Assembly (NCBI GenBank): GCA_034521575.1
Contig: JAXHMJ010000005.1
Coordinates: 124,001-188,000, forward strand
DNA from: a candidate division KSB1 bacterium
Lineage (GTDB): Bacteria; Zhuqueibacterota; Zhuqueibacteria; Residuimicrobiales; Krinioviventaceae
DNA: 64,000 bases
Direction of reading: 5' to 3'
A program made the translations under genes and the position numbers. This document shows positions 1 through 64,000 of this stretch, piece by piece (within the stretch, counting starts at the first letter, position 1; every line of letters starts with the position of its first letter). Under the pieces are notes generated by a model. It did not search any database, was not told where the DNA came from, and was given only the letters and a program-made list of their open reading frames with translations.

Positions 1-111
1 GACCAGCGTATCCACCACAGGATCAGCCGGGAATCCCCTGCGAGGCAGGACCAGCATCAACCCGGTCAGGATAGCAAACAATAAAAGATTTTTAGCATCC
101 GGTTTATACAT
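1..111 (-). CDS. Secreted protein, N-terminal fragment cut by the window edge
   Basis: An ATG at 111 on the minus strand opens a frame of 37 codons that runs off the start of the window. The visible part is a charged N-terminus (MYKPDAK) followed by a hydrophobic stretch and an Arg-rich turn, consistent with a signal peptide or membrane anchor. A GGAG lies just before the start. It follows prmA on the same strand after a 77-bp gap, so it may be the last gene of the sprA-M28-prmA run. Function cannot be told from the fragment. Confidence 0.5.
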   Translation of the reverse strand, partial: MYKPDAKNLLLFAILTGLMLVLPRRGFPADPVVDTLV

Positions 112-188
112 GCTCCACTTTCTCAAGACCAGTCTCAATGTACTAAAGAATGAAAAAAATCACAAGTTTTGTTTAAACGGATACAAGA

Positions 189-1073
189 TCAGTTCTTGAC
201 GGTTTCGAACATCAGCCACTCATCGCGCTGACGGACCTGTCTCACCTGCAATCCGGCTTGATGACAGGCTTGGGTAAAGAGACTGCGCTCTGTATCCAGA
301 ATACCGGACAGTAAACACATTCCGCCGGGATTTAAATAGTCTGAAAAACGCGCCAACAAAGGTAAAAGCTGGGTACGGTTCACATTTGCCAGGATCATAT
401 CAAATCCGGATTTCCGCACCGTATCCATCGTTCCGGTAACCACCTGAATGCGGACCCCTTGCCCGTTTTTATCCGCATTGCGCCGGGTGGTTTGAGCGGC
501 AACCGGATCCATATCAAACGCAAAGACAGACGCGGCGCCGAATTTCAGCGCTGCAATCGAAAGAATCCCGGTTCCGCACCCCACATCCAGAACCCGGCAG
601 CCGGGATGAATCAAATGTTCCAGCGCTTTTAAAATGAGAAACGTTGTTGCGTGAGTGCCTGAACCAAAAGCCATTTCCGGGTCTATTTCTATCACATGTT
701 CGGGGACCGTTTGAGGCAGATCACACCAGCTTGGTTTGATCAGCAGCGATTGTCCCACAGGAATCGGCTTTAAATCTTTTTTCCACTCTGATCTCCAGTC
801 TTTAACCGGACATTCGATGATCTCAACATCAATATCGACCGGCATATTTATACGCGTGCGCAAAGCATGCAGGGATTCCGATATCTGTTGCGCCAAAGAT
901 TCTACATTGTCGTCATGTTGAAAAAAAGCCAGCAAATGCGTATCCATATCCTGGATACCGGATGCGCCCAGTTCGAATAATTCATTGCTGATCCATTCGC
1001 TGTTTTCGGGAGTAACCGCTGCATTAACCTGAATATAAAATTCCTGGTTTTGGCCCACTTCAGTACTCCTCAT
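189..1073 (-). CDS. prmA: Ribosomal protein L11 methyltransferase
   Basis: Cytoplasmic SAM-dependent methyltransferase predicted to methylate ribosomal protein L11. The 294-residue length is normal for PrmA. Visible signatures are the linker motif EWKKDLKPIPVG near residue 96, the family block DPEMAFGSGTH near 131, the SAM-binding loop LDVGCGTG near 162 and the post-motif ILANVNR near 227. The N-terminal about 80 residues match the small substrate-recognition domain of the family. The start overlaps the end of the upstream M28 peptidase gene by 14 bp, which indicates co-transcription and translational coupling. No damage is seen in the reading frame. Confidence 0.95.
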   Translation of the reverse strand: MRSTEVGQNQEFYIQVNAAVTPENSEWISNELFELGASGIQDMDTHLLAFFQHDDNVESLAQQISESLHALRTRINMPVDIDVEIIECPVKDWRSEWKKDLKPIPVGQSLLIKPSWCDLPQTVPEHVIEIDPEMAFGSGTHATTFLILKALEHLIHPGCRVLDVGCGTGILSIAALKFGAASVFAFDMDPVAAQTTRRNADKNGQGVRIQVVTGTMDTVRKSGFDMILANVNRTQLLPLLARFSDYLNPGGMCLLSGILDTERSLFTQACHQAGLQVRQVRQRDEWLMFETVKN

Positions 1074-1956
1074 AAAGAATAGCGGTCACAACCTTTCCCA
1101 CCTGTTCCAGACTGTACGGACTGCAGTATTCAGGAGTGTCATTGACCGTGTGCCATTGCGGATAATAAAAATCAATGATATCCACACAGGGTATGCCGGC
1201 CTGCAGCAAGGGAATGTGATCATCATAAACCGCATATTCGGGCTGCGGTATAAATGCGGACATGCCCAGCTCTGCTGCTTTATTCCAGATCCGATCCACC
1301 AGGAATCCGGCGTACTTTACAGAGTACTGTTCCTGATAGACCGTCAAATCCGCATCGCCGATCATATCCAAAAGAATACCATATCGGGGCGCAAACCGGT
1401 TGGCGTATGTTTTTGCAAACGCAGCGGAGCCTCTCGCCCAACTCTCTGTGTCCTCATGCTGCCCCGCGTCTTCAGCATCAAAAAATACAATATCAACCCC
1501 TATAGCTACGGGAAAATCCGATAATAGTTCCGCCAGGTGCATTAAAACGGCGACACCCGAGGCGCCGTCATTGGCGCCCAGCACCGGTTTGTCGTGATTG
1601 GACGGATCCGGATCGCTGTCCGCCCAGGGCCGGGTGTCCCAATGTGCGCAAAGCAACACGCGGTCACTCGTTTGCGGCTGAAATCTGGAGATCACATTAA
1701 CCGCCCGGACCGTGCGCTGTGGTTTGCCGAATGAGAACATAAAATCCTGGGTAAAAACCGTATCCGCGCGCTGTTTCATGAATTCAAGAAAATAGTTCAG
1801 ACATTCGGCATGTCCTTTTGAACCCGGCACGCGCGGACCAAACTCGCATTGTTTCTCAAGATATTCAAACGCTTGTGTTCCGCTGAAATCCGGGGGGGTG
1901 GAGAACACCGGAACAGCGAATAACAGCCAGGCGCTGCACATGATCCTGATAACCAT
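1060..1956 (-). CDS. M28-family zinc peptidase / glutaminyl-peptide cyclotransferase-like protein
   Basis: Predicted exported metal-dependent enzyme of the M28 fold. A signal peptide is visible (residues 1-20, ending VFSTPP). Zinc-ligand motifs are in the expected order: AHWDTRPW (His105), GANDGASG (Asp130), FFDAEDAG (Glu162), LLDMIGDADL (Asp197) and YPQWHTVNDT (His269). The spacing and the AEYAVYDDH-type segment near 245 resemble bacterial glutaminyl cyclases as much as aminopeptidases, so cyclization of N-terminal Gln and aminopeptidase activity are both possible. It starts 23 bp after sprA ends and overlaps prmA, so the three likely form one operon. In Bacteroidota glutaminyl cyclases act on exported proteins, which would fit the SprA neighbour (inference). 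Confidence 0.85.
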   Translation of the reverse strand: MVIRIMCSAWLLFAVPVFSTPPDFSGTQAFEYLEKQCEFGPRVPGSKGHAECLNYFLEFMKQRADTVFTQDFMFSFGKPQRTVRAVNVISRFQPQTSDRVLLCAHWDTRPWADSDPDPSNHDKPVLGANDGASGVAVLMHLAELLSDFPVAIGVDIVFFDAEDAGQHEDTESWARGSAAFAKTYANRFAPRYGILLDMIGDADLTVYQEQYSVKYAGFLVDRIWNKAAELGMSAFIPQPEYAVYDDHIPLLQAGIPCVDIIDFYYPQWHTVNDTPEYCSPYSLEQVGKVVTAILYEEY

Positions 1957-1979
1957 TATATTTCTCCAGAGATACGCAA

Positions 1980-4900
1980 TTAATTGCCGCGAATCGCGAT
2001 GCTCACATTGATACCCAATTCTTTATAGGATGTATCACCGATTTGCTTGTTATGATTTTTTCCCATTTCGAAATACAAACCGCCGTTGACACGCGAACTA
2101 AAACTATAGTTGACCTGAGGTCGCAGCAGCCATTTCCCGGTCTCTGAGGTGACTTCATAGCCCTGCCCTCTGTTCTGCATTGTGGCCGTGTTCCCAAAAG
2201 TAAACCGCAGCGAAATATCAACAGCGTTTTTCAATCGGCGCTTTCCAAACAGCGTAAACGGCAGCTTGAAATTCCCGCGTTTGGAATAATCCGCGGTGAT
2301 CGATAGATCTTCGCTCTCCGTCAGAGTACCGGAACTGCCGGAAACCATAGAGATTTGTTGCTTGGTGGATTTGTTGTAACTGATATTCACGGATATACCG
2401 TTTTTCATAGTCAGATTCACACCGACAAACGGACGGAACTGGGTATCCTTGGTCTCCTGAGTGACTTTTTCCACGCCTTCCTCCAATGTAAAGGTTTCGC
2501 TGGCGCGCCCGGAACGGGAATGGTCGATGGAAAACCGGGTGACATAATCCTTGATAAACGGCAATTTTTCCAGACCGCCCACCTTGATGCTCCATGTGGG
2601 AAACGGTTCGCTAAAATCATCCTGCCAGACCAGCCAGCTTTTGGAGCGTTGACCGGTGGTCTGGGTGCTTTTGTTGAAATTATAATTGGTATCATATCCA
2701 AAATTCATCCGGATATTGCGAGTGAATCGGAGGCCGGATTTCAATCCAAAGGATTCGCGCTCACTCTCTGAACCACTGCTGCTGGTGGTTCCCACGGAAT
2801 TCTCATCGATTTCGCGTTCAACACCGATGTCTCGCGTCAACCCAAATTGAAACGGTATGGTGGGAATGCCGGCCAGTCCGTAAATGGAAACGTTCTGATC
2901 CCGATTGTAATTGTAACTGATCGGATCGAAAATATTAAAAACCTTGGTTAATGAACCCAGGATGGAAAAGCTGCTTCCGCTTCCGGCTTTTTCATCCCCC
3001 CCTCGGCCGCTACGTCCCCGGTTCTGCGGCTTCGGCCGACCGACACTTTTGAACAGCGTGGAAAAATCCAGAGAGCCGTTGCCTTTAAATGAGCGGTTCT
3101 GTGTGGTATTGCGCGCCGACGTCTTTTGCTGCCGGTTATAGGCGTACTGGAAACTGACGGAATAACTGATATTCGTATTGAACCAGGAGAACAATTTGGG
3201 TTTGAAACTGATAGACGAGTTTTGATTGACGTTGCTCAAGACACCCAGCTGCAAGGTTTGTATTTCATCCCACAGAGAATCACCGGGAACATCCCGCAGG
3301 TCATTGACATAGTTGCGGCTGTAATTCACAGACAGCGCATCGATCACCTTTAAATTGGTGGAAAAATCACGCCGGATGGTGAACGAGCTGTTGGACGATT
3401 GCAGTCCAGAGCGCTTTAAGGATTCGTTAAAGTTACGGTTGCCCGACACTTTGGTGCTGATGCTCTGCGGTGTATAGTACAGTTTCATATCACTGAGTTT
3501 AACCAGCAGGGGAATATTTTCCAGAAATTTGAGCGGAAAAACATAGTTATCCGGACCAAAATTCAACCTCCAGCTTATATTTCCCTGTTCACTCTTTTTC
3601 CGGTTGTATTTTATGGTTGAACTGCTGCTCTCGCCCTCATTCCGGCTGTAGCTGATATTGAACGGAGAAATAATGTTTTTGACAAAGAAATTCTGCGAGC
3701 GGGAATCTATTCCGAAACTCACACTTAGACCTTTACTCTCGCTGAGATTGCGGATAGCCTCCAGAGTAGAATCCGGCAAGCTGTCCGTTACTTCAATGTC
3801 TTCATTGGGGAGATACTTGGGCGTCGATTCCGAGCGCGAATACGTGACCGTAACCGGCATTTTGACTCCCAGTTTGGCAGGTAAAAATTTTCCGGTTTGT
3901 ATAGTGGAACTAAAATTACCGCTAAACTCGTTATTACCGTTTCCGAACCGCTGTCCGACATTGTGGAATTCGGCGTCCTGCTTGTTCATTTGCCCGTTAA
4001 AGGTCAACAAATCCGCCCAGGAAAAGTTGACGCTGGCGCGCATAGCCACGCCTTTTTCCTTTTTCACATTCGAAAGCCGCAGTTCATTCAGATATATTTT
4101 CCCGGAGAACGGCAGATATTCATGGTTGTTGATCACACCGGCTTCCAGCATTTGAATATTGCGAAGGGCGGGCTCGCCATAAACAATCCATTGTTCACCG
4201 CCCCGTTCTTTGACAAACACATTGACGCCGCCCGTTGTATCCACAATGGTTCCGGTCACTTTGATCTGCGACAATTCGATCAGATCCACTTCAATATCAT
4301 TCTTGTTCCATCCCTGATAGACCGGTCTGCGCACTTCATAATAATTCTCTTCATCATATCCGAATCTGAAAAAGAATTCCACTTGACTGGAATCTTTTGT
4401 AATATGACGCGCTGTGGTATCTTCGCCATACACAAACATCTTTAAAGTGCTGTAATTAATATAATCCTGTCCCGATGGAAATATTTTTTGAATTTTGCCG
4501 TTGTATCCCGGCTGCAGGCCGTTCACATTCAACACAAGCGCCTGTTCTTTAGCGCGCGCTTTGGTGATCCGGTCCACTTCACCCTCCACTCCTGCCGGCG
4601 GCTGATATTCCGGATTATCTTCTGTATTGATGACCGATACGGTCACAATAGAATCGGCTTCCACATCATAGTTTAGAGGATCCATAGGCTGTGCCACACC
4701 CTGTTCTTTCCAGCGGCTGCCCACCAGGTTCATCTCTGCAATCCAGATCTGCTGCGGGTCCGTAGAGTTGAATCCATCCACCCAAATACGGATGTATTCA
4801 ATCAGGGAAATATCCGGTGAGCCGACTTTTGTGCGTCTGGGGGCTGCGACATCGATCGGAATCCGATACAGACGCCAGCCAAAATCTTCATTTGTTTCTT

Positions 4901-7900
4901 TGTCGATACTGGCACCGGACACGAAATCCCGGTAATCCTGGCTGTTATGATTCAGATTGATTTTGTAGGAAAAATAATCATTTCGAAGATCCAGATCACC
5001 GTTGGCGTTCATATCCTCGGTATCGGGATACCGGCCCTTGGCGTCGTTCTGATTGTTTTCCGTGCCGTTGGCTTGTTTCGGCGTCTTGCCCAAATCTCTG
5101 CCCTGAGGCTCGTAACTCCAATTGTCATAACTATACGGCTCCCCGGGATCCTTGACACCGTTCTGATTCAAATCCCAGAAATCGCCGCCGGCCTGCTGGG
5201 CAATGGGACTATCATCACTCATCCCGTCCAGACCGATATCCTCGCCGTCATCCAGCAGTCCGTTTCGGATCCCGTTCACCAGCTGGTCTTCGGTGTCAAA
5301 CTCGCGGTTGGGAATAATATCCTCGGATATCTGCCCCATTTCAATATGCAGGTTCGCAGTCGTACTCGGCATATTTTTTATCCAGACTTCAATAAACTTG
5401 GTTTCCGTCTGGTTGGCCATACCCGAAGACAATGCTTTCTGAATACCGTTCCAGGACGAATCCGGAGCCTCGGCGGTTTCGCTGGGATGGAATTCCATTT
5501 TCAAAATATTGGTACGCTGGGCCACATTGGCATTCAAATCCTTGTTGGGCTTGATATACTGTATGGGATACTGTTCATACGGATTCCAATAATAAAGCCG
5601 ACCGCGGTTGCTCAAATCGCGTTCTTCGTAATCATATTTGCCTTTCGGCGGCGATGCATAACTCCAGCCGCTTCGAATGATCTGCAGCGGGGTTTCGCGT
5701 TTCGACGCTTCAAAATCATCAATATAGGCGACACCATCGTGATCGCCGGTCTGATCATTGTTACGGGTATTCGGATTCGGGATAATCTGGGCGATTTCAC
5801 CCTCGAATGTCAAAGTCGACGGTGCGCGCGTGTTTACAAACGGGATAAAATTCGCCATCTTTGTCAAAAAGAACGGCTCCAGCTGCAGCATGGTATTCAA
5901 ATCCCAGATAAAATTACGCATGGGGCCCTTGCCCACCCGGATTTTTTGATCCATGGTGGATTCGTTCAGATACATTATCGTGGCGCCGATAAAAGAATCA
6001 TCCCACAGGCCGTACTCCGCTCTGGCCCCAATATGGTGGTCTTGTCCACCTGAAACATTTTATTGCTTTCATAAGTGATTTCCAGATTGGCGTTCGCTGC
6101 TGTGGCCTGTTCATTCAGAATGCGCAGGGTACCGGTAAAATAGTCAATGGTATAATCGACATTGCGGGTGAGAGGCCGGCCGTTCAGCGTCACTTCCTCT
6201 GATTCTTCAATCACGTTCATCCCCAGATTGTATTCCGAGCTCTTGGTTTCCGACTTTATTTCAATGTAAAAGTCAGTCTGCTCATTGATCACATCCTGAA
6301 CCGTGGTGTCATAGATAGCAGGAGCCAGTTTACCCTCAAGCATTTCGCGCAATTCAGGATCACCCGGATCAAACGGCCGCAAATGCGGGAACATGACCTC
6401 GCCGCGGGCATAGTTGATAATATTGGGATTGTTGTCGACAATATCATCAGGCTGATCCTCACCGCTCAAATTGGACTTGTCCAGGCCAAACGCGGTAAGC
6501 CAGGATATTTTTTTGCCTTTATACGTGACGGTTTCCTGAGGATCGCCGGCGGACGGTTTGTAATAGATATGTATTTCAAACCCGTCCTGGGGTATATTGC
6601 GTCCGCCCAGACTGTAAACGTTTTTCCATTCCAGCGGCCAGGTGGTATCACTGGGACGCGGATTTTTGGTCCGCAGCAGCCGCAGCTGAATCACCCGATC
6701 GATCTCTGAATTAAAATTAATATTTCCGCGTATTCGTCCGGAGCTGTCTTTATAGGCAACCGCCAATACCTGGCCTTCACGCAGTGACTGGTTCATGCGG
6801 ATATAACCCAGCTGATCCTGGATATAGTACTCGTCCTTTTCCAGGCGACGAAAATAACCGCGGTAATGTTCTTCATCAACGATGGACGTGTCGCCTTCAA
6901 TGATCACCATCTGATCCTGCTTGTCTTCAGGCGGCACCCAGGCCCAGCCGCGCCGGGAATCCGGGTATTTTTGCTGATAATTGGGTTCTGACAGATAAAC
7001 CTCGATACGCGCGACACCGCGATCCGGATCTACAATAAAAGCGCCGTCTTCATTTCGATTCAAATATTGTTCTCGATAATAATCACTGAGAAAAAAATAG
7101 GTTCCGGTTTTATACCGGGAAATATCAATCTGTTTGGTTTCATCCGATGAACCGCCACTGATGGATAATTTTTTCTTTTCGCCTTTTTCCTGACTGATCA
7201 CGGTGGTCAGACTCAACGGTCCAATTTTGGCGTCGGTTTTGATCCCAAACAAGCCGCTGCTCTTCATACTGGCGCGTACAAACCGGGTCCCGGGCAGGCT
7301 GATCGAGATATTACCGGCTTCGATCGATTTGATAATCTCGTCTTCATAGCCTTCATAATGCAGACCGATGCGGTTTTCAAAGTCAAAGGCACGCTCCGAA
7401 TCCTGATCGATATCAATTGTCACTTTGTCCCCGACATGCCCGGACACATTGAATCTCTGAGTCTGCTCCATCTTGAACGAATTGTTAGAGCCGCGGTTCA
7501 TGGCTGTCCGCACCTGGCTGCGGCTCTCATTTCGAAATCCGCCGTTGATATCAATATTTCCGGTCACATCCAGACCAACATTGCCGCCGCCGAAAATGCG
7601 CTGAAACGTCTTGCTCTTAATTTCCACCGGGATATCAATGCGAATGGCGCCGCCGCTTCCGTCCCGGCGTTCGTCTGTAAGACGACTGAGGGTGGTCTGC
7701 ACCAGTTGCTCATGGAAATATCGCTCCCGGCGCTCCCGGACATACTGCTCCAACGTCATATAACGTGGAATGCGCACCGGAACCTCACCCAGCGTTTCCT
7801 GAAAATTGATATTTTCACCCGTCGAATCAATCTCCACCGTCCGCTTTAAACTACTGAGGTTGTTACTCAGATACGGTGATCGCAAACCATCCTTATGCAG

Positions 7901-8104
7901 CCCCGTAAATGAGTGACGGGATTCCAGAGTGACGCGCGGATCGGACGCTCTGCTGCGTACCCGCAGACCGATATAATCCTTTGCTTTTGCGCTAGAATCA
8001 TCAGCAGTGTCCGCAAACAGCATTCCTGATGATGCAAACATACCCATGAATGCAAGAAAATAAAGGGAAACGCGTTGATTGATAAATGTTTGAATTAGAG
8101 CCAT
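1980..8104 (-). CDS. sprA: SprA-like type IX secretion outer-membrane translocon protein, split by one frameshift
   Basis: Very large cell-surface beta-barrel of the SprA/SOV family, the channel of the type IX secretion system. The N-terminal part (8104 to about 6030, 709 codons) has a signal peptide and SprA-type segments. The C-terminal part (from about 6029 to 1980) holds the DxNxDxD calcium-like loops, for example near the DLNQNGVKDPGEPY segment, and ends in many alternating beta strands. The two frames join at a C4 run at 6026-6029: adding one base restores an uninterrupted family sequence (ILGARAEYGLWDDSF...). Combined length is about 2040 residues, close to the family. I read the break as a one-base indel rather than two genes. 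Divergent from the LptF/G gene across 210 AT-rich bp. It heads a minus-strand run with the M28 peptidase and prmA. Confidence 0.88.
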
Positions 8105-8314
8105 AAAGACTTTGAATCTCTTTCAAATGGACTGTTAATTATGTTCTCAAAAGTCTCTATAAGCTCCTCCATGGCTTGATCTGATTTGCAAATCATTAAT
8201 TTAGAAAATTTTGCAAGAAATTCAACAGAAATAAAAAACGTTGATTGTCATTTTGTTAAATATTATATTTTTGTTAAAGTTCCTGTTTTATTAAAATTTC
8301 TGGTATAATTATTC

Positions 8315-9689
8315 ATGTATATAATTTGGCGTTACATCATTAAGGAACACAAGAGTCCGTTCTTCTTCGGACTCGGAACCCTGACTCTTGTTTTTTTGTT
8401 AAACCTTGTTTTTCGTGAACTGGGTCGCATTTTGAGTCGAGGCCTGGGATTTACGGTCATTGCCGAGTTTTTCATACTCAATTTGGCCTGGATTATAGCT
8501 CTGGCTATTCCCATGGCTGTGCTGGTTGCAACATTGATGGCATTCGGCCGTCTGTCCGGAGACGGTGAAATAACGGCTATGAAATCGAGCGGTGTCAGTA
8601 TTTTGTTTATGATCTTTCCTGTTTTCATCATGTCTATTTTAATGACTCTGTTCCTGATCTGGTTCAACAATTCTGTACTGCCTGACGCCAATTATCAAAC
8701 CAAATTGTTATGGAGTGACATTGCCAGAAAACGTCCGACTTTGCAGCTGGAGGCCGGTGTGGTATACAAGGACCTGGACAAATATTCTATTCTCGTTGAA
8801 GAAATCGAAAGAGACACCGGACACCGCCTATGTCAAAAACATTTCCATTGAAGACAACAGCGATCCCAAATCCAGTAGCTACATTTTTGCCGAGCGGGGG
8901 AAAATCTTTCTCAACCGCCGCACCGGCATGCTGCACCTTCTGCTTTTCGACGGCGAAATGCATGAACTCGACATTAGTAACATGGAGGAATACAGAACCG
9001 TCCAGTTTCCAAAACAGCTGCAGACCATTGCTGTGCCCGAAATGATCCTGAGACGCAGCGACAAAGGAAGCCGCGGCGACCGTGAAAAGAGCGCCCAAAT
9101 GATGCAGGCGGAAATCAAAGAATATCGGGCGCGTATACAGGATCACGAGAACAAGCAGACCCGGTTGATACAGAATTATTTTCAAACTATGCTGCCTCAG
9201 ACCTCAAACCCATCATCAGAGGATGACAGCGCTATCTTTACGCGGGAAAAAATATTTCAAACCCATCAGCAATTGCTCCACCAGCTGCAATCCATGCAAA
9301 ACACCCGAAACATCGGACATATGAGAAAAGAAATATCCAAACTGTCGGTTGAAGTGCAGAAAAAATATTCGATCCCCGTCGCCTGTATTGTGTTCATACT
9401 GGTGGGAGCCCCGCTGGGGATCATGGCCCGGCGCGGCAATATGGCAGTCGCCGGAGGTATCGCATTTGCCTTTTTCCTGCTGTACTGGTCCACACTCATC
9501 GGCGGCGAAGAACTGGCGGATCACCAGTACATTACCCCGTTTATGGCCATGTGGTCTGCCAATATCATCTGCGGGATCGGCGGATTTTACCTGATATTTC
9601 ACTCGATTCACGAAATCACGTTTTTTAACTGGAGCAAATTCTCGGATTTTTTCAAAAACCTCAATTTTTTCAGTCGCACCGGGGCGTAA
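8315..9689 (+). CDS. LptF/LptG-family lipopolysaccharide-export permease (YjgP/YjgQ), one frameshift
   Basis: Inner-membrane permease that with LptB would extract LPS or lipid for transport to the outer membrane. The first frame gives the N-terminal half with three membrane spans (about residues 15-35, 55-80, 100-125) and the start of the periplasmic beta-jellyroll. The second frame continues it (AYVKNISIEDNS...) and ends with the C-terminal spans, including the segment IPVACIVFILVGAPLG that is typical of the family. The frames join if one G at 8819-8820 is removed, giving ERDTDTAYVKN. An N-terminal start at 8315 is used. A TATAAT-like hexamer lies only 6 bp upstream (8304-8309), so the true transcript start or a leaderless message is uncertain. 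Whether it is LptF or LptG cannot be told. Confidence 0.88.
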
Positions 9690-9731
9690 TCATTTCTGAT
9701 ACAGCCTGCAAACAGACTGACCGCGCCTTTT

Positions 9732-11681
9732 CTACTCTTTGCTTTCCAGTGTTTTTTTTACGCTTTTGACCAGCTCTTCCGGCAAAAACGGTTTGGGAAG
9801 CAGCGTGTCCTGGAACTTCCGGATCCAGGTTCTCAGAAATCCGGTCATCCAGATAACCGGATGTGAATAAAATCTTTATAGACTTGTCCTGACTGCGCAC
9901 CTTTTTCACCAGCTCGCCGCCGCCCATTTTGGGCATTACCACATCGACAACCAGCATATCCACGCTTTCGCCGGAATTTTCCAGAAAATCAAGCGCCTCT
10001 TCTCCGTTTCCAGCTGTGAACACGGAATAACCATAATTTTCAAGCACCATTTCCGCAAGATTGCGGATTTCCTCTTCATCATCCACCACCAGTACCCGGC
10101 CGGCGCCCTGAAAATCATCCAGCTTTTCACTGGCTTGAGCCGCCTGTTCTTTTTTGGCAGCCTGCCGGGAAGAGAATGGTAAAAACGGTTCCCTTGCCCG
10201 GATCACTCTTGACGGCAATATCACCTTTGCTCTGCATGATTGTTCCGTAAACGGTGGAAAGCCCCAAACCGGTGCCTTGCTTTTTGGTGGTGTAAAACGG
10301 TTCAAAAATTTTGCGCCTGGTTTCGTCATCCATGCCGGGTCCGGTATCGGCAATGGTAATCTTTACAAACTCTCCGTCTTTATCTTCAAAAGGCTCCAGG
10401 GGATGGTCTTTGCTGATGTTGATATTTTCAGTCTGCAGCGCTACCTTGCCGCCTTCGGGCATGGCATCCCGGGCGTTCAGGATCATATTCATGACAGCCT
10501 GTTCAAACTGACTGGGATCAATATTGGCGAGATCCAAATCCTTGTCCAGGTCAAGTTCCACATCAATATTTTCACCGACACTGCGTTCAATGACCGTAGA
10601 GATATTTTGAAGCAGAGCCGAAACATCGGTCAGTTCATTCTGCAGCATCTGGCGGCGTCCAAACGCCAGCAGCTGGGCGGTCAGGGAAGCTGCGCGCTTG
10701 CCGGCATTGAGCACCACATTCAGATTTTTTTCCAGTTTTTCGTTGCCCTGGTTGCGCAGCAGAGCCATCTCGGTATTACCGTTGATCACAGTTAACAGAT
10801 TATTGAAATCATGCGCAATACCTCCGGCCAACTCCCCAATGGCTTCCATCTTTTGTGAATCCGCGAGCTGCATCTGCAGTTTTCTGCGTTCCGAAATATC
10901 CCGGGCAATGGCCTGATACCCCATTATTTTATCATTCTCATAGATCGGCGCGGCATTAAATTCCAAAAACGCTTTGGAATCATCATCAATCGGCCATTCC
11001 AGCTCATGATGTTTGACCACCTCACCGGCCCCCAAGCTGATCAAATATTTTTTGCAGTCCGGTATGATCGAAATCTTTGACCAAATTCTTGCCGAGCACA
11101 TCGTCCGGTTGTTTTTTCAAAATCCGCTGTATAGAAGGTGAAACATATTGAATTATGGCATCCAAATCACAAAAAATGATCAAATCGAATATATTTTCCG
11201 TAATGCGCTTGAATTTTTCTTCACTCTGACGCAACTCTTCGGTACGTTCTTCAACCAGTTCCTCAAGGCGTTCACGGTACTGTTCGAGCTCCTGGTCATT
11301 TCTGTTTTTTTCCAGCGCTTTTTCGATGGTCACGCTCAGGGTTTTGAGATGCAGGCCCTTGCCCTCATTATCCTTGATCAGATAATCCGAAGCGCCGGCT
11401 TTCATCGCCTCGACAGCTATCTCTTCATTGCCGCTTCCGGTCACCACAATATACGGCGTATCCTTGACCAGGGGATAGAGCTCAGAGCAATTTCCGTCCC
11501 CCAGATCCCAGTCCATGATGACAGCGTTATATTGTTTTTCGTCCAGACACTTGATAGCCTCCTGAACCGAGCCGGCCAGTTCAAAAGAAAATGGAAAATC
11601 CTTTTGCTCGGCGTGACGCTTGAACGCCATTTGATCTACAACATCATCTTCAACAAATAATATATGCGCCTTTTTCGACAT
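9732..11681 (-). CDS. Hybrid sensor kinase: receiver - PAS - HisKA/HATPase - receiver, three frameshifts
   Basis: Cytoplasmic two-component protein without membrane spans. Order: receiver (residues 1-125, phosphorylatable Asp in AVIMDWDLGDG), coiled coil, PAS, HisKA with GIAHDFNNLL (phospho-acceptor His), HATPase with N box MILNARDAM and G boxes DTGPGMDD and GTGLGLS, then a second receiver with MLVVDVVMPKMGG. Frames break near 11065, near 10180 and near 9823. Each is repaired by a single base. The last repair restores a normal receiver end (FQDTLLPKPFLPEEL...) and a stop at 9732, in place of the unrelated tail read in the uncorrected frame to 9670. It starts 4 bp after the Rcp1-like receiver gene and is part of the 14283-9732 sensory run. 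Three breaks in one gene could also mean decay. Confidence 0.82.
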
Positions 11682-11684
11682 GCG

Positions 11685-12110
11685 TCAATCCTCCTGAGGA
11701 AATTCACTTAATCGCCAATATTTGATGATCACCTGAATCATTTCAACAAATTTATCATAATCGACAGGTTTGACCATATAACCGGAAATCCCGAGTTCAA
11801 AACTCTCGATTTTATCCTGCTCTTCGGTAGATGTGGTCAGAATCACAACCGGAAGTTTTCTAAAATCAGGATCATTCCGGATAAAGCGTAAAAACTCGAT
11901 GCCGTTCATCCGCGGCATATTGATATCCAAAAGAACAATGGCCGGGAGTGTGCCGCGGTTTTCATTCAAATATTCAACACCTTCCACACCATCGGTGCAA
12001 AAGACAACGCAGTTGGGGATGCCGAGCTGCTTGAACACGCGTTCGATGGTCATGGCATCCACACGGTCATCTTCCAACAGCAATACGTCTCTGTTATTTC
12101 GCATGGTCAT
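11685..12110 (-). CDS. Single-domain response regulator, Rcp1/CheY-like
   Basis: Stand-alone receiver domain: acidic pocket LLLEDDRVD, phospho-acceptor Asp in IVLLDINMPRMNG, Thr in VILTTSTEEQDK and the conserved Lys in YMVKPVDYDKF. The long insert-like pattern DDRVDAMTIERVFKQLG is typical of Rcp1-type receivers that pair with phytochrome-like or PAS kinases. The open frame extends to 12203, but that upstream part lies inside the kinase gene and is unlike a receiver. A start at 12110 or 12104 (MTMRNNRD) is preferred, overlapping the kinase stop by about 15 bp. It most likely receives phosphate from the kinase encoded just upstream, and may pass it to the hybrid kinase that follows. Confidence 0.9.
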   Translation of the reverse strand: MTMRNNRDVLLLEDDRVDAMTIERVFKQLGIPNCVVFCTDGVEGVEYLNENRGTLPAIVLLDINMPRMNGIEFLRFIRNDPDFRKLPVVILTTSTEEQDKIESFELGISGYMVKPVDYDKFVEMIQVIIKYWRLSEFPQED

Positions 12111-14283
12111 ACTCGAGTTTGGATTCATCCAGAAAAGAAAGCGGAAACTGAATAATAAAATCCGCACCCTGTCCCGCTTCTGATTTGATCCGAATCTGAC
12201 CATTGTAATTCTCGACTATCTTTTTCACCAAAGTCAAACCCACACCTGTGCTCTCAACAACGTCCCGCGGCGTTAGAGTCTGGAAAATCTGAAAAATTTG
12301 TTCATGATACTTTTCTTCTATTCCCGGACCGTTATCAATAATATGAAACTCCAGATGTTCCTGCTTTTTTACATATTTAACATTGATCTTGCCCTGGGTC
12401 TTGTCCATATATTTGACGGCATTGCCGATGAGATTCATAAAAACCTGTTCCATACGGGTGGGATCGGCATAGACCACCGGCATATCATCAGTATGAAACT
12501 GAATCGAATCCGGCGCATTGATATCCTGCCAGACATCGGAAACAACCTGGTTCAAGTCAACCTTGCGCTTGTGTTCTTTAACGCGGCCGATACGTGAGTA
12601 TTGCAGAATGCCTTCGATCAGTTTGTTCATCCGGTGAACCCGGTGAATCATAAGAGAAAATTTTTCCTGGCCGTCCTCATCGATCACACTCTTATAGTCC
12701 TCTGCCAGCCAGTAAGACAGCTGACCGATGGCACGCAATGGGGCTTTGAGATCATGTGAGACAATATAGGCAAAACTTTTCAGTTCCTCATTTGTGGACT
12801 CGAGCTCTTCATTGACCTGCTCCAGAGAACGTCGGGATTCATTGACGTCATTCAGAAGCATCTGCATGGTTTCCTGTGACTCTTCGAGTTTTTTGGTTTT
12901 TGTCTCCAGTTCCTGTGTGCGTTCTTTGACCATACTTTCAAGTTTTTCCGAATAATCAAGCAACTTTTTTTCAGCGCGTTTCTGACCGGTGATGTCCCGG
13001 TGGATACCGGATACAATGAGCGGTTTGCCGGTATGATTTTTCTTGATCACTCGCCCGTCGGTCGCCACCCACTTTTCATCTCCCTGTAACGACTTTATTC
13101 GGTATTCAACACTGAATCGATCCCGTTCTCCCAGAAAATGGAAATTCAGCGCCTTGCGAAGTTCAGGCTGATCTTTATTATGGACCAGATAGAAATAATC
13201 ATCAAATGAACAGGACATGAGATTATCACGGAAATTGAAAATTCTGCGGCAGATCGAATCAAGGGTCATGCGATTCGTATCCAGATTCCATTCCCAGAAT
13301 CCAAGTTCCGCTCCCTCTAACGCCAGACGCAATTGTTCCTCGCGCTGCTGAATCACCTCTTTTGCGTGTTTGCGTTCTGTGATGTCTTCAAGCAAAGCAA
13401 TCAGGAAATTGGAATCCGAAGCAATATCATGCACATCCGTAAGCCGCAACTCTGTCCAGAGTACATCGCCTTCCTTTCGGATAAAGCGTTTTTCAGCCGT
13501 GTAGGCGCCGCGCTTTTTCAAATCTTTTAAAAAATAATGCATATCCAGAATGACATCATCAGGATGCAGCAGTTCCTGAAACCGCTTGTAGCGCAATTCG
13601 TTGCTGGTGTATCCAAGCATGTCCTGGAAATGTGGATTGGCTTCCACAATTTGTCCCTGATAATCAAACGTGATCATGCCGATGGGTGATTGGTCAAACA
13701 AAGCGCGGAACCAGCGTTCACTCTGAATAAAAGCACGCGTGTGCTCCTGCACTTTGCTCTCCAGATTTTCATACAATATGGAATAGCGGGAAACCAGAGC
13801 AATCACATTGGCGACTTTTTCCAGGGTAACCTGCAGTTCCATCAACTCGCTCTGCTGACCGATATCAAATAAAAAGATCACGCCAACCTGACTGCCGCCG
13901 ACGTGAAGCGGAATGATAAAGGCATTTTCATATCCCAGCTTTTGGATCAATGGCGCAACTGAATCATTTCTCCTGGCTTTAAAGTAAGAAACCGGTTCGC
14001 TTAAATCATGACTACAGTCACACAATTCCTGAATATCATCGGTTACCAGATTATTTTTTTCAGGAACAGGGTAGACCGCCTTGAGCACATGATTGTGGAC
14101 GGAACTGTCGGAATCGCATAGAAAAAGGGCGCTCACCCGTGTGTTCAGCTGTTCTGTAAGCTGCTGAACGATATATTGATACATGGAAGAAGGCTGGTCC
14201 GCCGTCTCCAGAATGCGATGAACGATTTCAACAACCAGCGTGTCAACTGCACTTGAATCCTGATCCTTACGCTTGTTGGGCAT
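12094..14283 (-). CDS. Soluble PAS-PAS sensor histidine kinase with N-terminal GAF-like region
   Basis: 729-residue cytoplasmic kinase. Residues 1-170 look GAF-like (AFIIPLHVGGSQVGVIFLFD). Two PAS/PAC units follow (about 185-310 and 310-430), the second of the PAS_3 type. A coiled coil to about 500 leads to HisKA with YIVSHDLKAPLRAI and to HATPase with MNLIGNAVKYM, DNGPGIEEKY and STGVGLTLVKKIV. The SHDLKAPLRAI form of the H box is shared with Cph1-like and bacteriophytochrome-like kinases that pair with Rcp1-like receivers, and such a receiver overlaps its 3' end. No chromophore-binding Cys/GAF signature of phytochromes is evident, so the signal sensed is unknown. The frame is intact. Confidence 0.9.
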   Translation of the reverse strand: MPNKRKDQDSSAVDTLVVEIVHRILETADQPSSMYQYIVQQLTEQLNTRVSALFLCDSDSSVHNHVLKAVYPVPEKNNLVTDDIQELCDCSHDLSEPVSYFKARRNDSVAPLIQKLGYENAFIIPLHVGGSQVGVIFLFDIGQQSELMELQVTLEKVANVIALVSRYSILYENLESKVQEHTRAFIQSERWFRALFDQSPIGMITFDYQGQIVEANPHFQDMLGYTSNELRYKRFQELLHPDDVILDMHYFLKDLKKRGAYTAEKRFIRKEGDVLWTELRLTDVHDIASDSNFLIALLEDITERKHAKEVIQQREEQLRLALEGAELGFWEWNLDTNRMTLDSICRRIFNFRDNLMSCSFDDYFYLVHNKDQPELRKALNFHFLGERDRFSVEYRIKSLQGDEKWVATDGRVIKKNHTGKPLIVSGIHRDITGQKRAEKKLLDYSEKLESMVKERTQELETKTKKLEESQETMQMLLNDVNESRRSLEQVNEELESTNEELKSFAYIVSHDLKAPLRAIGQLSYWLAEDYKSVIDEDGQEKFSLMIHRVHRMNKLIEGILQYSRIGRVKEHKRKVDLNQVVSDVWQDINAPDSIQFHTDDMPVVYADPTRMEQVFMNLIGNAVKYMDKTQGKINVKYVKKQEHLEFHIIDNGPGIEEKYHEQIFQIFQTLTPRDVVESTGVGLTLVKKIVENYNGQIRIKSEAGQGADFIIQFPLSFLDESKLEYDHAK

Positions 14284-14429
14284 TATAGCGCTCCGTATTC
14301 AAAACATTCTCCGGAATCAATGCGGCAAAAACCAATCCAACACCTGAAACGAAACATGTTATATTTAATAATATAATGCATTTAAAAACCACTTTTATTG
14401 CTGTTACTATCTTTATACGGTGTAACGAC

Positions 14430-15776
14430 CTATTGAATATCCAGCATGGTTTGAATCTGTTCGAGAGACACATTCTTGGTTTCCGGCATCACCTTGAGTA
14501 CCCAGATCAGCTGTCCAACCATGCACAGCATATAAAAAGCAAACACAGTTCCTCCTGAAACTGAAGCAATGACCGGAAATGTCCAGGAGATCAATGCAGC
14601 CATAAACCAGTGGGTAAAGCTTCCAAGCGCCTGTCCGCGCGCCCGGACGCGGTTCGGAAATATCTCACTGATAAACACCCAAATCACGGCTCCCTGCCCG
14701 AACGCGTGAGATGCAATAAAGACAAGCAGACTCACCAGCACAATCAAACCACCGGTTTCTGTAAAATCATTTCTATAAAAGAAAAAGGTCAGAGCCGTGA
14801 TGCCCAGACTCACAATATAGCCGATCGAGCCAAAAATCATCAGTTTTTTTCTGCCGATTTTATCAATAACCGTTAAAGCGGCCATTGTAAATATCAGATT
14901 GGTGCCGCCGATGACAATAGACTGGAGAAAAGATGCGGCTTCGCCGGCTCCGGCCATCCGGAATATGTGGGGTGCGTAATACATAATCGCATTAATGCCG
15001 GAAAGCTGATTAAACACCGCGATCATTACCGCGAGTAGAATGGGTTTTGAATATTTTTTACTGAAAAAGCGTTCATGCAACGCATTGAACTCCTGGCTCA
15101 ACGAAGCCTGAATTTCGTGAATTTCATCCTGAATCCGTCCGGTATCTGTGCCGCATTGCTTCAGCACATCAGCGGCCTCGTTGGCACGATCTGCAGCGAC
15201 AAGCCAGCGTGGACTGCGAGGCGTGGAGAATAAAAGCAGGAAAAAAACAGCAGCAGGTACAGCCTCAACAGCAAACATCCAGCGCCATTCAATATCGCCG
15301 AGGCCCATATTGGTAATGATATAATTTGAGAAAAAAGCAACCAGAATGCCGAAGACAATATTGAATTGGGTGAGTCCAACCAAACGTCCGCGGAAACGCG
15401 CCGGTGAAATTTCCGCAATGTACATGGGAGATACCACTGAAGCGCCGCCGACAGCCAGTCCGCCCAACAAACGGAAGATCAAAAAGGAGGGCCAGTTCCA
15501 GGCCAGGGCGCTTCCGAGAGCGGATACAAGATAAAGCACAGCTAAAATAAACAACATGAACCGGCGTCCCCAGACATCCGACGGCCGGCCCACTGCCAGA
15601 GCTCCAATGATCGTTCCGATCAAGGCACTGGCCACGGTAAAACCCAGCCAAAACGGGCTGAGATCAAACACCAATTCCAGCCAGTGCGTGGTCCCTGAAA
15701 TGACAGCCGTGTCAAACCCGAACAAAAATCCGCCCAGCGCCGCCACAGCAGAGCCAAACAGCAGTTTCGACTTCAT
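14430..15776 (-). CDS. Sugar porter of the major facilitator superfamily (XylE/AraE-like)
   Basis: Twelve-span inner-membrane proton/sugar symporter. Family marks include GGFLFGFDTAVISGT in the first span, the loop 2-3 motif GRPSDVWGRRF, the PMYIAEISPARFRGRL signature after span 4, the STPRSPRWLV segment before the central loop, QLSGINAIMYYAP in span 7 and the ending PETKNVSLEQI. Length 448 is typical. The substrate is likely a pentose or hexose, which fits the glycoside hydrolases at 58-64 kb (inference). It is divergent from the cobalamin-sensor operon across 305 bp. Confidence 0.92.
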   Translation of the reverse strand: MKSKLLFGSAVAALGGFLFGFDTAVISGTTHWLELVFDLSPFWLGFTVASALIGTIIGALAVGRPSDVWGRRFMLFILAVLYLVSALGSALAWNWPSFLIFRLLGGLAVGGASVVSPMYIAEISPARFRGRLVGLTQFNIVFGILVAFFSNYIITNMGLGDIEWRWMFAVEAVPAAVFFLLLFSTPRSPRWLVAADRANEAADVLKQCGTDTGRIQDEIHEIQASLSQEFNALHERFFSKKYSKPILLAVMIAVFNQLSGINAIMYYAPHIFRMAGAGEAASFLQSIVIGGTNLIFTMAALTVIDKIGRKKLMIFGSIGYIVSLGITALTFFFYRNDFTETGGLIVLVSLLVFIASHAFGQGAVIWVFISEIFPNRVRARGQALGSFTHWFMAALISWTFPVIASVSGGTVFAFYMLCMVGQLIWVLKVMPETKNVSLEQIQTMLDIQ

Positions 15777-16081
15777 AGTTACTCCCTGTTCCCGTTTGTA
15801 TGAAAAGTATGTTTTGAACAGTAATTTTTCAGTTTATTAACCTGCGTCACATCAAGTTTTATGATTCATATTTTCCCCTCCTTTTGCCATTCCACTATCA
15901 TGCATGATAAAAGTCGCATAAATCCGGGGATTGACAATGAAAGAAAAATAAATAATTTATTCCTGAATGACAACCGAAAAATACAAAATATTATTTGTGG
16001 CTACAATACGTTTGAATAAGAAAGGAACATTTGGCTCTAATTTTGCTATAATATTAAAAAACAATTCACAAGGAATAAACC
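15777..16081. promoter_or_regulatory. Divergent intergenic region between sugar porter and cobalamin-sensor operon
   Basis: 305 AT-rich bases with no credible gene. A TTGACA hexamer occurs at about 15933 and a TATAAT hexamer at 16047-16052, 30 bp before the ATG at 16082. An AAGGA ribosome-binding site precedes that ATG by about 8 bp. The promoter assignments are by eye only. No CarH-like operator repeat was recognised. Confidence 0.3.
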
Positions 16082-17172
16082 ATGAACGCACCGGACATCG
16101 CTTTGACATCCGAAGAATTAACGACCCTTGAACATGAAGTGGAGAATTTGATCGGGTTTGTCAATGAATCCATGAGCAACCGAAGCGATATCTCCGAGCT
16201 CATCGGAATGAGTTCAACGGAGATGATGCAGGACAATCACCGCAACAGCGCCAGATTTATCCTCACCAGCGTCTCAATCGGCGATTTTAGAAAACTCAAA
16301 GACACCATGCCATGGGTGTATGCCACCTATCACAATCACGGATTCTCTTATCAATACTTTGCTATAGTGTTTGAAACCTGGATTCAGGCTGTCCACAAGT
16401 TTATTGACCCGCCTCTGTCTGAAAAATATGCTGCGATATACGAATGGCTCTCGGAACATCACAAAGACTGGATTGAATTATCACAACATTACACATCGGA
16501 AAACATTCAGCCGCCAAAAGAATGGAGCCGGATTCAGGACCAATTTCTCAACGCTTTGCTGGCAGCCGATACCTCAACATGCCTTGAACTGGCAAACACG
16601 CATATTCAGACGCACACAGATGTTCAGCACTTTTATCTGGATGTCATACAACCTTCGTTGTATGAGATTGGCATTTATGGCATAATAATGAGATCAGTGT
16701 ATCCCAGGAGCATTTGGCGTCATCCATTGTCACTCGCGTCATGTCGATGATATATATCAATAATTTCACATCAAAAGGCGATAAAGGCAAGGTCGTGATC
16801 ACAGCAGGAGCGAACGAGTTTCATGAAATTGGAGCATGGATGATCTCGGACTTGCTCGAGATGAACGGATGGGATGTTTATTATTTAGGGTCCAATACAC
16901 CGGAATCCGATCTCTATCAGATGCTGCTTGCGGTGCAGCCGCATATTCTCGTCATTTCGGTAACGATGTTTTTCAACCTTTCCTCGGCCGCATTCGTCAT
17001 TCGTGCAATCAAACAGAATCCGGATATTCAAAATATTAAAATTCTACTGGGCGGGGCTGCTGTAAAAGCCGATCCTGATTTAACAAAAAAGCTGGGTGCG
17101 GATGCGACTGCGGATCATGCCGTTGAAGCATTGAAACTTGTGAATGATTTAGCACCTCAAACCGGAGCCTGA
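16082..17172 (+). CDS. Cobalamin-binding sensor with CarH-type light-sensing residues, one frameshift
   Basis: Predicted soluble adenosylcobalamin sensor. Reading the first frame to about 16672 and then the frame of the TGG at 16678 gives one continuous protein of about 362 residues. The N-terminal about 130 residues are a helical domain with DNHRNSARFIL and FSYQYFAIVFETW. A helical bundle follows with W-H-x8-E-H (W codon 16678-16680, EH codons 16708-16713), exactly the Wx9EH pattern of the CarH photoreceptor, including the adjacent His that is the light-formed second ligand in Thermus CarH. Then comes a Rossmann-type B12 domain with ANEFHEIG, the E-x-H-x-x-G lower-ligand loop, and LLGGAAV. 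There is no MerR-type DNA-binding domain. The PAS gene starts 1 bp after its stop. The light-sensing role is inferred from residues. Confidence 0.82.
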
Positions 17173-17173
17173 T

Positions 17174-17830
17174 ATGATAACCGATATCACTGATGATCAA
17201 TTAAAATCGTTTTTTGAACAATATATACAGGACTATACAGAACTGGTGATATGTGTCCTTGATTCACACGATTACATCACGGCAGGGAATTCAGCGTTCA
17301 GCGCGTATATGGATCCAGCCGATGCATTGCAAACACTGCATATAAAGGATATCCTGATATCACCGGCATATAAAGAATTGCGCACAAAAGTCAAAGCCGG
17401 TGAGAGCTTTCAGAACATCATGACTATACAAAACCCCGCGCAAACCGCCCAAAAAACATTGAAATTCACTGTATTCCCAAAAGATCCGGGCGCTGTGTTA
17501 ATTGGTGAATTCCTGTACAGCTCGGACCAAAAAGTGGTTCAAGAGCTTTCGACCCTGAACAGCCAGCTGGCAAATACAACACGTAAACTGCATCGAAAAA
17601 ACAAAGAACTTGAAAAAGCCTATGAAAAAATAAACACCTTAAACGGACTTTTGCCCATCTGTGCCAGCTGCAAAAAAATCCGTGATGACAAGGGATACTG
17701 GAATCATGTCGAGGAATATATCTCTGAACATTCCAGAGTCGATTTCTCCCACAGCATCTGTCCCGATTGCAGCCGTAAGCTTTATCCTGAATTTTACACT
17801 GAAATGGAACAAGAAAAACAAAAGAGATAG
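17174..17830 (+). CDS. PAS-domain protein with C-terminal CxxC...CxxC module, partner of the cobalamin sensor
   Basis: 218 residues. Residues about 10-125 resemble a PAS fold (LVICVLDSHDYITAGNSAF). A coiled coil follows (about 125-158), then a compact C-terminal module LPICASCKKIRDDKGYW ... SICPDCSRKLYPE with two CxxC pairs, likely a small metal- or redox-binding knuckle. I know this tail at the C-terminus of PAS and receiver proteins, but its biochemical role is not established to my knowledge. The same tail ends the 7TM sensor at 56490-57773. No kinase, cyclase or DNA-binding domain is present. The 1-bp spacing from the cobalamin sensor implies a single signalling unit, with this protein as effector or adaptor (inference). 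Confidence 0.8.
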   Translation: MITDITDDQLKSFFEQYIQDYTELVICVLDSHDYITAGNSAFSAYMDPADALQTLHIKDILISPAYKELRTKVKAGESFQNIMTIQNPAQTAQKTLKFTVFPKDPGAVLIGEFLYSSDQKVVQELSTLNSQLANTTRKLHRKNKELEKAYEKINTLNGLLPICASCKKIRDDKGYWNHVEEYISEHSRVDFSHSICPDCSRKLYPEFYTEMEQEKQKR

Positions 17831-17992
17831 CGGAATCCCGCCTGTTCAAATCCCCTCTTTTCAAAAGAATAGTTATCATTGCTGTCTAATCTGCTGTACT
17901 CACCATAGCATAATTACTCTCCGAGCCCGACCCTGAAACCCTGCCGCAAGCAGCCAATCTGCAGCTTGGAAAACAATTTAAAGGAGAATACT

Positions 17993-18445
17993 ATGAAACG
18001 CAAACTCTATGCAGGTGTGGTTACAGGGCTGGTGGCGGTTATGATACTGTTTTCCATAACCTGTTCTTCGGATTCAATGCCCGGATCAGACTCAAAGCCG
18101 CCTGATCCTGTTTCCACAAGCTCAAATTCGGACAGCACAGAAAATTCAGTTATACTTGAGTATGACACACCTCCCAGCCCGATAAATGGATTTGCCGCAC
18201 TGCAGAAAGAACTGGTGTATCCTGAATCTGCAAGACAGAACGAAATAGAGGGACGGGTGATTTTACAAACAATGATTGGTAAAACCGGTGATATTCTCGA
18301 GGTTGAGGTTGCCAGATCCCTTGATCCCGCATGCGACGAAGCGGCTGTCAACACCATTCGTGCGACTGACTGGCAGCCGGCCCTTAAAGAGGGAAAACCT
18401 GTGCAGGTCAGAGCGGCCCTGCCGGTTGTGTTTAAACTAAAGTAA
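17993..18445 (+). CDS. TonB C-terminal-domain protein, probably membrane- or lipid-anchored
   Basis: 150 residues from the ATG at 17993, chosen because AAGGAG lies 7-8 bp upstream. A longer in-frame start at 17966 lacks such a site. The N-terminus is a basic-hydrophobic helix ending LFSITCSSD, which could be either a membrane span or a relaxed lipobox with Cys23. A Ser/Pro-rich linker follows, then a TonB-C fold: LVYPESARQNEIEGRVIL, AVNTIRATDWQPA and LPVVFKL. It lacks the long Pro-Lys spacer of classical TonB. It could energise receptors such as that at 25817-27624, or be a periplasmic TonB-domain protein of other use. Confidence 0.8.
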   Translation: MKRKLYAGVVTGLVAVMILFSITCSSDSMPGSDSKPPDPVSTSSNSDSTENSVILEYDTPPSPINGFAALQKELVYPESARQNEIEGRVILQTMIGKTGDILEVEVARSLDPACDEAAVNTIRATDWQPALKEGKPVQVRAALPVVFKLK

Positions 18446-18694
18446 AACAACAACAATCATGCAAAATGCTCGCTTTTCGCGCGCCAAATCTCCCCCAGAA
18501 TGCAGCACCTTTAATAAAAAATGAAAAACGACACATTATTCCTCAATGGTGTATTTTTTCCCACTTTTTGGCCATCCAGGCCGCATCCGCCCCACTCTTT
18601 TTTTTGCAATTTATTGTTTATTAAACACTTAACCTTTCTTTATATTAAACTGGTACGTTTTTTGCGCAAGACATACTGTTAATCATAGGGTTAA
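18446..18694. other. Non-coding gap after the TonB-domain gene
   Basis: No gene recognised. It holds an imperfect hairpin near 18530-18550 (ACACATT ... AATGGTGT) followed by a T6 run, which might terminate transcription of the TonB-domain gene, and AT-rich sequence beyond it. The hairpin is weak. Confidence 0.25.
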
Positions 18695-18910
18695 AAGAGA
18701 ATAAAGAGGTCTAGACAATACAGATCAGATCTATGCCCCGATCTCTATGAACTGACGTGGAATGGCAAAGATGAACACGGAAATCCATTATCCAGCGGCA
18801 TGTACATTAGCCAGATGCAGGCCGGGAAAGAAAACAGCACAATCCGACTCTACCTGATAAAACAAGCCCCCTGCCTGCATTTCAATGCTTCCAAACCACC
18901 AGGCTCTTAA
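18695..18910 (+). pseudogene. Orphan C-terminal sorting-domain fragment
   Basis: An open frame without a start codon encodes DLYELTWNGKDEHGNPLSS followed by GMYISQMQAGKENSTI and RLYLIKQ, the W-x-G-x-D-x-x-G-x-x-x-x-SG-x-Y pattern of the FlgD-like / type A C-terminal sorting domains of secreted proteins in this group. Nothing upstream encodes the cargo part: the frame is closed at 18692-18694. It ends at 18908-18910, overlapping by 4 bp the 3' end of the convergent outer-membrane barrel gene. It is best read as the remnant of a deleted secreted-protein gene. Confidence 0.6.
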
Positions 18911-20025
18911 AAACTCTGTCTGAGACCAATGGAAAAGTAAGAGGAGGCATAATCATAATAGGGATCATTGGAATGATTCTGCTTCCACAGATACTCAATC
19001 TCGAGATTCAGAGGATTGCGGGCTGATAATGCTGTAAAAGATTTGGACAGTCCGGCCCAGGCCAGTGTGCGATAGTCACGGCGCGAGGGATATCCCGGTA
19101 ACGGCGTCCCCGAAAGATCCAGTGCCAACCGGCTGGTGTATTGTCTGTCCGTGTAAAACATTCCAGCCGTCAGGAGAATAGTACCCCAAAGCCTTTGTTT
19201 CAGATCAAGCTGCAGACGCAGCTCGTCAAAACCGAATACAGTATCAAACAATTCATCATCCGAATAATAAGTTCCCTCCACACTGCCCAGATATCTCACC
19301 GAACTGCTCATACTCTTTCTGTATAACAGCCGGGTTGAAAGACCTGTGGTTTTTGAAAGGGACTGTGCGACTTTAAAAATCCCAACCCACTGCAGGTTCT
19401 CCCCGTTGCCTTTTGTAACCAGCAGCGGCAATAGATCCACTCCGGATGCGGTCTTGGATTTCAGATAGTTTCTGTACATAAAGTCCATTTCCGCGATAAT
19501 ACTGGTGCCCGTATTAAAAGATCGGCTCTGGCGCAGATACAACAGTCCCTGCCATCTGGAAAAGACCGGAAACGCTGAATAGTCCCGAATCTGAAAGTTT
19601 CCGCCGGTATATACAAACCATTGCGGATTCAAACGCTGTTTCCATTCCGTGTATCCGGACCATTGACTGTACTCGTACCATTTGTATTCCTGAGAATGGA
19701 TGCGGGCGCTGGCGTACAAAGCAGCGGTTAACCGATTTTCACCAAACTGCCGGAACCCCTGTATACCACCGCGATGCAGCCAATAATTGCGGACGCTGTA
19801 TTTTTGAAAACGCGTATACTCGGGACGATAAGATACACGCAATCCTGACCATTCCTCCACCCAGTCGCGGTGAACGAAAATCTCGGCAGAAGACACATAG
19901 TCAGAGTGTTGATTGTAGTTGGCAAAAATATTCGTGGAATATCCTTGTGTCAATTCAGTCTGAATACCCAGCTGCGCGAACACGGTGGAAGACAGCATCA
20001 ATACAATAAAAATCCGTTTCAACAT
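18907..20025 (-). CDS. Outer-membrane beta-barrel protein of unknown function
   Basis: 372 residues with a clear signal peptide (MLKRIFIVLMLSSTVFA) followed by a protein made almost wholly of alternating aromatic/polar strands, and a C-terminal Phe (IGLRQSF), the usual outer-membrane barrel end. I do not recognise a named family. It lies 53 bp downstream of the acidic-repeat protein on the same strand, so the two are probably co-transcribed and may work together at the cell surface. The frame is intact. Confidence 0.65.
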   Translation of the reverse strand: MLKRIFIVLMLSSTVFAQLGIQTELTQGYSTNIFANYNQHSDYVSSAEIFVHRDWVEEWSGLRVSYRPEYTRFQKYSVRNYWLHRGGIQGFRQFGENRLTAALYASARIHSQEYKWYEYSQWSGYTEWKQRLNPQWFVYTGGNFQIRDYSAFPVFSRWQGLLYLRQSRSFNTGTSIIAEMDFMYRNYLKSKTASGVDLLPLLVTKGNGENLQWVGIFKVAQSLSKTTGLSTRLLYRKSMSSSVRYLGSVEGTYYSDDELFDTVFGFDELRLQLDLKQRLWGTILLTAGMFYTDRQYTSRLALDLSGTPLPGYPSRRDYRTLAWAGLSKSFTALSARNPLNLEIEYLWKQNHSNDPYYDYASSYFSIGLRQSF

Positions 20026-20078
20026 TCCGGTACCTCAATTAAACCAACTGGCGGTGAAAACACCGCCAGCCTTGTTCA

Positions 20079-20924
20079 TTATTTATTTTTTCCCTGCCGG
20101 CGATCCTGATCGCTTCCATTACCGTCTTCATTTCCGCCGCTGCCTTTTTGATCTTCAAAGCGTCCGTTCATGCGCGCGCCGCGCCCCAGACAGTCTTCGG
20201 GTCGTTCCCAGTCAGAATCCTGTCCATTTGGAATGCCGTCGCTGTCCGCATCCGGGGCATTGTCGTTGAATCCGTCACCGTCTTCATCGACAAATCCATT
20301 GAATTTGGCGCCGCCGCGCCCTTGTCCGCGGCCCGCCGGCGTATAATCATCATCCTGGCCGTTCGGGATGCCGTCACCGTCCGCATCCGGAGCATTGTCA
20401 TTAAAACCATCACCGTCTTCATCGACAAATCCTGATCCGCGTACACCGGCCTGATCTCCTTCCGGACGCTCGTAATCCTCATCCTGTCCGTTGGGAATGC
20501 CGTCGCCGTCCGCGTCCGGGGCATTGTCATTAACACCATCGCCATCCTCATCCACAAATCCACCTTGTCCGCCGCGTCCGGGAGCATTTTCAGGACGTTC
20601 ATAGTCCTCATCCTGACCATTCGGAATGCCGTCGCCGTCCGCGTCCGGGGCATTGTCATTAACACCATCGCCATCCTCATCCACAAATCCACCTTGTCCG
20701 CCGCGTCCGGGAGCATTTTCAGGACGTTCATAGTCCTCATCCTGACCATTCGGAATGCCGTCGCCGTCTGCGTCCGGGGCATTGTCATTATAGCCGTCGC
20801 CGTCGTTATCGACAAATTCGCGACCATTCGTATCCTCTGATTGCGCCTGTAGCTGAGGTACGGACATCAGGAATACAAATCCCACAACAGCCGCAAACAT
20901 CATTAAAAAAGACAACCGTTTCAT
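20079..20924 (-). CDS. Secreted protein of five acidic calcium-binding-like repeats
   Basis: 281 residues with a signal peptide (to about AQSE, residue 30). Residues 37-253 are five tandem repeats of about 43 residues. Each has FVDEDGDG, DNAPDADGDGIPNGQD and a Gly/Arg-rich spacer. The DxDxDG loops resemble thrombospondin type-3 / EF-like calcium sites, so calcium binding outside the cell is likely. The C-terminus is Gly/Asn/Asp-rich and basic at the very end (RRQGKNK). No enzyme domain is present. It is followed on the same strand by a barrel protein, and the histidine kinase gene runs divergently upstream. Confidence 0.75.
   Translation of the reverse strand: MKRLSFLMMFAAVVGFVFLMSVPQLQAQSEDTNGREFVDNDGDGYNDNAPDADGDGIPNGQDEDYERPENAPGRGGQGGFVDEDGDGVNDNAPDADGDGIPNGQDEDYERPENAPGRGGQGGFVDEDGDGVNDNAPDADGDGIPNGQDEDYERPEGDQAGVRGSGFVDEDGDGFNDNAPDADGDGIPNGQDDDYTPAGRGQGRGGAKFNGFVDEDGDGFNDNAPDADSDGIPNGQDSDWERPEDCLGRGARMNGRFEDQKGSGGNEDGNGSDQDRRQGKNK
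20166..20816 (-). repeat. Tandem coding repeat, about 129-bp period, five units
   Basis: Repeats encode the 43-residue acidic units. The two units nearest the N-terminus are almost identical at the DNA level over the 129-bp period (for example the copies beginning at 20561 and 20690), while the C-terminal units have drifted and one is 45 residues. Recent unit duplication or copy-number change is likely. An assembler could also miscount the units. Confidence 0.8.
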
Positions 20925-21225
20925 AATTACCTCCAGTTTATAGAATATCTTCGCATTTCAACCATCCAACATGCAACCGCCATGCCAAAACTGTCAATCG
21001 CTCGTTCATTGCGCCTATTTAATTGTTTATTTTAGTTTTATAACCTATTATCTTAATCCGTAATTTAGGTTCAAAATCAGTCGTATCGACGAAACCGTCG
21101 AAAAAATCGCCAAAACAGTCGAAACAATATTGCATTTTAAAATCGGATTGAATACATTTACTATTGCTTTTACACAAGCCGATTTTTAACAATGGAGCAT
21201 ATTGATTAAAACACGAGACCCCATA
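20925..21225. other. Divergent intergenic region, 301 bp
   Basis: AT-rich, no gene recognised. A cluster of short GTCGAAA-like repeats lies at about 21085-21130. A TTG at 21202 in frame with the kinase has GGAG 4 bp upstream and is a possible alternative start. The region should hold promoters for both the acidic-repeat protein and the kinase, but none is clear by eye. Confidence 0.3.
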
Positions 21226-23295
21226 ATGAAAAAGAATGATGAAATCAAAAAGTGGGTTCAGCCTGATCATACAGACCGCCCACCGCATTCATCTTGGAAA
21301 CGCAATACCTCTCTTATTGTTGCCATTGTCATCACTCTTGCAATCTTGCTGCTTTCTTTTAGCCTGTTGGAAATACTCGGTTCTCGACAGGAAATGACGC
21401 ATTTGCTGCGTGAACAAAGTAAATCCCTGGTCGCTGCGATTGAAGAGGGGGGGCAAAACGCGGTTGAGTCATTCAATCTTGTAGAAAGCCTCCTTGCCGA
21501 GCGCCTGCTGAATAATGCCCGTCTTTTGGAAGAATTGGATTATGCCGGACGTTTGACCAACAGCAAACTTGAACGCTTTGCCAAAGAGAACAATATATAC
21601 CGAATTAATATTTACAATTCCAACATGCAGCGGGTACAGAGCTCCTTCATGCGCCGGGACGACCAACATCAAGATCGGCCGCACGAAAACCTTTTGGACA
21701 TCATGAATGACAAAGAAAGCGACGAACTGGTGATGGGATTTCGTCAGAGTCGGTTCGGCGGCGGAGACCGGTTCGCCGTGGCCAAACGCAGACGCCGGGG
21801 CGGTGTCATTATTCTCAACATCAACGCTGATCAAGTTCTGAACTATCGAAACAGCATCGGCATCGGTCGATTGGTGCGCAATCTCGGTGAGACTGAAAAT
21901 GTGGCCTATGTTGCCGTACAGGACAAAAATCAAATCCTGGTGGCATCCAGACAGATTGATTCATTAACCGCTGTAGCCGGCGACAGTGTGTTGATGAGTG
22001 TACTAAAGCGGAACCAACCGTCGGACCGGTTTATTCACTATCAGGGAAAACCGGTCTTTGAAGCCATATATCCCTTTAATCCGGATACGGGGGAACTGCT
22101 GCGCATCGGATTGCAAACGAAGCATTTACAGGAAGCGAAACAAAAGGCTATCTGGCGTACGGGACTCGCCGCCGTCTCTCTGCTTTTAATCGGAGTGGTA
22201 CTGGCAAACTGGGTCGTAGGCCGTCAAAATTACCGGATGCTCCAACAGGCCTATACGCGAATCGAAACCTACACCGGCAGCATACTTACACATATGACAG
22301 ATGCTGTCATTGCGGTGAATGATGATCTGGACGTGACCTTGTTCAATCGAGCGGCCGAGTCCCTGTTCAATGTCGGGGCAGGCGCAACACTCAACTCACC
22401 GCTTCGCGGTCTCAATCCAACCCTTTTTTCACTGTTCAAACACACCTTGAACAGCGGGGAACCCATCATTGCTGCGGAACATCGGCTGACCATAGAAAAC
22501 AAACCGCATATCTGCAGGTTAACCATCAACATTCTGAGAGATGAACGGGGCAGTACAGAAGGCGCATTTGCTGTCATTAAGGACATTACAGAAGAAAAAC
22601 GCCTGGAGCAGAATCTCAAACGTCAGGACCAGATCACAGCCATGGGACATCTGGCAGCCGGGGTTGCGCATGAAATACGCAATCCCTTAAACGCGATCAG
22701 CATGCTGGCGCAGCGTTTTAAAACTGAATTCAAACCCAAAGCCGAGATCGGGAAATTTGACAAAATGACCGGTACCCTTGTCTCAGAGACCCGACGCATC
22801 AACGCAATTATCGATCAGTTCCTTGAATTTGCCCGACCAACGCCGTTGGCACCCAGCCGATTACGTATACCTCACATTTTTAAAGAGGTTCAGCCGTTGA
22901 TCGAACAGGACATATCAAAACATAACATCAAAATGATTATAAAATGCGACCACGTCCCGCCTGTTCAGGGTGATGCGGACAAACTCAAGCAGGTCATTCT
23001 TAATCTGGTTCGAAACAGCATGGACGCCTGCAGCGAGAATGATGAAATCAGTATTACCTGTACCAATGTCAGTGAACAGGTATTGATTCAGATTCAGGAC
23101 ACCGGATCGGGGATCAACACCGAGAATCTGAACAAAATTTTTAATTTGTATTATACTTCAAAGGAAAAAGGCACCGGCATCGGACTCTCTGTTGTGCAGC
23201 AAATTGTCTCGCAGCACAATGGACGCATTGAGGTCACCAGTGAACCCGGAACCGGCACGACCTTTTCAATCTATTTACCGGCAACCGAGTCCTAA
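21226..23295 (+). CDS. Membrane-bound sensor histidine kinase of an NtrC-type pair
   Basis: About 689 residues from the ATG at 21226 (TTG at 21202 is possible). One span near residues 25-48 and a second near 310-330 flank a periplasmic sensor region. Then come PAS (MTDAVIAVNDDLDVTLFNRAA), HisKA with GVAHEIRNPLNAISM (phospho-acceptor His), and HATPase with VILNLVRNSMDAC, DTGSGINTE and GTGIGLSVVQQIV. The HEIRNPLN box and domain order are those of NtrB/ZraS-like kinases that activate sigma-54 regulators, and the regulator gene begins 1 bp after its stop. The periplasmic part is unusually Gln/Asp/His-rich around QHQDRPHENL, so a metal or envelope signal is conceivable (inference). Confidence 0.9.
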   Translation: MKKNDEIKKWVQPDHTDRPPHSSWKRNTSLIVAIVITLAILLLSFSLLEILGSRQEMTHLLREQSKSLVAAIEEGGQNAVESFNLVESLLAERLLNNARLLEELDYAGRLTNSKLERFAKENNIYRINIYNSNMQRVQSSFMRRDDQHQDRPHENLLDIMNDKESDELVMGFRQSRFGGGDRFAVAKRRRRGGVIILNINADQVLNYRNSIGIGRLVRNLGETENVAYVAVQDKNQILVASRQIDSLTAVAGDSVLMSVLKRNQPSDRFIHYQGKPVFEAIYPFNPDTGELLRIGLQTKHLQEAKQKAIWRTGLAAVSLLLIGVVLANWVVGRQNYRMLQQAYTRIETYTGSILTHMTDAVIAVNDDLDVTLFNRAAESLFNVGAGATLNSPLRGLNPTLFSLFKHTLNSGEPIIAAEHRLTIENKPHICRLTINILRDERGSTEGAFAVIKDITEEKRLEQNLKRQDQITAMGHLAAGVAHEIRNPLNAISMLAQRFKTEFKPKAEIGKFDKMTGTLVSETRRINAIIDQFLEFARPTPLAPSRLRIPHIFKEVQPLIEQDISKHNIKMIIKCDHVPPVQGDADKLKQVILNLVRNSMDACSENDEISITCTNVSEQVLIQIQDTGSGINTENLNKIFNLYYTSKEKGTGIGLSVVQQIVSQHNGRIEVTSEPGTGTTFSIYLPATES

Positions 23296-23296
23296 T

Positions 23297-24640
23297 ATGT
23301 ACACTATACTTGTCGTAGACGACGAAGCCGTGCAGCGGGAAACCCTGTCGGGTTTTTTGGAAAACCAGGGACACCAGGTTTTAACCGCTGTCAACGGTGA
23401 AAAAGCTATCGAGACCGTTCAAGCAGAGACGGTTGATCTGGTGATCACAGACATGCGCATGCCCGGTTTGAGCGGTCTGGATCTGTTGAAACAGACCAAA
23501 CAAATCAATCCCGATATCGAAGTGATCGTCATCACCGCATACGGCAGTGTCGAAAACGCCACGCGGGCTATGAAAACGGGTGCTGCAGACTTTATCACCA
23601 AACCCATCGATCTGGATCAGCTGAAAATAACCGTGGACAAAGTCCTGGAACACAAACAGCTGCTGTCGGAGAACAAGCGGTTGCGGGAGATGGCCAATGA
23701 ACGGCTGCAGTTCGGCGCCATTATCAGCCAGAGTCCGGCCATGCAGGAAACCCTGAGTATGGCCGCGCGCGTGGCGCTCAGCCAGGCCACGGTTATGATC
23801 CTGGGCGAAAGCGGTACAGGTAAAGAACTCATTGCGCGTGCTATTCATCATACCAGTCCGAGACGAGAAAAACCGTTTGTGGCCGTGAATATGGCGGCAT
23901 TGTCCGATAATCTGGTTGAAAGTGAATTGTTCGGCCATGAAAAAGGCGCGTTTACCGGCGCGGACCGCATGCGCCAGGGTCGATTTGAACTCGCCGATCA
24001 GGGCACCCTGTTCATCGATGAAGTCGGAGATATTCCTCTACAGACACAAACCAAACTGCTGCGGGTATTACAGGAACAGCAGATTGAGCGTATCGGATCG
24101 TCACACCCTATATCTGTCGACGTACGTGTCATTACAGCCACACATCAGCCGCTGGAAAAACTGATCAAAGAAGGCGTATTCCGCGAGGATTTGTATTATC
24201 GGCTCAAGGTGGTCACGCTCAATCTGCCTGCGCTTCGCGAACGTAAAACGGATATTCCACTGCTGGTGGAGCATTTCCGAGAACACTATTCAAAGCGTAA
24301 TAACAAAGACATCAGGCATATATCCAAACAAGCCATGGATTTGCTGATAAAGTACGACTATCCCGGAAATGTGCGCGAGCTCGAGAACATCATTGAACAG
24401 GCCGTGGTGTTGTGCCGGGATGACACCATTCGGGTTTCGGACATGCCCGCCCTGATTCCGGCATCAGACTATGACACCACAACCGGCACTTTTAAGGAAC
24501 GCGTGCAAGCGTTTGAAAAGCAACTGATTCTGGACGCACTTAAAAAGGCCGACGGCGTGCAGACGCACGCGGCCCGGCTGCTCGGTATGAGCGAACGGCA
24601 TCTGCGCTACAAACTTGAGAAATATCAGTTAAAAAATTGA
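23297..24640 (+). CDS. Sigma-54-dependent response regulator (NtrC family)
   Basis: 447 residues from the ATG at 23297. An upstream in-frame extension lies within the kinase gene and is rejected. The receiver domain has Asp in LVITDMRMPGLSG and Lys in ADFITKPIDL. The AAA+ domain has Walker A GESGTGKE, the sigma-54-contact loop GAFTGA and Walker B GTLFIDEVGDI. A Fis-type HTH is at the C-terminus (AARLLGMSERHLRYKLEKY). It activates RpoN promoters when phosphorylated by the kinase just upstream. asnA starts 9 bp later and may be in the same transcript. Confidence 0.95.
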   Translation: MYTILVVDDEAVQRETLSGFLENQGHQVLTAVNGEKAIETVQAETVDLVITDMRMPGLSGLDLLKQTKQINPDIEVIVITAYGSVENATRAMKTGAADFITKPIDLDQLKITVDKVLEHKQLLSENKRLREMANERLQFGAIISQSPAMQETLSMAARVALSQATVMILGESGTGKELIARAIHHTSPRREKPFVAVNMAALSDNLVESELFGHEKGAFTGADRMRQGRFELADQGTLFIDEVGDIPLQTQTKLLRVLQEQQIERIGSSHPISVDVRVITATHQPLEKLIKEGVFREDLYYRLKVVTLNLPALRERKTDIPLLVEHFREHYSKRNNKDIRHISKQAMDLLIKYDYPGNVRELENIIEQAVVLCRDDTIRVSDMPALIPASDYDTTTGTFKERVQAFEKQLILDALKKADGVQTHAARLLGMSERHLRYKLEKYQLKN

Positions 24641-24649
24641 GGATTTTAT

Positions 24650-25689
24650 ATGAAACATCAGCTCATCCTGCCCAAACACTATAAACCGGTATTGAATCTG
24701 GAAGAAACGGAAAAAGCCATTGCAGCCATTAAAAACTTTTTTCAGCTGAATTTATCGCTGGAACTGGATCTGATTCGGGTGACGGCTCCGCTTTTTGTAA
24801 AGTCAGGCACAGGGATCAATGATGATTTGAACGGCGTCGAACAGCCGGTGCGTTTAAAGCCGGCGCTCTCAATCGTGAATCTATCGAAATTGTGCAGTCG
24901 CTGGCAAAATGGAAGCGATTGATGCTGAGCGAGTATCAAATTCCGGCGGGCAAAGGCATCTATGCCGATATGAACGCAGTCCGGCCGGACGAAACCCTGT
25001 CGAATATTCATTCTCTGTATGTAGATCAATGGGACTGGGAACGCACCGTTGATGCAGCAGGCCGCAATGTGAAGCTGCTGAAACAAATTGTGGAACGCGT
25101 GTATTCGGTGATCAAACGCACGGAAAAATACGTACACCATCTCTATTCCAGAATCGAACCGATTCTTCCGGATACGATTACATTTCTACACAGTGAAGAT
25201 CTTGCCGAACGTTATCCCGATTTATCGCCGAAAGAACGGGAAAAACGGGTCTGCAAAGAACACGGCGCTGTGTTTATCATCGGGATCGGCGGAGAGATTG
25301 AGAACGGCCGCCCCCATGACGGGCGGGCGCCGGATTACGACGACTGGTCCACCCCCACCCTGAACGGATACAAGGGATTGAACGGTGATATTCTGGTGTA
25401 TTATCCTGTTCTGGACATTGCACTGGAGCTGTCGTCCATGGGCATCCGTGTGAATGCAGAATCGCTGAAACGGCAGCTGGATTTGAGCGATGCAACCGAG
25501 CGTGAATCGTTTTACTTTCATCAAAAGCTGCTCAGCGGCGAACTGCCGGACTCTATCGGCGGCGGCATCGGCCAGTCGCGTTTGTGCATGCTGTTCCTGC
25601 GCAAGGCGCATATTGGCGAAATTCAAAGCAGCCTCTGGCCGGAAGACATGATCGAGGAATGCCGCCGAAATAATATTTTAATTCTGTAA
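24650..25689 (+). CDS. asnA: Aspartate-ammonia ligase (asparagine synthetase A), one frameshift
   Basis: ATP-dependent formation of asparagine from aspartate and ammonia, a class II aminoacyl-tRNA-synthetase-like fold. The first 68 codons (MKHQLILP...NLEETEKAI, TAPLFVKSGTGINDDLNGVE) and the second frame (EIVQSLAKWKR, LYVDQWDWER, AVFIIGIGG, RAPDYDDWSTP, GLNGDILV, ELSSMGIRV, SIGGGIGQSRLCM) are consecutive parts of AsnA. Adding one T to the T3 run at 24853-24855 joins them (VRFKAGALNRES). Restored length about 346 is near the E. coli enzyme (330). It follows the NtrC-type regulator by 9 bp. Confidence 0.93.
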
Positions 25690-25816
25690 ACCAGAACTGC
25701 GGGTTTCCATACTCAAGCAGAATTAGTCTTTTAATCAGCGAGGAAACAACTATTTATAACCGCGTTGAACTTTATATTCAAGCGCCTCTGCAATTCTCAC
25801 AGCGCTCCACAAACGA

Positions 25817-27624
25817 TTACCAATATTTGCTTACGTTGAATCGCATCCAGCGGCCCGGTGTGGGCACACCGGGGAGATCCCGGTAATGGGTATCCGTGAC
25901 ATTTTCCGCTGACAGGGCCAGACGCCAGCTGCCCAGCGTACGGTACAGCTGCAGATTCATCAGCATATAGCCATTGTCATAATCCGGCTGTTTCCAGTGC
26001 ACCGCCATGCCGGCATGCATATTTCTCCGGAACGCGACATCCGTGTACAGCCGGATATGATGGCGCAAATAGCGCAGCGCATATTTTGATTCAAAGCCGA
26101 ATAAGGTTTTATTCGCATACAAATGTATACCGCGCAGTGACAGCACCGTTAATGACAAGACAGGCTCGTTCAGACGCGCCTCCCATTCGAGTCCGGTAAA
26201 CCGGGTTTTGGAATGATTGATCACCATCCACGGGTCCTGCGGCTGCGCGCGCACCCAGTCGATGATATTGGCGCCGGTTCTGCGGAACAGGCTCACCTGC
26301 AGCATGCGGTTTTCAGCGTACATGCGCGTACCCAGTTCCAGGGTTGATGAAGCCGACGCATCAAGATCGGGATTGCCGATATTGCCCGGACTGGCATAGT
26401 ACAATTCGGTAAAAGACGGCATACGAAAGGCACGTCCCCAGGAAGCGAAAATCCGGGCATGCGGCGTCAGGCGGTACGCGGCGCTCAGCCCCGGCCACAC
26501 CTGCCATCCCCACTGATCATAATAATGCGAAAACGTCGAGCTGGTAAAGGACAACTGTTCACTCCATTGCACCCGGTAACTCAAACTGGCGCCGTAGGTT
26601 TGCCGGATATGGTCGCCCAGACTGCTGCTGGTTACCAATTCCGCGCGCCCCTGCAGCTTCACAGTGGCAAGTCCGCCGGGCGCCTGGACGTGAACAGGCA
26701 ATGAAAATCCATAGCTTTTGCTGGTATGCCGGTTCCGGTACCAGTCCGGACGCTGCCGGTCGAGCAAAAAATCATCATGATGCTGACGGTAATAAACGAG
26801 CGGATTCGCGCGTCCGCCGGAACAGTAGTGCTCAAACGCAGGCTGGACAGCCAGGCGCGGGTTTGTTCATACTGATCCGGGAATTGCTGCGAATAAAAAC
26901 TGTTGGCGCCGAATTGTTTGTCGGATACACCGCTGTACAGGGATAACCGGGTGTCTCCCTGCTTGAAAGTCGATTTCCAGGACACATTGAGGCACTCATA
27001 ATCCGTATTGCGGGTAAAGCCGTCGGATTGCTCATAGTTGGCCGACAGGCTGTGACGGATGCGGCCGGTCTGCGTACGCAGCGCCATTGATGAACCCACG
27101 AGTCCGTGCTCGCCGCCGCGCACCTGAACCGAACCGCCGGGTTTTGTCTCCCGGGTCACAATATGCACAACACCGGATACAGCATCTGCGCCGTAAACAT
27201 CCGAACCGGGTCCGTGCAGCACTTCAATACGCTGGATATCCTGAATCGACACCGGCAGATTCAAATTGTGATGTCCGGTTTGCGGATCATTCACCGGCAC
27301 ACCGTCCAGCAGAATCAGAGTTTCGGAAAACGAGCCGCCGCGCACCGACACATCGGTCTGAATGCCGCTGCCGCGTTTTTGCAGCATCACCCCGGGCACC
27401 GCCTGCAGCAAATTCGTCAGCGACCGGGCATTCAGCCGCTCGATTTCGGCGCGCTGCAGCACCGTTACCGTGCGCGCGGTTTGAGTAAGCGGCCCCGGAT
27501 AGCGGTCCACAGTGACCACCACCGGATCAACCTGATGATCCGGAAGCCACTGCCCGACGGCTGGAGCAAGCGGTAGAAGCAGGGTCAAACATATGAAAAA
27601 CGATGAATCGATAATCTTTATCAT
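25817..27624 (-). CDS. TonB-dependent outer-membrane receptor, BtuB-like size, one frameshift
   Basis: Ligand-gated outer-membrane importer. It has a signal peptide, a TonB-box-like DPVVVTV near residue 33, a plug domain (TNLLQAVPGVMLQKRG, VSVRGGSFSETLILLDGVP, IEVLHGPGSDVYGADA) and barrel strands to a C-terminal aromatic residue (FNVSKYW). The frames break near 26810: one base restores NPLVYYRQHHDDFLLDRQRP. Full length is about 600 residues, the size of vitamin B12 or small siderophore receptors. Uptake of cobalamin would fit the cobalamin sensor at 16 kb, but the ligand is unproven and no cobalamin riboswitch is seen upstream. A palindromic operator array lies 184 bp upstream. Confidence 0.87.
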
Positions 27625-27807
27625 GATAAAAAATTTTATGAATCTGATTCAGGACAATCCAGGGAGGCCGTAGAAATCAGGCACCCGATTGTTATCATTT
27701 CAATTCAATGGAAAATAACAATTATAGCGAGAAAATCAACTGTTTTATCAGCTTACGCGAGGTACAACAGCGGTCTTGTATAGAGTCACCCGGCAAACCA
27801 GAGCAAA

Positions 27808-27878
27808 TTTATACGTATAAAAGCATCCATCGATTACGTAATGATTACGTAATCGTTTAGTAAATTTATACGTATAAA
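27808..27878 (-). promoter_or_regulatory. Symmetric array of four TACGTA-core palindromes upstream of the TonB receptor
   Basis: Two identical 14-bp palindromes TTTATACGTATAAA (27808-27821 and 27865-27878) flank two identical ATTACGTAAT palindromes (27833-27842 and 27844-27853). Centres are at 27814.5, 27837.5, 27848.5 and 27871.5, spaced 23, 11 and 23 bp, so the array is mirror-symmetric about 27843 and all sites lie roughly on one helix face. This is most likely a multi-site operator for a dimeric or tetrameric regulator. The nearest gene pointing away is the TonB receptor, 184 bp downstream on the minus strand. Confidence 0.6.
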
Positions 27879-27918
27879 TATGCTGATTCCCTGGTTGCGC
27901 CAGGAAAAGTTTCAGGCT

Positions 27919-28032
27919 TTAGAATGCCGTCGAGACACAGCGGGTCTCATTGGCATCCCTCTGATCAATGTCCACTAAAATATAGCAATTCTTAGGTGAG
28001 GGCGGAAAATCATCGGATAATGGACAACTCAT
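27919..28032 (-). CDS. Possible 37-residue small protein or gene remnant
   Basis: An ATG at 28032 opens 37 codons with protein-like composition (MSCPLSDDFPPSPKNCYILV, then DIDQRDANETRCVSTAF) and three Cys, ending 41 bp before the palindrome array. No clear ribosome-binding site is seen and no family is recognised. It could be the tail of a lost gene. It is included because the stretch between the TonB receptor and the terminator at 28088 holds nothing else coding. Confidence 0.25.
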   Translation of the reverse strand: MSCPLSDDFPPSPKNCYILVDIDQRDANETRCVSTAF

Positions 28033-28087
28033 TTTATTTGATCGTTTTTTCCGATTTCCCTTGAACCCAAACACTTTAGAATATAAA

Positions 28088-28120
28088 AACCTCCCGAAGA
28101 TTTGGAATCTTCAGGAGGTT
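28088..28120 (-). terminator. Rho-independent terminator after the FIMAH-like gene
   Basis: A 14-bp stem (AACCTCCTGAAGAT on the minus strand, one G-T wobble) with a 5-base loop, followed on the minus strand by a short T-rich tail. It lies 24 bp after the stop of the 28145-29428 gene and would close the 31397-28145 transcript. Confidence 0.75.
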
Positions 28121-28144
28121 CATAACGTGTTTAAAATTAGATTA

Positions 28145-29428
28145 TTACTCCATCCTCTCAATCAAAGCTTCCGCATTGAAATGCAATAAATTATAAGCCT
28201 CTTCGTTCACATGTTTCACCCTTTGCGCCTCCAGCTGATTTAGAAAGGCTTTGAGTTGATTTATTGCCTGTTTAATATTTCTTTTATCCAGCTGCTTTTG
28301 TGCATGTTTCAGTTTCTTTGTCAAGCTGTTATAAATACCCTTATTATCGATCCAGCCTTTCTGATAGGAATTGTCAATATCCTTTGACATCATATCTACC
28401 AGAGAAGAATTAGATTGGACCTCGGTCAAGTCTGCATGTCCGATATTTTCAAAATGAGTAGCATCCGACTCTTTGGGATCCTCAGGGAAAAAATAAAGAC
28501 TGTCGCCTAACATGAAAATTTTTGATTCAGCATCAGGAATATCAGAAGTTTGGAATCTTAATCGCTGTTTCAATTTAGCGGTATTTTTATTATAAATATA
28601 AATATTCCCACCATCTTGGAAAACCATATTCCCATAAGGTGTTAAACATTTTTCATAAGGTGGTATCCCTACTGGTAATATTATCTGACTTGAGGCTGTC
28701 TTGTTAGCAGGATCACATAAAACCAGATGTCCCTTATCATCCTTTTCTGAAAGGTAACCGATAAATGCATAACCATTTTGGGAATCAATGAAATATGGAT
28801 TGTATTTCATTTGTACATATTCATATCCTTCAATTGTAATTCTTTCATTAATTATTTCACCTGTTAATGTACTTCTACTTTTAAAATATACTCCATCTTT
28901 TAAATCTATTAAATAATATATTTCACTCCCCTCTCTTGAAATAAGACTTTTCGTAGCTTTGAAGTAATAACAATTGGTATCAATAATCGAATATGTATTT
29001 TTATCTATTAATATATCTGTGCTTTCCAAAGTATGAAATTCCTTACTGATTATCTTTGCACCAAATTTTACATACGATAAAAATATATGATTATCAGGTG
29101 GGACTGTGTGGTTTTGATTTTTCAGTTCAATCTTGCCTAAATAAGATAGTGTGTCTGTTGAATTTTTCTGTAGATCATATATGCATATTTGAGACTCCGG
29201 TATTGATTTAAACATTATCTTATTAATTTCAGATAGTATTGCAGGCGTTCCAACTTCAGATAAGATTAATTTTTTTTCACCTGATTGCAGATTAATGCCG
29301 TATATATTATGAACTATAAATCCTTGTTTGTTTTTTCTTAGGTCATTTTTATAATAATATGATTGACCATATGTAAAATTTATTAATATTATAGTACTTA
29401 TTAATGAAATACTAATTGCCTTTTTCAT
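28145..29428 (-). CDS. Secreted protein with C-terminal FIMAH-like helical domain
   Basis: 427 residues with a signal peptide ending near NFTYGQ. The middle (about 25-340) is rich in short beta strands with repeated loops and may be a propeller, but no family is certain. The last about 75 residues (GWIDNKGIYNSLTKKL, AQKQLDKRNIKQAINQL, AFLNQLEAQRVKHV) match the helical FIMAH-type repeat found at the ends of many exported proteins. Base composition is markedly AT-richer than its neighbours. It follows the SLT-domain gene by 28 bp on the same strand and ends before a strong terminator, so the two form a transcription unit. An inhibitor or partner role for the SLT protein is only a guess. Confidence 0.6.
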   Translation of the reverse strand: MKKAISISLISTIILINFTYGQSYYYKNDLRKNKQGFIVHNIYGINLQSGEKKLILSEVGTPAILSEINKIMFKSIPESQICIYDLQKNSTDTLSYLGKIELKNQNHTVPPDNHIFLSYVKFGAKIISKEFHTLESTDILIDKNTYSIIDTNCYYFKATKSLISREGSEIYYLIDLKDGVYFKSRSTLTGEIINERITIEGYEYVQMKYNPYFIDSQNGYAFIGYLSEKDDKGHLVLCDPANKTASSQIILPVGIPPYEKCLTPYGNMVFQDGGNIYIYNKNTAKLKQRLRFQTSDIPDAESKIFMLGDSLYFFPEDPKESDATHFENIGHADLTEVQSNSSLVDMMSKDIDNSYQKGWIDNKGIYNSLTKKLKHAQKQLDKRNIKQAINQLKAFLNQLEAQRVKHVNEEAYNLLHFNAEALIERME

Positions 29429-29456
29429 AATTAAATTCTCCTATTCATTAATTTAT

Positions 29457-31397
29457 TTATTGATAATTATTTATGTATCTACCTACGTTAGCATCAACAT
29501 TTGGATTATATTCTCTTATGCCATTATTCATCATCGCAGGATTGACTTCCCAATAACCAATAGGGTTATTTCGAGTAGGTTCAATCCAATTCCAATATCT
29601 GGCATTACCACCGCCATTATATCTTGCATATGCTTCGCTGTCGATCATACTTTGTCTCGTTTGACCTTCTGCAACAATATCCAATCCCCCAAGTGTTTCT
29701 AAAAGATTTTCTGCAGCATTTCTTCTGGTATTATAGTAATTGATTCCATAAGTTAGATTTGCAGTCCATTCCCACAAAAGATCAGTAGTTATTATATGCC
29801 ATCGATCATCAATCTGGCACATACCCCACCCATGTTCATCTGCATCACTACATAAAGGCAATCCTTCATTAGGCTCAGCATAGTCCTCCGTATCAAATTG
29901 GTCAAAACCTGATGTCTCTATCTTCAGCATGGTTTTCTCACCTGTATCCAATCCTTCTGTCACATCTTCATCATCCGGATTCTCGCCCCGAATATAATGA
30001 ATAAGTGTATCTGTATAGGTTTCCCCCTCAAACTCTGCGGAAACACTAACCGTTGCTTCACCGCCAATGATCCGGGTGTTGCTTAAATCAAGTTCCCATT
30101 CAGATATCAGAGTCGATTTATGCGGCACCTTGGGAACAAATGCCGCTTCTCCCAGATGTTCTTCCGTATCAGACCCCGATGGATAGTCATAGGAAATCTC
30201 ATATGTCCATTCAGCCACACAAAGCGCGCTCTGATCACAGCCCTCCAATTCGGCTTTAAATTCCAATATCGGCATGGCCGGTTCTGGTTGTATATAAGAG
30301 ACAGAGTCCTCCGGAGCGTTGATCTCGAGCGTTACCGCTTCATCAAGGGTAATACTTGCGCTGTCGCATAATTCCGGTTGATCCTGTCCCATGACCTTAA
30401 TGTTTGCCTGTATTGTTGAATCCGGCAGGCTGCTGTTCACTGTATACGCGATTTTTCCGTCAATAAAATCCTGATAGGGAATATCTATCAATTCTGTTGT
30501 CAAACCTGATCGGGCCAGGTGCAACAGGCCTCCATACTGTTGTCCGGTCGGATCAAGGGTCACATTAAACGGTTCGTCATCCGCCAGATCTATTTCTTTA
30601 CCTTCAGCATCCACAGCCTGAAGTGATACAAAAGAAGTATCCTGACAACCCAGGGTATCCGGTAATACCCGCACATTTAGTTGTTTTTCCGGCGGAACAA
30701 CCCCCAAATGAAACGTCAACCGTTCCCACTGCCAGGTATTGAGCCACCAGATACTTCCCGGCAGTAATTTGACATCCCAGCCGGTGATCTGTCCCAAAGA
30801 GTCGTAACAGGTGTAAAAATGACAATTGTAAAACGGTTTTAACGCCCGGCCGCGTTCATAAGTGGAATAGTCACAGGTATCCGCTTCTGCCGTATAGGAC
30901 AGTTGAACAAACTCTCCCTCCTCAACAGGGCCGAGGTCCCATTGTTGCGGTTTTCCGGTATAAAAGTAATAGTCGTAATCGATATAGTCACCGGATGACC
31001 AGATCGGCGCACAATTGTTCCCGGCATAATAGACCCGATAATCAAATGAAAAGTCGAATCGATCTTTGAGTGTGTCAGAAACCATGCTGTCTCGATCTAC
31101 AAAATATAAATTTAATGTTTCTTCCGGATGCATCCGCCACACCATGCTCAGCAGGTCGGCATGTTGATAGGACACAATCAGATTTCCCGTTTTGGGTATC
31201 ACCAGAGTACTGGGTGTCACGGATAGTTTGTGATTGGACTGCACGTTTGTACCCTTTAAGTTCGTGAATGAATCGGGAAGCATTTTTCCATGAAACACAT
31301 CAATCTCTACGCTGTCACGCAATGTGACCTGCGCCGACACCCAAGTATAACCAATCACGAGGCATAAAAACAAGACAAATATATTTCTCTTCATCAT
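29457..31397 (-). CDS. Secreted multidomain protein ending in an SLT/lysozyme-like domain
   Basis: 646 residues with a signal peptide (MMKRNIFVLFLCLVIGYTWVSA). Residues about 20-230 form a module nearly identical to the N-terminus of the broken gene at 33641-37010. A middle region of Ig-like strands follows (LDSTLVIGG-type segments, DTLIHYIRGENP). The C-terminal about 170 residues read as a lytic transglycosylase fold: KIETSGFDQFD with candidate catalytic Glu, HGWGMCQIDD matching the GxMQ motif, WTANLTYGINYY, and ARYNGGGNARYW matching the AYNxG motif. Predicted role is cleavage of peptidoglycan or a related glycan outside the cell. The fold assignment rests on motifs only. The FIMAH-like gene follows by 28 bp. 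No sorting domain is attached. Confidence 0.65.
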   Translation of the reverse strand: MMKRNIFVLFLCLVIGYTWVSAQVTLRDSVEIDVFHGKMLPDSFTNLKGTNVQSNHKLSVTPSTLVIPKTGNLIVSYQHADLLSMVWRMHPEETLNLYFVDRDSMVSDTLKDRFDFSFDYRVYYAGNNCAPIWSSGDYIDYDYYFYTGKPQQWDLGPVEEGEFVQLSYTAEADTCDYSTYERGRALKPFYNCHFYTCYDSLGQITGWDVKLLPGSIWWLNTWQWERLTFHLGVVPPEKQLNVRVLPDTLGCQDTSFVSLQAVDAEGKEIDLADDEPFNVTLDPTGQQYGGLLHLARSGLTTELIDIPYQDFIDGKIAYTVNSSLPDSTIQANIKVMGQDQPELCDSASITLDEAVTLEINAPEDSVSYIQPEPAMPILEFKAELEGCDQSALCVAEWTYEISYDYPSGSDTEEHLGEAAFVPKVPHKSTLISEWELDLSNTRIIGGEATVSVSAEFEGETYTDTLIHYIRGENPDDEDVTEGLDTGEKTMLKIETSGFDQFDTEDYAEPNEGLPLCSDADEHGWGMCQIDDRWHIITTDLLWEWTANLTYGINYYNTRRNAAENLLETLGGLDIVAEGQTRQSMIDSEAYARYNGGGNARYWNWIEPTRNNPIGYWEVNPAMMNNGIREYNPNVDANVGRYINNYQ

Positions 31398-31537
31398 ATC
31401 CCCTCTCTATTTTTGAAGCATGATTTTCTGTTTATGGATGTGCCGGATTTTGCCGGATTCTTCCTGTACAATCATTTTAAGAAAATAAACGCCACTCGAC
31501 ACGCTCAGACCTTTGGAATTGGTTCCATCCCAATGTA
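30708..31537 (-). repeat. Segmental duplication copy 1 (830 bp), partner of 36321-37150
   Basis: The stretch matches 36321-37150 with a constant offset of 5613 bp at both ends, and with only scattered base differences in the parts compared. It covers the shared N-terminal module of the two secreted proteins, their common upstream spacer and the last part of a sorting domain. The homology fades just before 30708, exactly where the two proteins become different. Confidence 0.8.
31407..31537 (-). pseudogene. Truncated C-terminal sorting domain (copy 1)
   Basis: Encodes WDGTNSKGLSVSSGVYFLKM and RHIHKQKIMLQK, the end of a type A-like sorting domain, identical apart from one residue to that at 37020-37397. 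The first half of the domain (PNPANPSTTLHYSL) is missing: a 442-bp stretch present in copy 2 (37151-37592) is absent here and the ends meet at a 2-bp TA microhomology. The open frame continues upstream into unrelated repeat sequence. Confidence 0.75.
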
Positions 31538-31720
31538 AATGAATGCATTTGACCCGGGACACAGAGGGGTTCGACGGCATTCCCCCATAGAACACCACCT
31601 CAACAAGAAGCACAGGCAGCTCACTCTGCAATCCGCAAATGTCCCCTCCTTTTTCAAAGAGGGGATGTTCGTCAGATGCGGACGCAGTCCGGCAGCCGGC
31701 GGAACATGGGTGGTCCGGGC
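31538..31720. repeat. Intergenic repeat R1, copy A (partner 37593-37775)
   Basis: About 180 bp nearly identical to 37593-37775. It contains the hairpin CCCCTCCTTTTTCAAAGAGG and the block TTCGTCAGATGCGGACG. It is non-coding. A shorter third copy of its core occurs at about 31883-31944. Confidence 0.75.
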
Positions 31721-32046
31721 AGGTACAATCCGGACAGCAATCAACAGTTAATCTGCAAAGAATCTAACCGTGTTTACGGCAGACCGTCATGCCAGAGTGC
31801 ATCAAGAGTACGACGCTCACGGGCGACGATCTCGTCGCCCTACAAATCTGACAAAACAACAGCAAAACAATCAATCTCCCGGTTTCCCCGCCTTTTTCAA
31901 GGAGGGGACGTTCGTCAGATGCGGACGCTGTCCGGCATCTGGTGGAACTTGTCCGCCCACTGGCGGACCGGAGTGGTCCGTGCACCCAAACAAACAAGAC
32001 GAATCATAACAAGCAGCACGGATCCACCCGACAAACTCGCCGACAT
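31721..32046. repeat. Mosaic of non-coding stem-loop repeats
   Basis: No gene is supported here. It holds a perfect 9-bp inverted repeat GGGCGACGA-TC-TCGTCGCCC at 31821-31840 (a related copy is at 37800-37817), another hairpin/TTCGTCAGATGCGGACG unit at about 31883-31944, and an inverted GTCCGCCC/GGCGGAC pair at about 31951-31969. It looks like clustered REP/MITE-type intergenic elements next to the duplicated genes. Confidence 0.6.
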
Positions 32047-33617
32047 TCACTCAAACTCTCTCCGAAACCCGTTATCCAGCCGGATCACACTGCCGTTGCC
32101 CACCAGAACATCCCTCGCAATAAATCCGCCCGTGGCCTCGCAGTGCTGGCGGATGTGCAGGATGCCGTTCGGCGCGTAGAAATTGGCTTCCACCCGGCTG
32201 CCGTTACCGATCGTCACGGCCGCCTGCGGATTGCCTCCGCCGATTGGCTGTTTTCCTTTATTGTTCCGTGTAGACTTTTCAGATTCTCTTCTAGATCCCG
32301 CAATGTAAAACAGCACTTCCGAGGCCGACACACGCTCCGATTTGATCACACCGTTGCTGCCGGTCTCAAAACTCTCCGAAATCAATACCCGGACCGGGGA
32401 TTTTGCCCTGATCTCACAGTCATTGCTCAAACGCAGATTGCGCAGCCGGATATCCCCGCCGCGCAGTACCAGGGTGCAGCCGGGTTTGAGGGTAATGTCC
32501 CGGTAAGAACCGGATGACAATGTATAGGTTTTATTCGGTTTCAGATCAATATCCCGTGCGCCCGGGATGATGTCCGGGAAGGCGGGCAGGCCCTTGCGAA
32601 ATATCCGGAATCCCGTGGATTGCGATATGATCCCGTGAATCGTGCCCGGTTATCCAGGGACCGGCAAAACACGTTTCCGTGCACCTCGGCATTCGGACGG
32701 ATTTGTATGCTGGGCGCCAGAACATCAGAGCTGTCCGAAATTTCTACATTGTTCTCAATAATCAGCTGATCACCTGTAAAATCCGGAACCCCGTCATCCA
32801 CGGCAACAAAACCAGAGGCCACACGGCTGTTTGGATGCAAATGAATCGAACGCAGTGCAATGACAGAATATGACAACGGCGAGGCGATATCAGGCACGCC
32901 AATTTTGATTAACGTTTCTCTGATGCTGGGATTTCTATAGCGCTGCGTGCCGTATTTGAAATACAGTTCTTTGAGCTTGGTGATCACTTGCGGGTTGTTC
33001 GGTGTTACAATCTCAAAATAATCCAGCATACTCCTATTTAGCCCCCATTCTATCTCCCCAAACCGCTCTATATAAGAATTCACATAACGCGGGCGTTCAT
33101 AATACACTGTACTTGTGATAAAATCCGATTGCATTAACAGAACCAATTGATAAGCACAATCAATCAATTCATAATCCGGATGCAAATAATCAAGCTTTTC
33201 TAATTTTATTATTTCGCGGCGAATGTCATGCAACAGCGCGACCTGTAGCTGATACTGTTCATACAGCATATCCCGGGCTCGTTCAGAATCATAATAAAAC
33301 AAGGTGCCCACATAACCGTTATAATTTTCAAAACCGGTCACTGAATCCCGGCGCAGCAAATGACATAATATATTTATATCAGTGGGCAATTGCATTTCCT
33401 GGTCGATCACATCCATATAAACATCCGGATGGCCTTTTATTTTCTCTTCCAGATTCAGTATTCTATCGCTCTTTTTTCCTGTATCAAGATTACTGATTAA
33501 TCGCAAATAGGTATTCAAATCCGAATGCGCCTCTGATGTGCTGATACGGGCAAATACGATTGTTGCGAATAACAACATCATGCATAGCAATATAGATAAT
33601 GTACTATTTTTATTCAT
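32047..33617 (-). CDS. Exported surface protein with C-terminal beta-helix-like region, one frameshift
   Basis: From MNKNSTLSILLCMMLL (ATG 33617, a signal peptide) the protein has a helical N-terminal region (to about 250). A repetitive right-handed-helix-like part follows (IHLHPNSRVASGFVAV, NNVEISDSSDVLAPSIQIRP, GGDIRLRNLRLSNDCEI, VTIGNGSRVEANFYAPNGIL), a pattern seen in polymer-forming or bactofilin-like surface proteins and PilX-type tips. The frames join near 32600 (KGLPAFPDIIPGARDIDLKP, then NKTYTLSSGSYRD). It begins 24 bp after the metalloprotease gene stop on the same strand, so they were co-transcribed before the IS insertion. Function unknown. Confidence 0.6.
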
Positions 33618-33990
33618 GGTGATATTCCTTCCCTGATTTATTATTTTATCAATGGACTCATTAAGCAAGTATCATGGGTCGTTTTAGAAATCCTTCTATG
33701 TGTTTCAATACTCGCATCGGTGCTATCCGGATGTACTCCTTTTTTCGGGAAAAAGATATATGGCTTTGTGGGGCTATCGAACATATGAGATAACAGATGA
33801 CCCAATTCATGCGCAAGAACCCTATACTCTGTCGCATTATTGGGTTCAATAAAGGTTACGGAATCATTCCAGGGCCAAAAGGTTCCCGGAAAAGGCGCAA
33901 TGCCGGCCATACTTGATCTTTTATTTTTGGGCGATCCTATACTAATCAATTCAGCGCCTGTAAAAATAGCATGAACCATGTTTTTATCCC

Positions 33991-33999
33991 ATTCTCGTC
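33991..33999. repeat. Target-site duplication, left copy (ATTCTCGTC)
   Basis: Nine bases identical to 35310-35318 on the other side of the IS. The next base is also C on both sides, so the true length is 9 or 10. Presence of both copies shows a simple transposition event with no later rearrangement. Confidence 0.85.
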
Positions 34000-35309
34000 C
34001 AGTAACGTCCGGTTAGGTTTTTGCACGTAAGTAATTTCGTCGATTTTTTCTATGAGATTTTCTACGATTTTTCTTGTCGGAATCTCGCACTTCATTTTGA
34101 ATTTGAATACGGAGTTCTCGCACTCTTTCGATGTTAACTTTTTCGTTATAATTTTCATGACAATAGATTGCCAGCAGCAAATATGTAATGAGGCCGCCGA
34201 GAATTTGAACCATAAGTCCGTACTGACTTCGAGCTATGAGATGATAGACTTTGAGATGGCGTTTCCACCAAGCGAAGAAATTTTCAATTTCCCAACGAAG
34301 TTTGTATGCCTGAGCAACATCTTCTGCAGAGAGGTCATAACGATTTGTCGCGATCCAGTATTTTACATTGCCGATTTTATAACCGACAAGTCGTATCGAC
34401 TTTTTTGTTTGATTGGTGCCCGGCGTCCCCAATAAAACTATAGCATCATAAAAAACAATGCTTTCTGGTTTTATGTCATGTGCATAAAGACATATTTTTC
34501 TCGTCGATGCTTTGATGCGGCAGAAAAATTGACGACCGTCCTCCTGCCATTGGTCAAAGCGTTTATGGCATTGATAGCCCCGATCAAGAACGCCGGACTG
34601 GTCAGAAGAGAGTATTTGATCGACAAATGGTCGTTCACCGGCTAAACCGCCTGTGAGATATAGTTTTGTTGGAATGGACCGATTGATATCAAAACCGAGA
34701 TGAACTTTTGCCTTTTTAGAGCCGTTTCTATAATCAGCCCAAGTCATTGAAAGAACAGCATCAATCAAAGAACCATCGATGGCAACAAGCTTCCCCAAAT
34801 GTTCAAATTGATTTGGGATAGTGGCCGCAGCTTTGGCTTGAAGTTCATTAAAAACAACAGCTAGTTGTTCGAGGCCGCGATTGTTGATAGCCTCAAAAAA
34901 GCTACTTTTTTTGATTCCATCTTTCGGGGCAATATGCTCCCGAGCAAATGTATCTTCTTGAAGAACCTGGACAAGATGAGTCCCTGATTCATGCTCTTCA
35001 AGATGATAAAACACGAGGGCATTGAGTTGATCTTCAAATGTCATTTGCAGAGGTCGATCTCCTCGTGAAACTAATGGTGGTACCTTGGACAAGATAGCCT
35101 TGATCGGTTCCATTAGTCTTTTGAATGTTTTAGATTTTTGTCGAGGCTTAAACTTTTTAATTTACGTCGCATTTCCATAACACCTTATATTTATTAATGT
35201 TATGAAAGTCGACTTTGAAATTTTTGACGTAATGTCAAGTGTTTTTTTGTGTTATGTCATATTTTTTTGTAGAATCTGAGCGTTGCAATTACCTAACCGG
35301 ACGTTACTG
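34000..35309 (-). mobile_element. Complete IS4-family insertion sequence, 1310 bp
   Basis: Bounded by 19-bp perfect inverted repeats CAGTAACGTCCGGTTAGGT (34000-34018, and reverse complement at 35291-35309), with a further TTGCA matched after two mismatched bases. It carries one intact transposase gene whose stop codon lies in the left repeat. It is flanked by a 9-bp direct repeat, ATTCTCGTC. Ends, transposase and duplication are intact, so insertion is probably recent and the element may be active. It interrupts the metalloprotease gene. Confidence 0.92.
34013..35113 (-). CDS. IS4-family DDE transposase
   Basis: 366 residues, complete. Catalytic Asp113 in AIDGSLID, Asp177 in VLDRGYQ, and the full YREK signature of IS4 transposases: Tyr260-x2-Arg263-x3-Glu267-x6-Lys274 in YKLRWEIENFFAWWK. 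The C-terminal tail is Arg/Lys-rich (KKNRRKSHRKNRR). The stop TAA falls inside the left terminal repeat. It catalyses cut-and-paste movement of the surrounding 1310-bp element. Confidence 0.95.
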   Translation of the reverse strand: MEPIKAILSKVPPLVSRGDRPLQMTFEDQLNALVFYHLEEHESGTHLVQVLQEDTFAREHIAPKDGIKKSSFFEAINNRGLEQLAVVFNELQAKAAATIPNQFEHLGKLVAIDGSLIDAVLSMTWADYRNGSKKAKVHLGFDINRSIPTKLYLTGGLAGERPFVDQILSSDQSGVLDRGYQCHKRFDQWQEDGRQFFCRIKASTRKICLYAHDIKPESIVFYDAIVLLGTPGTNQTKKSIRLVGYKIGNVKYWIATNRYDLSAEDVAQAYKLRWEIENFFAWWKRHLKVYHLIARSQYGLMVQILGGLITYLLLAIYCHENYNEKVNIERVRELRIQIQNEVRDSDKKNRRKSHRKNRRNYLRAKT

Positions 35310-35318
35310 ATTCTCGTC
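35310..35318. repeat. Target-site duplication, right copy (ATTCTCGTC)
   Basis: Matches 33991-33999. In the coding direction of the host gene it reads through GGACGAGAA, and joining across the two copies restores the protease frame. Confidence 0.85.
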
Positions 35319-36320
35319 CCTTTTTTAAATAGTATCTAATACTCTGTAAATCTTTATATATGTTTTTAGTCCAACTCACATGAGTCGCTCCATCGCTCAA
35401 AGCACGATTTATTTCGGGATCATCCAATTGATTTCCTTTCAAAATGCCATCTCTTTCGACATTCACTATAATACCCGCTTGCGCCCAGGCAATTTTTGCC
35501 CGTTTTATTGAAGCATTGACATCACTGTCTTTAGAAGCCGGGCCCCGGCCATCGCTATGGGTTTTTACCCAGTTCTCATCACCACTTCGGAACCTAAACA
35601 CCGCACCCGAACTGGAATCCAAAAAGGGTTCACTGGGTACACCGGGTCTGAACAATTCACCCTGTTCCTTGCCTTCCCAATCGAATTCATCATTGCCCTC
35701 ACCGATAAGATTCCCATCTTTATCATAATACCCGTCATCCCAATATGCCTCCTGAAGCACATAGCAGCGCATATTCAGAATCCCGGAACACTTTACCTCA
35801 GCCGTATCACAGATCGTTTCTCCGGAGGCGGACTGATAACTCACCATCACCACACCGCCCGGATAACATTGATGCGTGCGGTCATTTTGGGATTCATCAT
35901 AAACCGGACCTGCGCTGAATCGAGATTGGTGCCCATATCCGTCATCTGTCTGAGTCTCAATCACATCATCCAGAGCAGGTGCCACCAGCAACTGCGACTC
36001 TGAATTGAAAATCCCGCTATTCACATCCGTTTCTTCCAGAGTTATTTCGTGAGCAGGATCTTGATAGGGCGTGTGATCCCATTTCAAACCAAAATCAGTC
36101 TTGATTTTGACATGTAAGGTATCTTTTTCGTCCGGGATAAAATTTTTTCTTTATCCTGGACTTGTACATAGAAACGCCTCGAATCTTTTGAAATAAAATG
36201 ATCCGAAACGCTTCCCGAATGATCATACGCATGATCCCATAATGATATCTGAAGAGAATCCGTTTCAGCTTGCTGTGAATCCAAAAAGCAGATTTCCGTC
36301 TCACTTGACTCAACCCCCAC

Positions 36321-37150
36321 ATGAAACGTCAATCGCTCCCACCGCCAGGTATTGAGCCACCAAATACTTCCCGGCAGAAATTTAACATCCCAGCCGGTGA
36401 TCTGTCCCAAAGAGTCGTAACAGGTGTAAAAATGACAATTGTAAAACGGTTTTAACGCCCGACCGCGTTCATAAGTGGAATAGTCACAGGTATCCGCTTC
36501 CGCCGTATAGGACAGTTGAACAAACTCTCCCTCTTTAACAGGGCCGAGGTCCCATTGTTGCGGTTTTCCGGTATAAAAGTAATAGTCGTAATCGATATAG
36601 TCACCGGATGACCAGATCGGCGCACAATTGTTCCCGGCATAATAGACCCGATAATCAAATGAAAAGTCGAATCGATCTTTGAGTGTGTCAGAAACCATGC
36701 TGTCTCTATCTACAAAATATAAATTTAAAGTTTCTTCCGGATGCATCCGCCACACCATGCTCAGCAGGTCGGCATGTTGATAGGACACAATCAGATTTCC
36801 CGTTTTGGGTATCACCAGAGTACTGGGTGTCACGGATAGTTTGTGATTGGACTGCACGTTTGTACCCTTTAAGTTCGTGAATGAATCGGGAAGCATTTTT
36901 CCATGAAACACATCAATCTCTACGCTGTCGCGCAATGTGACCTGCGCCGACACCCAAGTATAACCAATCACGAGGCATAAAAACAAGATAAATATATTTC
37001 TCTTCATCATATCCCCTCTCTATTTTTGAAACATAATTTTCTGTTTATGGATGTGCCGGATTTTGCCGGATTCTTCCTGTACAATCATTTTAAGAAAATA
37101 AACGCCACTGGACACGCTCAGACCTTTGGAATTGGTTCCATCCCAATGTA
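36321..37150 (-). repeat. Segmental duplication copy 2 (830 bp), partner of 30708-31537
   Basis: Counterpart of copy 1. It has no net length change against it between the two ends. This copy retains the full sorting domain upstream of the shared-N-terminus gene, so it is probably the more ancestral arrangement. Confidence 0.8.
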
Positions 37151-37457
37151 CAGTCCATTGTCCCGCTTGCTTGTTGCCATTGTACAGTGTCCTGACCTGT
37201 CGCCCGAGAATATTGTAAAGAACAATTTTGATATGTGACGGTTGGGAAAGAGAATAATGCAAGGTGGTCGAGGGATTGGCCGGATTGGGGTATAATCCAT
37301 CAATTCCGGTTTCTGTCGGTATTAATTTTCCTGTATCCGGTTCGGCCCTGAAAAAAACCGCATAATAACGAACAAACATTCCACTGTCTGCGCGCATCTC
37401 AAACCAGGCAGAGCCCTGGCAATCCGGCTCTGTATCAAATGTACGGAATTCAAAAAA
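37020..37457 (-). pseudogene. C-terminal fragment of a secreted protein with type A-like sorting domain
   Basis: An open frame from the stop at 37458-37460 down to 37020, with no credible start of its own (the first ATG, at 37397, is internal). It encodes FRTFDTEPDCQGSAWFEMRA, then LYPNPANPSTTLHYSLSQP, LYNILGRQVRTLYNG, VHWDGTNSKGLSVSSGVYF and HIHKQKIMFQK, a complete FlgD-like / type A sorting domain as expected on SprA-dependent cargo. The cargo region upstream is gone: no matching coding sequence is seen beyond 37460. It ends 10 bp before the metalloprotease gene. Confidence 0.7.
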
Positions 37458-37460
37458 TTA

Positions 37461-37592
37461 GAAACAGAGTCAAGTAAAATTGAATAAAATTCAGAAAAAA
37501 TAACAATGGTTTGCATTTTTTTGCATAGCCGTCGTTGAGGGGGGTAACCATGCCCGGATTGTACGTAATCAAATACAGTGTTTATACTTATA
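37461..37592. other. Non-coding gap upstream of the sorting-domain fragment
   Basis: AT-rich sequence with no gene recognised. Together with 37151-37460 it is the 442-bp segment missing from duplication copy 1. Confidence 0.4.
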
Positions 37593-37845
37593 AATGAATG
37601 CATTTGACCCGGGACACAGAGGGGTTCGACGGCATTCCCCCATAGAACACCACATCAACAAGAAGCACAGGCAAGCTCACTCTGCAATCCGCAAATGTCC
37701 CCTCCTTTTTCAAAGAGGGGATGTTCGTCAGATGCGGACGCTGTCCGGTGTCTGCTGGAACTTGGTTGGTCCATGCACCAAACCTGCTCGACGGACACAG
37801 GCGACGATCTCGTCGACTTTAACGCCCGCGACAAAAATGATCCTC
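37593..37845. repeat. Intergenic repeat R1, copy B, and adjoining stem-loop
   Basis: 37593-37775 is the partner of 31538-31720 with very few differences. 37800-37817 carries a GGCGACGATCTCGTCGAC inverted repeat related to that at 31821-31840. No gene is supported between 37593 and the C1 peptidase stop. Confidence 0.7.
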
Positions 37846-39234
37846 CTACTGATCTTCGTACGGCAGGTACATGGGGTCCCACGGCGCGAGTTTGATCGGG
37901 GTTTGTTTGAGGACCGCCAGAACCGGGGCCGGAACAAACTCTTTTTTGACCACCAGCCGGAACATGTACTCGTCAAACCATTCATCGGTCATGATCATAA
38001 AGCCGTTATGGCCGCTCTCTTTGCCCCAGCTGTTTTCCAGCAGCCATTTGCGCACGCTGCCGTCCGCTGTGGTGTCCACGCCCATCAGGGACATGGCGTG
38101 CGAGGAACCGCTCTGGCGCGACAGGATGCGCTGTTTTTTGCTCATGGACAGCGGCACACCGAACAGCGCTTCATATTCGTAATTGTCAATGCTCAGAATT
38201 CCGGCGTCGCGGTCCATTTGCTTGCCCACATCGCAGGAAAAGTACATGGCTTCATGGTCGCGGATAGAGGTGACCGCCATCTGTTTGAGTTCGTCCAGCG
38301 GCAGATTGACATAGGTCCAGTTTTGCGCGTCATAACGGTTGCGGTCCCATTCAATTTCATAGAGTTTGTAAAACTCGCGTGTGGGATCGTGCATGAGCAT
38401 GACATAATCGTTCAGATCCGTGCCGACCACCTCGTTGTAGAAAGACATCGGAGTATAGGTTTTTGCCGCATGCAAACTGTCATCCTTGTCCCGGTAGCGC
38501 CAGGTAAACGATTCGGGCGGTTCGCCGAGATGCAGAACCAGCAGCTTGTACACATCAGTGAGCGCTTGTTGTTTGCGCTGCCGCAGCTGTTCAAGATCGG
38601 CGCCCTGTTCATGCAGATCACGGATGGCCAGGGCAGCGCGGCGCAGTTTTTGACGCACGACATAACGCATCACGCGTGTATTTTCGCTGTTGTGCGATTC
38701 GGGCATCACGGATTTGGGCACCATACCGTATTTCTCGATCACGGCCACGGCATTGTTCCACAAACCGCCGTCGCCGATGGGATGCCGGAATAGCCATTCG
38801 ACCTTGCGGTCCGTGATATCTTTGTCCCGGGTCGAGATCACATTTTCTAAAAACAGATTAGCCTTTTCCAGCTGATCCCAGAAATACGAGTAATTTTCCG
38901 AGAATTCAAACGATTTCACATTCAGTGTTTCCATCACTTTGGGACGCAGCACATTCAGACTGGTGAACAGCCAGCAGCGGCCGCTGCTCTGCTGATCGGT
39001 GACCGGATCCACGTCGATCTTGTCCGTGAACAAATCGTCAATTTTGCCCTGCATATCGCGGTTGCGCGCAATATCGCGCACATCATTGTGCGCCACGGCA
39101 TTCTGAGCGGCTTTAAAGTGCGTGTCTTTGGACAAATTTTCTTTGAACGATTGCAGCATATCATCCGTGATGGCGCTGTCTGAGGCATAGCTGCACACAG
39201 CGCAAACAAACAAAAGCACTAAAATACGACGCAT
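37846..39234 (-). CDS. Exported C1-family cysteine peptidase, bleomycin hydrolase type
   Basis: 462 residues: papain-fold aminopeptidase of the PepC/bleomycin hydrolase family with an added signal peptide (MRRILVLLFVCAVCSYA), so it probably acts in the periplasm or outside. The catalytic Cys87 is in DQQSSGRCWLF, the His in SSHAMSLMGVD and the Asn in WLLENSWGKESG, all in the expected order. The C-terminal segment WDPMYLPYEDQ is somewhat longer than in cytosolic PepC, whose last residue enters the active site. The frame is intact. It lies beside the duplicated island, with R1 copy B just after its stop. Confidence 0.93.
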   Translation of the reverse strand: MRRILVLLFVCAVCSYASDSAITDDMLQSFKENLSKDTHFKAAQNAVAHNDVRDIARNRDMQGKIDDLFTDKIDVDPVTDQQSSGRCWLFTSLNVLRPKVMETLNVKSFEFSENYSYFWDQLEKANLFLENVISTRDKDITDRKVEWLFRHPIGDGGLWNNAVAVIEKYGMVPKSVMPESHNSENTRVMRYVVRQKLRRAALAIRDLHEQGADLEQLRQRKQQALTDVYKLLVLHLGEPPESFTWRYRDKDDSLHAAKTYTPMSFYNEVVGTDLNDYVMLMHDPTREFYKLYEIEWDRNRYDAQNWTYVNLPLDELKQMAVTSIRDHEAMYFSCDVGKQMDRDAGILSIDNYEYEALFGVPLSMSKKQRILSRQSGSSHAMSLMGVDTTADGSVRKWLLENSWGKESGHNGFMIMTDEWFDEYMFRLVVKKEFVPAPVLAVLKQTPIKLAPWDPMYLPYEDQ

Positions 39235-39381
39235 ACCGTATCCTTTCCTGTGGTTTGGTGATAATCAACAACACCTGCGCGGCCGCGTTGTCAACAATGC
39301 GGTCGGGGGTTGTTTTGTTTTCCCCTTAATATAATAGTTTTCACGCTTCAAGCAAGCTGTAAATTGCTCATACAGCCATTG

Positions 39382-40374
39382 TCAGTTTCCCAGACAAACA
39401 TCCCCGTCACCGGTACGAATCCGGATACTGCCGTTCCCGTCATTCAAAACACAGGAATAGTAATCCTCTCCCGTGTTTACCTGAGAGGCGCGTGATAGAT
39501 CTGCGCGGATATTGCCGTCCCCGGTGGATATCTGCACCTCGGCGGACAGATCTTTTTCGATACGGACACGGATATCCCCGTCGCCGGTCTGCACATCGGC
39601 ATTGATACGGCGCACGGTGCGCAAGTCGAGATCAATATCACCGTCAGAGGCATTGATCTGCACTTTGTCGGCATAGGCATCGCGCATCTGGATATCCCCG
39701 TCTACCGCCTGGATCTGAAAGACGCCGGAGGCATGCCGGATGGTGATATCTCCGTCTATGGCCTGGATGTTACAATCGCGGGATTCAATTTCATTCAGCC
39801 ACACATCTCCATCCACACAGTGAATTTCCAGGTTGCCGGATATATTGTCCAGTTCACAATCGCCGTCAACCATGGACAGGCGGGTCTGTTCATTGACAAC
39901 ATCACGGATATGCACATCACCGTCCGCGTTTTTAATCGTAATATCCGCGCGCCTTTCCGAGATATCGACGTCACCGTCCGCACCATGCAAATCGAGCTGC
40001 ACATATGCGGGCGCATGAATCGTATAGACATATTCATAGGTGCGCATTCCGAACAATCCAAATGAAAATGCCGGCTCTTTGCCGACGATTTTAATACGAT
40101 TTCCGCGCTGCTCGAAATCCACATCAAAATCATCCGAAGCGCCCAACCCGGATATTTTGGCTCGGTAACGCACATCCACCTCGACCTCGTCGCGATCCCA
40201 GGAACGCACGACCACATCGCCGTCACCGTGCTTGAGCTCAAGGACCGTCTGGTCATCCACGGATTTGTAAATTTTATTGAAATGTTTGTCAATGGTTTTG
40301 GCGGAAACCGCGGTGACCAGCAGCAGCACGGCCAAACCCGATATAATGTTAATACGATTCACAGGGACCTCCAA
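39382..40374 (-). CDS. DUF4097-family exported beta-helix protein
   Basis: 330 residues with a signal peptide (to about VSAKTID). The rest is a chain of short strands with the repeated DGD(V/I) turn (HGDGDVVV, GADGDVDI, NADGDVHI, VDGDCEL, AIDGDITI, ASDGDIDL, TGDGDIRV, TGDGNIRA), the DUF4097 putative-adhesin pattern. Aspartates recur about every 18-20 residues, which suggests a solenoid with a line of acidic turns that could bind cations. A stand-alone gene between the C1 peptidase and a GNAT gene. Role unknown, perhaps envelope-associated. Confidence 0.85.
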   Translation of the reverse strand: MEVPVNRINIISGLAVLLLVTAVSAKTIDKHFNKIYKSVDDQTVLELKHGDGDVVVRSWDRDEVEVDVRYRAKISGLGASDDFDVDFEQRGNRIKIVGKEPAFSFGLFGMRTYEYVYTIHAPAYVQLDLHGADGDVDISERRADITIKNADGDVHIRDVVNEQTRLSMVDGDCELDNISGNLEIHCVDGDVWLNEIESRDCNIQAIDGDITIRHASGVFQIQAVDGDIQMRDAYADKVQINASDGDIDLDLRTVRRINADVQTGDGDIRVRIEKDLSAEVQISTGDGNIRADLSRASQVNTGEDYYSCVLNDGNGSIRIRTGDGDVCLGN

Positions 40375-40487
40375 TACGTTAAATCGGAATCATCATATGC
40401 CGGTTCGAATACGTGTTGTTCATAGTACGTATTAAACGCTACAATTCCGATTGTGTTTACGGGAATATTGGCGGCAGGTTTCAATTT

Positions 40488-40919
40488 TTATTCGGATTTC
40501 GGCAAAATCATCAGCATATGGTCAATATCCGCTTCTTTGAACACGTCACCCCGGGGCGCGAAGCCATGTTGTTTGTAAAAATCAAGCAGATACAGCTGAG
40601 CGTGCATTTTCATCTGCTCGAATCCGTGCTGACGCGCAACCCGCATCATATAGTCCACAAGCCGGTGACCGATCCCCTTGCCGCGCCAGGGGTCGCGCAC
40701 GGCAATGCGTTCAAATTTGGCAAATCCGTCCACAAAACGCAGACGCGCCGCAGCCACGGGTTCGCCATCCAGTTCCCCCAGAATATGCAGGCTGCTGTAT
40801 TCATATTCATCGATCTCAATATGGTAGGGACATTGCTGTCCGGCCATAAACACAATGGCGCGCACCATATGCACTTTGAGCAGCTCGTCGTAGGAAGACA
40901 CCAGTTTAAACATTTTCAT
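40488..40919 (-). CDS. GNAT-family N-acetyltransferase
   Basis: 143 residues, single GNAT domain. Acetyl-CoA-binding motif A is visible as RIAVRDPWRGKGIGHRLVDY (R-x-x-G-x-G) and motif B as LYLLDFYKQHGFAPRGD. The pattern (MVRAIVFMAGQQCPYHIEID near the start, EADIDHMLMILPK at the end) matches the ElaA/YjcF-like small acyltransferases. Substrate unknown. Frame intact. Confidence 0.9.
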   Translation of the reverse strand: MKMFKLVSSYDELLKVHMVRAIVFMAGQQCPYHIEIDEYEYSSLHILGELDGEPVAAARLRFVDGFAKFERIAVRDPWRGKGIGHRLVDYMMRVARQHGFEQMKMHAQLYLLDFYKQHGFAPRGDVFKEADIDHMLMILPKSE

Positions 40920-41000
40920 TTCTCCCGGATCATAGGCTTGTTATCAGGTTCGTAATATTTTACCGGCCGTTTGTCATTGCTGACACAAACCGGCAGTTCA

Positions 41001-41798
41001 TCAAATTCTGTAATGATACATCAGGATGCCGGCGGCCACCGCTACATTCAGGGAATCCGTGTCGTTATGCATGGGAATGACAACACTTTGATCGCTATAC
41101 CGCAGACAATCCTCCGTCAGGCCGTAGGCCTCGGGACCGAGCATGAGCGCAACCCGCTCCGGCGGCCGCACCTGATTCAGCGGCGCTGCGTCCGCGGTCA
41201 ATGCTGCGGCGTGAATCGGAATGTTCAGGTCCCGAATCGCGGCAAACGAAACGTTCAGGTCCGCACTCACAGCCAGGTGCAAACGCAGACTGGCGCCCAT
41301 GCCGGTGCGCAGAGCGCGGCGCGAAAACGGATCGCAGCAGGATGAACCGAGCAGCACATTGGAGAAACCCAATCCCGCGGCGCTGCGCAGGATCAGGCCC
41401 AGATTCTCCGTATTGTTGATTTCCGGCAGGATCAGCAGACGCTGAATCGCGGATATCTGCGACAACATACGGTCATCGGACCACAGCGGCTGACGCCGCG
41501 CCAGAGCCATAACCCCGCGATGAAAGTGAAATCCGACACTCTCCGACAGCACCGATTCCGGCGCCGTATAAACCGGCACATCAGCGGGCAGCCAATTCCG
41601 CACCCGTTCAAGCCGCTTTTCGGAGACAAACAGTGAAACCACGGTATAGTCCGACTCGAGCAGCCGCTGCACCAGAAACCCGCCTTCGGCCAGAAACAGG
41701 CCGTGCGCCGCCAGAGAGTTGTCACGTACATTGCAGTAGCATACAAGCCGCTCGTCGTCAGTGCGCTCAATTCGAATGATATTTTCCACCGGGATCAC
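41001..41798 (-). CDS. SpoU/TrmH-family RNA 2'-O-methyltransferase
   Basis: 265 residues. An N-terminal substrate-binding region (GLFLAEGGFLVQRLLESDY) is followed by a SPOUT knot domain with the three family motifs: LPEINNTENLGLILRSAAG (motif 1), VALMLGPEAYGLTED (motif 2) and VVIPMHNDTDSLNVAVAAGI (motif 3). Predicted to methylate ribose in rRNA or tRNA; the target cannot be told. It overlaps the end of the disrupted sulfatase-like gene by 4 bp (ATGA). Confidence 0.92.
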   Translation of the reverse strand: MIPVENIIRIERTDDERLVCYCNVRDNSLAAHGLFLAEGGFLVQRLLESDYTVVSLFVSEKRLERVRNWLPADVPVYTAPESVLSESVGFHFHRGVMALARRQPLWSDDRMLSQISAIQRLLILPEINNTENLGLILRSAAGLGFSNVLLGSSCCDPFSRRALRTGMGASLRLHLAVSADLNVSFAAIRDLNIPIHAAALTADAAPLNQVRPPERVALMLGPEAYGLTEDCLRYSDQSVVIPMHNDTDSLNVAVAAGILMYHYRI

Positions 41799-42713
41799 AA
41801 GCGCCCTTCCACAAACGGCACCTCAAAGACCTTGTCATGCATAATGGGACCGTGCCCGAAATAGCCCTGTTCGCCAAACAGCTCACCGTGATCCGAAGTC
41901 ACGGTGATATAGGTATTGACCGGAACCGAATTGAACAGCCGTTCCAGCACTGTGTCCAGGTATTCGACAGCACGAATTTGCCGCTCGCGCAGCCTGGTTG
42001 AGTTTATCCTGATCAAAAAACGCCTGTTTGTCATCCACCAGTTTGCCGCCGACGATGTGTTCATCCAGATGTTTGAACACACCGTGCACGCCGCTGATGC
42101 GCGGCCACTGGTCTTTGGTTATCCATCCGGCAGTGCATCAGGGATAATGCGTCTCGCCCACATTCAGCAGATAAAACGACGGCGCCTCGTCGGAAAACTG
42201 CAGGTCATCGAGCATGGCGTTCATGTCATTATGACTGGGCATTTGTTTGAACGAATCGAATCCGCAATTCAGCGGCGTATTCGGATTGATCACCGGCAGC
42301 GACACCCTGGCGTGCGTGCGGTATCCCAGTTCGGCGCGCATAAACAGCGGCAGATACAGATTCGGCACCAAATTTTTAAACTCGAATTGACTGATGCCAA
42401 AACGTTCGTTGAATTTGATAAAATCCTGTTTGTAATATTCGGACGCGTACACCTGCGCCGGACTGGTATGCGGCAAGAGTCCCATGAGCATGTTGTAATG
42501 CGACGGCGCGGTCCAGGACGCATAGCTGTAGCGTTTTTCCACAGAGCCGAGTTTTTTGATGGTTTTCGGCTGTGCCTCGAGCAGAACGTATCATAGCGGC
42601 AAGCTGTCCAGCACCACCAGAATATAATTGTTCTTGGCCACGGGTTTCCGGGTTGGGGCAGGTGCGGGACGCCGGTATATTTTTTCCTCTTGTTTTCGTG
42701 AGAATATCCGCAT
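41795..42713 (-). pseudogene. Sulfatase / alkaline-phosphatase-superfamily hydrolase gene with at least four frameshifts
   Basis: From ATG 42713 the pieces in different frames read as one protein: YILVVLDSCRYDTF (metal-binding Asp and the position of the superfamily nucleophile), SYASWTAPSHYNMLMGLLPH, YLLNVGETHYP, DQWPRISGVHGVFKHLDEH, RQIRAVEYLDTVLERLF and ITVTSDHGELFGEQGYFGHG (the SDHG metal motif). The breaks lie near 42600, 42575, 42140-42120 and 42010. About 305 residues in all, short for a sulfatase but like small DUF229/arylsulfatase-A-like members. No CxPxR sulfatase maturation motif is seen; the nucleophile would be Thr or Ser. The density of indels points to a decayed gene or a badly read stretch. 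Confidence 0.65.
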
Positions 42714-42840
42714 AATCATCCTTTCTGTTCGATGCCTGTAATGTAAGGGTTCTTGATGAAAAATAAAACGGCAAACTCTGCTTGTTTTTTTAACTTGTTT
42801 TTAATATTATTAGAGAATTCATAACCAACAGGGAGATCCT

Positions 42841-43740
42841 ATGCAGACCTTTGCCTATACCACTGAGCGCGGCGAACCCAGAATCGGGGTGATGGTTCAA
42901 CACAAACCATTTGATTTTACCCGTATCTGGCAGATTTACAAAGACATCCACAATTCGCCGAAAACCCCGGATTATCATTTTATCCAGATCATGATCGAAA
43001 CCGGCAATTTCAACGCCGAAGCGTTGAATGAAGTCGTGCACGAGGTGCAGGAATTCCGCGGACTGACCGATCTGGCCATCCAGGGCAATATCAATTACGC
43101 GGTTCCCATTCAGCGGCCGCAGAATATTTTGTGCCTGGGGCGGAATTACAAAAAACACGCGGAGGAAATGAACAACAAACCGCCGGACGAACCCATTCTG
43201 TTTGCCAAATGTCCCTCCGCCCTTCTGCCGCATCAGGGCGCCATCCGCATTGCCAAAGACATCGGCCGCGTCGATCACGAAATCGAACTGGCGATTGTGA
43301 TCGGCAAAGAAACCATACGCGTGAGCCAGCAAAACGCCATGCAGCACGTGGCCGGATTCAGCATTGCCAATGACGTGAGCGCGCGCGATCTGCAGGCAGA
43401 ATACAAGAAACGCGGACTCCCCTGGACCCTGTGCAAGGGTATGGACACCTTTCTGCCCATGGGCCCGTATCTGGTGCCGGCGGACGCGATAGACAACCCG
43501 CAGAACCTGACTCTAAAATGCAAAGTCAACAGCGAGATGCGGCAGACCTCCAGCACCGCGGAAATGATCTTTGATATTCCCTACATCATTTCCTATATCT
43601 CGAAATATATCACCCTGCAGGCTGGCAATATCATCTGTACCGGCACACCGGAAGGCGTATCGCGGTTGAATCCCGGAGATACCGTGCAATGCAGCATTGA
43701 CGGACTGGGCGTGTTGAGCAATCGGGTGATGGAGGGGTAA
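42841..43740 (+). CDS. Fumarylacetoacetate hydrolase (FAH) family protein
   Basis: 299 residues. The C-terminal FAH fold has NILCLGRNYKKHAEEM, EPILFAKCPSALLPH, VDHEIELAIVIGKE (the metal-binding E-x-E after the conserved His), AGFSIANDVSARDLQ, KGMDTFLPMGPYLVP and the final GNIICTGTPEGVSRL. The N-terminal 85 residues are the usual variable cap. Family members hydrolyse or decarboxylate beta-diketo-like acids, or hydrate/isomerise them; the precise substrate is unknown. AGGGAGATCCT precedes the ATG as a good ribosome-binding site. It is divergent from the sulfatase-like gene. Confidence 0.93.
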   Translation: MQTFAYTTERGEPRIGVMVQHKPFDFTRIWQIYKDIHNSPKTPDYHFIQIMIETGNFNAEALNEVVHEVQEFRGLTDLAIQGNINYAVPIQRPQNILCLGRNYKKHAEEMNNKPPDEPILFAKCPSALLPHQGAIRIAKDIGRVDHEIELAIVIGKETIRVSQQNAMQHVAGFSIANDVSARDLQAEYKKRGLPWTLCKGMDTFLPMGPYLVPADAIDNPQNLTLKCKVNSEMRQTSSTAEMIFDIPYIISYISKYITLQAGNIICTGTPEGVSRLNPGDTVQCSIDGLGVLSNRVMEG

Positions 43741-43969
43741 AAAGGTATTATTGTAATCATTCGTGTTTGAAAAAGATAGTATCATGTTTTATTTACACAA
43801 TAGAATAGACTGGCTGAGCATGAAAGATCATGGGGTCAGTTCATAAAACATTATAATAGTCGATTTGGATTCCCCCATTTGATGCACTGGCCGTCCATAG
43901 CAAGATGCAACAGTTATTCGCAAAGGAAATGATAAAAATTATTAACGGATCCAACAAGGTATTGGCTGC

Positions 43970-44330
43970 ATGATTAGCGGTTACATACATTCTCGAGTGT
44001 GCGAATGGGCAATATTACACAGGAAGCACTAAAATCTCGAAAGAAGGTTGGCACAACATCAGACGGGTGAAGGTGCGCATTTACAAAAAACATCTTCCGG
44101 TAAAACTGGTGCTATTTTGAAGAATTTCAAAGAATTGACGAGGCCTTTTACCGGGAGAAACAAATACAAGGGTGGAGCAGAAAAAAGCTTTAATCTCCGG
44201 GGAGGTTGTTGATTTGCACAAACTTGCTGAATGTAAAAATGAAACACATTTTAGAAATGCACCCTTTGACTCCGCTCAGGGGGCAGACGACTCCGAGCAG
44301 GGGGCAGAAAAATTTGAGCAGGTTACATAA
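43970..44330 (+). pseudogene. GIY-YIG endonuclease remnant
   Basis: Fragments in shifting frames spell a small GIY-YIG nuclease: YILECANGQYYTGSTK, LERRLAQHQTGEGAH, then KKHLPVKLVYFEEFQRIDEA, FYREKQIQGWSRKKALI, GEVVDLHKLAECKNETHF, and a tail FDSAQGADDSEQGAEKFEQV. Nearly every break is a one-base change in a short A or T run (near 43985, 44035, 44082, 44090, 44112 and 44187). The family is often horizontally moved and often found decayed. Since six indels fall within 360 bp, loss of function is more likely than sequencing error alone. Confidence 0.7.
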
Positions 44331-44368
44331 AAAAAGGTGATTGAGCGGAGCCGAAATCACCGGCCCTT

Positions 44369-45151
44369 TCAACACCCAAACAACGACTCCTTCAACCCTT
44401 CCGGCCCGAACTGCTGCCGGTATTCATCATTTTCCAGCAAATGCTGCGTCACCGGTTCCTGTTCGCGTTTGATGAGATATTTGAGTTCATCCAGATTATC
44501 CGACCAGCGCACGCCGGTCCAGAACTGCACGCCGCTGAACTGGGTTTTGTACAAGGCGCGGCGATGATAGCAGGAACCGAGATAGATATAATTGCAGCCC
44601 TGGTTGTGCATGTGCTGAATCGTTGAGGTCATCATATACATACCCAGATTTTTCTGATGGTAATCCAGATCGTAAAACGCGTAATAATAAAACGCCGCGT
44701 CCGGCGGCTGCAGATACAGCACGACCAGCCCGATGTCCTGTTGTGATTCGCGGTCCCGGTACCGCATCACATGCGAGCAAACTGGCGAGCCGAACAGGCT
44801 GTCCAGGCGGTCATCGCTCATAATTTCCTCGCCGAACTTGCGGTCGGCATATTGCTTGCAGAACCGCCGCCATTCCGGCGTAAACTCGAATTCGTCCCGC
44901 GGCAGCATGGTATACTGCACGCCGTCACCCTTGCGCAAAACACGCCGATTTTCGGATGACGGCGCAAACCCGTTCAGAGGCACGCGCACATGCCGGCACA
45001 TATAAAAACGATCGAGTTGATGCGAGTTAGGAAGAAATCCCCGGCTGAATGCAGCGGCCGGAGATTCGCCGTCGTCGAGAGTCGCCCAAACAGCATAAGG
45101 GAAAATATAATGATCATAATCGGATTTGTATTCTGAAAAAAAAATCTTCAT
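44369..45151 (-). CDS. ATE/Bpt-like aminoacyl-tRNA-protein transferase
   Basis: 260 residues resembling the arginyl/leucyl-tRNA-protein transferases of the N-end rule pathway. The N-terminal part has MCRHVRVPLNGFAPSSENRR, which matches the ATE N-terminal domain, though with a single Cys of its usual CxxC. The C-terminal GNAT-like part has LYLQPPDAAFYYYAFYD, NLGMYMMTSTIQHMH, YIYLGSCYHRRALYKTQFSG and QFWTGVRWSD, comparable to the Y-K-x-x-F ending of the family. It would transfer an amino acid from tRNA to protein N-termini. The family call rests on motif resemblance. Confidence 0.7.
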   Translation of the reverse strand: MKIFFSEYKSDYDHYIFPYAVWATLDDGESPAAAFSRGFLPNSHQLDRFYMCRHVRVPLNGFAPSSENRRVLRKGDGVQYTMLPRDEFEFTPEWRRFCKQYADRKFGEEIMSDDRLDSLFGSPVCSHVMRYRDRESQQDIGLVVLYLQPPDAAFYYYAFYDLDYHQKNLGMYMMTSTIQHMHNQGCNYIYLGSCYHRRALYKTQFSGVQFWTGVRWSDNLDELKYLIKREQEPVTQHLLENDEYRQQFGPEGLKESLFGC

Positions 45152-45196
45152 GGTTCCTCAATTCTCATACGCACATGTGGTTCAAGCGTTCAGCGT

Positions 45197-46472
45197 TTAT
45201 TCTTCACCCGGCGGCCACAAACTGGCGCCGATGTCCGTGCGGTAATAACTGGACAGGCAGTAAATTTTCTTGATAGTTTCATAACAGCGGTCCACAGCCC
45301 TTTGCAGCGAGGCATCCACGGCCACAATATCGGCCACACGGTGACCGGACATGAGCATATCGCCTTTTTTCCCGGGCACCACCTCGTTCCACCAGATATC
45401 GCAGGTAGGCTTGTCGTTCAGGCGCACAGTGAGGAACGGCCCTTCGATCTTGATATAGGGATATCCCCAGCCGGCGAGAGGTCAGGGACGCGGCGTATTC
45501 TTTGCCTTTGACAAAGCTGATATTTAGAGGCTTGTTGCGTCCGACGTTGATGATGGTTTCCACCGGATTTTCCAGCATGCGCCACAAGGCCGGACCGGTG
45601 GTAATTCCGGTGCGCACATTGTATTCGATCATGTGCCAATCGCCGTCGCGTTTAACCGCGGTGATCTGAACCGGACCGTTAAAGTCGACCTCGCGGAACC
45701 ACGGCAGCAGCGGCGTCAGGCATTGCTCAACCAGCCCGTACGTGTCCTCCGGATCCGCCTCGACCAGTCCGCCCAGCGGCGCCCCGGCCACGGGTCCCAT
45801 ATTGCCGTCAAACGCGCGCTTGTATTCCTGGTTGGTGACCATGGGATAAATCGTGCCGTTGCTGACAAAGGCCACGTGTCCCGCTTCGCGGCGTCCCATA
45901 TATTCCTGCAGGAACACCCCTTCCGCGTAATCCACATGCTCCAGCCAGCTTTTGGTGTCCTGCACGGTCTCGGTCACAATGGTGTGCACCGGACTGCCGG
46001 GCGCGCACAACGGATTTTTGATCACATAGGGTTTGGGATGTTTTTCCACATAGTCCAGGGCTTCCAGACGGTTGCGGGCCACAAAGGCATCCGCCGCCGG
46101 TATGCCGTACGTTGCGCACAATTCCCGACCGAAAAAGCGGTCGCGTTCCAGCCTCATGGCATCGCGCACCGGGGAAAGCACCGGTACATCCATGGCCAGA
46201 AATTCGTCTTTCCACTCCTGCTCATGCCAATTGATCGACATGGGGATGACCAGATCAATATCCAGATCCCGGATCAACGGACACGGGTTCGGATACTCTT
46301 TATAATGAAACGTCCCTCCTTCCAGCGACGGCCCATAGTTGCCGTAATCGCGGGTCAGGTAACACCAGGTTTTAGCACCCCGTTCCGAGAGTACACGCAT
46401 GGCCGAAGACGCAAAAGACCCCATCCCCAGCACCATAATACGCGCTTGTCTGCCGTCAATAATATCTTGCAT
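45197..46472 (-). CDS. ATP-grasp ligase related to phosphoribosylamine-glycine ligase, one frameshift
   Basis: From ATG 46472 (MQDIIDGRQARIMVLG, preceded by AAAGGACGG). The N-terminal Rossmann-like part has VLGMGSFASSAMRVL and IDLVIPMS. The ATP-grasp part has RLERDRFFGRELCATYGIP, KPYVIKNPLCAPGS, VFLQEYMGRREAGHVAFV, EVDFNGPVQI and MIEYNVRTGITTGP, in the order found in PurD/GARS-type ligases. The final domain lies in another frame: removing one base near 45481 gives LAGWGYPYIKIEGPFLTV and the end at 45197. It differs enough from PurD that a dedicated carboxylate-amine ligase is possible. It is just upstream of the ATE-like gene on the same strand. Confidence 0.78.
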
Positions 46473-46494
46473 AGTCCGTCCTTTTTTTAGTATC

Positions 46495-47536
46495 TTAACT
46501 GAAAAATAAAAACCAGGACGCATTGATCAAAAAATGCGTCAGGGCCGAAGCCGTGATTTTACGGGTTCGAATATAGACCCAGCCGTAGAACACACCGGAG
46601 AGCGTCGCCAACAGCATCATAGCCCACGGCACCGGGAACTCGGCACCGCCGAGCGAAACCTGTGCCACCGGCGCGTACACATCATTGATATGCGCCAATC
46701 CGTAAATCACGGATGATATGACAAGCGCCCACAACACATTATAGCGCCGATTCTGCAGTTTCTTTTCTATCAATGTATACAGCACCCCGCGGAACAAAAT
46801 CTCCTGGGGAATCGCAATAAAAAATCCAATAGAAATCAGCTTGACAATCACCTGATGAAATCCGGGAAGCCGTTTGGCCATGCTGACAAAACCGATCTGA
46901 CCGCCGACAACCGTCAGGAGCACAAACAAAATCATAAAATGAAACAGCGCCACAGTCCATTCCCGCTGTTCGAGCCGGTACTCGTAGCCGAGTGGAAAAT
47001 TGAGCCGGACCTGATAAATATATAGCAACAGTAGCAATCCGAACAGCATGGACAATGACACAAAGGCATGTACCGGCGGCAAGTTAACCATACCGATCCC
47101 CCCGAATTCCAGCGAAACCCAGAGAACGGCGAGTATTACCATATCGTGCCATAATAAAGACTGTTTATCTTTGGGCCGAATAAACAGCAAAAGCAGAGGC
47201 GTAGCAGTGTACAGCAACAGCCAAAGAGACTGCATCACAGAGACCTGATCGGTCAGCAGACCATACAGCACCAGGGTCAGCCATCCCGCTGCAGCAATGA
47301 TCCGGATATTAATGCGGCCCTGCGATTTCTGCCATCGCTTGACGAACACCGGGTTGCCCATAAAAATAAAAGGAGCGGCAAAACAGGACAAACAGAATGA
47401 ATGTAATGACGGTCAGGCCGCCTCCCACAGGGGTCTGAACGAGCACCCTGGCAAATATAAAAACAATCACCGCCAGAATGACAAATTCCCGCGTGAGAAC
47501 CGTTTTAAGGGGTTTCCTTTTATGCTTTGTTTTCAT
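46495..47536 (-). CDS. CPBP-family intramembrane protease (CAAX-like), one frameshift
   Basis: From ATG 47536 (MKTKHKRKPLKTVLTREF). A multi-span membrane protein with the conserved Abi/CPBP motifs: EILFRGVLYTLIEKKL (the E-x3-R glutamates are reduced to PQEILFRG), WALVISSVIYGLAHIND (motif 2 His) and TRKITASALTHFLINASW (motif 3 His/Asn). The first span lies in another frame; one base near 47375 joins them (LSCFAAPFIFMGNPVF). About 347 residues. The family includes prenyl-protein proteases and bacteriocin-immunity proteins; the role here is unknown. Confidence 0.82.
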
Positions 47537-47903
47537 AATAAACCTGTTGGATTCTAAAGTTGTAGCAGCACAGGCGTAACGATCTCCGCCGTTGTAAATA
47601 CGGACATGATTGGGTAATATAATAATTAAAAAACAATTTATCAATCCATGTCCTGAAATTCATAGTTTTAGCCCAATTTATGAACGTCAGTCATTTGAAT
47701 TGGTCAATTTGCACCACACCCCCTGCCGGATACAGACTGCGCAACAGCGGGATTTACAGGCTGAACTTATTTAATTAACTTATTTTATTATAGTTATAAT
47801 ATTACAATTATGAAATAAAAGCATTATGGACGTTTCATAATGGCACGGCATTTGCTATTTTGTAAACAATCTATAAACAATAACTAACGGCTTGGAGTGG
47901 AGA
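47537..47903. promoter_or_regulatory. Divergent intergenic region with a 9-bp inverted repeat
   Basis: 367 bp, AT-rich toward the right, no gene recognised. ATTATGAAA at 47807-47815 is inverted as TTTCATAAT at 47833-47841, 17 bp apart, and lies about 63 bp before the start of the large PAS protein: a candidate operator. GGAG at 47894-47897 is 6 bp before the ATG at 47904 and decides that start. Confidence 0.4.
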
Positions 47904-50900
47904 ATGTCGAATTCTTCCCAACATGAGGGAATACAAGAAGAGATTCGACAAATACAGAATGACAGTTACTATAATGCAGCGTGTATTGCTGCATTAAATG
48001 AACTCTCATTTGCGATCAGCATCCAGAATGAACAAACCGGACAATTTATTTATTGTAACCGGGCGTTCCAGGAATGGATGCATATCGAAGAATCCGAACT
48101 TGTGGGCAAACAATCAAGTGAACTGTTTCCGGACGACCCGGAGCCGGTTAATTTTGATTGCCCGCCGGACTGGCCGTTAAAAGGTGAATTCAAACGTATC
48201 CGGGCAAACAACCAGGAATTTCTGGTTCAAACCCATCAGGTCCAGCTTCCGGCAGAAGACTCGGATGAAACGCTTTTACTGAACATTTATCTGGACAAAT
48301 CCCGGGAAGCTCAGGAACTGGCCCGTCTTTGCCGGTCGGAAAAAGATTTTGAAAATTCCGAGATACTGGCAAGAATAGGCCACTGGACCTATGATTTCAG
48401 TACGGACCGCATACAGCACTCCTCCCAGTCCCAGCGCATCCTGGACCTGCCTCCGGAACTGACCACCCACAACTGGATGAGATTTTTGTATCTTGTTCAT
48501 CCGGATGACCGGGAACGCGTCAACACCTCGTTCAAACAGGCAGCCATTCATCAGACATTATTTCAGGAAAAATTCAATCTGCGTCCGCAGGATGAAAAAT
48601 CAAAACGTATCCAGAGCAGAGGTTATTTTGAATATAATGAATACGGTGCGCCCGGCCGGTTTTTAGGCGTATTCATAGATATCAATGAATACGAAGAAAA
48701 CGTTGAAAAACTTTTAGACTTTCAGAAAGAACTGGAAACATCGGATGCGGTTGCCAAATTCGGGCACTGGACCTATGAGCGCGAAACGAACATGATCACC
48801 CTTTCATCCGAGATCAGCCGTTTATATAAACTCTCTCAGGTTCAGCTGAGTCTGCGCACATTACTTGAATTTATTCAACCGTTAGAGCGCAAAAAATTAT
48901 TCAATATTCTGCGGGATAAAACAAATCTGTTTGAAACCGAATTTCAAATCAATATCAACCAGCAAAAGCGCTACATCTATGTGACCGGACGCAAGTATTT
49001 TAACGATCAGGGAAAAATTTCCAAAAGCCTGGGAACGATCCAGGACATCACGCACTATAAACAGACGGTTCCCATCGAAACAGACAAGGACCTGTATCAG
49101 GGAATATTTGCGCGTTCTCAGGACGGTATGCTGCTGTTCAAGATCAGAGGTGCCGAGTCGGAACAACCGCAGTTCTGGTGCCACGATGTCAACCGGGCGT
49201 TTCTACAACAGTTCAATGTTGATAAAAACAAGGTATTGCAGCGCAGCTTTCATCAACTATTCAGCCGCCGGGCCCGGCGCTGGATTGAGCATCTCAAGAC
49301 TGCGGTATACAATCAAACGGCCGGCAGCTGGGAGATTTATCGACCCTCCCTGGAACGCTATTTCAATGTTTCGGTCTATTCTCCGAGAAAAGATTTCCTC
49401 ATCATGCGTTTTCATGACATTACAGATGATAAACTGGCCGAGGAGCAATATAAAACCTCGGATCTGCATCTGAATTTACTCATGGAAAATTCAATCGATA
49501 CCTTCTGGATCACCTCTATTGATTTGAAACCGATCCTGATCAGTCGTTCCGCCTCGGTCATGCGCGGCTTTTCCATGCAGGAAATCTATCAACAGACTTT
49601 AAAAGAAAAACTGACTCTTGCTTCCTATCAATTATTTTTCAAACATCTTCGACCGTTTTTGAAACAGGTGCACAAGGGCAGTCAAAGTCACAAACCGGTT
49701 CTGGACATTGATCTGGATTTTCGTCATAAAAACGGTGGACAGGTTCCGGTCAAAATGCGCATCACTGCAGTCTATAACGCTGCTCAGCAGCCTGTGGCAC
49801 TGGTGGGTGTAAACCGACAAGCGCACCCCGAGGATCAGCTTCCTTCACCGTCAACCGCCGGCGGATTTCAGAACGTCGGACTTTGGTGTTTTGATGCAGA
49901 AACCGAAGCGTTTCTGGTTACGCAAAAATCACTCGAATTGATCAACTATGACAACAATCATATTGAAAATATCTACAGCCTGAAAGACTGGGTGCATCTG
50001 GTGGTTCACCCTGATGATAAAAGGTACGTTTTCAAAACCATGCAGCAGGCTCTAAACAAAGGTCAGGGATGGGAGGTTTCTTATCGATTAAAGAGCCAAC
50101 AGAATGGAAAAGTTCATGAAACCACCCAGATTGAACTGGACAGCAAAAAGCGCATCGTCCGTATATGGGGCATACTCCAGGAATATGCTGCGGACTATGA
50201 AACGGCAGCCGTACAGGAACAGGAAGAATCATTTGTGCTTCGTTCGTTACCGGATATTTTTATCCGGTTTGATCGAGATCTGCAGGTAAACACAATTCAC
50301 ATCCCCCCGCGCTATCGAGACATCTTTATGCAAGAGCGGGAAAAACCGCTAACTGCCGTGCTCCCCAAACAGGTAAAAGACGCTGTTCTGCCTGCGATCG
50401 AACGGCTGTCCGAACATCCCCAACAGCAAAAGATCGAGTTTTACATCACCATAGACGGAAATCAAACACCTTTTGAAGCCCGCATTATCCCGGAGGAACC
50501 GGGACAAGGTGTTCTTATTCTGAGAGAGCTTTGTGAACAGAACGACGAAACAGGCAACTATGAAATCATACTCAATGAGACACCGGAGCGAATTGCCTGT
50601 CTGGATATATCCGGGCGATTGATGTATGCCAATACCGGTTTTTATTCGGTACTGGGTTATACAAAAGAAGATTTTGAAGACGAGTCGGAAGGCGATCTCG
50701 TTCATCCCGAGGACAAACAGATTTTTATTGACGCCTTTCAGAATGTTCAGGAAAACGGCAAAACATTATGTGAATACCGAGTCAAAACCAAAGACGGGAA
50801 TTGGAAACAAATTGAAGCCTATGCCACCTTGCTCACCTATGGTGACTATGCATCATGTTCCTTGTGGGTCAGCCATGAAAAGAGAGAAGAACAGCCGATT

Positions 50901-52040
50901 TCCGAACAGGTACAAGCGCCCGACGGTTTTATGGCTCAACTGCCGTCTACGATAGCCGGAGACTTTACAGACATCCTCCAGGTTATTGAAAATTACAATG
51001 ACCTTATCCTCGATTCGATTCCCAAAGAAGGCACGGCCTATGATTGCGCCCGAAGCATTAAAGACACCTGCGATAACGGTGCAGCCATGGTTCGACGATT
51101 GGTTCATTTCAGCGCGCCCCGAAAAACAAAGCTGCAAACGACGGATCTCAATATTCTGATTTACAATCTCACGCGTACCATGGACAGACTGTTCGGATCG
51201 AGCCTTACCATTCGCTTTATACCGGATGTCAATATCAAACCGATCAATGTCGATCCGGAACAAATCGAGGATCTTTTGATGAATCTGTGCATGAATGCCC
51301 GGGACGCTATAGATGAAGATGGTCAAATTATCCTTCACACACGCAACCGAATTTTTGAAACCGATAATCCGCACCCCTCCCTTCCTCCCGGACATTATAT
51401 TATGATCTCTGTCCAGGACGACGGTCCCGGTGTATCGCCGGATTTGCAGGAAAAAATATTCAACCCGTTTTTCACCACCAAAACCACGCCAAAAGCGATT
51501 GGTCTGGGACTCAGTATTGTGAAAAGTATTGCAGAACAGCATAACGGCATGGTAGAGCTCGATCCAAAAGCGAAACAGGGCGCGCTATTCAATATTTATC
51601 TGCCTGTTAATAATGTAAACGAGCCGGTAAAAGAGACATCCGATTATCCGCGCGGGTCTGAAACCATACTCGTAGCGGATGATGAACCGCACATTTGCGA
51701 AATCAGCCGGACATACCTGGAGGATTCGGGATATAAAATATGGGTCGCACATGATGGAGAAGAAGCTTTGGAGATGTACAAACATCATCAAAATGACATT
51801 GATCTACTGGTTCTGGATGTTTTAATGCCGAATATGAACGGCAAACAGGTGTACGACGAAATAAAAAAGATGGGCTCCACCGTTCCGGTGTTATTCTGCT
51901 CGGGGTACACGTTGAATTTGCTCAAAAATGAGCATGATATTAATCTCAAGGCGCAGCTACTGAAAAAGCCGTTTAACAAGCGGGAACTGCTGCAGTCCGT
52001 GAGACAGATACTGGATTCGAAAAAGAGAATGCCTGAATAA
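47904..52040 (+). CDS. Giant multi-PAS hybrid kinase-like protein lacking the phospho-acceptor His
   Basis: 1378 residues, no signal peptide or membrane span. A chain of about eight PAS/PAC units occupies residues 20-990, several of the PAS_3 type (LVHPDDRERVNTSF, LVVHPDDKRYVF, VHPEDKQIFIDAF). The dimerisation helix follows, where the usual IAHDFNN box reads TIAGDFTDILQVI: the His is Gly1019 (codon GGA at 50958-50960). The HATPase retains LLMNLCMNARDAI, DDGPGVSPD and IGLGLSIVKS. A C-terminal receiver retains Asp in LLVLDVLMPNMNG and Lys in LLKKPFN. It probably binds ATP but cannot autophosphorylate at the normal site, so it may act as a scaffold, allosteric partner or phosphatase. The ATG at 47904 is preferred over the TTG at 47892. 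Confidence 0.88.
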   Translation: MSNSSQHEGIQEEIRQIQNDSYYNAACIAALNELSFAISIQNEQTGQFIYCNRAFQEWMHIEESELVGKQSSELFPDDPEPVNFDCPPDWPLKGEFKRIRANNQEFLVQTHQVQLPAEDSDETLLLNIYLDKSREAQELARLCRSEKDFENSEILARIGHWTYDFSTDRIQHSSQSQRILDLPPELTTHNWMRFLYLVHPDDRERVNTSFKQAAIHQTLFQEKFNLRPQDEKSKRIQSRGYFEYNEYGAPGRFLGVFIDINEYEENVEKLLDFQKELETSDAVAKFGHWTYERETNMITLSSEISRLYKLSQVQLSLRTLLEFIQPLERKKLFNILRDKTNLFETEFQININQQKRYIYVTGRKYFNDQGKISKSLGTIQDITHYKQTVPIETDKDLYQGIFARSQDGMLLFKIRGAESEQPQFWCHDVNRAFLQQFNVDKNKVLQRSFHQLFSRRARRWIEHLKTAVYNQTAGSWEIYRPSLERYFNVSVYSPRKDFLIMRFHDITDDKLAEEQYKTSDLHLNLLMENSIDTFWITSIDLKPILISRSASVMRGFSMQEIYQQTLKEKLTLASYQLFFKHLRPFLKQVHKGSQSHKPVLDIDLDFRHKNGGQVPVKMRITAVYNAAQQPVALVGVNRQAHPEDQLPSPSTAGGFQNVGLWCFDAETEAFLVTQKSLELINYDNNHIENIYSLKDWVHLVVHPDDKRYVFKTMQQALNKGQGWEVSYRLKSQQNGKVHETTQIELDSKKRIVRIWGILQEYAADYETAAVQEQEESFVLRSLPDIFIRFDRDLQVNTIHIPPRYRDIFMQEREKPLTAVLPKQVKDAVLPAIERLSEHPQQQKIEFYITIDGNQTPFEARIIPEEPGQGVLILRELCEQNDETGNYEIILNETPERIACLDISGRLMYANTGFYSVLGYTKEDFEDESEGDLVHPEDKQIFIDAFQNVQENGKTLCEYRVKTKDGNWKQIEAYATLLTYGDYASCSLWVSHEKREEQPISEQVQAPDGFMAQLPSTIAGDFTDILQVIENYNDLILDSIPKEGTAYDCARSIKDTCDNGAAMVRRLVHFSAPRKTKLQTTDLNILIYNLTRTMDRLFGSSLTIRFIPDVNIKPINVDPEQIEDLLMNLCMNARDAIDEDGQIILHTRNRIFETDNPHPSLPPGHYIMISVQDDGPGVSPDLQEKIFNPFFTTKTTPKAIGLGLSIVKSIAEQHNGMVELDPKAKQGALFNIYLPVNNVNEPVKETSDYPRGSETILVADDEPHICEISRTYLEDSGYKIWVAHDGEEALEMYKHHQNDIDLLVLDVLMPNMNGKQVYDEIKKMGSTVPVLFCSGYTLNLLKNEHDINLKAQLLKKPFNKRELLQSVRQILDSKKRMPE

Positions 52041-52066
52041 TTTTCCCCATCACGCTTCCTTACTGA

Positions 52067-52099
52067 AAAAGCAACCCGGTATCACACCGGGTTGCTTTT
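52067..52099 (+). terminator. Bidirectional rho-independent terminator
   Basis: A 14-bp stem AAAAGCAACCCGGT / ACCGGGTTGCTTTT with a 5-base loop, then GTTTT on the plus strand and a T-rich tract on the minus strand. It sits between the stop of the giant PAS protein (52040) and the stop of the convergent wHTH gene (52108), serving both. Confidence 0.9.
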
Positions 52100-52107
52100 G
52101 TTTTAAT

Positions 52108-52302
52108 TCAGAGATACATAACGGCTGCGCTCCTTTTTCGGCTGACGATGACTTTGGCTTCCCGCGCCAACCATCCAATTGCAGCAGTCGTTGTAAACGC
52201 ATCCACATTTAGCTTTCGGGTCACTTGAGTGACTGACATTTCACCTTCTTTTTCTAAAAGCTTCCAAACTTTTCCAGCTGTTCCTCCAATTATGCTCTGC
52301 AT
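52108..52302 (-). CDS. Small winged-helix (DUF2582-like) protein
   Basis: 64 residues: a single winged helix-turn-helix, GGTAGKVWKLLEKEGEMS, VTQVTRKLNVDAFTTTAAIG, WLAREAKVIVSRKRSAAVM. It matches the short DUF2582-type proteins, in which each subunit is one wHTH. The ATG at 52302 follows a GGAG. Predicted to bind DNA or RNA; its targets are unknown. It converges on the giant PAS protein gene. Confidence 0.8.
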   Translation of the reverse strand: MQSIIGGTAGKVWKLLEKEGEMSVTQVTRKLNVDAFTTTAAIGWLAREAKVIVSRKRSAAVMYL

Positions 52303-52376
52303 TTCTGATCTCCTCCAGCTTTAATATGTCTATGTCTGTTCATTGGATATTTAATTAATCTTTTTTACATTAGCAA

Positions 52377-54049
52377 ATGAAAAAAACACAATCTGAAAAA
52401 CTGTACATCATCGATGCGATCGGCCCCTTTTTTACCCGTTTCAAAAAAGACCCAATCAATTGGTCAAAGATTCCCTTTCATGCCATGGAAAAAAAGGATC
52501 ATCTCAGGACGCAAACAGCTCTAAAAATAAGCAAAAATTTTAATCACTTTATTTCCGTCATATCAGATCCTGGGATATAACGCCATTTCCATCGATGATA
52601 TCGCACATTTAATTGACTGCAGCTTTTATCCTGAATCCCTGAGAGCCCTTGTCCGGGATTATCAGGCATTTTATCAAAAACTTTTGCTGCTGGCCAAAAA
52701 AAAGAATTTAAAGGTTTTCCTCAACACTGATATTATGTTTTACAATCAGTGGATAGACAGCGCAATCGGCAAACACCGGGCGCGTTTGTATACTCTTTTA
52801 CAGCACAGGCTAAACGGTCTCTTTGAGCAGTTTTCCGTAGACGGTGTCATCTTTCGAATCGGTGAAACAGATGGTCTGGATGTGAAAGGAAAATTTAAAA
52901 AGTCGCCTGACATTGAAAACTCCGACACAAGTAAACAAGTTTATCCACCATTTTCTTCCAGTATTTGAACAACGAAACAAATTGATGATATTCCGCAATT
53001 GGACTGTGGGCGCTTATAAAATCGGTGATTTAATGTGGAATGCATCGACCTTTCATAAAGCGTTTGGACATGTGAACAGCGACCATTTTATTTTATCATT
53101 GAAATACGGCGACACTGACTTTTTTGATCATCTCCAGCTCTCTCCCTTTTTCAGGGACACCCGATTCAAGAAAATCATAGAACTGCAGACCCGCCGTGAA
53201 CGCGAATTGTTCGGTATTGTACCGTATTATACAGGGTATCAATATGAAACTTATCAGAAACAGATTAAAGCCAATCCGTCTGTGATAGGAATATCAGTCT
53301 GGTGCAATACCGGCGGGTGGAGCAAATGGCACAATTTAACATTTTTGAAAAATTCTTCTGTCTGGAATGAATTGAACACGATTTCAACTCTTAATATCTT
53401 TAAACACGATGATACAGCTGAAACCGCATTGTTCAACTTTTTTAAAGATCCGCGCAAGGTCAATTTTACAAAACGTGCAACCCGCCTGGTAAACTCTATT
53501 CTGTATATTCAAGATTTTGCCGAACAAACCCTGTATTTCAGACGTCTTCGTCTGCCTCCCCTGTTATGGATTTTTTGGGATCATGTGATCATCAATCACT
53601 TGGTTGTGATATTTCATAAACATTTTGGTGCAGAGAAATTTGAAATTCCTTATGCTGAACTCGAATGGTTCCAAACAGAAGGAGAAGCTTTAGGCTTTAA
53701 GGATATGCAATTTCAATACAAACTTTTGCTCAATCTGGCATACTGTCGAAAAGCTCTGGCCAGCGGTCGGATGAAATCAACACATTGGGACTATGTAAAG
53801 ACATTTGAAAGAACCCACAAACTGGCGCCAAAGTTTGATATCAGTTTTGCACACTCTATCCACTATAATAAAATGAATATGCTGCTCAATTCGTTTCTAC
53901 GCAAGCATGCAGCATACCGTATTCCCGATTATCTGATACGATCCCGGCCCGTATCCTATATACTGAGAGTTATTTACCGCAACCAGATAAAAAACTTGCC
54001 GTCATTTGTTAATAAACAGGGTATGGGATTTGATTCTATTCTAAAGTAA
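52377..54049 (+). CDS. GH67-like TIM-barrel protein, two frameshifts, family uncertain
   Basis: About 557 residues after joining three frames: near 52565 (ILGYNAISIDDIAHLIDCSF) and near 52905, where removal of one A from an A5 run gives FKSRLTLKTPTQVNKFIHHF. There is no signal peptide. Segments such as VDGVIFRIGETDGLDVKG, MIFRNWTVGAYKIGDLMWN, LSLKYGDTDFFDHLQLSP, FGIVPYYTGYQYETYQKQ and IGISVWCNTGGWSKWHN resemble GH67 alpha-glucuronidase-like barrels, and Glu in RIGETD and Asp in KYGDTD are possible active-site residues. The C-terminal half is helical and unlike that of AguA. I would treat it as a distant relative with unknown substrate. The genuine GH67 lies 6 kb away. Confidence 0.5.
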
Positions 54050-54059
54050 TGTTGATCCA

Positions 54060-54524
54060 CTATATAGACTGATCTTTCCCGGCGAGATGCTTCAGGTACT
54101 CTGCATTTCGATGCAAGACACCCGCCAATCCCGGGTATCCAACCATCTGTACCGCTTGATGCACGGTGACAAGTGTACGCCGGCGCAGTTTGTTTTCGAC
54201 CCAATCTGAAGGGTTCACGATCTGCAGGATTCGCAGCGGAAACAACGACACGCGCACAGGTCTGCCGCGCCTTGAAAATGTAAACGAATCCAGAACCTCC
54301 TCATAAAGATGACCGTGCACCCCGGCTTCTTCAAAGGCTTCCAGCTCGGCTGACTCGGCTTTTGTCATATCCGGCTCTATCTTGCCTTTGGGCACAATCC
54401 ATGTTGTATCGGCTGTGCTTTTTGCAGTAACCAGCATGACCATCAAATCATTTCGGACCATCATAAACGGAATCACACCGATGCGCGTTTCATATTGCAG
54501 TTTTTTCTTTTTTTTACTCGCCAT
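54060..54524 (-). CDS. Nudix hydrolase with a variant Nudix box
   Basis: 154 residues. The Nudix fold with box GKIEPDMTKAESAELEAFEE, then AGVHG. The first Glu of the general box is Met, as usual in the diphosphoinositol/diadenosine polyphosphate-type (DIPP-like) subgroup, but the Arg of the RE pair is replaced by Leu. The metal-binding EE is kept. The start is Lys-rich (MASKKKKKLQYETRIGVIPF). It converges on the GH67-like gene and lies 12 bp after the MFS gene, so it is probably in that transcript. Substrate class is an inference. Confidence 0.85.
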   Translation of the reverse strand: MASKKKKKLQYETRIGVIPFMMVRNDLMVMLVTAKSTADTTWIVPKGKIEPDMTKAESAELEAFEEAGVHGHLYEEVLDSFTFSRRGRPVRVSLFPLRILQIVNPSDWVENKLRRRTLVTVHQAVQMVGYPGLAGVLHRNAEYLKHLAGKDQSI

Positions 54525-54536
54525 AGCTCAAGTATA

Positions 54537-55295
54537 CTAACGCCAGAAATACAAACAAAGCAAAAAGACTATAAAAGCAAACACACCGCCAGCGGTCAAT
54601 ACGCCATTTATGTGATAGATTGAAAAAACAAAGCTCATAATAAGGGGGGCAATTGTCTGTCCCAATCGCAGAATCATGCCGTTAAGAGACAAAACACCGG
54701 CACGAAACTGCAGCGGCGCCGCTCGGGTCATTAATGTCTGAACAGAAGGTATTAAAACACCGTGTCCCAGACCAAAAGTCACAATGGAAATTAAAATCAG
54801 AATCAGTTTGGGTGTCCACAGAAATCCCGCCATGGCGCATGCGTAAAGAGCGAATCCGATTTTTAGCAGATGTTTTTCCGAAATGTACAAAGAAATACGC
54901 CCCACTTGTGAGGCTATGACTGCGGTGGTCAGGGACATGGCGGACATGACCAAACCGATTGTTAAAGGAGAACCGGCAAAACGTTCACGAATTAATCCGC
55001 ATGCCGCACCAGATAACGCAAATAAAAACAATGCAGGAATCAAAATCCGTTTACGGCCAATATGATCAGCCAGAACGCCAAGTAAAAGCGTCAACACCAC
55101 ACCAGGCAGGGTAAAAGCAGTAATCAACAAACCAATTTGTTCAGCAGAGATACCCAGCTCCCGGGTGATCAACGGAAAAGCCGGAGTGATACTGGAAACC
55201 CCCATGATCGCAATGAGCGTCACGGAAAAAACAATATAAAGATTTACATCTCTGAGTAATCCGGCGGTACTGTTTTGATTGTCCATATATCTCAA
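54537..55295 (-). CDS. Major facilitator transporter with a large in-frame internal deletion
   Basis: 252 residues, whereas the multidrug/metabolite-efflux family it matches has about 390-400. The N-terminal part (MGVSSITPAFPLITRELGIS, GLLITAFTLPGVVLTLLLGV, LADHIGRKRILIPALFLFAL) gives spans 1-3, then at residues 101-108 (CGLIRERFAGSP) it jumps straight to the segment that normally opens span 8 (LTIGLVMSAMSLTTAVIASQ) and runs to the end. About 145 residues covering spans 4-7 are missing without a frameshift. It probably cannot transport as usual. The real start may be Met4 (ATG 55286). Confidence 0.78.
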   Translation of the reverse strand: MRYMDNQNSTAGLLRDVNLYIVFSVTLIAIMGVSSITPAFPLITRELGISAEQIGLLITAFTLPGVVLTLLLGVLADHIGRKRILIPALFLFALSGAACGLIRERFAGSPLTIGLVMSAMSLTTAVIASQVGRISLYISEKHLLKIGFALYACAMAGFLWTPKLILILISIVTFGLGHGVLIPSVQTLMTRAAPLQFRAGVLSLNGMILRLGQTIAPLIMSFVFSIYHINGVLTAGGVFAFIVFLLCLYFWR

Positions 55296-55296
55296 G

Positions 55297-55330
55297 CCAG
55301 GGCCTCCCTGAAAAATCAGAGATGCCCTGG
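55297..55330. other. Hairpin between transaldolase and MFS genes
   Basis: CCAGGGC at 55297-55303 is inverted as GCCCTGG at 55324-55330, with a smaller CTCTGA/TCAGGGAG pairing inside. It sits in the 60-bp spacer between the two minus-strand genes. No T-run follows on the minus strand, so attenuation or mRNA processing is as likely as termination. Confidence 0.4.
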
Positions 55331-55355
55331 AAAATGATAATTTTTCAGATTAATA

Positions 55356-56306
55356 TCAGCGATATTGTTCAAGTATCAGGTCGGCTAATTTTACCCAGTC
55401 CGCATTGAATTTGCGAATACCTTCTGAAAGTTTTTCAGTGGCCATGGCATTTTCATTCAACAACCAGCGGAATGCTTTTTCATCCGGATGCAGAGGAGTA
55501 ACATCGGATTGACGGGCGGATTCCGGACTCAATTTCCTTTCCAGTGAGCCTTCTGTTTCGCTCAATTCTTTTAACAAATCCGGAGAGATGGTCAATAAAT
55601 CACAACCGGCCAGTTCCCGTATCTGTCCGCTGTTTCTGAAACTGGCGCCCATGATTTCTGTTTGAATGCCGGATTTTTTAAAGTAATTATAAATATCAGC
55701 GACAGATTGTACACCGGGGTCCTCTTCAGGCGGAATATGATCCACACCGCGGTCTGCTTTGTACCAGTCGAGTATCCTGCCGACAAACGGGGAAATCAAT
55801 GTGACACCTGCATCCGCACAGGCGGCTGCCTGGACATAACTGAAGAGCAACGTTAGATTACAGTGAACCCCTTGTTTCTCAAGCTGTTCAGCTGCCCTTA
55901 TTCCCTCCCAGGTGGATGCAATTTTAAACAGCAGACGATCGGTATCCACACCGCGTTTATTGAACTGCTCAAGCAGACGTTCGGCTGCTTTTATGGTATT
56001 TTCCGTATCAAAGGAAAGGGAGGCATCGATTTCAACCGAAACGCGACCGGGAATAATGGACAGTATTTCTTCTGCAAACCGCACCATGAGCCATTCCAGA
56101 CAGGGTTTAATTCCGGAATCCGGATCAGCGTCACAACTTTTTATGGTTTCGGCGACCAGTTGTTTGTATTCCGGTTTTTGAACCGCTTTTAACAGCAGCG
56201 ACGGATTGGTTGTGGCGTCCTGAGGCATGAATTTGCGTATTGATTCAATTTCGCCTGTATCCGCTACAATCGTTGTGTATTGTTTGAGTTGGTCTAATAT
56301 CGACAT
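55356..56306 (-). CDS. tal: Transaldolase (TalB type)
   Basis: 316 residues: pentose-phosphate-pathway enzyme moving a dihydroxyacetone unit between sugar phosphates. TalB-type length and motifs: VADTGE with Asp16, QDATTNPSLLLKA, the Schiff-base Lys128 in LLFKIASTWEGIRAAEQLE, GVHCNLTLLFS, LISPFVGRILDWYK and TEIMGASFRNSGQI. It would process pentoses entering from hemicellulose breakdown (inference from the neighbouring glycosidases). Frame intact. It is followed by the truncated MFS gene on the same strand. Confidence 0.96.
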   Translation of the reverse strand: MSILDQLKQYTTIVADTGEIESIRKFMPQDATTNPSLLLKAVQKPEYKQLVAETIKSCDADPDSGIKPCLEWLMVRFAEEILSIIPGRVSVEIDASLSFDTENTIKAAERLLEQFNKRGVDTDRLLFKIASTWEGIRAAEQLEKQGVHCNLTLLFSYVQAAACADAGVTLISPFVGRILDWYKADRGVDHIPPEEDPGVQSVADIYNYFKKSGIQTEIMGASFRNSGQIRELAGCDLLTISPDLLKELSETEGSLERKLSPESARQSDVTPLHPDEKAFRWLLNENAMATEKLSEGIRKFNADWVKLADLILEQYR

Positions 56307-56395
56307 TCTATTCCTCCTGATTCATCGTTCAATTGCCGTTTTTCTATTTTACACATCAATATCTGCATAAATATATGTATAGATAACGACAAAAA

Positions 56396-56435
56396 CCTCA
56401 AACGAAATTCCAACTAATTCTGGAAACCCTTGAGG
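56396..56435 (-). terminator. Probable terminator after the 7TM-PAS sensor
   Basis: On the minus strand CCTCAA ... TTGAGG encloses an inner TTCCA/TGGAA pairing and is followed by GGTTTTTG. It lies 55 bp after the stop of the 56490-57773 gene and 90 bp before the transaldolase start. Two bulges make it a moderate candidate. Confidence 0.5.
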
Positions 56436-56489
56436 AAATCCGCACATACTGCCCACGGGCGACCCAATTTCCGGTAGACATCGTTTTAT

Positions 56490-57773
56490 TCAAGATTCTT
56501 TCGGGTTCTCAGGATCCGTATGTTCGCCGTATTCCGGATACATTTCGGACAGGCATTTCGGGCAGATTCCGTGACTGAACACCGCGTCAGAATGTTCCTG
56601 AACATAGTGCTCCACACTTTGCCAATATCCCTTGTCATCCCTGATTTTTTTGCAGCGGGCACAGATAGGAAGCATCCCGGTCAGAGTTTTTACCTGAAGC
56701 AGAGCATCCTGAAGTTCAACAATCAAATTTTCACGTTCTTCCTCTAACTGTTTCCGTTTGGTAATATCACGAAATACAATCAATTGGCCGGAGGAATGAG
56801 TGTTACTTTGCAACACTGCGCATTTTACAGTGAAAACTTTATCACCCTCTGAACCGGGTATGGTTTTCTCAACTTCAGATTCTCCGCAATTCGAAAAATC
56901 CCCGGGATCAAATTCCGGAAAAATATCTTTCACCGGCATTCCCAGCGCACCGCTCATTTTTACATTAAAAAATCCGGTCAATGTAGAATTCATATCAACT
57001 ATTCTCTGCTGTTCATCCAGAACCAGGACTCCGTCCTGCATGACATCCAGCACCTTGGAACGCGCCACCGGGACAAGATCGAACATTCCGTATCTGAAAA
57101 GAGCCAGCGAAACAAAGGCTCCGGAAATGATAAATCCGAGAGGGGTCCATTCGAGTCCCGGAACCGGATTGCTCGGACTAAGATAGAGCCCATTGCCAAT
57201 GATCGGAAAGAGAGAGGCCAGAATCATGAAAACGGACTGTAGCGAATAAAAACGGGCAAAATGGCGTATTGAGGACAAAAGGAAACTGACTCCAGCCAGC
57301 AATAAAAGGTAGACATAAACTGTGTTAATCCAGAACCATGTACCGTGATGATAAGCGGCAAGATTGGTCAATGGATTAATAATGATCGCCGTCCAAACCC
57401 ATTCGTGCCAGATATTTGTAACTGCCAGAATGACCGTGAGAAAAGGAAGCAACGCGATGAGGGATATGGATTTCCAATTGAAACGGACTTTCTGGCTGTA
57501 GGAAACAGCAAACAAGAAAAAGAAAACAGGCGCTCCCATTGTACCGACATAAGCGATCTGGGACCACAGCAATTTCAAAGGAACAGTTGTAGCTGCGCTT
57601 TCAAACACATAGGCAAGGGACCATTGTGCCACACAGATTTCAGTCCACATCATATACCGGGCGCTGATTTTTGGATAGCGTCTCAAATAAAAAGTTAGAA
57701 ACGCGGCAAAAAAGAAGCCGAACAGCATGACATAGCTGTACACCTGAAAGCTATATGGACCTATTTTGATCAT
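56490..57773 (-). CDS. 7TM sensor - PAS protein with CxxC...CxxC tail
   Basis: 427 residues. Residues 1-220 are seven hydrophobic spans of the N-terminal 7TM region common in histidine kinases (TFYLRRYPKISARYMMWTEI, AQWSLAYVFES, HEWVWTAIIINPLTNLAAYH). A PAS domain follows at about 235-345 (VLDEQQRIVDMNSTLTGFFN, FRDITKRKQLEEE), then a short coiled coil and LPICARCKKIRDDKGYW ... GICPKCLSEMYPEYG, the same two-CxxC module as at 17174-17830. It has no kinase domain at all; the CxxC module stands where a kinase would be. It follows the glycosidase genes by about 100 bp on the same strand and may sense a related ligand. Confidence 0.82.
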   Translation of the reverse strand: MIKIGPYSFQVYSYVMLFGFFFAAFLTFYLRRYPKISARYMMWTEICVAQWSLAYVFESAATTVPLKLLWSQIAYVGTMGAPVFFFLFAVSYSQKVRFNWKSISLIALLPFLTVILAVTNIWHEWVWTAIIINPLTNLAAYHHGTWFWINTVYVYLLLLAGVSFLLSSIRHFARFYSLQSVFMILASLFPIIGNGLYLSPSNPVPGLEWTPLGFIISGAFVSLALFRYGMFDLVPVARSKVLDVMQDGVLVLDEQQRIVDMNSTLTGFFNVKMSGALGMPVKDIFPEFDPGDFSNCGESEVEKTIPGSEGDKVFTVKCAVLQSNTHSSGQLIVFRDITKRKQLEEERENLIVELQDALLQVKTLTGMLPICARCKKIRDDKGYWQSVEHYVQEHSDAVFSHGICPKCLSEMYPEYGEHTDPENPKES

Positions 57774-57876
57774 TTCTCAACTTTAAGTTTTTATTCCGGC
57801 AAAGCTTGCGCCTATATCTGCGGGTAATATCCTTTAATTTAGGATAAATCGGCAAAATTGCAAACCCTTTATCCGT

Positions 57877-59803
57877 TCAGTTCCGGAACGCTTTAAATTT
57901 TCCAGCCCATCCTCCGCCGGGCGCCATATGAATCTCCAACCGGGTTTCCGCAGTTACCTGCTTTTTGACGCGCTCATAATCGATAGCGTTTTTAGCCGCA
58001 TTGGTGCCATCCTGCATGATATCAGCCTGATATGTGCCGGTTGACAGAAAGGAAAGATTTAGGATGATTGTCCTCGGAGATCCGTCCGTCATAGCGCCGA
58101 CATACCAAACATCGTTATGACGACGTGCCACAGCAATATAATCGGCGACTTTTGCCGCCAATACAACGGTAGAGTCCCAAACCGTCGGTATGGAAGAAAT
58201 AAACTCTGTGGTTTCGGGCTCTCTATAGTAATTGGACGGACTGTCGCTTAACATTTGCAGAGGCGCTTCATACACCACATACATGGCCGCCTGGTGGCAT
58301 CGGGTTCCCTGGCTCATGGGGCGGGTAAACCGGGCACTAAAATTAACCGGATGCGCATTATCCATGGCGCCGGGAGTATAATCCATGGGGCCGACTGCCA
58401 TTCTGATAAACGGCAGGGTCACATCGTGTTCAGGCGTGATCACATCAGTCCACTTGCAATTTTCCAGCCCCTTTACGCCTTCAAAATTAACCACATTCGG
58501 ATAAGCGCGCCGCAATCCGGTTGGTTTAAAAGCGCCGTGATAGTTAACAAGCAACTGATTCTCAGCTGCAATCCTGGCGCAGCGTTCGTAAAAAAGCACC
58601 ATATCCTGATCAGACCGCTGCATAAAATCGACCTTGATGCCTTTTACTCCCCAATCCGCATAACGTTCAAGAATCTCCTGCATATCCCGGTTCAGAGGCC
58701 CCCACAGCATCCACAGGATCACGCCGACATTTTTTTCTTCGCCGTATCTGACCAGTTCATGAATATCAATATCGGGATTGGATTCTTTGATATTTGTCGT
58801 GGATTGGCTCCAGCCTTCATCCAGAATAATATAATCCAGTCCGTACTCTGAAGCAAAGTCAATATAATATTTATAAGTTTCTGTGTTGATTCCGCTTTCA
58901 AAATCCACGCCGTAGATGTTAAGCGCATTCCACCAGTCCCAGGCCACGGTACCCGGTTTTATCCAATCCGGATTCTCGATTTGCAAGGGACGCGATAATT
59001 GGAATACCAGGTCATTGGTCAACAGTTCTTTGTCCTGATCAGCCAGCATAAAGACCCGCCAGGGCAATTTCTGGCGAGGTTTGACTTTGGCAATGTAATC
59101 GGCTTCCCTTACAATAACCTGATTGCGGTCAGGTGCGTCATCTGCAGGACGAGTTTCCAGCACCACCGGAGGGAACAGGCTCTGCAGGGTTCCCTCACCT
59201 GATTTTTCTAAAACATACAGGGATAGTCATACACATCCGCTTCTGTAAACAGCACATTGACATCATCGATTTGCAGCAAAACGGGCAGAGAACAAAATGA
59301 ATCAGGAACGATCCCGGAAAAGGGCTGCACCTTGTAGATGCGTTCATTATGAGACAACATGGATGTTTCCGATGGAAAATAGACCTGCGCATCCGGTTTG
59401 ACCGGCCATTGCAAACGTTCCCTGCGGATATTTGTTTCATTTTCGGATTTTGTGATCCAGCGGTATGCAGCACCGTTATTATAAGCGCGTACCTGCAATT
59501 GACTGGTTTCAAAATTTAGAGTCGCCTGAACGCAGTGATCATGGATTTGCGCAAACTTTGTCGGCGCCACGGGTTCAATCATGCGATCAATCTCTTTAAT
59601 TCATAATCTTTAAACTCTGACAGCAAGTCAACTCCGGTTTTCATCTGTTCAATGACAACCCTATCATTATACAGCACGGTCAGATCAACCGTTCCCCCTG
59701 TTTCGATACGAATCTGAACTGATTCATCCGGTGAGGAGAGTCGAATGGATTCGGCAGATAAAGATAAAAAGGTGGCACACAACAACAGACTGATCAGTTT
59801 CAT
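57877..59803 (-). CDS. Glycoside hydrolase family 97, two frameshifts
   Basis: Signal peptide (MKLISLLLCATFLSLSA), N-terminal beta-supersandwich, then a TIM barrel and C-terminal sheet. Frames change near 59582 (RLIA to IEPVAPTKFAQIHDH) and near 59217 (YVLEKSGEGTLQSLFPPVVL). The barrel has KPGTVAWDWWNALNIYGVDF, YGLDYIILDEGWSQ, GVKGIKVDFMQRSDQ, LLVNYHGAFKPTGLRR and PGAMDNAHPVNF. The NYHGAFKPTG segment lacks the Glu that inverting SusB-type members carry nearby, and Asp in KVDFM is the likely nucleophile, so I expect the retaining alpha-galactosidase-like subgroup (inference). It starts 22 bp after the GH67 gene and is periplasmic. Confidence 0.88.
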
Positions 59804-59825
59804 AAGAGTTCCTTTCGTTCATAAA

Positions 59826-61954
59826 TCAATTTTGGCGTTTATCAACATATTGACTGAAATAGTTGATACAGGTATTTCTCCAGTTGCGCGCGCTCTTTTT
59901 TTGTTGCGCGAGTTTACCCTGAACGTGCGTATGGATTTCAGGATCGATCTCCGGCTTGACCTGCATCCAGGTTTGATACATCTGGTCCACATAGTCTACA
60001 CCCTTTTGATAACGAAACTGCAATTCGTTCCAGAGTAAGCGGCCATCGGTCATTTGATAATCCCACGGCACATGATGAAACCAGAGCAGATATTTTTCCG
60101 GACAGGTCTCCAGATGATCAAATTGCGCACAGAGTTTGGGCGCGTACTGACCGACCGCGTTGCTGCCGGTGGAGCTGCGGTCAAATCCTATTCCGATACT
60201 GTCCGCTCGATGATAATAGACTGAAGTCCAGTCCCGGCGCGGCGCATCATCAAAACCCGGTTGAGGGCCGTAATGGAATCCTTCCTGCATAATATGATGC
60301 AGTCCCAGGGGGGTCATATAATTGATACAGGCCTGCCAGGAGCCCATCATCATGTCGCGAATGGTATGCACGGTTTTCAGATCGCGCGTCAATGTCATAC
60401 GAATCCATTCATCTGCAATACTTTCTGCAGTCAGTCCGGGGTTCCAGGCGAGCCGGCCATAGGCGTACCAGTTGGCCTGTCCGAAAAGATGACCGGTCCA
60501 ATTGCGGTCTGACCCGATATTGGACACGCCGGCAATTCCTGTCATGGTATAATCATACAGAGACCCATCGATCACGGATGCCAGGGTAGAACCGCTGCCC
60601 TGCACCAGTAAATCAAATTCAAGGTATTCTTTCCACATTGCACCGAGATAAACCAGATGTGTCGAGTGTCCGAGATATTCCTGAGTGATCTGTAATTCCA
60701 GCATCAGTGGGGTCTGCAGCATATCGCCGAATAAGGGTTGAACCGGTTCCTGCGGTTGAAAATCGATGGGACCGTCTTGGCCTGCACAAAGACATTGGCG
60801 TCGAATGCTCCGTCCAGCGGCACAAATTCTTTCCAGGCGCGTTTGGCGCGGTCCGGATCGGTTTCGGCATCATAAACAAACGCTCTCCACATCACAATAC
60901 CGCCATGCGGGGCCAGGGCGTGGGCCAGCATATTGGCGCCGGCGGCGTGACTGCGTTCATAATCCTGCGGTCCGGGCATCCCTTCCGAACTGGCTTTGAC
61001 CAGGAATCCGCCGAAATCCGGAATCTGCTGATAAATCTGATCGACCTTTTCTTTCCACCAGCGGATAACCTCGGGATTCACCGGATCCGCTGTCTCCAGA
61101 TCGCCGATACCGCCGCGGCGATTGCCTTCGAGCGTAAAATCGTCGGCCAGTGGTGAAGCGAAATTGACCGAGAGATAAATCTGGATCCCGTACGGCCGGA
61201 ACACCTCTGCAAGACGCGCCAGTTTTTCAATATAGCCTGCAGTAAGAAAGACAGGATCCGCATTGACATTATTGATCACAGCGCCGTTAATACCCAGTGA
61301 CGCATTGGCGCGCGCATAATCCGTATATCTCGGATCCACTTGATCAGGAAGTTCATCCCACTTCCACAGTGATTTGCCGGCGTAACCGCGTTCTACGCTG
61401 CGATCGGGATTGTCCCAGTGATTCAACAGACGAAATTTTATTTTCGGATTGGAAACCACATAAATATCATCGAGGGGCTGCTGATTTTGTAACAGACGCA
61501 GTAGATGGAACGAACCGTATAAAAGTGAAATCTCGGTATGGCCGGTAATAATCAGTACGGGATGTCCGTTTAAAACGCCGTTTCGGATCATAAACCCGTC
61601 TGCAGTCAAGCTGGAAGGAATTAGAATATTGTCCGAAATACGGGAAAGCTGCTGCAGCGTTCCCACCCACAGACCAGAATCTGTCACCGAGTCCACGAGA
61701 GGAATATCTTTTCCGGTCAGACCACTCAAGCCGGTTTTCAGTTCCTGTGCGATTATTTCTGCGGTTTCAGAACTGCCGTTCACCACAACACCGGTCACAG
61801 ATGATCTCAGCTGCATGCACTGCTGCACATTTTCCAGTTTTGCATGCTTGAGCCAGAGCCCGTATCCGCTGTCAGCTGAAAGCGGTTGAAACAGCGCAAT
61901 ACAGGACAGAAAAGTGAGGATATGTCGAAATTTACAATTGATTTTGTTCTGCAT
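59826..61954 (-). CDS. aguA: Alpha-glucuronidase, glycoside hydrolase family 67, one frameshift
   Basis: About 709 residues from ATG 61954 (AGGA just upstream), with a signal-like N-terminus (LTFLSCIALFQPLSADSGYG). It removes 4-O-methylglucuronic acid from xylo-oligosaccharides. Family marks: FRLLNHWDNPDRSVERGYAG, SLGINGAVINNVNAD, YGIQIYLSVNFASP, GFLVKASSEGMPGPQDYERS, ANMLAHALAPHGGIVMWRAF, then in the other frame GPIDFQPQEPVQPLFGDM, PLMLELQITQEYLG and LLWFHHVPWDYQM. One base added near 60776 joins them (VQAKDGPIDF). The GH97 gene follows by 22 bp. Confidence 0.93.
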
Positions 61955-61976
61955 GTTGTACATCCTATTTTTTAAT

Positions 61977-62641
61977 TTACAGGCATGTCGCCAGAATTCC
62001 ACAGGGCAGCAGCAACAGTCCGGCAGGCAGAGTCAAACCGTTTATTACCTGGCTGTCTACAAGCAAACCGATAAATGCAATGATAGAAAGAGCACCTGAA
62101 AGCACAAAAAGCAATGCAAACCATCTCTGTGGACCTATGGTATTTAACTTTCCGATGAATAAGAAGAGGGCACCGACCCCGAACAAACAATATCCCAGTT
62201 GATTAAGATAATAAGGGATAGAATGCGGATTGAAAAAGTAAAACAATCCCAACAGATCGGACTGATCGTGCAAAAGAGCGGGAACAAGAGAAAGTTGTGA
62301 TGTGTAAGAAATAGTGGCCAGGACAGTATAAATACCAGTAAAAATCAAGCCCGCCTGCTGAGTTAAAGTCAGCGGCTCTCCGGTTTTCCGGATCACACTC
62401 AGGATCAAATAATAAAGCAAAGGGGCAATCAACGCCGCCATAGCAAAACTCAGGCGGAAAGTGTCGCATTATCACGCAGGTGATTAATCTGATCTTCAAG
62501 CGTGCCCTGAGGTGCCGATAGCGCCATAAAAACAGGCCAAACTAAAATAATCACAGTGAAAAGAATACCACTGATCCTTACACTGATTGTACGGTAATTT
62601 TTGCATATTTCCCGTCTTGTTTCCTTGAAACCTGACAGATT
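61977..62641 (-). CDS. Multi-span membrane protein of unknown function, one frameshift, start unclear
   Basis: About 220 residues with six or so hydrophobic spans. From the open frame beginning at 62641 it reads VRISGILFTVIILVWPVFMA, then PQGTLEDQINHLRDNATLFR once one T is added to the T3 run at 62458-62460, then SFAMAALIAPLLYYLILSVI, FFNPHSIPYYLNQLGYCLFG and LFIGKLNTIGPQRWFALLFV. The layout resembles DUF4386-type membrane proteins, with low certainty. No ATG is evident at the expected N-terminus, so another indel upstream is possible. It lies between the GH88/105 and GH67 genes. Confidence 0.55.
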
Positions 62642-62846
62642 TTATTGCAAGCCTGTGTTGATCACTCTGATTCATGCCCAGTCTATCCACATGCTGCGTA
62701 TTGTTCCGGGCGGAGCAAACCCACAGATCGGTAAAAGTCAACAGCCTTTTGTTTTGCAGTTTTTTCAGCCACAAATGAGCACGGATTAAAACACATGGCT
62801 GATTACAAGAGCCCTTAAACCCGTTTGACCTGCATCAATACCCTCT

Positions 62847-63977
62847 TTAATCCTGCAGCAACAATTCACCGGCAAAAGCATAAATCAACGCCGGCGCACC
62901 ATGCGGATCATTGACAGGCGCTTTTTGCTTCAAACAGGGCGTTTCCGAGCGCAAAGGGCCGGGACCGGGACAGGTTCCCAGAACAGCGCCTTGCGGTGTC
63001 ATATAATGATAGAGCGCCTGAATCGCTTTCCTCGCTGCCTTTTTGTATTTCACATCTTTTATATATTCTTTATCCCAGGCATGCGCCAGATAATAAGCTA
63101 TTAAACCGGTGCCGGAGGATTCAGGGTAACTTTGAGAAAAAGGACGATTCAGCAGCTGATGCCACATGCCATTATCATTCTGGACCTTTAATAACGAATC
63201 AGCCAGTTTCTGCAGCAGTTTTCGCATATCGCGAAATTCGGGGGATTGCGGCGGAAGCACATCCAGCGAGGTCACCATGCCGCGGATGAGCCAGCCGTGA
63301 CCGCGTGACCATGCGCCCGGTGACAAGGTCGCCGGGTTTTGCAGCCATCCTCTGCCCTGGCGCCATAAACCGGTATCCGGATCACGCAGAATACGTGCGT
63401 AAAGTTTATATTGGTCAACACACTCTTTATAAAGCTCGCGTTCACCCGTCAAATGTCCGGCACGTGCCGTGCGACTGCTGTATTCCTGCAGGTAATCGAT
63501 CAATAGCTGACATCCCGGTTCATCATGAATATGACAAACAGCTCCCTCGCGCGACCGTTTCACCTCTCGGAGCATTCTTTTGGTTTCGCTGACAAAGGGC
63601 GCAATATAATCAGAATCCTGCTCGGCTTTGAACAGGGCAAATGTAATATTACAAAACGGCTGAACGCTAAAAGAAACCGTATCGGACGGTTCGTAATGAC
63701 GTTTGCGCATCACCTCCTGTATACGCGGCAGATAACGCGGTGAATTCAGTACAGCATCGACTGTCAGCAAAGCTTCAAAGGTCAAATCCAGATGATAAGG
63801 CCCCCAAACATCTTTTTCATCCGCAAAATGATTGTGCGATTGCCAGAAATGCTGGGCAAGACGGTCTATCATCTTGAGAGGCTGTTGTTTATCAGAAACA
63901 GCTGTATTCTCTCCAGAATACGCCAAGCCAGGCAGGAGAAGGATACCCACCCAAATCACACGATAAAGCTTTATCAT
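62847..63977 (-). CDS. GH88/GH105-family unsaturated uronyl hydrolase-like protein
   Basis: 376 residues with a signal peptide (to about AYSGENTAV). An (alpha/alpha)6-barrel pattern like YteR/YesR: FADEKDVWGPYHLDLTFEAL, LRDPDTGLWRQGRGWLQ, SPGAWSRGHGWLIRGMVTSL (the W-x-R-G-x-GW signature), QNDNGMWHQLLNRP, SYPESSGTGLIAYYLAHAWD. Members hydrate the enol of unsaturated galacturonyl or glucuronyl ends released by polysaccharide lyases; this one is probably GH105-like. Exported form. It is the first gene of the minus-strand carbohydrate locus that continues to GH97. Confidence 0.88.
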   Translation of the reverse strand: MIKLYRVIWVGILLLPGLAYSGENTAVSDKQQPLKMIDRLAQHFWQSHNHFADEKDVWGPYHLDLTFEALLTVDAVLNSPRYLPRIQEVMRKRHYEPSDTVSFSVQPFCNITFALFKAEQDSDYIAPFVSETKRMLREVKRSREGAVCHIHDEPGCQLLIDYLQEYSSRTARAGHLTGERELYKECVDQYKLYARILRDPDTGLWRQGRGWLQNPATLSPGAWSRGHGWLIRGMVTSLDVLPPQSPEFRDMRKLLQKLADSLLKVQNDNGMWHQLLNRPFSQSYPESSGTGLIAYYLAHAWDKEYIKDVKYKKAARKAIQALYHYMTPQGAVLGTCPGPGPLRSETPCLKQKAPVNDPHGAPALIYAFAGELLLQD

Positions 63978-64000
63978 ATCAGCGCATCTTCCGTGCTATT

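Follow-up and report, generated by a model that had tools for sequence, protein, structure and literature searches.

The question raised by this locus is what reads a group of four TACGTA palindromes lying upstream of a TonB-dependent receptor gene, and whether the receptor is what the group serves. The window, that is, the whole 64,000-nucleotide stretch analysed here, corresponds to C5:124001-188000 in a genome of 5.26 Mb in five contigs. When the sequence was re-read, the palindromes were found at 27808-27878 exactly as spaced in the first-pass annotation. Two outer copies of TTTATACGTATAAA (27808-27821 and 27865-27878) flank two inner copies of ATTACGTAAT (27833-27842 and 27844-27853), all identified by motif search and none assigned a strand. 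Their centres, at 27814.5, 27837.5, 27848.5 and 27871.5, give spacings of 23, 11 and 23 bp about a symmetry point at 27843, and the mirror symmetry continues a little past the outermost palindromes, with 41-nt arms that are 80% complementary. The accompanying claim that such an arrangement is unlikely by chance was also borne out, as the TTTATACGTATAAA 14-mer, allowing up to two mismatches, occurs three times in the window against an expectation of 0.20. The 71-bp element is made of two inverted, back-to-back units of a bipartite operator: unit 1 (27808-27842, minus strand) combines TTTATACGTATAAA and ATTACGTAAT, with cores at 27812-27817 and 27835-27840, and unit 2 (27844-27878, plus strand, inverted with respect to unit 1) combines ATTACGTAAT and TTTATACGTATAAA, with cores at 27846-27851 and 27869-27874. 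In both, 17 nucleotides (N17) separate the cores, which are 23 bp apart from centre to centre, and the two spacers are unrelated to each other.

A scan of the genome, as proposed in the first-pass annotation, revealed that the motif is strongly enriched beyond the window. Pairs of the form TACGTA-N1..31-TACGTA number 42 (17 in the reversed control), and in 32 of these the spacing is exactly N17; the number of N17 pairs expected per genome is 0.02 when derived from the density of unpaired TACGTA (taken from 368 kb) or about 0.09 by a Markov estimate. Conservation beyond the core is palindromic around each TACGTA (TNTACGTANA, often TTTATACGTATAAA) and does not reach the middle of the spacer, a combination of symmetric conservation and variable spacer that would be the expected imprint of a pair of protein dimers kept at a constant distance from each other. 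Places with a single mismatch are few (about a dozen, against the 32 copies with both cores intact). One of them, TACGTA-N17-TACTTA, is a degenerate second unit in the window (37562-37590, plus strand), located within a 124-bp repeat that is also present at C2:637058 (82% identity). Doubled units are found at three places, and since the distance from unit to unit varies among them (11 bp in the window, 17 bp at C3:616286 and 21 bp at C2:1146912), the true unit is the 23-bp pair, two of which are combined in the 23-11-23 pattern of the window as one arrangement among others. An integron or cassette array was considered at C2:1146912 and discarded, as the small genes there are packed too tightly for attC sites. 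Likewise, a -35/-10 promoter with a 17-bp spacer was rejected, given that both elements are palindromic and that copies occur in coding sequence.

Is the window copy then an operator of the receptor? The receptor gene (Plug domain, E=2.6e-25) occupies 25817-27624 on the minus strand, in two overlapping frames, 26659-27624 and 25817-26767. It is frameshifted in this assembly, its closest relatives having open frames of about 610-680 aa, and this reflects either a pseudogene or an assembly error. The four-palindrome site lies 183 nt upstream of the receptor start codon. An intrinsic terminator-like hairpin (28087-28121, minus strand; 0.6 expected by chance) at the 3' end of the gene at 28145-29428 closes this upstream gene and, therefore, the site falls within the roughly 460 bp bound to hold the receptor promoter. 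A simple promoter scan of 27500-28300 returned no more matches than shuffled sequences, the promoter was not placed with confidence, and an Rfam search found no riboswitch in the window. This location, in the only region able to contain the receptor promoter (from the hairpin to the start at 27624), together with a centre resembling a Zur box, would fit an operator dedicated to the receptor, or a central Fur/Zur-type box (CGTAATGATTACG) for metal uptake. The likeness to Fur/Zur boxes resides in the central CGTAAT-G-ATTACG, read as a 7-1-7 repeat. However, the first-pass annotation had itself named a lack of conservation ahead of orthologous receptors as part of what would refute its claim, and TACGTA was absent from the 500 bp upstream of all ten related receptors (30-44% identity), so that no conserved receptor operator is apparent at this degree of relatedness; furthermore, most of the other copies in the genome do not lie near receptor promoters. 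A Fur/Zur regulon was discarded because the central 23-mer is unique in the genome at up to three mismatches. Nor would a box explain the outer palindromes and the pairing of inner and outer palindromes at 23 bp, which is a genome-wide rule. With the receptor gene broken in addition, a receptor-dedicated or metal-responsive operator is very unlikely. Of the original proposal, what stands is a DNA-binding site for several dimers whose motif is enriched elsewhere, and what is not supported is its dedication to the receptor; the interest of the locus lies in the genome-wide set to which it belongs.

That set has two parts. Seven of the 32 exact N17 units are clustered at C5:2318-2338 kb, and the other 25, at 22 loci and including the two of the window, are scattered. 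The cluster (C5:2318222-2337867) comprises about nine DUF6364 genes or modules in 20 kb, close to the origin inferred from GC skew, and the exact N17 unit stands directly ahead of the antitoxin start in seven of these approximately nine genes. In Pfam terms, the small protein of the modules is DUF6364 (PF19891, E=1.1e-12) and its partner is PIN_3 (PF13470). Most of the clustered antitoxin genes are open, but of the PIN genes no more than about three approach full length. Several of the toxin genes break off at one common point, after about residue 37 (VKRRLK). An integron or cassette array was also contemplated for the 2318-kb region and abandoned, the cluster consisting of repeated DUF6364-PIN modules. 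A further DUF6364 antitoxin gene, frameshifted, is found at C5:1082937-1083180, and an N18 TACGTA pair with one mismatch lies upstream of it.

The association between this site and the DUF6364-PIN genes extends to other genomes. Relatives each have between zero and three TACGTA pairs of any spacing, and most of their N16 and N17 pairs directly precede a small gene that has a PIN-domain gene downstream. Conversely, among the relatives' loci fetched by a family search, nearly all the full-length DUF6364 ones carry a TACGTA pair with N16-N18 and zero to two mismatches, located 17-28 nt upstream of where the DUF6364 match begins; in distant family members, the pair is absent. A pattern scan blind to genes, run over about 85,000 named genomes with the query TACGTA-N13-TTTATACGTATAAA, yielded 14 places, five of which directly precede DUF6364 and PIN genes (in Mucilaginibacter, Saprospiraceae (two), Ignavibacteriae and Euzebyella). 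The 17-28 nt placement of N16-N18 pairs ahead of DUF6364 genes therefore recurs in unrelated Bacteroidota and Ignavibacteria. The unit thus has the sequence and geometry of a presumably autoregulatory operator of DUF6364-PIN, VapBC-like modules, and DUF6364, an uncharacterised antitoxin family for which a literature search by name found no paper, gains a concrete predicted operator. The window site resembles the module sites in having TACGTA palindromes with centres 22-24 bp apart, and it shares their outer sequence TTTATACGTATAAA; such modules are present in the same genome. It differs from them in being doubled and inverted, in lacking adjacent toxin-antitoxin genes and in not standing 17-28 nt before a DUF6364 start, the nearest start being that of the receptor.

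With regard to the scattered units, neither the window site nor any of the other sites examined had a DUF6364 gene or remnant beside it in a profile search. Judging from open reading frames and Pfam matches at the loci fetched, at least six of these orphan units are inside ordinary genes with recognisable domains, the hosts being SNF2, peptidase C25, HlyD, a secreted protein with a FlgD_ig-like tail, kynureninase and GH2, and for this reason orphan units are not simple promoters. The others fall in spacers, some of which are long and rich in repeats, and their distance from gene starts varies from copy to copy. The abundance of pairs is peculiar to this genome, as it was seen in none of 40 relatives and is unique among 82 genomes of the phylum. 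The same genome holds 13 DUF6364 matches, compared with zero to four in each of the 40 relatives, so that orphan units abound only in the genome richest in DUF6364. That module amplification and orphan sites go together is a correlation drawn from a single genome.

The scatter itself bears on the suggestion, also made in the first-pass annotation, of an origin-like or centromere-like site. The GC-skew origin maps to C5:2.24-2.38 Mb, about 2.1 Mb from the window, and the terminus near C2:0.7 Mb; the copies are dispersed, and the suggestion was dropped. More generally, sites for chromosome organisation (origin, centromere, nucleoid occlusion or terminus macrodomain) could be dispersed and partly located in coding sequence, as these are, and copies are indeed few in C5:0.8-2.3 Mb. 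However, this depletion affects one arm only, and family-level relatives are devoid of the sites. MatP and Noc are conserved systems, and a function of their kind was rejected on these grounds; we consider chromosome organisation extremely improbable.

The repeat-rich setting of several copies invites a different reading, in which the units would be relics or by-products of small interspersed repeats spreading in non-coding islands and would have no current binding function. Indeed, four units (C2:213569, C2:331945, C2:226214 and C5:320908) have a common spacer sequence, and the degenerate unit at 37562 in the window shares its 124-bp repeat with C2:637058. Nevertheless, most copies have unrelated spacers and flanks, some lie within ordinary genes, and the proportion of copies with both cores intact to one-mismatch places is unlike that expected from decay, which makes this reading quite unlikely. 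REP/BIME elements are similar in being dispersed palindromes, sometimes found as inverted pairs in spacers. They were ruled out because a conserved hairpin-forming sequence was not encountered: as read from the sequence, only a 6-bp stem is possible between the two cores, and the copies also occur in genes and have, for the most part, unrelated spacers and flanks. A repeat of roughly 400 bp was also observed, with more than 60 pieces in several tandem clusters at C2:213-420 kb and C2:983 kb; a few of its copies carry a paired TACGTA unit.

A more serious competitor holds that a different, lineage-specific protein, such as a global or nucleoid-associated regulator, binds the orphan units, and that the toxin-antitoxin modules share the site by ancestry or convergence. 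The orphan units are more numerous than the modules and are located in genes as well as in spacers, and N17 TACGTA pairs without an adjacent DUF6364 gene exist elsewhere, both in a contig of Cloacimonadota and in tandem arrays of a Spirochaetia genome. In contrast, no candidate gene for such a protein is at hand, and the DUF6364 modules account for both the sequence and the spacing without invoking a new protein; this alternative is regarded as rather unlikely. In the Cloacimonadota contig, at locus positions 6877-6969, two N17 pairs directly precede an 86-aa ORF that looks HTH-like by eye. In the Spirochaetia bacterium SUG108, TTTCATACGTATGAAA-type palindromes are repeated in tandem with a period of 22-23 bp in about ten intergenic arrays, some of them between convergent genes, and DUF6364 was beside none of the arrays checked.

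From the motif, its enrichment and its position upstream of DUF6364 genes, all directly observed, we infer both a binder and its binding, and favour, with somewhat better than even confidence, the proposal that the orphan units are bound in trans by the clustered DUF6364 antitoxins or by antitoxin-toxin complexes. The regulator that had been left nameless would thereby acquire a concrete candidate. Each palindrome would be occupied by a small antitoxin dimer, probably of the ribbon-helix-helix (RHH) type, and two dimers would be held at a set distance by contacts made either by the PIN toxin or by the antitoxin itself, giving the 23-bp spacing (about 2.2 helical turns). Since most antitoxin genes are intact and most toxin genes truncated, free antitoxin may be available and could reach the orphan units. 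In the window, the 71-bp element ahead of the receptor gene would be loaded with four dimers, with receptor repression, a decoy role or silence as possible outcomes. Several observations speak against this proposal: no DUF6364 gene stands beside the orphan sites examined, some copies fall in ordinary genes, the intergenic ones keep no constant distance to any gene, and modules and orphan sites are both expanded in a single genome. FitAB and VapBC bind their operators as hetero-octamers that carry two DNA-binding domains (PMC3384007). The resemblance of the DUF6364 modules to these systems lies on the protein side, in their PIN toxins and in a predicted operator-binding complex of this two-domain kind. 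In these modules, the PIN_3 assignment is clear, and the probable RHH nature of DUF6364 is suggested by weak profile matches (CopG, E=0.08-0.18; RelB/ParD, E=9e-4; CcdA, E=0.05-0.09), while the AlphaFold model of DUF6364 is of low confidence (pLDDT 63). With this model, Foldseek gave no significant match, and searches of solved structures and folds produced only weak CopG-like ones; no significant match to the FitA and VapB models was obtained.

Binding of an antitoxin away from its own operon has parallels. HipB sites are an instance of an antitoxin operator motif found outside the toxin-antitoxin operon. Similarly, the operator motif of MqsA occurs at chromosomal places away from its operon. 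This antitoxin regulates other genes (PMC4803016). These cases involve other protein families, and in the present genome it is the motif that was observed. A broader scenario, which we put forward tentatively and hold to be doubtful, is that amplification near the origin has left a toxin-antitoxin family with mostly broken toxins but intact antitoxins, and that this family now serves as a DNA-binding system of the whole chromosome. The orphan double-palindrome sites, about 25 in number, some in genes and with the window copy as a doubled, four-dimer version, might then act as decoys setting the antitoxin level, as roadblocks or as regulatory sites. In any case, this is a genome in which a DUF6364-type operator has spread far past the toxin-antitoxin genes, and it makes testable whether antitoxins can turn into genome-wide DNA-binding proteins or orphan operators serve as decoys tuning toxin-antitoxin levels.

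Two additional observations were made along the way. In the window, near-identical genes for secreted proteins at 29457-31397 and 36084-37010, the second of them truncated, represent a local duplication, and an ORF read by eye as transposase-like (34013-35113) lies between the two copies. Elsewhere in the genome, another double palindrome, TACGTAC-N4-GTACGTA (N6 between the cores), is present in six copies, far above chance, at C2:105732, C3:253289, C3:508042, C5:1554805, C5:1559533 and C5:2446505.
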